From contig NZ_CALWUM010000024.1 in assembly GCF_944384765.1 (NCBI RefSeq), forward strand, positions 1 through 37,549: a DNA stretch of 37,549 nucleotides, written 5' to 3'. Positions 1 through 37,549 of the stretch are shown here, piece by piece. Made by a program: the position numbers and the translations under genes. The notes beneath the pieces are model-generated. The model saw only the letters and a list, made by a program, of their open reading frames with translations. It was not told the DNA's origin and did not search any database. The DNA is from an uncultured Agathobaculum sp. (GTDB lineage: Bacteria; Bacillota; Clostridia; Oscillospirales; Butyricicoccaceae). Numbering within the stretch: position 1 is the first letter of the stretch; the number at the start of each line of letters is the position of its first letter.

Positions 1-349
1 CGGCCTGGATGGGTGTGCCCTTTTTCATCTACTCAGAAATTTTGCTTTTTCCTCTTGACAAAACTTAGCAGGTCTTTTAAGATATAAAACTCAACAGTCT
101 TCTATTGATTTTAGGCGGTTATTTAAAACGGGCAGGAGTCTTTTTTTGTGGAAAAGCCTATGAAGAATGGTGCATATAAACTCTTCCAGTACTTGTTTTA
201 TACATTTTAATCAAGCCGCCATATTGACTGTTTATGTTCCATATTATACCATAAAATTGTTTCTATTTCAATATGCAAAACGCAAATAAGTTGCGAAAAT
301 ATATGAATAAACTGTAAACAGCAGGTTTAGACATCTAAAAAGTATCTTA
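1..349. other. AT-rich flank downstream of the recombinase gene, no gene seen
   Basis: This stretch is much richer in A+T than the rest of the window and holds no reading frame that I can support. It lies beyond the 3' end of the recombinase gene and is probably part of the same mobile or foreign segment. A rightward TTGACA at 55-60 is followed 17 bases later by TAAGAT, which could be a promoter, but nothing convincing follows it. I could not place an attachment site because the other end of the element is outside the window. Confidence 0.5.
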
Positions 350-1252
350 TCAGATATTCATTAAAATACCTGTAGATTTGCAGGCATTCAGCACTTCATC
401 ATCCTTCAAACCTTCCAAATACCGTTGTGTAATACTGATGTTGGAATGTCCCATCACGCGGGACAGACTATACAAATCCAGACCATTCTTTAACTGCATC
501 TGTGCGAATGTGTGTCTGCATGTATGCGGGCTGACTCGGATATCCCGATTGACACCAACCCCTTTCCCTGCAATCTTGATAACACGGTGAATCGCTTCGG
601 TTGTCATCGGCCTGCCGTTCCTGCTTAGAAATACGTTTTCCGATACATGGCGGTACACAAAGTAATGTTCCCTTGTATTGATATATTTGAAAAGCCATTT
701 GCTTAACATCGGGCTTTTGGGAACAACCCTTTCTTTGCTGCCTTTCCCATATATGATGATATATTCATCTTTTATCTGCGAAAGCTTCATGCCTATCAGC
801 TCGCTTACACGAATACCTGTGTCAAAGAATGTCATCAGCATCAGTTTGTCCCGAAGCTGCATATAGCTTTGCCCGTGGTAGAAATCAACCATATCTTTTA
901 CTTCCTTTTCGGTAAAGGTCTGAATAAGGGTTTTCGGCATTTTGACGTTCTTTATCCGGTCTGTCAAAATCGTATCTGTGTAGCCTTCCTCGTACAAATA
1001 CCGGAACAAGACCTTAAACGCTTTAATCTGGTCGTTGATATATTGCGGTTTCTTCCCTTGCTCCTGTAGCTCCATAATATAGCCTTTGATATATACAGGG
1101 CGCATATCCTCCAAGGTTAAAACCATATGCCTGTCTTTCAGGTAGTCCAGCAAATACGAAATCAGTTTACTGTAGTTCTTAATGGTTTTGTCCGACAGTT
1201 TTCTACACTTGCAGTTAAACTCAAATTCCTTTGCTGCATCTTTTAATAACAT
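350..1252 (-). CDS. Tyrosine recombinase / phage-type integrase
   Basis: A 300-residue site-specific recombinase of the tyrosine family, which cuts and rejoins DNA through a covalent phosphotyrosine. The N-terminal part (about residues 5-100) looks like a SAM-like core-binding domain. The catalytic domain follows: Arg148 in TGIRVSEL, a likely catalytic Lys173, His243 and Arg246 in HTCRHTFA, His269 in MGHS and the nucleophile Tyr278 in TQRYL. All signature residues are present, so the enzyme is probably active. It is AT-rich compared with every neighbour, which suggests transfer. The ATG directly follows six T residues at the foot of a perfect hairpin (1259-1297) that contains the ribosome binding site AGAGGTG. 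The gene reads away from gapA. Whether it belongs to an integrative element, a phage remnant or a DNA-inversion system cannot be decided from this window. Confidence 0.93.
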   Translation of the reverse strand: MLLKDAAKEFEFNCKCRKLSDKTIKNYSKLISYLLDYLKDRHMVLTLEDMRPVYIKGYIMELQEQGKKPQYINDQIKAFKVLFRYLYEEGYTDTILTDRIKNVKMPKTLIQTFTEKEVKDMVDFYHGQSYMQLRDKLMLMTFFDTGIRVSELIGMKLSQIKDEYIIIYGKGSKERVVPKSPMLSKWLFKYINTREHYFVYRHVSENVFLSRNGRPMTTEAIHRVIKIAGKGVGVNRDIRVSPHTCRHTFAQMQLKNGLDLYSLSRVMGHSNISITQRYLEGLKDDEVLNACKSTGILMNI

Positions 1253-1258
1253 AAAAAA

Positions 1259-1297
1259 GCACCTCTTTCTGCGGCGTTATGCCTTAGAAAGAGGTGC
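1259..1297 (-). promoter_or_regulatory. Hairpin that buries the recombinase ribosome binding site
   Basis: A perfect 12-bp inverted repeat (GCACCTCTTTCT at 1259-1270, AGAAAGAGGTGC at 1286-1297, 15-base loop). Read on the minus strand, GCACCTCTTTCT pairs with AGAAAGAGGTGC and is followed at once by TTTTTT and then the ATG. The downstream arm therefore carries the Shine-Dalgarno sequence AGAGGTG, and hairpin plus T-run also have the form of an intrinsic terminator. Either way it should keep integrase expression low unless the hairpin is opened. The structure is seen directly; the regulatory role is inferred. Confidence 0.7.
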
Positions 1298-1303
1298 GAT
1301 TTG

Positions 1304-1437
1304 TTTCTGTTATGATAGTCCATCCGCTACTGTAGTTTCCGCGAACCGTTTCGCTTTCGCTACCGTAACAAATTCACATATTATCTAACAGAACGTAGAC
1401 CTTCAAAAAATCACATTAGAACTTTTAATACGTTCTA
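1304..1437. repeat. Cluster of inverted repeats between recombinase and gapA
   Basis: Several inverted repeats lie in this AT-rich interval: TTCTGTTA (1305-1312) with TAACAGAA (1386-1393); AGAACGTA (1390-1397) with TACGTTCT (1429-1436); TAGAAC (1417-1422) with GTTCTA (1432-1437); and GCGAA/TTCGC flanked by GTAG/CTAC around 1331-1365. Tyrosine recombinases bind short inverted arms, so this is the natural place to look for its site. The 6-bp pair at 1417-1437, read leftward and followed by a T-rich stretch, could also be a weak gapA terminator. Confidence 0.45.
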
Positions 1438-1477
1438 TCAGCAACTTTATCGAAAATCAGAGGATACTTGCAACAAC

Positions 1478-2521
<1,044 letters not shown>

Positions 2522-2563
2522 TCAGTGTTGAAATGTTTAATCAAGTTCTCTGTCGATGGTTTT

Positions 2564-2593
2564 ATTATACACTACTTGGTATGGTTGCCGCAA
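2564..2593 (-). promoter_or_regulatory. gapA promoter
   Basis: Read leftward: TTGCGG, 18 bases, TATAAT, about 55 bases before the gapA ATG. The -10 box is consensus and the -35 box matches at half its positions. It is divergent from the promoter at 2650-2679. Confidence 0.65.
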
Positions 2594-2649
2594 GGTGTAA
2601 TATTTGTGAATTTTTTGTCACTGACGGCGGGGTTTTTGTATATTTTTCT

Positions 2650-2679
2650 TTGCAACGCCGGCCCGTCTGGTGGTATAAT
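2650..2679 (+). promoter_or_regulatory. Promoter of the sensor-kinase-like gene
   Basis: TTGCAA, 18 bases, TGG-TATAAT, ending about 100 bases before the ATG at 2779. The TG in front of the -10 box gives it an extended form. Confidence 0.65.
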
Positions 2680-2778
2680 AAACACATCACACAAAATATA
2701 GTATCTCAGCCCCGGGCGGGCGTTATACCCGAAAACAGAGAAACCCGGGCGCTGGCTCAATATTTTTGGAGGGTAAAG

Positions 2779-3861
2779 ATGAACGAAACATTTTTCGCGC
2801 ATCTGGAGGAAAGCACGCTGCGCGAGCTGCTGGCGCGCTCTGCCTTGCAGGACGCGGCGCTGATCACGGTCGGCCCGTCGCTTCACATAGAAAACTGCAA
2901 CGAGGCTGCCCGGCAGCTGCTCGGACTCCGCCCGCTCGAGCGGATCGACCAGCTGCTGAGCGAGGCGGCCGCCGGAGCGCTGCGCGGCTGCATCGCCGGC
3001 GGGCAGCCCTGCACCGTATATGAGGAGCTGGACGGCGTAACCTACCGGCTTGAACTTGTGCCCCACCGCGACGGCGCACTGCTCGCCTTCCTGCGCGAGG
3101 ACCGCGCCGCCTATGATGGCAGCCTGCGCGTGCTGCACGCCAAAAGTATGCAGTATGTGGGCACGCTGCTGGCGGATGCGGACCAGGTGGACGATCCCGC
3201 GCTCGCCGCACACCTGCGGCGACAGTGCCTGCGGCTGTACCGCCTGCTGACCCACTCGGATTTTCTGCACGATCCCCCGCTGACCGAGCAGCTGCGCCTG
3301 CATCATATCGATCTGGCTGCGCTCTGCTGCGACGCCGTGCAAACCGCGCTGCAAAACCGCCCGGCGACAGGCACTGCGCACATCACAGCTGTCGTGCCCG
3401 ACCTGTGCGATGCGCTGGCCGAGCCGCAGCTCATCCGCACCGCGCTCTACAACCTGCTGACCAATGCACAGCGCGTCACCCCGCCGGAGGGGGATATCAC
3501 GGTCACGCTGCATGACGACGGCGCGTTTTTCACCATTTCGGTTGCGGACCGCGGCCCTGGGCTGGACGCCGGTACCTTCCAGGCGCTGCTGACCGGCTGG
3601 CAGCACAGCGTTTCGCTCGACGATTACCTCGCGCTTGCCCGGCAGGGCGCGCCGCTCGGTCTGGGCCTGCCCCTGGTGCAGCGCATCGCGCAGCTGCACG
3701 GCGGCAGCCTGCTGCTTTCCCCGCGCGAGGGCGGCGGCAGCACGCTGCACTTCAGCCTCGCCCATCTGCCCGAGTCACTTGCAGACCACAACCTGCACGC
3801 ACCGATGGTGCTGGAGGACGGCTATTCGCTTGAGGACATCGAGTTTTCGGTCTTCGAATAA
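2779..3861 (+). CDS. Soluble PAS-like / HATPase sensor-kinase-like protein
   Basis: A 360-residue protein without membrane helices or signal peptide, so probably a cytosolic signal sensor. Residues about 20-105 look like a PAS-type sensory domain. The C-terminal third is a GHKL ATPase domain: N box at 224-231 (LLTNAQ), G1 box Asp257-Gly261 (DRGPG) and G2 box around 293-298 (GLGLPL). Between them there is no normal phosphoacceptor motif of the His-Glu-Leu-Arg kind; His120 in VLHAKS is the only nearby candidate. ATP binding therefore looks intact while the phosphotransfer site is unclear. The start ATG has TTTGGAGGG seven bases upstream. No response regulator is adjacent. It could be a divergent histidine kinase or a degenerate kinase-like regulator. 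Confidence 0.75.
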   Translation: MNETFFAHLEESTLRELLARSALQDAALITVGPSLHIENCNEAARQLLGLRPLERIDQLLSEAAAGALRGCIAGGQPCTVYEELDGVTYRLELVPHRDGALLAFLREDRAAYDGSLRVLHAKSMQYVGTLLADADQVDDPALAAHLRRQCLRLYRLLTHSDFLHDPPLTEQLRLHHIDLAALCCDAVQTALQNRPATGTAHITAVVPDLCDALAEPQLIRTALYNLLTNAQRVTPPEGDITVTLHDDGAFFTISVADRGPGLDAGTFQALLTGWQHSVSLDDYLALARQGAPLGLGLPLVQRIAQLHGGSLLLSPREGGGSTLHFSLAHLPESLADHNLHAPMVLEDGYSLEDIEFSVFE

Positions 3862-3884
3862 AGCAAAATTCACATTGCATCAAA

Positions 3885-4148
3885 AAAGGACGCCTTCCGG
3901 CGTCCTTTCAGCTTGTCGAAAAAGTTCTTCGCGCCGCAGCGCGCATAAAATAGGGGATTGCGGCGCGCCGCAATCCCCATAAAAACCGGGAGCATGTATC
4001 ACGGTTTTTATACAAGACGGCTCCGAATTGTGTCCCGTAGGGCGCGGTTCGGAGCCGAATTTTCGATCGGAAGCGTGGTTCCGATCGAGAGGCTGTTCGA
4101 AAAACCATGTTTTTCGACAGCCTCAAAGGGCGCCTTACGGCGTCCTTT
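3885..4148. repeat. Array of tandem hairpins / palindromes (array 1)
   Basis: Eight regions of dyad symmetry fill the space between two converging genes. Best pairs: 3885-3894 with 3899-3908; a perfect 26-bp palindrome 3953-3978 (GGGGATTGCGGCG and its complement); 3979-3988 with 4002-4011; 4018-4027 with 4048-4057; TCGATCGGAA 4063-4072 with 4079-4088; 4089-4105 with 4109-4124 (one bulged T, CAT loop); and 4125-4134 with 4139-4148. The first and last are nearly the same terminator-like hairpin (GGACGCC/GGCGTCC type). The last one is followed by a T-run to 4152. The 4063-4124 unit recurs at 36005-36061. Confidence 0.85.
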
Positions 4149-4152
4149 TTTT
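4125..4152 (+). terminator. Intrinsic terminator at the end of hairpin array 1
   Basis: AAAGGGCGCC, TTAC loop, GGCGTCCTTTTTTT. The 10-bp stem has one G-U pair and ends in seven T residues, so it should stop rightward transcripts from the kinase-like gene. The hairpin at 3885-3908 is a near copy without the long T-run. Confidence 0.75.
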
Positions 4153-4166
4153 CACATTTTTTGCAC

Positions 4167-5561
4167 TCAGTCCTTGTAAAACGCGCCGAAGCCCTTATAG
4201 GCCATATACAGGTCGAGCTTGGCAATGACCTCGAACGGCGCGTGCATGGAGAGTACCGGCACGCCCGCGTCCACGGTGTCGATGTTGCGGTTGGCCAGGT
4301 ACATCGCGACCGTGCCGCCGCCGCCCTGGTCGACCCGGCCAAGCTGGCCGGTCTGCCAGATAATGCCTGCCTTGTCGAAAATGCAGCGGATACGCGCCAT
4401 CAGCTCGGCTGTTGCTTCCGACGTGCCCGACTTGCCGCGCGCGCCCGTGTACTTGACCAGCGTAAAGCCGCAGTTTACCCTGGCGTCGTTGCGCTTCTCG
4501 GATACCTCGGGGAAGTTCGGGTCAAAGGCGTTGCATACGTCTGCGGACAGGCACACCGAATTTTCAAAGCACTCTTCGACAAACTCGTCCTGCGCGCGGC
4601 ACAGGTCAGCCATGAAGGTGTCGAACGCGCGCGACTGCATGCCGGTCACACCGTCCGAGCCGGTCTCCTCCTTGTCCACCAGCAGGCATACGCAGGTGTG
4701 CGCCGGGGTGCCCTTGAGGTCCATCAGCGCGGTCGCTGCGGGATACGAGCATACACGGTCGTCATGGCCGTACGCGCCGATGAACGAGCGGTCAAAGCCG
4801 ATGTCGCACGCATGGAATGCCGGTACACAGCACAGCTCGGCGGACAGAAAATCCGCCTCGGTCATGCCGTATTCGTGATTGAGGTACTCCATGACCGCGA
4901 GTTTGATCTTCTCGCTGCACTTTTCGTCCTCGGTCTCGCTCGGCACCGAGCCGACCAGGATGTTCATGCCCTCGCCCTTGATGACCTCGGTGGCCTTTTT
5001 GGTCATCTGCTCGGAGGCGAGGTGGGGCAGCAGGTCGGTGATGACGAACTTGGGGTCGTCCGGCTTGTCGCCGATGCGCACCTCGACCTTTTTCATCTGG
5101 CCGTTGTGACACACGCAGACCACGCCGCGCAGTTCCAGCGGGATCGCCGTCCACTGGTATTTCTTGATGCCGCCGTAGTAGTGGGTCTTGAAAAACGCCA
5201 TGCCGTTATCCTCATAAAGCGGCACCGTGCGGATATCCACGCGCGGCGCGTCCAGATGGGCGGCGGTCAGGCGCACGCCTTCGCCAAGCGGCCTTTTGCC
5301 GATCACAGCGAGCATGACGCCCTTGCTGCGGTTGACGCGATAAATCTTGTCGCCCGCCTTGAGCGTGTCGTTGCGTGTCCAGGCGCGGAAGCCCTTTTCC
5401 TCCGCCAGGCGCACGATCTCCTTGACTGCGTCGCGCTCGGTCTTGGCTTCGTCGAGAAATTTCTTGTAATCCTCGGCATACGCCTGCATATTGCGCTTGT
5501 CGCTGCCGGTCAGTCTGTCAAAGCCGGTTTTTTTGTCATAAAACAGCTGTTCGGAAGTCAT
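4167..5561 (-). CDS. M18-family aspartyl-type aminopeptidase
   Basis: A 464-residue metallo-aminopeptidase of family M18, which removes acidic N-terminal residues from peptides and forms large dodecameric shells in known members. Metal-ligand and catalytic segments are visible: His102 in TAAHLDAPRVD, the aspartate in YGHDDRVCS, Glu-Glu in DKEETGSDG and the late histidine in LSMHAPFE. A frame upstream of the true start stays open but overlaps coaE. The ATG at 5561 follows AAAGGAG by seven bases, and its ATGA overlaps the coaE stop, so the two are translationally coupled. The protein is cytosolic. The last gene of a leftward run, it ends against hairpin array 1. Confidence 0.93.
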   Translation of the reverse strand: MTSEQLFYDKKTGFDRLTGSDKRNMQAYAEDYKKFLDEAKTERDAVKEIVRLAEEKGFRAWTRNDTLKAGDKIYRVNRSKGVMLAVIGKRPLGEGVRLTAAHLDAPRVDIRTVPLYEDNGMAFFKTHYYGGIKKYQWTAIPLELRGVVCVCHNGQMKKVEVRIGDKPDDPKFVITDLLPHLASEQMTKKATEVIKGEGMNILVGSVPSETEDEKCSEKIKLAVMEYLNHEYGMTEADFLSAELCCVPAFHACDIGFDRSFIGAYGHDDRVCSYPAATALMDLKGTPAHTCVCLLVDKEETGSDGVTGMQSRAFDTFMADLCRAQDEFVEECFENSVCLSADVCNAFDPNFPEVSEKRNDARVNCGFTLVKYTGARGKSGTSEATAELMARIRCIFDKAGIIWQTGQLGRVDQGGGGTVAMYLANRNIDTVDAGVPVLSMHAPFEVIAKLDLYMAYKGFGAFYKD

Positions 5562-6154
5562 GATGATTCTCCTTTGCTCAAAATGGTATATAAAGCATCG
5601 GTTTCCCGCCACAGGGCGGCGAGATCGCCGTTGTTTTGGATGATGTAATCGCATCGAGCGCGATAAAAGGTGTCGTCCGGCTGGGCGAGGATGCGGGCGC
5701 GCGCGGCTGCCTCGGAAAGGCCGTCCCGCGCCATGACGCGGCGCACGCGGGTTTCGAGATCTGCGAGCACGCCGACGGTCTGCGTGCACCAGGTGTCCGC
5801 ACCCGCCTCAAACAGGGTTGGCGCGTCATACAGCACGATCGGGCAGTCCGCCTGCGCCCGAATCGCTGCGAGCGAGGCTGCGCGGATATAGGGCACGGTG
5901 ATCGCATTGAGCTGTGCGAGCTTGTCCGGGTCGCTGAACACGATTTGCGCAAGTTTGGGCCGGTCGAGCACGCCGTTTTCGTCCAGCACACCGCCAAACG
6001 CCGTGTCCAGCGCAGTGAGCATTTCGCGGTTCTCCGCACACAGGCCGCGGTAGACCGCATCCGCGTCCACCCAGCCCGCGCCCAGCTCGCGCATACGCGC
6101 GGCGACCGTGCCTTTGCCCGTGCCGCTGCCGCCGGTCAGGCCGATGATTTTCAT
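5558..6154 (-). CDS. coaE: Dephospho-CoA kinase
   Basis: The 198-residue P-loop kinase performs the last step of coenzyme A synthesis, phosphorylating the 3' hydroxyl of dephospho-CoA. Walker A is at residues 8-16 (GGSGTGKGT); family members more often have GxGSGKST, so the Thr and Gly here are mild variants. The following DADAVYR and the C-terminal DYIIQN are typical of the family. It shares four bases (ATGA) with the aminopeptidase gene downstream and lies 72 bases after the Sua5 gene, in the same direction. The start ATG has AAAGGAT a little farther upstream than usual. Confidence 0.95.
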   Translation of the reverse strand: MKIIGLTGGSGTGKGTVAARMRELGAGWVDADAVYRGLCAENREMLTALDTAFGGVLDENGVLDRPKLAQIVFSDPDKLAQLNAITVPYIRAASLAAIRAQADCPIVLYDAPTLFEAGADTWCTQTVGVLADLETRVRRVMARDGLSEAAARARILAQPDDTFYRARCDYIIQNNGDLAALWRETDALYTILSKGESS

Positions 6155-6226
6155 TGTACCACATCCTTTGGATGGATATTCGCCCCCTTGGGGCGATGGG
6201 GATTCCGCCGCAGGCGCACAAAAGCC

Positions 6227-7252
6227 CTATATCTCTATCACCGCAAACCCGGCGGCTTTCTTGATCCGGTTGGCCACTGCAAGCCCCAGCCCTTCGTCCG
6301 AGGGACACTGCGCCCAGATCTGCGTCACATCCGTGTCATCGAACGCGCGCAGGCGGTCGAACACCTCGCGCGCCTGCGCGGCGAGGTCGCTTTGCGAGCC
6401 AAAGCACTCCACCACACAGGTGGGGAACCAGTCTCGATATTCATCAAAACAGAGCACACCGGTGGATGCTCCGATCCGCTCTCTGATGTATTCTGCCGTC
6501 TTTTGTGGGTCGCCGCGCACAGCCGTCACCGGCGCTTTGGGCGCGTAGTGGCGGTACTTCATGCCCGGGGCGGACACTTTGACGTCATCCCCGATCTTCT
6601 CATACAACGCGCGGTCGACGTCCACCTCGCCCAGCACGGTCTCCAGCTGCTCGAGCGTTACGCCGCCCGGCCGCAGCAGGCGCGGCTTGTCCAGCGCGAG
6701 CGTCACGACCGTGGACTCCACACCCACGCCGCACGGCCCACCGTCCAAAATCGCGGCGATCTTGCCGTCCATGTCGCGCAGAACGTGTTCGGCGGTCGTG
6801 GTGGACGGCCGTCCGGACGTATTCGCCGAGGGCGCGGCCAGCGGCACGCCTGCGGTGCGGATCAGGTCACGAGCCAGCGGGTGCGACGGCAGGCGGATGC
6901 CCACCGTATCCAGCCCGCACGAAACCTCGTCCGGGATGCAGTCGCCCTTGGGCACGATCATGGTCAACGGGCCGGGCCAAAACGCCTCGGCCAGCGCCTT
7001 TGCCTGCGGCGGCACCGCCGGGGACAGACCGTAAATCTGCTCAAAGTCCGCGATGTGAACAATCAGGGGGTTGTCCTGCGGCCGCCCTTTTGCGCGGAAA
7101 ATTTTCGCCACCGCTTCCCCATTCAAGGCGTTTGCAGCCAGTCCATACACGGTTTCTGTAGGCATTCCCACCACTTCTCCCTGCAAAATCAGGCCGGCTG
7201 CGGTTTTTACCGCATTTTTATCCAGTTGTGGGGAAAGCATGATTGTTTTCAC
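6227..7252 (-). CDS. ywlC: L-threonylcarbamoyladenylate synthase, Sua5 type
   Basis: Makes the threonylcarbamoyl-AMP used to build t6A at position 37 of ANN-decoding tRNAs. At 341 residues it is the long Sua5/YwlC form: the N-terminal YrdC domain (about 10-200) with MPTETVYGLAA and KGRPQDNPLIVHI, then a linker with KYRHYAPKAPV and a C-terminal Sua5 domain. The short TsaC form lacks the second domain. I use the GTG at 7252, with GGAAG about 10 bases upstream; an ATG four codons later has no ribosome binding site. It lies in a leftward run with prfA, as in many Firmicutes, where prfA, prmC and ywlC are near each other. Confidence 0.95.
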   Translation of the reverse strand: MKTIMLSPQLDKNAVKTAAGLILQGEVVGMPTETVYGLAANALNGEAVAKIFRAKGRPQDNPLIVHIADFEQIYGLSPAVPPQAKALAEAFWPGPLTMIVPKGDCIPDEVSCGLDTVGIRLPSHPLARDLIRTAGVPLAAPSANTSGRPSTTTAEHVLRDMDGKIAAILDGGPCGVGVESTVVTLALDKPRLLRPGGVTLEQLETVLGEVDVDRALYEKIGDDVKVSAPGMKYRHYAPKAPVTAVRGDPQKTAEYIRERIGASTGVLCFDEYRDWFPTCVVECFGSQSDLAAQAREVFDRLRAFDDTDVTQIWAQCPSDEGLGLAVANRIKKAAGFAVIEI

Positions 7253-7279
7253 GCTTATTTCACTTCCTTGTGGATTTTA

Positions 7280-7492
7280 TTATCCGATTATCGTCGTGAT
7301 CGAGGATACCTGCACCATTGACGGATCGATCACACCAGTATAGATACCAATCGCAACCAGCACCACGCCGATTGCGAGCACGATCAGCTTTTTCGTGATT
7401 TTAAGCACCAGCAGCACCAGATTGACCGCGACCAGCGCGATGCCAATCCAGAGCCACGGCACATTTTGCAGCAATGCGGTAAGTTCGTTCAT
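7280..7492 (-). CDS. Small two-helix membrane protein, unknown function
   Basis: A 70-residue protein that I do not recognise. Residues about 13-31 and 36-52 are strongly hydrophobic and separated by KITKK, giving a helical hairpin with a short charged loop. The C-terminal tail is polar and hydrophobic mixed (SMVQVSSITTIIG). The ribosome binding site AAAGGAG lies six bases before the ATG, so translation looks efficient. It sits between prfA (20 bases upstream) and the Sua5 gene (27 bases downstream) and is probably cotranscribed with both. In many relatives the release-factor methylase gene prmC occupies this spot; this protein has nothing in common with it. Confidence 0.75.
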   Translation of the reverse strand: MNELTALLQNVPWLWIGIALVAVNLVLLVLKITKKLIVLAIGVVLVAIGIYTGVIDPSMVQVSSITTIIG

Positions 7493-7512
7493 AGGGTACT
7501 CCTTTCGAGGGG

Positions 7513-8577
7513 TTATGCCTGGGTCTGTGCTTTGAGTTTTTCCGCGGTGTCCGCCGCGATCAGCGCGTCCAGTATCTCGTCCATGTCGCCGTTGAGGAAC
7601 TGGTCGAGTTTGTACAGGGTCAGCTTGATGCGGTGGTCGGTCACGCGGTTTTCCGGGTAATTGTAGGTCCGGATGCGCTCCGAGCGGTCGCCTGTGCCGA
7701 CCTGGTTTTTGCGGTCGGCAGCAATGGCGGCCTGCTGCTTTTCAACCTCGGCTTCGTACAGCCGCGCACGCAGCACGCGCATGGCCTTGTCGCGGTTTTT
7801 GTGCTGGCTGCGCTCGTCCTGGCACTCGACCACCGTGCCGGTCGGGATGTGCGTGATGCGGATGGCCGAGGACGTTTTATTGATATGCTGGCCGCCCGCG
7901 CCGGATGACCGGAACGTGTCGATGCGCAAATCGTTCGGATCAAGGTAGAAGTCCACTTCCTCAGCTTCGGGCAGCACCGCGACCGTGGTGGTCGAAGTGT
8001 GCACACGGCCCTGACTCTCAGTTTCGGGCACGCGCTGGACGCGGTGCACGCCGCTTTCGAACTTGAGCCGGGAATACACCTTATCCCCTGCCACGCGGAA
8101 CACGATTTCCTTGTAGCCGCCGAGTTCGGTCTCCGAGGCACTCATCACCTCGGTCTGCCAGCCGCGTTTATCCGCATACATGGTGTACATACGGTACAGG
8201 TCGGCCGCAAACAGCGCACTCTCCTCCCCGCCCGCACCGCCGCGAATTTCGACAAAAATATTTTTCTCATCGTTCGGGTCGCGCGGCAACAACAGGATTT
8301 TCAGTTCGTCCTCCAGCCGCGCCATATCATCCTTGGCCTGCTGCAGTTCCTCCTGCGCAAGCTCCTTCATATCCGGGTCGGATAGCATCTCGAGCGCGTC
8401 CGCCTGCGCCTGTTTCGCCTTTTCATAGGCGCGGAACGCCGTGACGATCGGCTCAAGCTCGTTTCGTTCTTTTAACAGCTTGGTCGCATGGTCGGGGTCA
8501 TCGTACAGCCCCGGCTCGGACAGGCGCACCTCAAGTTCGTCCATGCGCTGCGCAAGGGCCTTCAGTTTTTCAAACAT
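7513..8577 (-). CDS. prfA: Peptide chain release factor 1
   Basis: Recognises UAA and UAG in the ribosomal A site and triggers release of the finished protein. The 354-residue length is normal. The GGQ peptidyl-tRNA hydrolysis loop lies in [13 protein letters not shown], and the codon-recognition tripeptide region reads [12 protein letters not shown] (PxT type, as in RF1 and not the SPF of RF2). No frameshift is seen. The ATG at 8577 has a GGAAGGG stretch somewhat far upstream. It heads a tight leftward group with the small membrane protein and Sua5 gene. Confidence 0.97.
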
Positions 8578-8617
8578 AATATCGGAATCCCTTCCTGTTT
8601 CAACTCAATATCATACC

Positions 8618-9370
8618 TCAGCCCCATCGGCCACTGAGCATCAGCCCGAGGATCGAACAGTATTCCCGGCAGCGCACCGCCACCCACTGCCCGGGATAGG
8701 GCGTGGGCGCCGGGATGCCGCAGGCATCCAGCCCGCCGCGCGCCATCAGCACACGGGCGCGCGCCAGATGGTAGTCGCTCGTCACGACTGCGGTCCGGTG
8801 CCCGTCCCCGATCAGAGCATGGGCGTTTTCGATATTCTGGATGGTGTTGGACGACCGATCCTCAATCAGCAGGCGGCTTTCGTCTACTCCCCTGGCGGTC
8901 ATATACGCATACATGGCCGAGGCCTCGGTGCAGGGCTCGTTGCTACCCTGCCCACCGCACAAAATAGCGGCGCTGTCCGGGTTCGCCTGCAAAAAATCAT
9001 ACGCAGTGTCCAGCCGCGCGGCCAGCGCCGCGGAGGGCTGTCCGTCCGGATTGACCTGCGCGCCCAGCACCAGCAGGTATTCCGCGTCCGCGGCCTCCGG
9101 GTCTGCACGCATCCCCAGCTGAATGACAAACAGCTGGATCACGGCGAACGACAGCACAAACAGCGCAAACAGTGCGCGTCCGGCCACTGCCAGCGCGCGG
9201 CAGATGCGCGACCGGTCGCGCAGGCGCAGCACAAACCACTCGCCTGCGCAGCATACAGCCAATACAAGAAAAAATATTCCGCCGAAGCGCGAAGGCGCCC
9301 ACGGCAGCTGGATCACGCCGCCTGCGGCGCACACCGCCGCGAGCGCGATCCAGAATTTGCGTTCGGTCAT
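8618..9370 (-). CDS. YdcF/SanA/ElyC-like DUF218 membrane protein
   Basis: A 250-residue protein with an N-terminal helix region (about residues 5-22, 28-42 and 58-75 are hydrophobic) and an extracytoplasmic or cytosolic DUF218 domain. The domain is shown by YLLVLGAQVN, the GGQGSNEP loop, SNTIQNIENA and VVTSDYHLARA, all characteristic of the YdcF/SanA family. Related proteins affect cell-envelope integrity, but their chemistry is not well known. The ATG at 9370 overlaps the ABC-F stop codon (ATGA) and has GGAGG ten bases upstream inside that gene, so the pair is coupled. An earlier in-frame start would lie within the ABC-F gene and is unlikely. Confidence 0.85.
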   Translation of the reverse strand: MTERKFWIALAAVCAAGGVIQLPWAPSRFGGIFFLVLAVCCAGEWFVLRLRDRSRICRALAVAGRALFALFVLSFAVIQLFVIQLGMRADPEAADAEYLLVLGAQVNPDGQPSAALAARLDTAYDFLQANPDSAAILCGGQGSNEPCTEASAMYAYMTARGVDESRLLIEDRSSNTIQNIENAHALIGDGHRTAVVTSDYHLARARVLMARGGLDACGIPAPTPYPGQWVAVRCREYCSILGLMLSGRWG

Positions 9371-11295
9371 TGCTGCATTTCCTCCAGCTCGGCGGCGACC
9401 GCCTCCCACTCGTCCATTTTGGCGGCAAGCGTCTCGTCGCATTGTTCCTTTTCGGTCATCAGCTCGAGCAGACGCGCCGAGTCCGAGGACGCGTCGATCA
9501 TCTGCTGCTCGAGATCCGCGGACTGCCGCTCAAGCTGGGAAATCTCACGCTCGAGCGTGCTCAGCTGCTTTTGCAGGTTTTTGGTGCCGCCCGTGCGTCT
9601 CGGCTTTTCGGGCGGACGGGGCACATCGTCCAGCGTGGGCGCGGCAGGCTTTTTGCGCCCGGACTGGGGCGCCGGGGCGGCCTGCTCGGGCAGGCGCCCG
9701 CTTGCGCGGTACTGCACAAAATCCGAGTAGGTGCCGGTGAAATCGGTCAGATGTCCGTTTTCCAGATACAGCACGCGGGTCGCAAACCGCTCGACAAAGT
9801 ACCGGTCATGCGAGACAAACAACAGTGTGCCGTCGAACGCCTCGACCGCCTCCTCGATCCATTCGCGGCTGGCGAGGTCGAGATGGTTGGTCGGCTCGTC
9901 CAAAATGAGGAAGTTGAGCGGGTCATACATCAGCTCGCACAGGCGCAGGCGGCTCTTTTCGCCGCCCGAGAGCATATCGACCGTTTTCATCTGCTCCTCG
10001 CCCGTGAACTGGAACGAGCCCAGCCGGTTACGCGCCACCTGCATGGACACATTTTTATCGTAGATCAGCGTGTCGATCAGGTTGCGGTGCGGGTTGGCGA
10101 AATACACCTGCTGCGGCAGATAAGCGGGCTTGAGGCCCACGCCCTTGCGGATCGTGCCCGCGTCCGGTGTTTCCTCGCCCAGCAAGATTTTGAGCAGCGT
10201 GGTCTTGCCCGCGCCGTTTGCGCCGAGCAGCGCAACTCGCTCACGGTTGCGGATGTTAAAGCTGATATCGTGTAATATTTCGCGGCCGTCGTAAGATTTT
10301 GTGATATCCCGCACCTTGAGCACTTCCTCGGTCTCGTAGTTCGGGTCGCCAAAGGTGACGGTCATTTTTTTGTCCTTTTTCGGGCGGTCGGTGACCTTCA
10401 TGCGCGCGATGCGCTTTTCGATCGAGGCCGCGCGCTTGGCCAGATGCTCGGTGCCGTGCTCGTGCATGGTGCGCGCGACTGCCTCCAGACGTTTCTTTTC
10501 GGCCAGCTCATGCTCATGGTGTTTGAGCTGCTCCTCGCGACGGCGCTCGCGCTCGACCGCATAATAAGAGTAGTTGCCGTTATAAAAATCGCAGGTGCAG
10601 TCGTGTATCTCGATCACGCGGTCGCAGCACTGGTCGATAAACCAGCGGTCGTGCGAGATAATCATGACCGTGCCGCGGTAGGCCTCCAAGTAGTTGCCCA
10701 GCCAGTCAACCGCATCCATATCCAGATGGTTGGTCGGCTCGTCAAGCAGCAAGATATCGGTCTGCTCCAGAATGATGCGCGCCAGGTTGATGCGCGTCTT
10801 TTCGCCGCCTGAGAGCAGCGCGAACCGCTGTGCGCGCATAGCCTGCGGAATATCCAGGCCGTTGCACACGCGGTCGATCTCATAGTCGCGGTTGTAGCCG
10901 CCGAGAATCTCCAGCCGGGTTTCGAGCTGGGCGTAGCGTTTGAGCAGCGAAGCATCGTCCGGCTTTCGCGCCATCTCGTCGGTCAGCTCGTCCATAGCGG
11001 CCGCGATCTCGTCCGACTCGCGGAACGCCAGACGCAGCACGTCCTCGACCGTGGCGTCTTCCGGGAAATCGGGCATCTGGTCGATCACGCCCGCGTTCTT
11101 GCCTGCGCCGAGCGAGACATGCCCGCCGTCATACGGCAGGCGGCCGGTCAGGATATTGAGCAGGGTGGTTTTGCCCGCGCCGTTTGCGCCTAAAATAGCG
11201 ACCTTCTCCCCCGGCTGGATGTCAAACGAGACGTCCTGCAGGATCAGACGGTCGCCGTAATATTTGGTAAGGTTTTGTACAGAAATGTCAGCCAC
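9367..11295 (-). CDS. ABC-F family ATPase (Uup/YdiF-like)
   Basis: A 642-residue soluble protein with two ABC ATPase domains and no membrane part, which is the ABC-F pattern; family members act on the ribosome. Domain 1 has Walker A GANGAGKTT, signature LSGGEKTR and Walker B LLLDEPTNHLD. Domain 2 repeats GANGAGKTT, LSGGEKSR and LILDEPTNHLD. The linker between them is rich in charged residues (about 240-300). A C-terminal segment from about 575 is a coiled coil of Leu, Glu and Gln, as in Uup and YdiF, which helps separate it from EttA. The start is GTG with AAAGGAG eight bases upstream. It overlaps the DUF218 gene. A resistance role cannot be excluded, but the C-terminal coil favours a housekeeping member. 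Confidence 0.92.
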   Translation of the reverse strand: MADISVQNLTKYYGDRLILQDVSFDIQPGEKVAILGANGAGKTTLLNILTGRLPYDGGHVSLGAGKNAGVIDQMPDFPEDATVEDVLRLAFRESDEIAAAMDELTDEMARKPDDASLLKRYAQLETRLEILGGYNRDYEIDRVCNGLDIPQAMRAQRFALLSGGEKTRINLARIILEQTDILLLDEPTNHLDMDAVDWLGNYLEAYRGTVMIISHDRWFIDQCCDRVIEIHDCTCDFYNGNYSYYAVERERRREEQLKHHEHELAEKKRLEAVARTMHEHGTEHLAKRAASIEKRIARMKVTDRPKKDKKMTVTFGDPNYETEEVLKVRDITKSYDGREILHDISFNIRNRERVALLGANGAGKTTLLKILLGEETPDAGTIRKGVGLKPAYLPQQVYFANPHRNLIDTLIYDKNVSMQVARNRLGSFQFTGEEQMKTVDMLSGGEKSRLRLCELMYDPLNFLILDEPTNHLDLASREWIEEAVEAFDGTLLFVSHDRYFVERFATRVLYLENGHLTDFTGTYSDFVQYRASGRLPEQAAPAPQSGRKKPAAPTLDDVPRPPEKPRRTGGTKNLQKQLSTLEREISQLERQSADLEQQMIDASSDSARLLELMTEKEQCDETLAAKMDEWEAVAAELEEMQQ

Positions 11296-11343
11296 AGAGG
11301 CGGCTCCTTTCGAATTTATGGATCAATGGATATACGCTGTTTT

Positions 11344-11349
11344 ATTATA
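11344..11349 (-). promoter_or_regulatory. Probable -10 box for the ABC-F gene
   Basis: Leftward TATAAT, about 50 bases before the GTG start of the ABC-F gene, in an AT-rich patch. The expected -35 position reads TTTCCC, a poor match, so the promoter is weak or activated. Confidence 0.45.
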
Positions 11350-11453
11350 TCACATAAAATATTTTAGGGAAAGCCTGTTCCCCGCATTTTGCCGTTTCAC
11401 AGCATGTCGACGCACCGTAGAGTGCCGCAGGTACCGTCTAAACCCTGCGTTGG

Positions 11454-11482
11454 TTGCGCCAATCCGTCTGACGCGGTATACT
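11454..11482 (+). promoter_or_regulatory. Promoter of the first XRE regulator
   Basis: TTGCGC, 17 bases, TATACT, ending 23 bases before the ATG at 11506. The ribosome binding site AAAGGAGG follows directly in the short leader. Confidence 0.55.
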
Positions 11483-11505
11483 TTTCCCCAAAGGAGGATG
11501 ATATC

Positions 11506-12003
11506 ATGGACGCAACAAAAACCGGCGCTTTGATCGCCGCGATACGCCGGGAGCGGAACATGACGCAGGCGGAGCTTGCCGCCAAGCTGCACGTGACCGA
11601 CAAGGCGGTCAGTAAATGGGAGCGGGGCGCCGGGCTGCCGGATATCAGTCTGATTGAACCGCTTGCGGCGGCGCTGGACATCAGCGTGTTGGAACTGATG
11701 CAGGGCCGGCGCATTCCTGCCGAGACCGTCCGCCACACCGAAGCCGCCGCGGTGCTGACCGATGTCCTCGGGATGGCAAAGCGCGCGCAGGCAGACAAGC
11801 GCAGCCGTCTGAAGCAGGTAGACCGTTTTCTGTCCAGGCTTCTTGAAGCCATCGGCCTGCTGTTCCTGCTGTGCTCGGTCTATTGCAGAATACAGCTTGA
11901 AACGCACCTGCCGCTTTGGCTCACCGTCAGTGGTATCGTCCTTGTGGCAGCCATCCTGCTTGCCAAATACGCCTTACATCGGGCGGCGGAGAACCGGACA
12001 TAA
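11506..12003 (+). CDS. XRE-type HTH regulator with C-terminal membrane helices
   Basis: The 165-residue protein has an N-terminal Cro/C1-type helix-turn-helix (residues about 8-62; TQAELAAKLHVTDKAVSKWE) and ends with two hydrophobic stretches (about 113-128 and 138-154), so it is probably a membrane-tethered DNA-binding protein. The domain order is common among Clostridia, but the targets are not known. AAAGGAGG lies eight bases before the ATG. It stands alone: divergent from the ABC-F gene and convergent with the GDPD-like gene across a two-way terminator. Its recognition-helix coding region shares an identical 26-base stretch (11599-11624) with the second XRE gene at 18627. Confidence 0.85.
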   Translation: MDATKTGALIAAIRRERNMTQAELAAKLHVTDKAVSKWERGAGLPDISLIEPLAAALDISVLELMQGRRIPAETVRHTEAAAVLTDVLGMAKRAQADKRSRLKQVDRFLSRLLEAIGLLFLLCSVYCRIQLETHLPLWLTVSGIVLVAAILLAKYALHRAAENRT

Positions 12004-12016
12004 CCCAAAACGCAGT

Positions 12017-12046
12017 AAACCCCCGGAATCGCATTCCGAGGGTTTT
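12017..12046. terminator. Bidirectional terminator between XRE and GDPD-like genes
   Basis: AAACCCCCGGAAT (12017-12029) pairs with ATTCCGAGGGTTT (12033-12045) around a three-base loop, with T residues on the right and A residues on the left, so it can serve both converging genes. Confidence 0.8.
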
Positions 12047-12062
12047 GCTCAGCCAGTAAAAC

Positions 12063-12800
12063 TCAGTACCGCATCAGCGGGATCTGGTGCGGTTCGGACT
12101 CGCCCGCCGGCAGCAGCATAGAGGTGATGTCCGGCCGCGCAGTCTCGATGAAGTTGACGCCGTTCTGGATCAGTTTTTCCAGTGTTCGCTCATCATCCGC
12201 CTGCAAGCTCATGGTGAACAGGCCGGCCTGCCGACAGGCCTGGATCAGCCTCGGCGTCAGGTCGGCCGGCGCCGCGCGCAGGCCGAACAGGCCGGTCGTC
12301 TGCGCCGCGCTCACCAGCGCGTCGATATTGTCCGGCAGCGCGGGCAGCTCGCCCATGATGTGCAGATCCGGGTTTGCGACCGCGATGCGCGCCGCCTCGA
12401 CCAGCCCCAGGCCGACAAAAATCGTGTCGTCCAGATAGTTCACATGGCGCAGCGTCATGCGCAGCTGCGGCAGCAGGGTCTGGTTATGTACGGTGATGGC
12501 GATTTTGGCCTGACAGGTGCGCGCCAGCTCGATGGCCTGTCCGGCCGGGATGAGCTGTGGCGCCGCCTGATGCAGTTCGGCATAGCTGTATTCCCCGATG
12601 TTCATCTGCGTGCCGTCCGCCGAAGTGCAATAACCATCCGATGAAAGCACAGCAATGCCGTCCGCTGTCATGTCGACCGACAGGCAGCAGCCCTTCGCGC
12701 CCTCATCGTTGCCCGCGAGGATGGATTCCAGCCCGTCGCGCTCGGTATCCATACAGCCGACCGCCGACAGGACGAATATCTCTTTGTTGGTATAATACAA
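12063..12800 (-). CDS. GDPD-fold protein lacking catalytic residues
   Basis: A 245-residue protein that resembles glycerophosphodiester phosphodiesterases in outline. The stretch LSVDMTADGIAVLSSDGYC parallels the family's E-x-D-V-x-x-T-x-D-G-x-x-V-x-x-H-D element, and YSYAELHQAAP parallels the T-x-x-E-L turn; the C-terminal QNGVNFIETARPD also matches the barrel end. The catalytic HRG near the N-terminus is absent (VGCMDTERD), the first metal-binding Glu is Ser, and the catalytic His of the HD pair is Ser. I infer a non-hydrolytic relative, perhaps a ligand-binding protein. The start is TTG at 12800, with AAGGAG seven bases upstream; the TTG two codons earlier is only one base from it. It follows the cyclophilin gene by 22 bases. 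Confidence 0.65.
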   Translation of the reverse strand: MYYTNKEIFVLSAVGCMDTERDGLESILAGNDEGAKGCCLSVDMTADGIAVLSSDGYCTSADGTQMNIGEYSYAELHQAAPQLIPAGQAIELARTCQAKIAITVHNQTLLPQLRMTLRHVNYLDDTIFVGLGLVEAARIAVANPDLHIMGELPALPDNIDALVSAAQTTGLFGLRAAPADLTPRLIQACRQAGLFTMSLQADDERTLEKLIQNGVNFIETARPDITSMLLPAGESEPHQIPLMRY

Positions 12801-12822
12801 TACCAATCTCCTTCTTTCTGCT

Positions 12823-13341
12823 TTACAGGGTTTCGGGCGCCTCGTATTCCACGCCCATCGTATCCACTGTGACCGACTTCATGCGCTGCTCCTGACGGGG
12901 ACGGTCATGCCAGTCGCGCGGGGTATTGACGATCGCATCGACCACATCCATACCCTCGATGACCATACCGAAGGAGGCATACTGCCCGTCCAGGTGGGGC
13001 GAGTCCTCGGTCATGATAAAGAACTGGCTGCCCGCGGAATCCGGCGCCATGGTGCGCGCCATGGAAAGCACGCCGCGGGTGTGGTTGAGGTCGTTCTGGA
13101 AACCGTTGGCGGTGAACTCGCCGCGGATCTCATAACCGGGGCCGCCCATGCCGGTGCCCTCCGGGTCGCCGCCCTGGATCATAAAGCCCGGGATGACGCG
13201 GTGGAAAATCGTGCCGTTATAAAAGCCCTTCTGAATCAGGGAAATAAAATTGCGCACCGTATTGGGGGCCACCTCGGGATACAGCTCCGCGCGGATGATG
13301 CCGCCCTGCTCCATTTCGATCGTAACGATCGGGTTGCTCAT
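12823..13341 (-). CDS. ppiB: Cyclophilin-type peptidyl-prolyl isomerase
   Basis: A 172-residue cytosolic prolyl isomerase (no signal peptide). The core motifs are intact: FHRVIPGFMIQGGDP (active-site Arg and Gln), GVLSMARTMAPDSAGSQFFI and LDGQYASFGMVIEGMDVVD. Such proteins speed up proline cis-trans steps in folding. I choose the ATG at 13341, with GGAG eight bases upstream; a GTG three codons earlier would overlap that site. It is first in a leftward pair with the GDPD-like gene and has its own good promoter at 13392-13420. Confidence 0.95.
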   Translation of the reverse strand: MSNPIVTIEMEQGGIIRAELYPEVAPNTVRNFISLIQKGFYNGTIFHRVIPGFMIQGGDPEGTGMGGPGYEIRGEFTANGFQNDLNHTRGVLSMARTMAPDSAGSQFFIMTEDSPHLDGQYASFGMVIEGMDVVDAIVNTPRDWHDRPRQEQRMKSVTVDTMGVEYEAPETL

Positions 13342-13391
13342 TTCTATCACTCCATCATTGCCGCATAATACATATGCGGATAGTTATATAT

Positions 13392-13420
13392 ATTGTAGCA
13401 AATTTCCCTGCATACGGCAA
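13392..13420 (-). promoter_or_regulatory. Cyclophilin promoter
   Basis: Leftward TTGCCG, 17 bases, TACAAT, about 50 bases before the ppiB start. Confidence 0.65.
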
Positions 13421-13464
13421 GTGATGTTTCCATAATGAAACTCTTAACCTGTCCTTTACAAAAA

Positions 13465-13655
13465 AATCCACTTTATGCACAAAGATTTCCACAGGCAGCC
13501 TGGGGATAACCTTGTGCACAAAGTGGATAACTCGGGGTATTATCCCCGCAGAGGCACAGACGGCGCGGGTCCGCTGTTTACGATTTGTAATATTCCCTGC
13601 CGCGCCGGCCTGTGGAGGGATAAAACGGTGGATACCGGGTATGCTGTTATTCACA
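13465..13655. promoter_or_regulatory. Cluster of DnaA-box-like nonamers
   Basis: Two exact matches to TTATNCACA are at 13473-13481 and 13647-13655. One-mismatch relatives of TTATCCACA or TTATGCACA are at 13501-13509 (reverse, TTATCCCCA), 13512-13520 (TTGTGCACA) and 13522-13530 (reverse, TTATCCACT). A two-mismatch copy (TTATCCCCG) is at 13540-13548. The first five lie within 60 bases. The interval separates ppiB from the TepA-like gene. Bacillus carries DnaA-box clusters outside its origin that regulate genes or titrate DnaA, so this may be one; an origin is unlikely because dnaA and dnaN are not adjacent. Confidence 0.55.
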
Positions 13656-13684
13656 AGCAATTTTGTCCGAAAGGGAGAAAGAAT

Positions 13685-14383
13685 ATGCAGGATGAATCCA
13701 TGTCCATCAGCGCGCCCGAGGAAAATACCATTGCGGAAACCGGCTCGATCACCGCGAAAACCGCTCGCGGCACGGTGCACTGCATCACGATCGTCGGCCA
13801 GATCGAAGGGCACATGGAGTTGCCCGCGCAGAACAAGACCACAAAATATGAACATCTGATCCCGCAGATCACTGCAGTCGAGCAGACAGATGAGATCGAC
13901 GGCCTGCTCGTGCTGCTCAACACGGTGGGCGGTGATGTGGAGGCCGGACTCGCCATTGCCGAGCTGATTGCGGGCATGACCAAACCGACCGTGTCGCTCG
14001 TGCTGGGCGGCGGGCACTCGATCGGCGTACCGCTTGCCGTGGCGGCAAAAAAGAGCTTTATCGCCGCTTCCGCCGCCATGACCATCCATCCGGTACGCAT
14101 GAACGGCACGATCATTGCCGTGCCGCAGGCGTTTGAGTACCTCGCCAAAATCCAGGAGCGCATTGTAGATTTTATCACCAGCCACTCAGGCATCTCGGCC
14201 GAACGGCTGCAGCAGCTCATGCGCGAGACCGGCCAGCTCACCGCAGATGTCGGCACGGTGATTTCCGGCCGGCAGGCGGTCGCGCTCGGCCTGATCGACG
14301 AGGTCGGCACGCTGTCCGACGCGCTGGACGCGCTCTATGCGATGATTGCCGCACGACGCAGCGAAAAAGAGACGAAAAAATAG
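13685..14383 (+). CDS. tepA: ClpP-fold serine protease of the TepA type
   Basis: A 232-residue protein of the ClpP/crotonase superfamily, closest in pattern to Bacillus TepA (YmfB, translocation-enhancing protein). The oxyanion region [18 protein letters not shown], the presumed nucleophile Ser in [14 protein letters not shown] and a histidine in [11 protein letters not shown] fit a Ser-His catalytic pair. The first 25 residues are polar and probably disordered. It lacks a signal peptide and membrane helices. The ATG has AAAGGGAG seven bases upstream. In Bacillus the homologue is next to ftsK/spoIIIE; here it is alone, between the DnaA-box-like cluster and the RNA candidate. The gene symbol rests on family resemblance. 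Confidence 0.8.
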
Positions 14384-14387
14384 AAAA

Positions 14388-14410
14388 CGCCCGGTTTTGC
14401 CGGGCGCTTT
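14388..14410 (+). terminator. Terminator behind the TepA-like gene
   Basis: CGCCCGG, TTTTG loop, CCGGGCG, then CTTT, starting five bases after the stop codon. Confidence 0.75.
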
Positions 14411-14538
14411 GATGCCGCGATGCGGTTTTATCTGCCCATCACGGCACACAATAATTGCGTTCGGGAGGTATCCGGAGCCAAATCTCAGCTTACTTTTTCC
14501 AGCCGGCCCCGCCGCACGTTTCTATCTCAAGGCACAAC

Positions 14539-14566
14539 AAAGGCCCCGTCACCCGACGAGGCCTTT
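14539..14566. terminator. Terminator-like hairpin at the end of the RNA candidate
   Basis: AAAGGCCCCGTC (14539-14550) and GACGAGGCCTTT (14555-14566) form a 12-bp stem with one G-U pair and a four-base loop. Leftward it is followed by TTTGTTGTG, rightward by TTTTACTT, so it may act in both directions. Confidence 0.7.
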
Positions 14567-15368
14567 TACTTCCAAATCTCCATAATCGCTCTTTTCCCAG
14601 CGGTTGGAGTGCCGCTGTTTTTCCGGTGCAGGCTATTTTTCCTGTTCCGCTGGCTCATCACAATGCTTTCACCATTGCTCCGGGCGGATCTTTTACGGAC
14701 TCCTGCTGTTTCCTGAAGTGCAATCCGTTTTCCCTGCGGGCATCTTCTCTATCTACCCCATATTGATGAAGAACCGATCATATACCTCTTTGGGGGATGC
14801 ATCTTCTTCTGACGGATTTGGGATGCGGTTCATCCCGTTTTCCTTCATCCTATGTTCACGGAACCCACCGGGCTGATGTTTTTGAATGAACATTTCCGGT
14901 TGGTTACCTTTACTTACACTCTGGGAACTCTATATCAATTTTTCATGCGTCACTTCTCGGCGGGTGATCGTTTCGATGCTGTCCTGCGTCGCCCGGACCA
15001 CTCTCAGCAAGTTTTGATATCATCTCCAGCTTGTGCTCTGATCCGCTTGCGCATCACCATACTCATCAGTATGCCCATCGGCCATCGGGTGTGCACGATT
15101 TTTGGCGTTTGGCAGGTATCGGTCGGATACTGTTTTTTCATTCGCCGACGCATTGGTTCAGGGTTCTTACGGTGTCTGGAACCTTACTTTCCTGCTGCCT
15201 CGATCCGCTTGCATCATCAGTAATGTTACACGGATGAATATTCACGAGGATAGCTTCCTCAAAGGTACCGTTCCTTACAATCTCAGAAGCCGATCGCGCT
15301 TTTCAGGCGGTTCGTTTTTTCGATGTGGAACTCGCTCATTTTTACAGCTATCACCTTGATCGTTTCGG

Positions 15369-15422
15369 TTACAGCGCCGCGGCGAGTCCCGCGAACGAAT
15401 AGGATGTCTCTTCTGTTACCAT
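15369..15422 (-). CDS. Possible 17-residue leader peptide in the RNA candidate
   Basis: Reading frame MVTEETSYSFAGLAAAL, with AGAGGTG four to five bases before the ATG. The 15 bases CCGCAGAAAGAGGTG around this site are identical to those in front of the recombinase gene. It lies about 130 bases into the predicted transcript. It may be a translated leader or a chance frame; its only support is the good ribosome binding site. Confidence 0.25.
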   Translation of the reverse strand: MVTEETSYSFAGLAAAL

Positions 15423-15554
15423 TGGACTCACCTCTTTCTGCGGAATCATTTGGCTTTCGCCAGCCCTTTTCAGAATGAGAAAGGGTTGCGCCTGTCTTGC
15501 AGGACCCCTGTCCTGCTTTCCTCTGGTGTTTGCCCTTTTCTTTTCTGTGACATT

Positions 15555-15583
15555 ATAATATCATCAAAACTGCACAATGTCAA
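15555..15583 (-). promoter_or_regulatory. Strong promoter of the RNA candidate
   Basis: Leftward TTGACA (15578-15583), 17 bases, TATTAT (15555-15560), with a consensus TATAAT overlapping it three bases further on. This is one of the best promoters in the window, yet no gene lies behind it on that strand for more than 1 kb. Confidence 0.75.
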
Positions 15584-15672
15584 ATGTTATTTTCCGTTTT
15601 TTAATGAGCATATTGCACGAAACATTTGTGTGCTTTTTAGCAGTTTGCCCCCTTCCCAAGCCAGCGGAAATT

Positions 15673-15681
15673 TGCTATACT
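15673..15681 (+). promoter_or_regulatory. Extended -10 promoter of the alcohol dehydrogenase gene
   Basis: TGC-TATACT. No good -35 box is seen at the usual spacing. The same nine bases occur in front of the second XRE gene (near 18592). Confidence 0.5.
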
Positions 15682-15738
15682 GTTATTGTTGGGTGTGTTA
15701 TATCCCCCATCGGAAATAGGAATAGCAACGCAGCTGTC

Positions 15739-15764
15739 AGGGGTCCCTTGCGGACCCCTTTTTT
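15739..15764 (+). terminator. Leader terminator in front of the alcohol dehydrogenase gene
   Basis: AGGGGTCC (15739-15746), five-base loop, GGACCCCT (15752-15759), then five more T residues. It lies between the promoter and the ribosome binding site AAAGGAGG (15767-15774), so it must be read through for the gene to be expressed. A CCCCC run at about 15703-15707 could pair with the AGGGG arm as an anti-terminator. Confidence 0.7.
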
Positions 15765-15781
15765 CAAAGGAGGAGACTTGT

Positions 15782-16939
15782 ATGGATATCTTCAGCTTTT
15801 ATATGCCTACGCGCCTGTATTTCGGCCACGGCGCGGTCAAAAAACTCGCGCGGGCGCGCCTGCCCGAGGGCCGCGGCCTGATCATCACAGGCGGCACCTC
15901 GACCACCCGCCTGGGCTATGTCGCCAAAGTGCAGGATGCGCTGGCCGAGGCCGGACACGATACCATCATTTATAATAAGGTGCAGCCCAACCCGACCATC
16001 GAGGGCGTGCGCGAGTGCGCAGCCCTGTGCCGCGCCGAGGGCATTGCCTTCGTCGTGGGGCTGGGCGGCGGCTCGTCGATCGACACCGCCAAGGCGGTTG
16101 CCATCATGGCCACGAACGACGGCGACTGGTGGGACTATATCCACGGCGGCACGGGCGGCGGCAAGCGCATTGCGAAGGCTGGCCTGCCCATCGTCGCCAT
16201 CCCGACCACCGCGGGCACCGGCACCGAGGCCGACCCGTTCACAGTCATCACCAACGGCGAGGAGAAGATCGGCGGCGGCGGCGAAAAGTGCTTCCCGACC
16301 ATTTCGATTGTCGACCCGGATTTTATGATGACCGTCCCGCCCCACCTGACCGCATACCAGGGCTTTGACGCGTTCTTCCATGCGGCGGAGGGCTATCTCG
16401 CCAAGACCGCCTCGCCCATCAGCGAGATGTTTTCGCTGAAGGCGATCGAGCTGATCGGCCGCTCGCTTGCCACCGCGGTGCACGAGGGCGGCAACGCCGA
16501 AGCGCGCGCGGATGTCGCGCTGGCCAACACGCTGGCCGGCTTTGTCGAGACCCTGTCCAGCTGCACGGGCGAACACGCGATCGAGCATGCGCTGAGCGCG
16601 TTCCACCCCAGCCTGCCGCACGGCGCGGGCCTGATTATGATCTCTAAGGCCTACTGGAGCCGCTTCTTTGATTCCGCAGGTGACCGTCTGGTTGCCATTG
16701 CCCGCGCGCTCGGCAGCAAGGATGCGGACAAGCCCGCGGACTTCATCACCGCGCTTGACACCATGCAGAAACGCTGCAATGTGCACGACCTGCGCCTGTC
16801 CGGCTACGGCGTCACGCCGGACGAGTTTGCCAAAATCGCGGACAATGCGTTTGACACCATGGGCGGCCTGTTCCGCGTCGACCCGCACGCGCTTACGCGC
16901 GAGGATGTCATCGCCATTCTGGAAGAAAGCTATAAGTAA
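15782..16939 (+). CDS. Iron-containing (group III) alcohol dehydrogenase
   Basis: A 385-residue cytosolic oxidoreductase of the Fe-ADH family, which interconverts alcohols and aldehydes or ketones using NAD(P)H. The nucleotide-binding GGGSSIDTAKA, the PTTAGTGTEA loop, the metal-binding Asp and His in GFDAFFHAAEGY and further histidines in GEHAIEHALSAFHPSLPHGAGL are present, so the Fe or Zn site looks complete. The length is normal. The substrate cannot be told; butanol-type and propanediol-type enzymes look alike. The ATG has AAAGGAGG eight bases upstream. It is monocistronic, with an intrinsic terminator in its leader, which suggests transcription attenuation, and a hairpin group behind it. 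Confidence 0.92.
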   Translation: MDIFSFYMPTRLYFGHGAVKKLARARLPEGRGLIITGGTSTTRLGYVAKVQDALAEAGHDTIIYNKVQPNPTIEGVRECAALCRAEGIAFVVGLGGGSSIDTAKAVAIMATNDGDWWDYIHGGTGGGKRIAKAGLPIVAIPTTAGTGTEADPFTVITNGEEKIGGGGEKCFPTISIVDPDFMMTVPPHLTAYQGFDAFFHAAEGYLAKTASPISEMFSLKAIELIGRSLATAVHEGGNAEARADVALANTLAGFVETLSSCTGEHAIEHALSAFHPSLPHGAGLIMISKAYWSRFFDSAGDRLVAIARALGSKDADKPADFITALDTMQKRCNVHDLRLSGYGVTPDEFAKIADNAFDTMGGLFRVDPHALTREDVIAILEESYK

Positions 16940-17053
16940 ATCGATAAATCGATCTTGGATTGCAAGGACACGCCTTGCAATCGCTTTCCCGTATAAAAAG
17001 GCAGGCATATGTCCTGCCTTTTTATGATATCCTGCCGCGAGCGGCAGAATATC
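16940..17053. repeat. Group of four hairpins behind the alcohol dehydrogenase gene
   Basis: ATCGAT-AA-ATCGAT (16940-16953); GATTGCAAGG (16958-16967) with CCTTGCAATC (16973-16982); terminator AAAAAGGCAGG (16995-17005) with CCTGCCTTTTT (17013-17023); and GATAT..CTGCCG with CGGCAG..ATATC (17026-17053). The third is a good bidirectional terminator. The cluster resembles the two larger hairpin arrays in style but does not share their sequence. Confidence 0.7.
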
Positions 17054-17093
17054 TGTTTGATCAGCGCTGCGGCGCGAAAAGGAGGATCACGGT

Positions 17094-18002
17094 TTGAAAA
17101 ACGTGCTATTACTGGCGACCGGCGGCACGATCGCCTGTCAGCAAACCAGAGAGGGGCTTGCGCCCGTGCTGGACGGCGCGGCGCTGCTCGGGCTGCTGCC
17201 CGCACTCGGCACAATCTGCATGGCCACGGTGTGCGACCTCATGCAGATGGATTCGACCGACTTGACCACTGCCGACCGCATGACCATCGCCCGCGCAGTG
17301 TGGGACAACCGCGCGGCATACGACGGCTTTGTCATCGCGCACGGCACGGACACGCTCGCCGCGACTGCCGCCCTGCTCGACCATATGCTGCCCGGCATCG
17401 ACCGGCCGGTCGTGCTCACCGGGTCCATGCTGCCTATGGGTGCGCCCGATTCGGACGCGCCGCGCAACCTGCTGGATGCATTCCGCGTCACAGCGGCAGG
17501 CCGCGCCGGGGTATTCGCCGTGCTGTGCGGCGCGATCCTTCCCGGCCGCCACGTGTGCAAGCGCCACTCAACCGCGATCGACGCGTTTTGCGCGTCCGGT
17601 GCGCCGCCTGCGGGTGCGGTGTGTGCAGATGGCACCATCCACTGGCTGGCGCCACCGCATCCTGGGGGCAAACCCGCCTTTCGCCCAGCAGTTGCCCGGT
17701 CCGTGCCGGTCATCCGGCTGACACCCGATCTGGCCCCCGCCTTTTTCGACCGTCTACACGGCTGTCCTCACCTGATCCTCGAAACCTATGGCGCAGGCGG
17801 TCTGCCCACCCGGCTTGTGTCCGCAGTCAGTGCGCTGATCGCCTCCGGCACGCAGGTCTACCTCACCACCCAGTGCATGGAGGGCGGCGTGAACCTGCAC
17901 AAGTATGCAGTCGGCCGGCGCGCTGAGGCGCTGGGCGCGGTTTCGCTCGGCACGCGTACGGTCGAGGACGCGGTCGCGGCCATCCTCTGCGGCGAACTCT
18001 GA
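17094..18002 (+). CDS. L-asparaginase, cytoplasmic type
   Basis: Hydrolyses asparagine to aspartate and ammonia. The 302-residue protein has the nucleophile Thr in ATGGTIA near the N-terminus and the second Thr-Asp pair in HGTDTLA. MGAPDSDAPRNL and QCMEGGVNLHKYAVG also match the family. There is no signal peptide, so it is the cytosolic type I rather than the exported high-affinity type II. The start codon is TTG, with AAAGGAGG eight bases upstream; no ATG fits. It is preceded by the hairpin group and has no clear terminator of its own, so transcription may run toward the Crh-like gene, which has its own promoter. Confidence 0.92.
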   Translation: MKNVLLLATGGTIACQQTREGLAPVLDGAALLGLLPALGTICMATVCDLMQMDSTDLTTADRMTIARAVWDNRAAYDGFVIAHGTDTLAATAALLDHMLPGIDRPVVLTGSMLPMGAPDSDAPRNLLDAFRVTAAGRAGVFAVLCGAILPGRHVCKRHSTAIDAFCASGAPPAGAVCADGTIHWLAPPHPGGKPAFRPAVARSVPVIRLTPDLAPAFFDRLHGCPHLILETYGAGGLPTRLVSAVSALIASGTQVYLTTQCMEGGVNLHKYAVGRRAEALGAVSLGTRTVEDAVAAILCGEL

Positions 18003-18030
18003 AACAAGCCTTGCCCGTGCGGGTTCCCTA

Positions 18031-18059
18031 TTGTGCAAAACGCCCAAAAGCGTTATAAT
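18031..18059 (+). promoter_or_regulatory. Promoter of the Crh-like gene
   Basis: TTGTGC, 17 bases, TATAAT. It ends about 160 bases before the start codon, leaving a long leader with small hairpins (GGACGA/TCGTCC and GTCCA/TGGAC) and an Arg-rich open frame. Confidence 0.65.
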
Positions 18060-18221
18060 ATAAACAGGGATCATTGGGAAGGCACCATGAACATCACCCG
18101 CAGGACGAGACGCAGACGTATCGTCCCGCGGTCAGTCCCGCAGAACCGCTGTCCAGCATTGGACGGCAACGTGCATGCGGCCGCTGACAGCCCCATGCAG
18201 AGGAAAGGAGATCGGAACGTC

Positions 18222-18470
18222 ATGTTAAAGCGCACCATATCTGTCACCCGTTCCATGGAGGAGGTGCCGGCTGCACTCGACTTCGTCAAGCTCGCCGGTA
18301 CATTCAAAAGCACGATCCGGGTCACCTGCGGCCAGCAGGGTGCCAATGCCAAAAGCACGCTGAGCGTGCTCGCACTCAAGCTCAAGCCCGGCAGTGAGCT
18401 CTCTATCGAAATCGACGGACCGGACAGCGAACAGGCCATGCAGGCGCTGGCGGACTTCCTGACCGCATAA
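18222..18470 (+). CDS. HPr-like protein lacking the phosphoacceptor histidine (Crh-like)
   Basis: An 82-residue protein of the HPr family. HPr normally carries phosphate from PEP on His15 in the motif G-(I/L)-H-A-R-P-A; here the aligned residues are S-M-E-E-V-P-A, so His15 is Glu13 and Arg17 is Val15. The regulatory serine region is kept: Ser45 in GANAKSTLSVL matches Ser46 of Bacillus HPr, the HPr kinase target. The C-terminal helix (SEQAMQALADFL) is typical. This combination is that of Crh, which serves carbon catabolite repression and not sugar transport. AAAGGAG lies 11 bases before the ATG. The frame continues upstream with an Arg-rich stretch from 18087. It is followed by a strong terminator and is not near PTS genes. 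Confidence 0.85.
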   Translation: MLKRTISVTRSMEEVPAALDFVKLAGTFKSTIRVTCGQQGANAKSTLSVLALKLKPGSELSIEIDGPDSEQAMQALADFLTA

Positions 18471-18494
18471 CGCCGCCCCTCTGTCAAACCACAG

Positions 18495-18534
18495 CCGCCC
18501 GCATGGAGCAAAACTCCGCGCGGGCGGTTTTTTT
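18495..18534 (+). terminator. Strong terminator behind the Crh-like gene
   Basis: CCGCCCGC (18495-18502) pairs with GCGGGCGG (18520-18527), with an inner GGAG/CTCC pair, and seven T residues follow. Confidence 0.9.
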
Positions 18535-18626
18535 CGTCCCGTACCCGCAATTCTACTTTTTGTCGGGTGCGTTTCGGGCGGTTTTCTGCTATACTGAGGG
18601 CACAAAATCCAAAGGAGGTGTGCGCA

Positions 18627-19097
18627 ATGAATGCAGTCGAAACCGGAAAACGCATCGCGGCCCTGCGGCACCGCAAGGGCTGGACACAGCAGCAGCTTGC
18701 TGCACAGCTGCACATCACAGACAAGGCGGTCAGTAAATGGGAGCGAGGCCTCAATTTTCCCGACCTTGGGACGGTCGAGTCGCTTGCGGCCGCGCTGGAC
18801 ACCTCTGCCGCCGCCCTGCTCGGACTAGAGCAAGACACACCCGACCAGGCAGTTGCGGCGATGTCCGAACTGGCCACCGCAGAACAGGCGCGCATCCGGC
18901 GCAGCATCCGGCTTTACGCCCGGGTCACGCTGGTCATTGGCGTGCTGCTGTTTACCGCACAGATCGCCGCTTCGTATCTCTTTGCCGCAAACGGGCTGTA
19001 CGGCGTGCCCCAGGTGCTGACCGCAGGTATGCTGGGCTTTACCGGCGTACTGACCGGCGGCGCACTATACACCCTGCGCCATATGCGGCGGTTATAA
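18627..19097 (+). CDS. Second XRE-type HTH regulator with membrane helices
   Basis: A 156-residue paralogue of the regulator at 11506: N-terminal Cro/C1 helix-turn-helix (about 6-60; TQQQLAAQLHITDKAVSKWE), a middle linker and two hydrophobic segments near the end (about 100-120 and 128-148), so probably membrane-anchored. A 26-base stretch (18720-18745) is identical in the two genes, more than the proteins as a whole would predict, which suggests recent duplication or gene conversion. AAAGGAGG is eight bases before the ATG; an extended -10 (TGC-TATACT) is near 18592. Its transcript probably ends in the hairpin at 19101-19139. Confidence 0.83.
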   Translation: MNAVETGKRIAALRHRKGWTQQQLAAQLHITDKAVSKWERGLNFPDLGTVESLAAALDTSAAALLGLEQDTPDQAVAAMSELATAEQARIRRSIRLYARVTLVIGVLLFTAQIAASYLFAANGLYGVPQVLTAGMLGFTGVLTGGALYTLRHMRRL

Positions 19098-19100
19098 ATC

Positions 19101-19139
19101 CACTCCTTTCTGTGCATACTCTCAGCACAGAAAGGAGTG
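19101..19139 (+). promoter_or_regulatory. Hairpin holding the ferredoxin ribosome binding site
   Basis: A perfect 15-bp stem: CACTCCTTTCTGTGC (19101-19115) with GCACAGAAAGGAGTG (19125-19139), nine-base loop, followed by TTTGT. The right arm contains AAAGGAG, which is the Shine-Dalgarno sequence of the ferredoxin gene. The hairpin can end the XRE transcript and would also hide the ferredoxin start on any read-through RNA. The layout mirrors the recombinase leader at 1259-1297. Confidence 0.75.
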
Positions 19140-19146
19140 TTTGTAT

Positions 19147-19335
19147 ATGCATATCGATATTGACCGCGGCGGCTGCATCTCGTGCGGCCTGTGCGAGGCC
19201 ACCTGCCCGGCTGTGTTCCGCATTGGGGACGACGGCGTCGCCGAGGTATACCACCAGCCCACGGACGCCGCCGAGCAGGCCGGGGCGCAGGAGGCAGCGG
19301 ACGGCTGCCCGGTGTCGGTCATCCACATCGCCTGA
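19147..19335 (+). CDS. Small single-cluster [4Fe-4S] ferredoxin
   Basis: A 62-residue electron carrier. Cys10, Cys13 and Cys16 (CISCGLC) together with Cys54 (DGCPV) form one [4Fe-4S] site; Cys20 precedes Pro21 as in the vestigial second-cluster motif. This arrangement and length match the Thermotoga-type monocluster ferredoxins. It is acidic, as usual. The ATG at 19147 is nine bases from AAAGGAG; a TTG two codons earlier would be too close. No partner oxidoreductase is adjacent. The ribosome binding site lies inside a perfect hairpin, and a two-way terminator follows the stop codon. Confidence 0.93.
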   Translation: MHIDIDRGGCISCGLCEATCPAVFRIGDDGVAEVYHQPTDAAEQAGAQEAADGCPVSVIHIA

Positions 19336-19342
19336 AAGCACA

Positions 19343-19373
19343 AAAATCCGGACAGCTTTGCCGTCCGGATTTT
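19343..19373. terminator. Bidirectional terminator between ferredoxin and membrane protein genes
   Basis: AAAATCCGGAC (19343-19353) with GTCCGGATTTT (19363-19373); A and T tracts on either side serve both converging genes. It overlaps the last bases of the leftward gene. Confidence 0.8.
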
Positions 19374-20025
19374 ATCGTTTTGCGATGTTTTCCCGGTAAT
19401 ACGCCTCAAACAGGCGCATCATCAGCCCCGGGCGGCGGTTTTCACCCAAGTGCCGCAGGTATTTCCAGCACGAGACCGCGGTCAGCAGCCCGCCGAGCGT
19501 GCACACAATCATGTCCTGCATGGTATCGCCCACGCCGGTCGCCGCAACCTGCTGCGGGTCTGCGCCGAACAGCGACACGATGTATTCCCAGATCTCCCAC
19601 AGCACCGCGCTCAGCACGGCGAACATCCAGGTGAACAGCGCGGCGTTCGCCGCGTCCGCCCGCTCGAGCGCGTGGCCGGGCTTGCAGGAAAAATACACCA
19701 CCGTACCCAGCGCCGCGAACAGAAAGCCGGACAGGAAGTGCAGGATCTTGTCCCAATACGGCACAAAATCATATCCGCCGATCAGGCTTGCAAACGGCAC
19801 CGCCGCGAGCACAAACCCGTCGAACACGATCTCGAGCAGATACACCGGCCGCAGGCGGCACACGCGGTACAGCACATAGGGCGCAAGCGGCAGCAGCGCC
19901 GCCGCCAGCACGAGCAACAGGTTGTACACAGTCATCTCCCGCCGCAGGCAGAGCACCGCCCCGCAGGCCGTGACCACATAATATATCCCCAGCATGCCGT
20001 TCCGCGCGCGGCGCATCCGTTCCAT
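19372..20025 (-). CDS. Multi-pass membrane protein, DUF2238/YjdF-like
   Basis: A 217-residue integral membrane protein with about six hydrophobic segments (near 12-28, 35-53, 62-80, 93-112, 130-146 and 170-186). Family-like motifs are WDKILHFLSGF in the middle, WEIWEYIVS and GVGDTMQDMIVCTLGG, which carry conserved Asp, His and Glu residues inside or beside helices and suggest a polar or metal site. The function of the family is unknown to me. AAGGAG is eight bases before the ATG. It starts 12 bases after the rnhA stop codon, in the same direction, and is likely to be cotranscribed. Confidence 0.75.
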   Translation of the reverse strand: MERMRRARNGMLGIYYVVTACGAVLCLRREMTVYNLLLVLAAALLPLAPYVLYRVCRLRPVYLLEIVFDGFVLAAVPFASLIGGYDFVPYWDKILHFLSGFLFAALGTVVYFSCKPGHALERADAANAALFTWMFAVLSAVLWEIWEYIVSLFGADPQQVAATGVGDTMQDMIVCTLGGLLTAVSCWKYLRHLGENRRPGLMMRLFEAYYRENIAKR

Positions 20026-20037
20026 AAAGCAGGCTCC

Positions 20038-20475
20038 TTATTTGTATTTCTGGTATTCACTCACCGCAAGCTCATCGCAGCGGTTGTTATACGGGTTGTC
20101 CGCGTGGCCCTTCACCCAGTGGAACCGGACCTCGTGTTTATCGAGCAGATCGAGCAGCCGTCCCCACAACTCCGGATTTTTGGCAGGTTTTTTGTCGCTT
20201 TTCACCCACCCTTTGGCGCGCCAGCCTTTGGCCCAGCCCTTGGTGATCCCATCGACCACATATTTGCTGTCCGAATACAGGTCGACCGAGCAAGGTTCGG
20301 AAAGCGCCTCGAGCGCGGTGATCACACCGAGCAGCTCCATGCGGTTGTTGGTGGTCGACGGCTCCGCGCCGGAAAGCTCCTTGCTGTGCGCGCCATACTG
20401 CAAAATCGCGCCCCAGCCGCCCGGCCCCGGGTTGCCCGAGCAGGCGCCGTCGGTATAGATCGTTACGTGTTTCAT
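20038..20475 (-). CDS. rnhA: Ribonuclease HI
   Basis: A 145-residue endonuclease that cuts the RNA strand of RNA-DNA hybrids, in primer removal and R-loop clearance. The four acidic active-site residues are Asp9 (YTDGAC), Glu47 (NRMELLG), Asp69 (YSDSKY) and Asp134 (NRCDELA), with the helper His124 in VKGHAD. The basic handle region [10 protein letters not shown] is present, as in the E. coli enzyme. The ATG at 20475 has AGGAG five bases upstream. A promoter with extended -10 TGG-TATAAT (leftward, 20513-20518) lies about 40 bases before it. Confidence 0.96.
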
Positions 20476-20583
20476 AGCCTCTCCTGTTGTGATGATTTGG
20501 AATGATGCTGCTATTATACCACAAAGGCCGCGCTTTTTGAAACCCATGCAACTGCCGTGTGCTGCCGGAATACCATGCAAAAA

Positions 20584-20604
20584 GGGAGCGGTTTTGCCGC
20601 TCCC
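20584..20604 (-). terminator. Terminator of the citrate synthase gene
   Basis: GGGAGCGG (20584-20591) with CCGCTCCC (20597-20604). Leftward it is followed by TTTTT. Confidence 0.85.
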
Positions 20605-20630
20605 CTGTTTTTTATGTGTTTCCGCCGGTT

Positions 20631-21995
20631 TTACCGGTCCTCCAGATTGACGTACTCCACGTTTTTCGCCATGGGCTTGTAGGCCGGGCGGATGATCTTG
20701 CCGCCCGTGGTGACCTCCTCCAGGCGGTGCGCCATCCAGCCGACAATGCGCGCGGTGGCAAACAGCGGGGTGTACAGCGACTTGGGCAGGCCGAGCATTT
20801 TGTAGACAAAGCCCGAATACATATCCACATTCGCGCACATCGGCTTGTCGCTGCCCTTTTTCTCCTTAAAGATTGCAGGCGTGAGCTTTTCGACCAGCTC
20901 GATCAGATCCATTTCCTCACCGAAGCCCAGTTTTTCCGCCAGCGGCCGCGCGGCGCGCTTGAGCGCGACTGCACGCGGGTCACTCAGGGTGTAGATCGCG
21001 TGTCCCATGCCGTAGATCAGGCCCGAGCCGTCGCCTGCCTCGCGGTCGAGGATCTTGCGCAGGTAGTCTGCGACCTCCTCCTCATCCTTCCAGTTGGAGA
21101 CATTCTGCTTGATCTCGTCAAACTGGCGCACCACGCGCAGGTTGGCGCCGCCGTGACGCGGCCCCTTGAGCGCGGACACCGCGGCCGCGATCGCGGAATA
21201 GGTATCCGTGCCCGAGGACGAGGTGACGCGCACAGTAAACGAGGAGTTGTTGCCGCCGCCGTGCTCGGCGTGCAGGATCAGGCAGCGGTCGAGCAGCTTG
21301 GCCTCGTCATCCGTATATTTGCCGTTCGGGCGCACCAGATGCAGGATATTCTCCGCGGTCGAGCGCTCGGGGTCGGGCACATGCAGGAACATGGAATCCC
21401 CGTCGAAATACCGGCGCTTGGCCTGATAGGCGTGCGAGATGATGACTGGAAACTTGGCCATCAGGCTGATGCCCTGGCGCATGATGTTTTCCACCGTGGT
21501 CTCATCCGGGTTGGCGTCGTAGGAATAGAGCGCCAGCGTCGCGCCGGCGAGCTTGTTCATAATATCCCGGCTGGGCGCGCGCATAATCATATCCTCGGTG
21601 AAGTTGTCCGGCAGGGCGCGCTCCAGGCCGATCGTGTGCTGGAACTCCTCGAGCTGGCGGCGGTTAGGCAGCTCGCCGCACATGAGCAGATAGCCCACCT
21701 CCTCAAACCCGAAGCGGTTTTCCTGCTCCAGGCCGTGGATCAGGTCGTAGACGTTATAGCCGCGGTAGGTCAGGCGGCCTTCGATCGGCTCGCGCTCGCC
21801 TTCGTTGAGTATGTAGCCGTGTACGTTGCCCAGATAGCTCGCGCCGACCAGCACGCCGGTGCCGTCCGCATTGCGCAGGCCGCGCTTGATGCGGAACCGG
21901 TTGAACAGCTCGGACGGGATCTGGCTGTGCGCCCGGAAGCTGTCGCTCAGCTCGCGCAGCAGTTCCTCGCTTACAAAATCAGGCTGAATCGTCAT
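20631..21995 (-). CDS. gltA: Citrate synthase (or 2-methylcitrate synthase)
   Basis: Condenses acetyl-CoA with oxaloacetate. The 454-residue protein keeps the catalytic histidines in [14 protein letters not shown] and YGMGHAIYT, and an aspartate late in the chain ([14 protein letters not shown]). [20 protein letters not shown] and [10 protein letters not shown] are typical of the clostridial forms. I see no sign of an Re-type (homocitrate-like) enzyme. No other TCA gene is close, so it probably serves glutamate synthesis in an incomplete cycle. AAAGGAG lies eight bases before the ATG. It is transcribed alone from a near-consensus promoter. The symbol is by function; 2-methylcitrate synthase cannot be excluded by sequence reading. 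Confidence 0.92.
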
Positions 21996-22039
21996 CCGCC
22001 CTTCTCCTTTCTGATGCCCCTTTATTTTCGCATGAATAT

Positions 22040-22068
22040 ATTTTACCGCAATCCTGCATATATGTCAA
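22040..22068 (-). promoter_or_regulatory. Citrate synthase promoter
   Basis: Leftward TTGACA, 17 bases, TAAAAT, about 45 bases before the start codon. Confidence 0.75.
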
Positions 22069-22205
22069 TTTCCGCCGCTTGGCAAACCGCACAAAAACCG
22101 ATTTTCGCGCGCTTTTTCACTTATTTATTCTGCATGGACGCAAGTTTATTTTATTAAGTGTGCAAAAACTTTTTCGCTTTGCCATGCAAAATCCTGTATG
22201 GACAT

Positions 22206-22244
22206 GCAGAGCGGGGCGCAAGCCCTGCTTCCGCCCCGCTCTGC
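22206..22244. repeat. Perfect 12-bp hairpin behind the small Gly/Ala-rich gene
   Basis: GCAGAGCGGGGC (22206-22217) with GCCCCGCTCTGC (22233-22244). No T-run follows in the leftward direction, so its role as a terminator for the small gene is uncertain. Confidence 0.6.
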
Positions 22245-22257
22245 CGCTGTTTTCCCG

Positions 22258-22440
22258 TCAGCCCATGATGTGGCCCATGCTCGTGGCCGCCTTGTGCATC
22301 GCGTGCTCGGCCTTACTCGCCGCGTGCTGCGCGCTGCGCCGCACCGAAGGGTTCATCATCGCGCCGGCCGCCATCATGGAGACCACCGCTCCCGCGACCG
22401 CACCGGTTGCAATGCCTGAAATAAAGGGAGAAACGTGCAT
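22258..22440 (-). CDS. Small Gly/Ala-rich membrane-associated protein (YtxH-like)
   Basis: A 60-residue protein I cannot assign firmly. The first half is one long hydrophobic stretch rich in Gly and Ala with spaced small residues (ISGIATGAVAGAVVSMMAAG), as in glycine-zipper or YtxH-type proteins. The second half is a basic, His-containing amphipathic helix (RRSAQHAASKAEHAMHKAA) ending in MGHIMG. It is likely to be a single-pass membrane protein. The ATG at 22440 has AAAGGCGG at a plausible distance; a TTG ten codons earlier has no binding site. It stands between two rightward and leftward blocks with its own hairpin downstream. Confidence 0.6.
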   Translation of the reverse strand: MHVSPFISGIATGAVAGAVVSMMAAGAMMNPSVRRSAQHAASKAEHAMHKAATSMGHIMG

Positions 22441-22583
22441 ATTTTTCCGCCGCCTTTCTTTGTTCGTCAATGGATTTCGGGTGCTGCGCTTTTATCATGC
22501 CCGGTTTTGCGTCCATACTTGCATGTGTGCGGCGGCAACAAAAATTTGCCTGAAAAAACAATTTTATTTTGCGCAATCGGCTG

Positions 22584-22612
22584 TTTACAAAGCCTGCCGC
22601 ATACGATATAAT
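22584..22612 (+). promoter_or_regulatory. Promoter of the pyrR-pyrF-carAB cluster
   Basis: TTTACA, 17 bases, TATAAT, about 205 bases before the pyrR start. It leaves a long leader with a PyrR-type site and a terminator. Confidence 0.75.
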
Positions 22613-22664
22613 ATCGGTAATAACCGCGGCACCAAGCATGGCGCCGCACACGAATGAACAATCC

Positions 22665-22696
22665 GCCTTTAACCGCGGCCCGTGAGCCGCCAAGGC
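22665..22696 (+). promoter_or_regulatory. PyrR binding loop in the pyr leader
   Basis: Lower stem GCCTT/AAGGC (22665-22669, 22692-22696), asymmetric internal bulge, upper stem GCGGC/GCCGC (22675-22679, 22686-22690) and the hexaloop CCGTGA (22680-22685). This fits the known PyrR-bound loop, whose hexaloop consensus is CNGNGA above a purine-containing bulge. UMP-loaded PyrR should bind here and favour termination downstream. Confidence 0.75.
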
Positions 22697-22753
22697 AGAA
22701 AACAGTGCATACGCCGTCAGCCGGGAAATGGGGGACAGGTGTAAATTGTGGTA

Positions 22754-22790
22754 CGGCTTTCTGCTACATCGGGCGGAAGGCTGTTTTTTT
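22754..22790 (+). terminator. Attenuator of the pyr cluster
   Basis: A 10-bp stem with three G-U pairs (22754-22763 with 22774-22783) is followed by seven T residues (22784-22790), 28 bases before the pyrR start codon. Together with the PyrR loop it forms a transcription attenuator. Confidence 0.75.
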
Positions 22791-22818
22791 GCATCTTTAT
22801 TTCGAGGGAGGTGAGCGG

Positions 22819-23352
22819 ATGGCCGAACAGAAGGCCGTCATCATGGACGCGGACGGCGTGCGCCGGGCACTGACCCGCATCGCGTTCGAGATCGTCGAAA
22901 AAAACAAAGGCGTGGAAAACCTGCTGCTCGCCGGCGTGCGCACACGCGGCGTATTCCTTGCCGCGCGCATTGCCAAAAAGCTGGGCGAGGTCGAGGGGCG
23001 CACCCCGCCTGTCATCGACCTAGATGTCACCCCCTGGCGGGATGATAAACCCCGCACCGACGCCCCGCTTCCCCCGCCCGACCCGCGCATCGAAGGCGCG
23101 ACCGTCGTGCTGGTGGACGATGTGCTCTACACCGGGCGCACGGTGCGCGCTGCTATCGAAGCAGTGTCCCACGCCGGGCGTGCCGCGCGCATCCAGCTGG
23201 CTGTGCTGGTCGACCGCGGGCACCGCGAAATCCCTATCCGCCCGGACTACACGGGCAAAAACCTGCCGACCTCGCGCGAAGAACGCGTCAGCGTGCGCCT
23301 GACCGAGGTCGATGGGGAGGACAACGTTGTTATTTTGGCCAATCATGCCTGA
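22819..23352 (+). CDS. pyrR: PyrR, pyrimidine attenuation regulator / uracil phosphoribosyltransferase
   Basis: A 177-residue RNA-binding regulator that, when UMP or UTP is bound, promotes termination in pyr leaders; many members also convert uracil and PRPP to UMP. The PRPP-binding motif [13 protein letters not shown] is complete, and the N-terminal [11 protein letters not shown] loop and [14 protein letters not shown] are typical. I start at the ATG at 22819 because GGGAGG lies seven bases upstream; the longer open frame crosses the attenuator. It is the first gene of the cluster and has its own binding loop and terminator in the leader, implying autoregulation. Confidence 0.95.
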
Positions 23353-23385
23353 ACCATATCCGCCGCACTGAGAAAGGAAGGAACT

Positions 23386-24303
23386 ATGTCGATCCAAACA
23401 CTGGTAGAGAAGATCAAGGAAAAAGGCAACCCGACCGTCGCCGGGCTGGACGCCCGTCTGGAGTATATCCCGCAGCATATCTCACGGCGCAACATGATGC
23501 TGCATGGCGAAACGCTGCGCGCTGCGGCGGAGAGCGTGGTCGCATTCAACTGCGGCCTGATTGATGCGCTGTGCGACATCGTACCCGCGGTCAAGCCGCA
23601 GGCAGCCTACTATGAGCTGCTCGGCTCGTATGGCGCGATGGCGCTCAAGGAGACCATCGACTACGCGCACGCCAAGGGCATGTACGTCATCGGCGACATC
23701 AAGCGCAACGACATCGGTGCAACCGCGACCGCATACGCCGAGGCCTACCTAGGCAAGACCCGCGTGGGCGACACCGAAATCGCGCCTTACGGCTGCGATA
23801 GCGTAACCGTCAACGGCTATCTGGGCACGGACGGCATCGAGCCCTTCCTGAAGGAGTGCCGCACGCGCGACAAGAGCCTGTTCGTGCTGGTCAAGACCTC
23901 CAACCCGTCCTCGGGTGAGCTGCAGAACCGCGATATGGAGGGCAAGCCGCTCTACGCCCGCATGGCCGAGATGGTGGCAAAGTGGGGCGAGGGGCTGGAT
24001 ACCCCGTGCGGCTATAACCAGATCGGCGCGGTGGTCGGCGCGACCTATCCGGAAGAGCAGAAAATCGTGCGCGAGCTGCTGCCGAAGAGCTACTTCCTCG
24101 TGCCGGGCTACGGTGCGCAAGGCGCAACTGCAAAGGACATCGCAAACGCCTTTAACGACGACGGTCTGGGCGCAATCGTCAATTCCTCGCGCGGCATCAT
24201 GTGCGCGTGGAAAAAGACTGGCAACAATGGCGAGGATTATAAGGAAGCTGCCCGCGCGGAAGCCATCCGCATGCGGGACGAGATCGTTGCAGCCATCAAA
24301 TAA
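23386..24303 (+). CDS. pyrF: Orotidine 5'-phosphate decarboxylase
   Basis: Converts OMP to UMP, the last step of de novo UMP synthesis. At 305 residues it is the longer subfamily 2 type found in many Clostridia and Actinobacteria. The catalytic Asp-Lys-Asp element lies in IGDIKRNDIGATA. VAGLDARLEYIP near the N-terminus and VPGYGAQGATAKD near the C-terminus support the assignment. AAGGAAGG is four bases before the ATG. It follows pyrR by 33 bases. About 100 bases then separate it from carA, containing a perfect GAATGTGC/GCACATTC hairpin. Confidence 0.95.
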   Translation: MSIQTLVEKIKEKGNPTVAGLDARLEYIPQHISRRNMMLHGETLRAAAESVVAFNCGLIDALCDIVPAVKPQAAYYELLGSYGAMALKETIDYAHAKGMYVIGDIKRNDIGATATAYAEAYLGKTRVGDTEIAPYGCDSVTVNGYLGTDGIEPFLKECRTRDKSLFVLVKTSNPSSGELQNRDMEGKPLYARMAEMVAKWGEGLDTPCGYNQIGAVVGATYPEEQKIVRELLPKSYFLVPGYGAQGATAKDIANAFNDDGLGAIVNSSRGIMCAWKKTGNNGEDYKEAARAEAIRMRDEIVAAIK

Positions 24304-24328
24304 ACAGACCATGGAGGATGGATGCTGG

Positions 24329-24347
24329 GAATGTGCCGTGCACATTC
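24329..24347 (+). repeat. Hairpin between pyrF and carA
   Basis: GAATGTGC (24329-24336), CGT loop, GCACATTC (24340-24347), flanked by ATGGA/TCCAT farther out. There is no T-run, so it is not a normal terminator; it may be an RNA-stability element or a processing site. Confidence 0.55.
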
Positions 24348-24401
24348 TCCATGCGCCACGCTTCATTCTCAATTTTCACAATACAGAACTGGAGATATGA
24401 T

Positions 24402-25495
<1,094 letters not shown>

Positions 25496-25496
<1 letters not shown>

Positions 25497-28400
25497 TGCC
25501 GCTGCGCAAAGATATTCACAAGGTAATGGTACTGGGCTCCGGCCCGATCGTCATCGGCCAGGCGGCCGAATTTGACTACGCGGGCACACAGGCCTGCCGC
25601 GCGCTGCGCGAAGAAGGCCTTGAGGTCGTGCTCGTCAACTCCAACCCCGCCACCATCATGACCGACAAGGCCATGGCCGACAAGGTCTACATCGAGCCCA
25701 TGACCGTCGAGGCGGTGCAGGAGATCATCAAAAAGGAGCGCCCGGACTCGCTGCTGCCCAACCTCGGCGGCCAGACCGGTCTCAATCTCGCCATGGAGCT
25801 GTGCGAGAGCGGCTTTTTGGACAAGATGGGAGTCAAGCTGCTCGGCGCCAAGCCGGACACCATCGCCAAGGCAGAGGATCGCCAGATGTTCAAGGACACG
25901 ATGGAGAAGATCGGCGAGCCGATCATCGCCTCCAAGGTCGTGCACACGGTCGAGGACGCGGTGGACTTCACCCGCGAGATCGGCCTGCCGGTGATTATCC
26001 GCCCGGCCTACACGCTCGGCGGCACGGGCGGCGGCATCGCCTACACCTGGGATGAGCTGCGCGAGATCGCCGCAACCGGCATCATGTACTCCCGCGTGGA
26101 CGAAATCCTGGTCGAGAAGTGCATCTCGGGCTGGAAGGAAATCGAATACGAGGTCATGCGCGACCATAAGGGCAACGCGATCACGATCTGTAACATGGAA
26201 AACGTCGACCCGGTCGGTGTGCACACCGGCGACTCGGTCGTCGTTGCGCCCAGCCAGACCCTGTGCGACAAGGAATACCAGATGCTGCGCACCTCGGCGC
26301 TCAACATCATCACCGAGCTCGGCATCGAGGGCGGCTGCAACGTGCAGTTTGCGCTCAACCCGGATTCGTTTGAGTACGCGGTTATCGAGGTAAACCCCCG
26401 CGTCTCCCGCTCGTCCGCCCTCGCCTCCAAGGCGACCGGCTACCCGATCGCCAAGGTGACCGCCAAGATCGCGGTCGGCTACGGCCTGGACGAGATCACC
26501 AACGCGGTCACCGGCAAGACCAAGGCCTGCTTCGAGCCGACGCTTGACTACTGCGTGGTCAAGTTCCCGCGCTGGCCGTTTGACAAGTTCGTCTATGCGG
26601 ACAACACGCTCGGCACCCAGATGAAGGCGACTGGCGAGGTCATGGCGATCGACAACAGCTTTGAGGGCGCGCTGATGAAGGCGGTGCGCGGCTGTGAGAT
26701 CAAGCTTGAGAGCATGATCGCCCCGCATATCCGCAAGCAGACCGATGCGGAGATCAAAAAGGGCGTCGCCCGCACGGACGACCAGCGCCTGTTCCACATC
26801 TGCGAGGCGCTGCGCCGCGGCATCATGACCATCGACGAGATCCATCAGATCACCACGATCGACACCTTCTTCCTGCATAAGTTCCAGAACATCATCGACA
26901 TGGAAAAGGAGCTGGCCGCGGCGGACGAGATCACCTCCGACCTCTACCTGCGTGCTAAGAAGATGGGCTTCCTCGACAAGACTATCGTCGAGCTGTCCGG
27001 CAAGGATATTTCGGCGGTCAAGCGCCTTCCGGTCTACAAGATGGTAGACACCTGCGCGGCCGAGTTTGAGGCGGAGACCCCCTATTACTACTCCACCTAC
27101 GATGAGGAGACCGAGGTAAAGCCTGCCTCCGGCAAGAAAAAGGTGCTCGTGCTCGGCTCGGGCCCGATCCGCATCGGCCAAGGCATCGAGTTTGACTACT
27201 GCTCGGTCCACGCGGTCTGGGCGCTGCAAAAGCTCGGCTGCGAAACCGTTATCATCAACAACAACCCGGAGACCGTGTCCACCGACTTTGACACGGCCGA
27301 CCGCCTGTATTTTGAGCCGCTCACGCCTGAGGACGTGACCGGTGTGGTAAACGCTGAAAAGCCGGACTATGCCATCGTGCAGTTCGGCGGCCAGACCGCG
27401 ATCAACCTCGCCGCGCACATCGAAAAGCTGGGCGTCCCGATCCTCGGCACCCCGGCCTGGTCGATCGATGCGGCCGAGGACCGCGAGAAGTTCGACGTCA
27501 TCCTGGAAAAGTGCGGCATCCCGCGTCCGGCGGGCCACACGGTCATGACCGAGGAGGAGGCCGTCGCTGCGGCCGACCAGCTGGGCTATCCGGTGCTCGT
27601 GCGCCCGTCCTACGTGCTGGGCGGCCAGGGCATGGAGATCGCCTACAAGGAAGCGGACGTGCGTGAGTTCATGCAGGTCATCACCCGCAACAAGGTGGAA
27701 AATCCGGTGCTGGTCGACAAATACATGATGGGCCGCGAGATCGAGGTCGACGCGATCTGCGACGGGGACGACATCCTCATCCCCGGCATCATGGAGCATT
27801 TCGAGCGCGCGGGCGTGCACTCGGGCGACTCGATCTCCATCTATCCGTCCATCAACATCGAGCAAAAGCACAAGGATACTATCATCCGCTACACCGAGGC
27901 GCTGGCCAAGAGCCTGGCGGTCCTCGGCCTGGTCAACATCCAGTTCGTGCTGTATAACGACGAGATCTACGTCATCGAAGTCAACCCGCGCTCCTCGCGC
28001 ACGGTGCCCTATATCTCCAAGGTGACCGGCGTGCCCATGGTCGATCTGGCCACCCGCTGCATGTTCGGCGAAAAGCTGCGCGATATGGGCTGCGGCACCG
28101 GCCTGCACCCGGAGGGCGATTACTACGCGGTCAAGGTGCCGGTGTTCTCCTTCCAGAAGCTGCGCGACCTGGACACCCAGCTCGGCCCGGAGATGAAGTC
28201 CACCGGCGAGGTGCTCGGCGTGGCCAAGACCTTCCGCGAGGCGCTGCTCAAGGGCCTGACCGGCGCGGGCTACCAGATGAAGAAAAAGGGCGCGGTGCTT
28301 ATCTCCGTGCGCGATTCGGACAAGCAGGAAGCCATCCGCATCGGCGAGCGGTTTGAGTCCCTCGGCTTTGACATCTACGCCACGAGCGGCACGGCAAACG

Positions 28401-28681
28401 TGCTCAACCGCCACATGGTTGCGACCAACGCGATCCGCAACGTGGACGAGCCTTCGCCCAACATCATCGACCTGATCGAGTCCGGCAAGATCGACTATGT
28501 CATCGCCACCTCGGTCAAGGGCCGCCACCCCGAGCTTGGCTCGGTGCACATCCGCCGCACCGCGGTCGAGCGCGCCATCCCGTGCCTGACCTCGATCGAC
28601 ACCGCCTCCGCGCTGCTTCGCTGCCTGGAGGGCGACATCCGCATCGAGAACTGCGAGATGGTGGATATCAACAAAATCTGA
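25496..28681 (+). CDS. carB: Carbamoyl-phosphate synthase, large subunit
   Basis: Makes carbamoyl phosphate from bicarbonate, ammonia and two ATP for pyrimidine and arginine synthesis. It is full length at 1061 residues. Two homologous ATP-grasp halves are visible, each with GSGPIVIGQ or GSGPIRIGQ at its start (about 12 and 556) and a conserved PAYTLGGTGGG or PSYVLGGQGME loop. A C-terminal MGS-like allosteric domain follows from about 930 (ISVRDSDKQEAI, ATSGTANVL). GGGAGGTG lies seven bases before the ATG inside carA. It ends the pyr cluster; two long hairpins (28684-28759) follow. The large antisense frame is only a shadow. Confidence 0.98.
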
Positions 28682-28683
28682 CC

Positions 28684-28759
28684 TGTTCCGTACCCCATCG
28701 GGTGGAACAGCTGCCGCAGGCAGGGGATGCCGGAGCGATACCGCCCGGCATCCCCTGCC
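28684..28759 (+). terminator. Two hairpins closing the pyr cluster
   Basis: TGTTCC/GGAACA with an inner ACCC/GGGT pair (28684-28709), then a perfect 14-bp stem GGCAGGGGATGCCG with CGGCATCCCCTGCC (28719-28732, 28746-28759). The trailing T-run is short (GTTTGC), so termination may be partial and recQ may receive some read-through. Confidence 0.65.
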
Positions 28760-28795
28760 GTTTGCGCCCTATGGGCGCGCGAAAGGAGGCTTTAC

Positions 28796-30628
28796 ATGCC
28801 CACGGCATCCGACATCCTCAAACAGTATTTCGGCTACGACCGCTTCCGCCCCGGGCAGGGCGAGTTGGTGGACGCCATCTTGTCCGGGCGGGACACGCTC
28901 GGCATCATGCCGACCGGCGCGGGCAAGTCGGTCTGCTATCAGGTGCCCGCGCTGCTGCTGCCCGGGCTAACGCTCGTGATCTCGCCGCTGATCTCGCTGA
29001 TGAAGGACCAGGTCGGCGCACTGATCGAGGCGGGCGTACCCGCGGCGTGCGTCAACTCGGCCATGTCTGCGGAATCCATGCACGATGTGCTGGCGCTGGC
29101 CGCGCAGGGCGGGTACAAGCTGCTGTACGTCGCGCCCGAACGGCTGACCGCGCCCGCCTTTCTCGCGTTTGCCCGGCGCGTGCCGGTCTCGATGGTGACC
29201 GTGGACGAGGCGCACTGCATCTCGCAGTGGGGACAGGACTTCCGCCCGAGCTATCTGAAAATTCTGGACTTTCTCGCCGCCCTCCCCGCGCGGCCGCGGG
29301 TCTCGGCCTTCACCGCCACGGCCACCGCCGCGGTACGGGACGACATCGTGCGTGCGCTCGGCCTGCGCGACCCCTTTGTGCTGACCACCGGGTTTGACCG
29401 CCCCAACCTGTATTTCGCGGTTGAGCGGCCGTCCTCCAAGCCGAACGCCCTGCTGCGCCTTCTCGCCGCACGCGCGGGCAAAAGCGGCATCGTCTACTGC
29501 GCCACGCGCAAGGCGGTGGATGACGTGTGCGATCTGCTGCTGGCCAAAAACCTGCCCGCCACGCGCTATCACGCCGGGCTGTCCGCTGAGGAACGGCAGG
29601 CCAACCAGGACGCGTTCCTGTATGACACAAAGCCCATCATGGTGGCGACCAATGCGTTTGGCATGGGCATCGACAAATCCAACGTGTCCTTTGTCATCCA
29701 CTACAACATGCCAAAGGATATGGAGAGCTATTATCAGGAGGCCGGGCGCGCAGGACGCGACGGCGAGCCCGCGGACTGCATCCTGCTCTACAGCCCGCAG
29801 GATGTGCAGACCGCGCAGTTTCTGATTGAGCACAGCCGCGAGGCCGGGGAGGATGCTGACCCGCAAGCGCGGCAGGCGCAGCTTGCGCGCGATTACGAGC
29901 GCCTGCGCTGCATGACCGCCTATGCGGTCACAACCGACTGCCTGCGGCAGTACATCCTGCGCTACTTCGGCGAGGACGCACCCCGGCCCTGCGGACACTG
30001 CGGCAACTGCGACGCGGATTTTGAGCCTGTGGATGCGACCATGGATGCGCGCAAGGTCCTGTCCTGCGTGTACCGGCTGGACGAGCGCGGACTGCACTTC
30101 GGACAGGTGGTCGTTGCCGCGGTGCTGACCGGCGGCAAGAGCGAGCAGATTAAAAAATTCCGGCTGGACACCCTGTCCACCTACGGCATCATGCGCGGCC
30201 AAACCGCCGCTGGTGTGCGGCGGCTGATCGATGCGCTCCTCGCGCGCGACTGCCTGCGCGCCGACCCCGCGCGGTATAACGCTCTGTTTCTGACCGCGGC
30301 GGGCAATGCGCTCATGCGCGGGCGGGATACCTTTGTCATTCAGATGCCGCGCGCGAAAAAGCCGGCGCGCGGGGACGCCCGCACGCCTCCGGCGGAGAAT
30401 GAAGCGCTGTTCGAGCGGCTGCGCGCGCTGCGCGCCTCGCTCGCGCAGCAGGCGCATGTGCCGCCCTATGTGATCTTTTCCAACGCCACGCTCGCGGATA
30501 TGGCCGCGCGGCAGCCGGACAGCCACGCCGCGCTGCTCGCGGTGCGCGGCGTGGGTGAGGCCAAGGCCCGCCGGTACGGCGACGCCTTCCTCGAAGCCAT
30601 CCGCGCCTACCGGCGCGGGCAGGCGTGA
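28796..30628 (+). CDS. recQ: ATP-dependent DNA helicase RecQ
   Basis: A 610-residue 3'-5' helicase for recombination and replication repair. Helicase motifs: Walker A MPTGAGKSVCYQ (near residue 43), DEAH in VDEAHCISQWGQDFRPSY (the aromatic-rich loop of RecQ), and the late motif YYQEAGRAGRDG. A zinc-binding set of cysteines lies near CMTAY, DCLRQY and CGHCGNCD (about 375-410), then a winged-helix RQC region, and a C-terminal HRDC domain (about 530-605; FSNATLADMA, GVGEAKARRYG). All domains are intact. The ATG at 28796 has AAAGGAGG six bases upstream; the upstream open frame overlaps the hairpin. Confidence 0.96.
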   Translation: MPTASDILKQYFGYDRFRPGQGELVDAILSGRDTLGIMPTGAGKSVCYQVPALLLPGLTLVISPLISLMKDQVGALIEAGVPAACVNSAMSAESMHDVLALAAQGGYKLLYVAPERLTAPAFLAFARRVPVSMVTVDEAHCISQWGQDFRPSYLKILDFLAALPARPRVSAFTATATAAVRDDIVRALGLRDPFVLTTGFDRPNLYFAVERPSSKPNALLRLLAARAGKSGIVYCATRKAVDDVCDLLLAKNLPATRYHAGLSAEERQANQDAFLYDTKPIMVATNAFGMGIDKSNVSFVIHYNMPKDMESYYQEAGRAGRDGEPADCILLYSPQDVQTAQFLIEHSREAGEDADPQARQAQLARDYERLRCMTAYAVTTDCLRQYILRYFGEDAPRPCGHCGNCDADFEPVDATMDARKVLSCVYRLDERGLHFGQVVVAAVLTGGKSEQIKKFRLDTLSTYGIMRGQTAAGVRRLIDALLARDCLRADPARYNALFLTAAGNALMRGRDTFVIQMPRAKKPARGDARTPPAENEALFERLRALRASLAQQAHVPPYVIFSNATLADMAARQPDSHAALLAVRGVGEAKARRYGDAFLEAIRAYRRGQA

Positions 30629-30638
30629 GGCGCCCCCC

Positions 30639-30667
30639 TTGTTGGATGGCACCTAACGTGTTATAGT
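30639..30667 (+). promoter_or_regulatory. Promoter of the DUF362 gene
   Basis: TTGTTG, 17 bases, TATAGT, about 50 bases before the start codon. Confidence 0.6.
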
Positions 30668-30718
30668 AGAAACAGGACAAGAAAACGCAATCAAACGACA
30701 AGAGGATGAACCCCTTCC

Positions 30719-31840
30719 ATGGAAAAAGCCAAGGTCTATTTTGCGGATTTCCGCACCACGCTGCGCGAAAACCTGCCGCAGAAACTCACCCGCCTGATGA
30801 AAACCGCGGGCGCGGACCAGATCGATTTTGACAAGAAATTCACCGCCATCAAAATCCATTTCGGCGAGCCGGGCAACCTCGCCTTCCTGCGCCCGAACTG
30901 GGCCAAGGCCGTGGCGGACTTTGTCAAGGAACGCGGCGGCAAGCCCTTCCTGACCGACTGCAACACGCTTTACGTCGGCGGGCGCAAGAACGCGCTCGAC
31001 CATCTGGACTCCGCCTATCTCAACGGCTTCTCTCCCTTCTCGACCGGCTGCCATGTCATCATTGCGGACGGCCTCAAGGGCACGGACGAAGCCTATGTGC
31101 CGGTTAAGGGCGGCGAATACGTCAAGGAGGCCAAAATCGGCCAGGCGATCATGGATGCGGACGTGTTCATCTCACTGACCCATTTCAAAGGCCACGAAAA
31201 CACTGGCTTTGGCGGCGCGCTCAAGAACATCGGCATGGGCTGCGGCTCGCGCGCGGGCAAGATGGAGCAGCACAACGCCGGCAAACCGCAGGTCAATCCC
31301 GACCCCTGCGTGGGCTGCGGCACCTGCACCCGCATCTGCGCGCACGATGCCATCACGATCACGGACAAAAAAGCGCACATCGACCACGACAAGTGCGTCG
31401 GCTGCGGCCGCTGCATCGGCGTGTGCCCGACCGACGCGGTCAGCTGCGCGTATGACGAGTCCAACATCGTGCTCAACCGCAAGATCGCGGAATACACCAA
31501 GGCGGTTGTGGACGGCCGTCCGTGCTTCCACATTTCGCTCGTGATCGACGTTTCGCCCAACTGCGACTGCCACGCGGAGAACGATGTGGCGATCGTGCCG
31601 AACATCGGCATGTTTGCGTCCTTCGACCCGGTTGCGCTCGACCAGGCGTGCGCGGACGCGGTCAACGCCGCGCCGGTCAACCCGGCCAGCCTGCTGTGCG
31701 ACGAACATGAGCGCCACCACATCCACGACGAAAACGACCACTTCCACGCCGTGCACCCGGACACCAACTGGCAGTCCGCGCTCGAGCACGCGGAAAAGCT
31801 CGGCATCGGCACCCGCCAGTACGAGCTGATCAAAATCTGA
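30719..31840 (+). CDS. DUF362 protein with two [4Fe-4S] ferredoxin clusters
   Basis: A 373-residue cytosolic iron-sulfur protein. Residues about 1-190 form a DUF362 domain (IKIHFGEPGN, LTHFKGHENTGFGGALKNIGMG). An inserted ferredoxin module follows (about 193-250) with two C-x2-C-x2-C-x3-C groups: CVGCGTCTRIC and CVGCGRCIGVC. The DUF362 fold then resumes (IVPNIGMFASFDPVALDQA). The last 50 residues contain a His-rich stretch, HERHHIHDENDHFHAVH, that could bind metal. Electron-transfer or cofactor-related roles are likely but unproven. The ribosome binding site (AGAGG) is about 13 bases upstream, farther than usual. It is a single gene with its own promoter. Confidence 0.87.
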   Translation: MEKAKVYFADFRTTLRENLPQKLTRLMKTAGADQIDFDKKFTAIKIHFGEPGNLAFLRPNWAKAVADFVKERGGKPFLTDCNTLYVGGRKNALDHLDSAYLNGFSPFSTGCHVIIADGLKGTDEAYVPVKGGEYVKEAKIGQAIMDADVFISLTHFKGHENTGFGGALKNIGMGCGSRAGKMEQHNAGKPQVNPDPCVGCGTCTRICAHDAITITDKKAHIDHDKCVGCGRCIGVCPTDAVSCAYDESNIVLNRKIAEYTKAVVDGRPCFHISLVIDVSPNCDCHAENDVAIVPNIGMFASFDPVALDQACADAVNAAPVNPASLLCDEHERHHIHDENDHFHAVHPDTNWQSALEHAEKLGIGTRQYELIKI

Positions 31841-31922
31841 CGAAAGACAGGGGTTGCCCCCTTATTTTTCCGTCATCTGCCCCATTGCAGGCAGAGCCCA
31901 CACGTGATTACGGAGGAAAACC

Positions 31923-32447
31923 ATGCTGCAAATCCGAACCGCCGCGCCTGCGGATTACGAGCGCGTCCGAGATTTCTATTATTTTCTGACCGACGCCATG
32001 CAGGATGCGCAATACCCGCCGGGCTGGGAAAAGGATGTCTATCCCACGCAGGAATTTCTGCAGCAATCCATCCGGAACGGCGAACTGTACCTCGGCGAAA
32101 GCGAGGGGCGCCTCCTGTCCTGCATGGTCACAAACCACCAGTATAATGCGGGCTACCGGGCGGCCCAGTGGTCTGTCGCGGCTTCGGACAGCGAACTGCT
32201 GGTCATCCACGCGCTTGGCGTGCATCCCGCCTATGCCGGTCGGGGGATTGCCAAGCAGATGGTCGGGCAGGTCATTGACCTGGCCCGCAGCGGCGGCATC
32301 AAAACCATTCGGCTGGACGTGCTCGCGGGCAATCTCCCCGCGGAGCGGGCCTATCGGAAAATGGGATTTACCTGCCGGGATACCATGCAGCTGTATTATG
32401 CGGACACCGGCTGGACTGCGTTCAAGCTGTTTGAATATGTTTTGTAA
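31923..32447 (+). CDS. GNAT-family N-acetyltransferase
   Basis: A 174-residue acetyltransferase of the GNAT superfamily, substrate unknown. The acetyl-CoA-binding motif A is seen as LGVHPAYAGRGIAKQMV (about 99-115; R/Q-x-x-G-x-G/A type), followed by IRLDVLAGNLPAERAYRKMGF, the usual motif B that ends the fold. The N-terminal RTAAPADYERVRDFYYFL is typical of RimI-like members. GGAGG is six bases before the ATG. It lies 80 bases behind the DUF362 gene and ends at a strong two-way hairpin. Confidence 0.88.
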   Translation: MLQIRTAAPADYERVRDFYYFLTDAMQDAQYPPGWEKDVYPTQEFLQQSIRNGELYLGESEGRLLSCMVTNHQYNAGYRAAQWSVAASDSELLVIHALGVHPAYAGRGIAKQMVGQVIDLARSGGIKTIRLDVLAGNLPAERAYRKMGFTCRDTMQLYYADTGWTAFKLFEYVL

Positions 32448-32473
32448 AATAGAATACAGGTTTGGCAGCAAAA

Positions 32474-32517
32474 AGCCCCCGCCCGGATGCAGTGCAACCT
32501 GCACCCGGACGGGGGCT
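32474..32517. terminator. Bidirectional terminator between GNAT and membrane protein genes
   Basis: AGCCCCCG (32474-32481) with CGGGGGCT (32510-32517), continued inward by CCGG/CCGG and GCAG/CTGC pairs. A residues precede and follow it, giving T-runs for the leftward gene. Confidence 0.8.
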
Positions 32518-32521
32518 AAAA

Positions 32522-32860
32522 TTATATTCGGTTGAGTCCCGCAGGCAGCACGAGCTTGAACGCCATCATGGCCGCGAGCACGGCCGCAAACACGCCTTTC
32601 GCCCGGCGCTCGCCCAGACTGGCGCACAGTTTGTCCGCCGTGCGCTGCATCTTCTCCTGCTTTTCGTCCAGCCGGCCGAGCAGCCAGCGGGCGAACAGCC
32701 CGAGCACCGCAACCGTCTGCCAGAACGCCCAGATGAGCAGCAGCACAAATCCCACGATCGACCGCTCCTCTGGAAAGGCGAGCAGCACAAGCCCGAACAG
32801 CCAGCCTGCAACCGTCGCCATGTGGTGCAGGATCACACCAAAGCGCACAAAGTCCCTCAC
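32522..32860 (-). CDS. Small membrane protein coupled to DAHP synthase
   Basis: A 112-residue protein that I do not recognise. Hydrophobic stretches at about 13-28, 36-58 and 90-104 suggest three membrane helices with a basic, charged loop (RLDEKQEKMQRTADKL) between the second and third. The start is probably the GTG at 32860, which overlaps the DAHP synthase stop codon (GTGA); it lacks a clear ribosome binding site of its own, as expected for coupling. A function connected with aromatic synthesis is not implied by the sequence. Confidence 0.65.
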   Translation of the reverse strand: MRDFVRFGVILHHMATVAGWLFGLVLLAFPEERSIVGFVLLLIWAFWQTVAVLGLFARWLLGRLDEKQEKMQRTADKLCASLGERRAKGVFAAVLAAMMAFKLVLPAGLNRI

Positions 32861-33876
32861 TGCGGCATCATTTCCCTTCCCTCAAACGCTGCGCGGCGCT
32901 TGATATCGTCCATCACCGCGTCGAACTGCGGGATGTCGAGCGACTGCGCGCCGTCACACAGCGCGTGCTTGGGGTCGTTGTGTACCTCGATAATCAGGCC
33001 GTCCGCGCCCGCGGCGATCGCCGCGCGGGAGAGCGGCTGCACCATGTCGCGGCGGCCCGCAGCGTGCGACGGGTCGATGATGATCGGCAGATGGCTGAAC
33101 ATCTTGACCAGCGGCACAGCGGAAATATCCAGGTTGTTGCGGATCATGGTCTCAAAGGTGCGGATGCCGCGCTCGCACAGGATGACATTGGTGTTGCCGC
33201 CTGCAAAGATGTACTCCGCCGCCATCAGGAACTCCTCCATCGTGGCGGACAGGCCGCGCTTGAGCAGGATGGGCTTTTTCGAGCGGCCCAGCTCCTTGAG
33301 CAGCATGAAGTTCTGCATATTGCGCGCGCCGAGCTGGATGATATCCACATCCGCGAACAGGTCGAGGTGCTTTTCGCTCATGATCTCGGTCACGATCGGC
33401 AGGCCGGTCTGGCGCTTGGCTTCGAGCAGCAGCTTGAGGCCCTCGGCCTCCAGCCCCTGGAAGGAGTAAGGCGAGGTGCGCGGCTTGAACGCGCCGCCGC
33501 GCATGAAGGACGCGCCCGCTTTCTTGACCGCTTCCGCGACCATAATAATCTGGTCCTCATTCTCAACCGAGCACGGGCCGGCCATGACGTTGAAATAGCC
33601 CGCGCCGATCTTGCGCCCCGCCACCTCAAGGATCGTGTCCTCAGGATGGAACTTGCGGTTAACGGCCTTGAACGGTTCGGTTACGCGCTGTACGCGCTCG
33701 ACCACGTCATAGGCCAGAACGTCCCTCTCATCGATCTTGGTGGTGTCGCCCATCAGTCCGAGGATGGTGGTGTTATCGCCCTCGGAATAGTTGATTTTGA
33801 GCCCCATATCCATAAAGTGCTGCATCAACCGGTCGACATGTTCCTTGTCGCTGTTCTGCTTGAGTACAACGATCAC
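32857..33876 (-). CDS. aroF: 3-deoxy-7-phosphoheptulonate (DAHP) synthase, type I-beta
   Basis: Joins phosphoenolpyruvate and erythrose 4-phosphate in the first step of the shikimate pathway. The 339-residue protein has an N-terminal ferredoxin-like domain (about 1-68, VVLKQNSDKEHVDRLMQHF), as in Thermotoga and related enzymes where it gives feedback control, and a TIM-barrel catalytic domain with GPCSVEN, FMRGGAFKPRTSPYSFQG, KRGLSATMEE and IDPSHAAGRRD. No chorismate mutase domain is fused. The start is GTG, with AAAGGAG nine bases upstream. An extended -10 (TGG-TATACT, leftward at 33919-33924) is the likely promoter. The other aro genes are not in the window. Confidence 0.95.
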   Translation of the reverse strand: MIVVLKQNSDKEHVDRLMQHFMDMGLKINYSEGDNTTILGLMGDTTKIDERDVLAYDVVERVQRVTEPFKAVNRKFHPEDTILEVAGRKIGAGYFNVMAGPCSVENEDQIIMVAEAVKKAGASFMRGGAFKPRTSPYSFQGLEAEGLKLLLEAKRQTGLPIVTEIMSEKHLDLFADVDIIQLGARNMQNFMLLKELGRSKKPILLKRGLSATMEEFLMAAEYIFAGGNTNVILCERGIRTFETMIRNNLDISAVPLVKMFSHLPIIIDPSHAAGRRDMVQPLSRAAIAAGADGLIIEVHNDPKHALCDGAQSLDIPQFDAVMDDIKRRAAFEGREMMPQ

Positions 33877-33945
33877 TTTAATTCACTCCTTTATCAGTTA
33901 AAAATATCATGCCTTTGCAGTATACCACCAAACACCGCAAAAAGG

Positions 33946-33973
33946 AAGGGGCGATTTGTGAAAATCGCCCCTT
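33946..33973 (-). terminator. Terminator behind the amidase gene
   Basis: AAGGGGCGATTT (33946-33957) with AAATCGCCCCTT (33962-33973), a perfect 12-bp stem with a GTGA loop. Leftward it is followed by CCTTTTTG. Confidence 0.88.
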
Positions 33974-34010
33974 GCCGGTCTCTCCAATTTTTGTAGCCTG
34001 TTATAAAACG

Positions 34011-34709
34011 CTAACTTCCTGCGCCTTCGGCCCGAAGCGCCTCATATTGCTGCGTGACCGCATCGCAGAATTCCTCCCAACGGCCGTCGCCAATCAGCTT
34101 TGCCGGACACACCTTGCCGGAAAAGTCCTGATGCTTTTTAAGCGCTGCGGACGGTTTCAGGTCGTATTCGATCAGCAGGCGGGCGCACAGCTGCTCGGCG
34201 TTTATAAGCGTCTGCTCGTAGTCGCCGTCCTCGTTGACGCACATCTCGATACCGATGCCGTTCATGTTGCCGCCGTCCGCCTCCAGCCCGTCGCCCGCGT
34301 GGTAGCCGGGTTCGCTGTCCGGCAGGTGGTGGTAGATCTCGTGATCGTCCACCGTGTAATGCCAGGAAACCACACCCGCCTCCGCGTTCGCATTCTGGTG
34401 GATGAACGAGTTGTGCGCCGCGGCGTCCGCGCCTGCGGAGAAGTTATCCGTCTCGTGGATGACCAGGTATTTGATCTCGCGCAGGCCGCCCGGCCGGGCG
34501 CGGCTGCCCTCGGGGATGTAGTCCGTGACAACCGGGATGTCCCCGATGTAAGTCAGGCCAGCGTCCGCAAACAGCGGCCGGCTGATGGCGCTGTGCGTCC
34601 ACATACCCGCGAGGAAGGATATCCCCATCAGCACAAGCACGCCCGCCAGCTGCCACAGTATTTTTTTGTTTTTGCCCTTGCGGCCTTTGAAAAAGCCTGC
34701 TGTCTTCAC
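34011..34709 (-). CDS. Membrane-anchored N-acetylmuramoyl-L-alanine amidase
   Basis: A 232-residue cell-wall hydrolase of the Amidase_2 (T7 lysozyme/PGRP) type. After a basic stretch (GRKGKNKK) there is one membrane helix (about 20-37, WQLAGVLVLMGISFLAGM), so the enzyme faces the wall. Zinc-site residues are the His in YLVIHETDN, a His in EPGYHAGDG or HQDFSG and the Cys in GKVCPAKLI. SWHYTVDDHEIYHHLPD is the usual core. I place the start at the GTG at 34709: the longer frame to 34805 runs through a promoter whose -10 box overlaps the ATG at 34745, so those starts would not be on the mRNA. The binding site (GTGGGGAAG) is mediocre. Confidence 0.8.
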   Translation of the reverse strand: MKTAGFFKGRKGKNKKILWQLAGVLVLMGISFLAGMWTHSAISRPLFADAGLTYIGDIPVVTDYIPEGSRARPGGLREIKYLVIHETDNFSAGADAAAHNSFIHQNANAEAGVVSWHYTVDDHEIYHHLPDSEPGYHAGDGLEADGGNMNGIGIEMCVNEDGDYEQTLINAEQLCARLLIEYDLKPSAALKKHQDFSGKVCPAKLIGDGRWEEFCDAVTQQYEALRAEGAGS

Positions 34710-34743
34710 GTCTTCCCCACCTGTCTGGTCTGTCAGTCTATTC

Positions 34744-34772
34744 ATTGTACTACGTTTGCGCGCTTTTTTCAA
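34744..34772 (-). promoter_or_regulatory. Amidase promoter
   Basis: Leftward TTGAAA (34767-34772), 17 bases, TACAAT (34744-34749). The expected start of transcription, near 34737, decides against the upstream ATG. Confidence 0.65.
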
Positions 34773-34843
34773 AGCGCGGTGTGTAAATTTTTTGTTTGGA
34801 TGCAAAAAAGCCGTGTATAACGCGTAAAAACCCCAAGAAATCC

Positions 34844-34872
34844 TTGCAATCGGGTGCTGTATGCGATATAAT
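34844..34872 (+). promoter_or_regulatory. Upstream promoter of the speD leader
   Basis: TTGCAA, 17 bases, TATAAT. It lies about 360 bases before the speD start, far beyond a normal leader length. Confidence 0.75.
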
Positions 34873-34879
34873 AAATAAT

Positions 34880-35215
34880 ACTCGGAGAGGCAAAGCCTTT
34901 ACCAGCAGAATTCTTTGACCGCCCTCCCGCCGGGAGGTGCCAAGGCCATACGGACAGCCGGGTCAAATGCCGAACATGGCAACTTTGTTGCCTTATTGAA
35001 TTTTATAAGTTGGCTGACTAAAAGCCGTGTGCCGCGGGCGCATCGCAACTTGTGAAACAATCAATAAGAGTAGTAAAAGTAAATTCTTGCTATATAGACT
35101 CTTTCCTCTTCCACAAACCAAACCCGTTCCGGCTTTCTTCTGCCGGACGGAAGAGAAGATTGCATTTCCTCAAGCTGGGACGCCGTGCGGACACCCTGCT
35201 TGGGGATTTTTTTGA
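34880..35215 (+). promoter_or_regulatory. Long structured leader of speD, candidate attenuator or riboswitch
   Basis: About 335 bases with no gene but many pairings. First three-way junction: TTTGACC/GGTCAAA (34914-34920, 34961-34967) around CCTCCC/GGGAGG (34923-34937) and GGC/GCC (34944-34959). Next GGCAAC/GTTGCC (34978-34992) with a T-rich tail. Second junction: AAGTTG/CAACTT (35007-35012, 35046-35051) around GCT/AGC and TGTGCC/GGCGCA (35028-35042). An extended -10 (TGC-TATATA, near 35088-35096) may start a shorter RNA. Then CTCTTCC/GGAAGAG (35106-35112, 35149-35155) encloses TCCGGC/GCCGGA. Last, AAGC.GGG pairs with CCC.GCTT (about 35173-35202) before GGGGATTTTTTT, ending 20 bases before the gene. 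No known riboswitch class was recognised. Confidence 0.6.
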
Positions 35216-35235
35216 TATTGTGAGAGGATATGGAT

Positions 35236-36000
35236 ATGCAGAACAAGCTCAAACTCTACGGGTTCAACAACCTGACCAAGGCGTTGTCCTTCAATATTTA
35301 CGATGTGTGCTACGCGAAAACCGAGCGCGAGCAGCGCGACTACATCGCCTATATCGACGAGCAGTATAACTCCGAGCGCCTGACCGGCATCATGGAGCAC
35401 GTCACCGAGATGATTGGCGCGCATGTGCTGCACATCTCCAAGCAGGATTACGACCCGCAGGGCGCGTCGGTCACCTTCCTGATCGCGGAGGAGCACATGA
35501 AGCCCGCCCTCGAGCCGGACACCATCGTCGCCCACCTGGACAAGAGCCATGTCACCGTGCACACCTATCCGGAATACCACCCGGATACCTGCCTTGCCAC
35601 CTTCCGCGTGGACATTGACGTGGCGACCTGCGGCGAAATCACCCCGCTGTCCACGCTGGATTTCCTGATCGGCTCGTTTGACTCGGACATCATCACCATG
35701 GACTACCGCGTGCGCGGCTTTACGCGCGATATCGAGGGAAAAAAGCTGTTTATGGACCACCAGATCACCTCAATCCAGGACTTTATCGACCCCAAGACGC
35801 TCGAACGCTATGATGCGTACGATCTGAACGTCTATCAGTCCAATCTGTTCCACACCCGTATGCTGGTCAAGGAGATCGATCTGCAAAACTATCTGTTCAA
35901 CACGGATATTTATGAGCTGCCACCCAAGACGCGGCTCAAGATCCACTCCGACCTGCGCCGCGAGATGATCGAAATCTTCTCAGGGAAGAACATCTACTAA
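35236..36000 (+). CDS. speD: S-adenosylmethionine decarboxylase, E. coli-type proenzyme
   Basis: Makes decarboxylated SAM, the aminopropyl donor for spermidine. The 254-residue chain is the long bacterial (class 1a) form, like E. coli SpeD, and not the short form of Bacillus and archaea. The proenzyme should cleave itself between Lys103 and Ser104 in [14 protein letters not shown], turning the serine into the pyruvoyl cofactor. [16 protein letters not shown] at the N-terminus closely parallels the E. coli start, which supports the ATG at 35236; AGAGG is eight bases before it, and the ATG two codons earlier is only two bases away from it. It is followed by a hairpin array and the decarboxylase gene. 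Confidence 0.95.
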
Positions 36001-36004
36001 CAGT

Positions 36005-36166
36005 TCGATCGGAAATACATTTCCGATCGAGAGGACGCACCGAACCATGTTCGGATGCGCCCTTTGCGCAAATTTGCGCGCTGCCGATGCAGCACACAGA
36101 TTTGCTTTCCTGTATCAAAAGCACGGGCAAAGCCCGCACTTTTGATGAAACTTCCGCTCCGCGGAA
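36005..36166. repeat. Array of tandem hairpins (array 2) between speD and the decarboxylase gene
   Basis: Six dyads in 162 bases: TCGATCGGAAA/TTTCCGATCGA (36005-36015, 36020-36030); GGACGCACCGAAC with its partner around a CAT loop (36033-36061); the palindrome GCGCAAATTTGCGC (36066-36079); GCTGC/GCAGC (36080-36093); ATCAAAAG..GGGC with GCCC..CTTTTGAT (36114-36146); TTCCGC/GCGGAA (36152-36166). The first two copy the layout and much of the sequence of 4063-4124, including the 14 bases TTCCGATCGAGAGG. The array lies inside a likely operon. Confidence 0.8.
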
Positions 36167-36203
36167 TGTTCTATTTCAATCCCTTCCGAAAGAAGGCTAT
36201 GCT

Positions 36204-37549
36204 ATGGATCAATCCCGTGCGCCGATCAAAGAGGCGCTCGAACGTTTCAAAGAAATGCGCATTGTGCCGTTTGACGTACCCGGACACAAGCGCGGCCGCG
36301 GCAACCCCGAGCTGACCCGCTTCCTCGGCGAGCAGTGCATGACTGTGGACGTCAACTCCATGAAGCCGCTGGACAACCTGTGCCACCCGGTGAGCGTCAT
36401 CCGCGAAGCCGAGGAACTCGCCGCCGACGCCTTCGGCGCGGCGCACGCCTTCCTGATGGTCGGCGGCACGACCTCCAGCGTGCAGGCTATGGTGCTGTCG
36501 GTCGTCGGCCGCGGGGATGAGATCATCCTCCCCCGCAATGTGCACCGCTCGGTCATCAACGCGCTGGTGCTGACCGGCGCCATCCCGATCTATGTCAACC
36601 CGCAGATGAACGACCGGCTGGGCATCTCGCTGGGTATGTCGGTCGCAGATGTGAAAAAAGCGATCGAAAAACACCCCTCGGCCAAGGCGATCCTGGTCAA
36701 CAACCCGACCTATTACGGCATCTGCTCGGACCTGAGGGAAATCGTCCGGCTGGGCCATGCTGCGGGCATGAAAGTGCTCGCGGACGAGGCGCACGGCACG
36801 CATTTCTATTTTGGCGAAAACATGCCAGTCTCCGCCATGGCCGCGGGCGCGGACCTCGCCTCGGTCTCCATGCACAAGTCGGGCGGGTCGCTGACCCAGT
36901 CGAGCTTTCTGCTGTGCGGGCCGGGCGTCAACGCCGATTATGTGCGCCAGATCATCAACCTGACCCAGACCACCTCAGGCTCCTATCTGCTCATGGTCAG
37001 CCTGGACATCTCGCGCAAAAACCTTGCGCTGCACGGCAAGCACATCTTCCGTAAGGTGACCGACCTGACCGAATACGCCCGCGAGGAGATCAACAGCATC
37101 GGCGACTACTATGCCTACGGCAGCGAGTTGATCGACGGCGACGCGGTCTACGACTTTGACGTGACCAAGCTCGCGGTCAACACGTTGGACGTGGGACTGG
37201 CCGGCATTGAAGTATATGATGTGCTGCGCGACTTTTACGACATCCAGACCGAATTCGGCGACCTGGGCAACCTGCTCGCTTATGTCTCGGTGGGCGACCG
37301 CGAACGCGACATCGAGCGGCTGGTTGCAGCGCTGGCGGACATTCGCCGCCGCTACAAGCGCGACAAGGCCACCCTCATGCGGCAGGAATACATCGCCCCG
37401 CAGGTGGTCGCCGCCCCGCAGGAGGCATTCTATGCGGACAAGCAGTCGCTGCCGCTGGATGAGAGCGTCGGCCGCATCTGCGCGGAGTTTGTCATGTGCT
37501 ACCCGCCCGGCATCCCGATCCTCGCCCCGGGCGAGCGCATCACCCGCGA
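36204..37549 (+). CDS. Orn/Lys/Arg decarboxylase, fold-type I PLP enzyme (3' end missing)
   Basis: The reading frame stays open from the ATG at 36204 to the end of the window (448 codons), so the gene is cut by the window edge. Asp194 in ADEAHGTH and the PLP-binding Lys225 in VSMHKSGGSLTQS identify the family. FDVPGHKRGRGNP near the N-terminus and the position of the motifs match the short Bacillus SpeA/YaaO type, which lacks the N-terminal wing domain of E. coli CadA and AdiA. By neighbourhood with speD it probably feeds spermidine synthesis, as arginine or another basic amino acid decarboxylase; substrate choice cannot be read from the sequence. AGAAGG lies seven bases before the ATG. Confidence 0.93.
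   Translation, partial: MDQSRAPIKEALERFKEMRIVPFDVPGHKRGRGNPELTRFLGEQCMTVDVNSMKPLDNLCHPVSVIREAEELAADAFGAAHAFLMVGGTTSSVQAMVLSVVGRGDEIILPRNVHRSVINALVLTGAIPIYVNPQMNDRLGISLGMSVADVKKAIEKHPSAKAILVNNPTYYGICSDLREIVRLGHAAGMKVLADEAHGTHFYFGENMPVSAMAAGADLASVSMHKSGGSLTQSSFLLCGPGVNADYVRQIINLTQTTSGSYLLMVSLDISRKNLALHGKHIFRKVTDLTEYAREEINSIGDYYAYGSELIDGDAVYDFDVTKLAVNTLDVGLAGIEVYDVLRDFYDIQTEFGDLGNLLAYVSVGDRERDIERLVAALADIRRRYKRDKATLMRQEYIAPQVVAAPQEAFYADKQSLPLDESVGRICAEFVMCYPPGIPILAPGERITR

Follow-up and report, generated by a model that had tools for sequence, protein, structure and literature searches.

A conserved, predicted structured RNA of about 1 kb in Agathobaculum with mini-ORFs near both ends

What is produced from a stretch of about 1 kb that opens with a strong promoter, contains no long frame on its own strand and ends in a terminator-like hairpin? 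A sequence-only reading of this Agathobaculum locus had proposed a large structured RNA, with a decayed foreign gene as the alternative. We analyzed the full 37,549-nt stretch of contig NZ_CALWUM010000024.1 (hereafter the window), in which position p of the RNA corresponds to window position 15550-p. Our comparisons indicate that the ~1-kb unit is a conserved gene for a structured RNA, with a predicted transcript that runs from its own promoter to its own terminator (Table 1). The proposal of a large structured RNA was upheld: the unit is conserved across the genus with compensatory changes, its promoter is fixed and its end conserved, and it matches no Rfam family. Conserved mini-ORFs, which that reading had missed, change the likely mechanism.

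Table 1. Window positions of the predicted RNA gene, its features and the divergent neighbouring gene
Feature	Positions	Strand	Basis or remark
RNA gene	15549-14539	-	start near 15549 inferred from promoter; end is the terminator hairpin
Promoter TTGACA (15583-15578), 17 bp, TATTAT (15560-15555)	15555..15583	-	11/12 matches plus upstream TG
5' domain	15434..15549	-	covarying hairpin 15516-15499, GCAGGAC-AGGG-GUCCUGC
Super-SD AGAAAGAGGUGAGUCC, near-complement of 16S 3' tail GGAUCACCUCCUUUCU	15424..15439	-	strongest site in 8/8 sequences scanned
Mini-ORF 1, MVTEETSYSFAGLAAAL, 17 codons + stop	15369..15422	-	ATG kept in 22/22
Anti-SD strand GGACUCGCC within ORF 1, can pair with 15432-15424 (helix S)	15381..15389	-	100% of cells paired, 22 sequences
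Hairpin GCUGUAACC/GGUGAUAGC, ORF 1 end paired with second SD-like site AAGGUGAU (15357-15350)	15347..15375	-	88.7% of cells paired
GCGAGUUCC, alternative partner of 15390-15382 (helix T)	15327..15335	-	100% of cells paired, 22 sequences
Multibranched domain 3	14945..15153	-	covariation counts
Tandem GAUG-loop hairpins GCC-GAUG-GGC and AUACU-GAUG-AGUAU	15059..15082	-	invariant in 22 genus sequences
Variable region, limits approximate	14622..14844	-	gap in relatives' DNA matches and alignment
3' mini-ORF MEIWK	14566..14583	-	SD-like GAAAAGAG at 14596-14589
Terminator hairpin, 12 bp, AAAGGCCUCGUC-GGGU-GACGGGGCCUUU	14539..14566	-	fold
Iron-containing alcohol dehydrogenase, divergent neighbour	15776..16939	+	Pfam

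Extent, distribution and folding of the RNA gene

The limits originally proposed for the unit fit these features, with the start of the RNA placed by its promoter. The near-consensus leftward promoter of that proposal was borne out, as the same hexamers with the same 17-bp spacing precede the RNA in all 23 genus loci (10-11/12 matches). Its terminator-like hairpin was seen again in the fold; the tail after the stem is GUUGUGCC, so that the U-tract is short, and a terminator scan did not list the hairpin at 14566-14539. At the level of sequence, the locus therefore has its own promoter and terminator, as expected of a large structured bacterial non-coding RNA. The RNA strand is purine-rich (61%) and its GC content (0.499) is below that of four neighbouring genes (0.586-0.681), both as first described. 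The fold of 1,000 nt has an energy of -310 kcal/mol (z = -3.3), which none of 20 shuffles reached. The three sense frames contain 14, 18 and 15 stop codons, and the longest stop-free run is 88 codons.

When the DNA of 149 relatives was searched, 23 of the 24 remaining Agathobaculum genomes gave a match to the RNA (the genus includes A. massiliense Marseille-P4005 and Agathobaculum sp. Marseille-P7918); G013 has just a contig-edge fragment of it, and G024 gave no match in this search. Relatives of ~300 nt, reached via short motif matches, occur in all six Butyricicoccus (g5) genomes searched (L025-L028, L131 and L132) and in genus g14 (two genomes, L133 and L134), and the variable region accounts for most of the length differences among relatives. 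An alcohol dehydrogenase gene is present in the locus (up to ~4 kb) in 23/23 genus and 6/6 Butyricicoccus sequences. The two g14 loci instead have a divergent asparaginase gene, which in the window is the next gene beyond alcohol dehydrogenase. Downstream of the RNA, the window has a Clp protease gene head-on (plus strand, convergent); no same-strand downstream gene is common to the loci examined, and the genes there differ among relatives. The locus looks like one inherited vertically rather than a mobile element. A phage origin was considered and rejected, because phage records had no match to the RNA and viral contigs none to the exact GAUG motif.

The region between the RNA promoter and the dehydrogenase gene (~15590-15700) and its equivalents are also partly conserved, with CCCAACAATA..ATTATA..CAAATT and GAAAAGAGGG-AAAACGCTGAAA, as if they held a control site common to both divergent promoters.

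For the covariation analysis, 22 sequences of the genus were aligned, after two rows truncated at contig ends (L015 and L024) had been removed; the helices tested were proposed from local folding of these same sequences. In domain 3, 93.8% of cells are paired and 23 of 54 pairs have changed on both sides, compared with a mean of 7.7 in shuffled controls (0/500 reach 23) and at most 9 in slid structures. For the 5' domain the count is 6 of 17 pairs (shuffled 3.1; 9/500 reach 6), and five of the seven pairs of hairpin 15516-15499 have changed on both sides. The middle domain is too conserved to be informative on pairing: 4/41 pairs have changed on both sides when it is folded with helix T (31/500 shuffles reach that) and 5/41 with helix S (6/500), and the structure slid by +2 gives 7 such pairs. 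The covariation check suggested for this locus was made against a tree-based null, which is a re-implementation in R-scape style and not R-scape itself. Seven of the 112 proposed pairs reached E<0.05 (3/54 in domain 3, 3/17 in the 5' domain and 1/41 in the middle domain), and six slid controls per alignment gave zero pairs at this threshold. When all column pairs were tested by the same method, no pair reached E<0.05 (best 0.2); support from covariation thus depends on proposing the structure first. With the unrestricted test negative in this way, the aligned sequences nevertheless indicate a conserved, covarying secondary structure.

Across genera the second GAUG-loop hairpin reads AUACU-GAUG-AGUAU, ACACU-GAUG-AGUGU or AUGCU-GAUG-AGCAU, i.e., its stem covaries and its loop is fixed. 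A pattern for the tandem hairpins, which overlooks some known members, was found in 9 of 388 genomes of the order (five Agathobaculum, four Butyricicoccus), always inside this RNA.

Mini-ORFs and alternative helices

The first description of the unit as having no gene stands as far as a long sense frame is concerned; it holds only in part, because conserved short ORFs are present. The first of them lies behind a block, AGAAAG[AG]GGUGAGUCC, that matches the complement of the 16S 3' tail apart from two small offsets; the tail sequence was taken from G010 (L195), a genome of the genus. This super-SD is located ~111 nt from the predicted 5' end of the RNA, not at the very end. Its pairing with the tail is worth -17.6 to -20.9 kcal/mol in eight sequences (-18.8 in the window), and the best SD site in 60 shuffles of the RNA had a mean of -15.2 (sd 2.1, lowest -24.2). 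By itself this energy is unexceptional for such a purine-rich composition, and the conserved place counts for more. The mark of a STAB-SD, a sequence near the 5' side that is strongly complementary to the 16S tail, is thus conserved in place, with an energy within the shuffle range. SD-like sites overall are not enriched (13 vs a mean of 11 in dinucleotide shuffles, at -9 kcal/mol), which led us to reject a ribosome sponge of many SDs as a general property.

Mini-ORF 1 has 17 codons in 21 of 22 genus sequences and 20 in the other. Its relatives in other genera have 16-18 codons and similar ends (MVTEIEQQFRTARLAGAH, MVSTTEHQTKRLAGAR and MVSEYETFRTRRLAAVN), and the peptide across genera shows MV[TS]E at the start and, in most, LA near the end, with Ser3 written as TCA, TCG or AGT. 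Within the genus no synonymous excess was found (P=0.465).

The SD strand GGUGAGUCC can pair with the anti-SD strand inside this same ORF, and the resulting helix S can form in each of the 22 aligned sequences; L021 shows one compensatory change in it. Compared with 500 shuffled ORFs, the fraction of helices with an energy as low was 0.000-0.002 for six of the 22 Agathobaculum sequences and 0.002-0.032 for six Butyricicoccus sequences; in the two g14 sequences (0.062 and 0.066) the helix does not beat shuffles at 0.05. For other RNAs, in which the mini-ORF is MG or MGR, the corresponding pairing was no better than in shuffles. Helix T and helix S are mutually exclusive, so that the super-SD site looks like a switch. 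In the hairpin at the end of ORF 1, one of nine columns is unpaired in 21/22 sequences, and AGGUGA of the second SD-like site is kept in 22/22.

Several other frames were considered and set aside. The frame after AAGGUGAU (ORF 2, SEF...KSAIGF) shows slightly more synonymous changes than expected (P=0.0125 in one of the four tests made) and is not claimed as an ORF because its start codon is not kept. A fusion of ORFs 1 and 2 by frameshift is contradicted, as judged by eye, by L021, which has a 4-nt insertion, and by L020, which has a stop, and a frame starting in the GAUG hairpins (MGILMSM...) gave no codon signal (P=0.45).

At the other end of the RNA, MEIWK keeps its ATG in 22/22 sequences and is 4-6 codons long; the last base of its stop codon is also the base that opens the terminator stem. 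Eighteen of its 31 substitutions fall at third positions, and 14 are synonymous vs 7.4 expected (P=0.0005, four frames tested); such codon-like substitution would also suit a selected peptide. As judged by eye, the 3' mini-ORF is weak in Butyricicoccus and g14, with a CTG or TTG start, and the frame in L027 runs on. The conserved short ORFs by which a dual-function sRNA is recognized are therefore evident in starts and lengths, with a codon signal that is clear only for MEIWK.

The super-SD motif in other RNAs

A search for AGAAAGNGGTGANTCCNATGG in 84,980 species, each represented by one genome, gave 96 loci with 97 sites. The ORF end could be read for 96 sites; 70 of these are followed by an ORF of at most 30 codons, compared with 15 of 123 control AGGAGG-ATG sites in the same loci, and 14 by an ORF of at least 100 codons. 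These sites are not independent: 15 belong to the Agathobaculum RNA, three to Butyricicoccus relatives (L051, L084 and L085, assigned by their peptides) and 17 to Met-Gly-stop ORFs. Some sites are leaders of ordinary genes. A near-identical super-SD pattern was found in 26 of 394 genomes of the order, 17 of them of the same family, and in 2 of 245 of a class sample, one being the window's own. HD-domain-like genes of Agathobaculum (L147, L148 and L162) also have this super-SD at their start, which makes the motif an ordinary strong start site as well.

A similar leader, comprising a super-SD and a short ORF (MVK or MVR; 11 codons in L047), was observed in Clostridium hydrogenum, C. acidisoli, Hungatella and [Clostridium] aerotolerans (L031, L041, L047 and L063), before a gene that presumably encodes a bile-salt hydrolase. 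The presence of similar leaders before this gene in these four hosts suggests horizontal transfer. At another locus, an RNA of genus g10 contains between three and six super-SD-like units in a row, and behind several of them stands a minimal ORF, MGR, MGK or MG with its stop (L155, ~1000-1750; L177 and L178, ~1300-2300; also L033 and L076; g10 and look-alike named records). Its last unit is followed by an ORF of 17-18 codons, and the SD can pair back; the gene beside it presumably encodes a D-Ala-D-Ala ligase.

A separate group of RNAs, predicted to be ~270-370 nt long up to the terminator stem, occurs in genomes named Pseudoflavonifractor, Oscillibacter and Oscillospiraceae. Its 15 members (L037, L038, L044, L055, L058, L066, L067, L080, L082, L086, L094, L099, L104, L113 and L121) were picked by a Met-Gly-stop 5' ORF and similarity, and two of the 17 Met-Gly-stop loci were left out (L111, of 73 nt, and L053, unlike the rest). 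A promoter-like sequence stands 6-10 nt before the super-SD, the super-SD is at the predicted 5' end, and the Met-Gly ORF is too short for a peptide function. A trait for which the group was not selected is its 3' mini-ORF, which in 15/15 members has 7-8 codons, a TTG, GTG or ATG start and an upstream AGGT, and which stops 0-2 nt before the terminator stem in 15/15. The codon test for this mini-ORF was not significant (P=0.28) and the consensus fold is weak (3/30 pairs with both-sided change), and these RNAs are thus conserved mainly at their ends. Two of the loci scanned against Rfam (L055 and L066) gave no match. Common descent with the Agathobaculum RNA was rejected, as no match outside the super-SD fell below E=0.09. 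A recurring 16-nt near-match to the helix T strand, GAGC[AG]AGTTCC (E 0.24-0.32; RNA positions ~110-125 in L113 and L058, ~211-228 in L017 and L003), may be chance or a distant link.

In a scripted test covering the 42 of 69 mini-ORF loci in which the script found a terminator (the other 27 were left out), a 3' mini-ORF was present in 21 vs 6.6 expected from shuffles. As 12 of the 21 are Agathobaculum and five are of the Pseudoflavonifractor type, these represent few independent cases.

Candidate roles of the mini-ORFs and rival explanations

Conserved mini-ORFs behind very strong SDs make it likely that ribosomes sit on the Agathobaculum RNA. We favour, at a probability of roughly one half, a structured RNA gene of ~1 kb in which the mini-ORFs serve to bring in ribosomes, as a gate and a shield for the RNA, and not to produce useful peptides. 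Its direct support comes from the compared sequences: conservation, covarying structure, the super-SD, conserved starts and short ORF lengths, helix S as a possible pairing in 22/22 and the stop codon on the terminator stem. Transcription would begin at the RNA's own promoter and stop at its own terminator, and ribosomes would bind at the mini-ORFs; helix S would close the 5' site until a ribosome opens it. A 30S or 70S particle at the super-SD would then block 5'-3' decay by RNase J, and a ribosome jammed against the terminator would likewise block decay at the 3' end. The long structured body would be the part being preserved, with domain 3 and the GAUG-loop hairpins perhaps working as RNA, e.g., as a scaffold.

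Precedents for such protection have been described. According to PMC3997798, a strong 5' SD in Bacillus, even without a start codon, can act at a distance to stabilise long RNA that is not translated, and RNase J1 is blocked by ribosomes that are initiating (STAB-SD and hbs-type protection). In PMC8708949, a ribosome at a strong SD before a six-codon mini-ORF is said to protect the mRNA, and two-codon minigenes (the txe leader and others), comprising ATG, one codon and a stop behind an SD, are thought to be RNA-protective in cis. On the basis of these two accounts, we propose that the mini-ORFs load ribosomes. Like STAB-SD and hbs transcripts, the Agathobaculum RNA has a strong SD in its 5' part; unlike them, it has a helix that can close this SD, and a further mini-ORF on the terminator. 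In addition, STAB-SD and hbs stabilise mRNAs, whereas the protected body here would be a structured RNA with no protein gene. Similarly, two-codon minigenes are found in the leaders of protein genes, and the Agathobaculum and Pseudoflavonifractor-type mini-ORFs in stretches with no protein gene.

We regard as possible, if tentative, the wider idea that ribosome-capped RNAs represent a general, so far unrecognized stability mechanism in Clostridia, in which two mini-ORFs bracket transcripts with no protein gene. Such RNAs would have a super-SD mini-ORF in the 5' part and a stop abutting the terminator, with parked ribosomes capping both ends. The candidate cases are the Agathobaculum and Pseudoflavonifractor-type RNAs, which have different bodies, and a neighbouring genus has the tandem super-SD units.

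A rather unlikely rival is a dual-function regulatory RNA acting in trans, with peptides of 17 and 5 residues that have their own job. RNAIII is a dual-function sRNA, and SR1 and VcdRP are likewise stand-alone RNAs with a short ORF; dual-function RNAs with small proteins are already known. Unlike in SR1 and VcdRP, the Agathobaculum mini-ORFs, of 5 and 17 codons, lie near both ends of a 1-kb RNA. The similarity of the ORF 1 peptide across genera, with three different codons for Ser3, and the codon-like substitution in MEIWK both fit this rival. Against it stand the lack of a synonymous excess for ORF 1 within Agathobaculum, the overlap of this ORF's conserved part with helix S, and a 5' ORF of only Met-Gly in the Pseudoflavonifractor-type group. 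A function as a peptide would be most plausible for MEIWK.

Another rival, to which we assign the same low standing, is a structural RNA like OLE, ROOL or GOLLD, working as a scaffold or RNA-only assembly, in which the ORFs would be incidental or merely tolerated. This agrees with the size, the multibranched covarying domain, the lack of an Rfam match and the absence of a common downstream gene in the loci examined. It accounts poorly for a start codon kept in 22/22 and a short ORF length at both ends, for an SD-pairing helix possible in 22/22 and significant in 12 of 14 sequences tested singly (three genera), and for the recurrence of this arrangement of mini-ORFs in an RNA group whose resemblance is confined to the SD. 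The sequence-only reading had compared the locus with these three RNAs, and the comparison holds for size and ornateness only, because no Rfam family was matched. The whole window was scanned with Rfam 15 (4227 families, which we take to include OLE, ROOL, GOLLD, raiA, 6S and RNase P), and none was found in the RNA stretch at the gathering threshold; the Rfam search first suggested, run at E<=5 on 14400-15750, matched no family either. ARAGORN found 0 tmRNA or tRNA genes in the window, and the RNA is thus not recognized as a tmRNA.

The Agathobaculum RNA is a new family of a known kind, the large structured bacterial RNAs. GOLLD, ROOL and OLE resemble it in being stand-alone, long and heavily structured; GOLLD is often >800 nt and, in PMC12286853, ribosomes are reported to bind it in pull-downs. 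The Agathobaculum RNA differs from the three in having no covariance-model match and no phage match, in its conserved mini-ORFs, and in being located beside alcohol dehydrogenase and not beside tRNA islands, with no tRNA in the window. The raiA-motif RNA, or ModT, is likewise a conserved structured RNA of Bacillota including clostridia; in PMC11706538, ModT was probed over residues 19-210, which makes it far shorter, and the main text does not use the phrase 'open reading frame', whereas the Agathobaculum RNA has mini-ORFs. For the known RNAs compared here, the parts of papers covered report no mini-ORFs at both ends. No description of the Agathobaculum RNA or of the two-mini-ORF layout was found in the literature searched, a scope that leaves aside the supplementary tables of motif surveys and most subscription papers.

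Far less credible is a cis-regulatory leader or attenuator, in which translation of a mini-ORF would decide passage of the terminator or expression of the divergent alcohol dehydrogenase. The alternative helices S and T around ORF 1, the stop codon on the terminator stem and the same neighbour in 23/23 genus and 6/6 Butyricicoccus loci could be taken that way. Against this, the downstream genes vary, the window's next gene (Clp protease) is head-on, and the divergent neighbour in the g14 genomes is asparaginase. The decayed gene put forward at the outset, to which short frames in all phases had pointed, can practically be discarded, because substitutions follow base pairs with compensatory changes, the promoter is fixed, the end is conserved, and the stop-free runs of the sense strand are short and differ among homologs.

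The new family, which includes genomes of named isolates, joins the few known long structured bacterial RNAs. Its layout makes an old question directly testable, namely whether ribosomes can be protective or gating parts of an RNA coding for no protein. AGAAAGNGGTGANTCCNATGG can be used as a DNA search key for such RNAs, since it stands before mini-ORFs at 70/96 sites, with some sites being ordinary gene leaders.

Elsewhere in the window, the Rfam scan at the gathering threshold gave its single match, to SpF59_sRNA (RF02440) at 34916-34973 on the plus strand (64.8 bits vs a cut-off of 37.2), upstream of ORF 35230-36000, whose product is presumably an S-adenosylmethionine decarboxylase.
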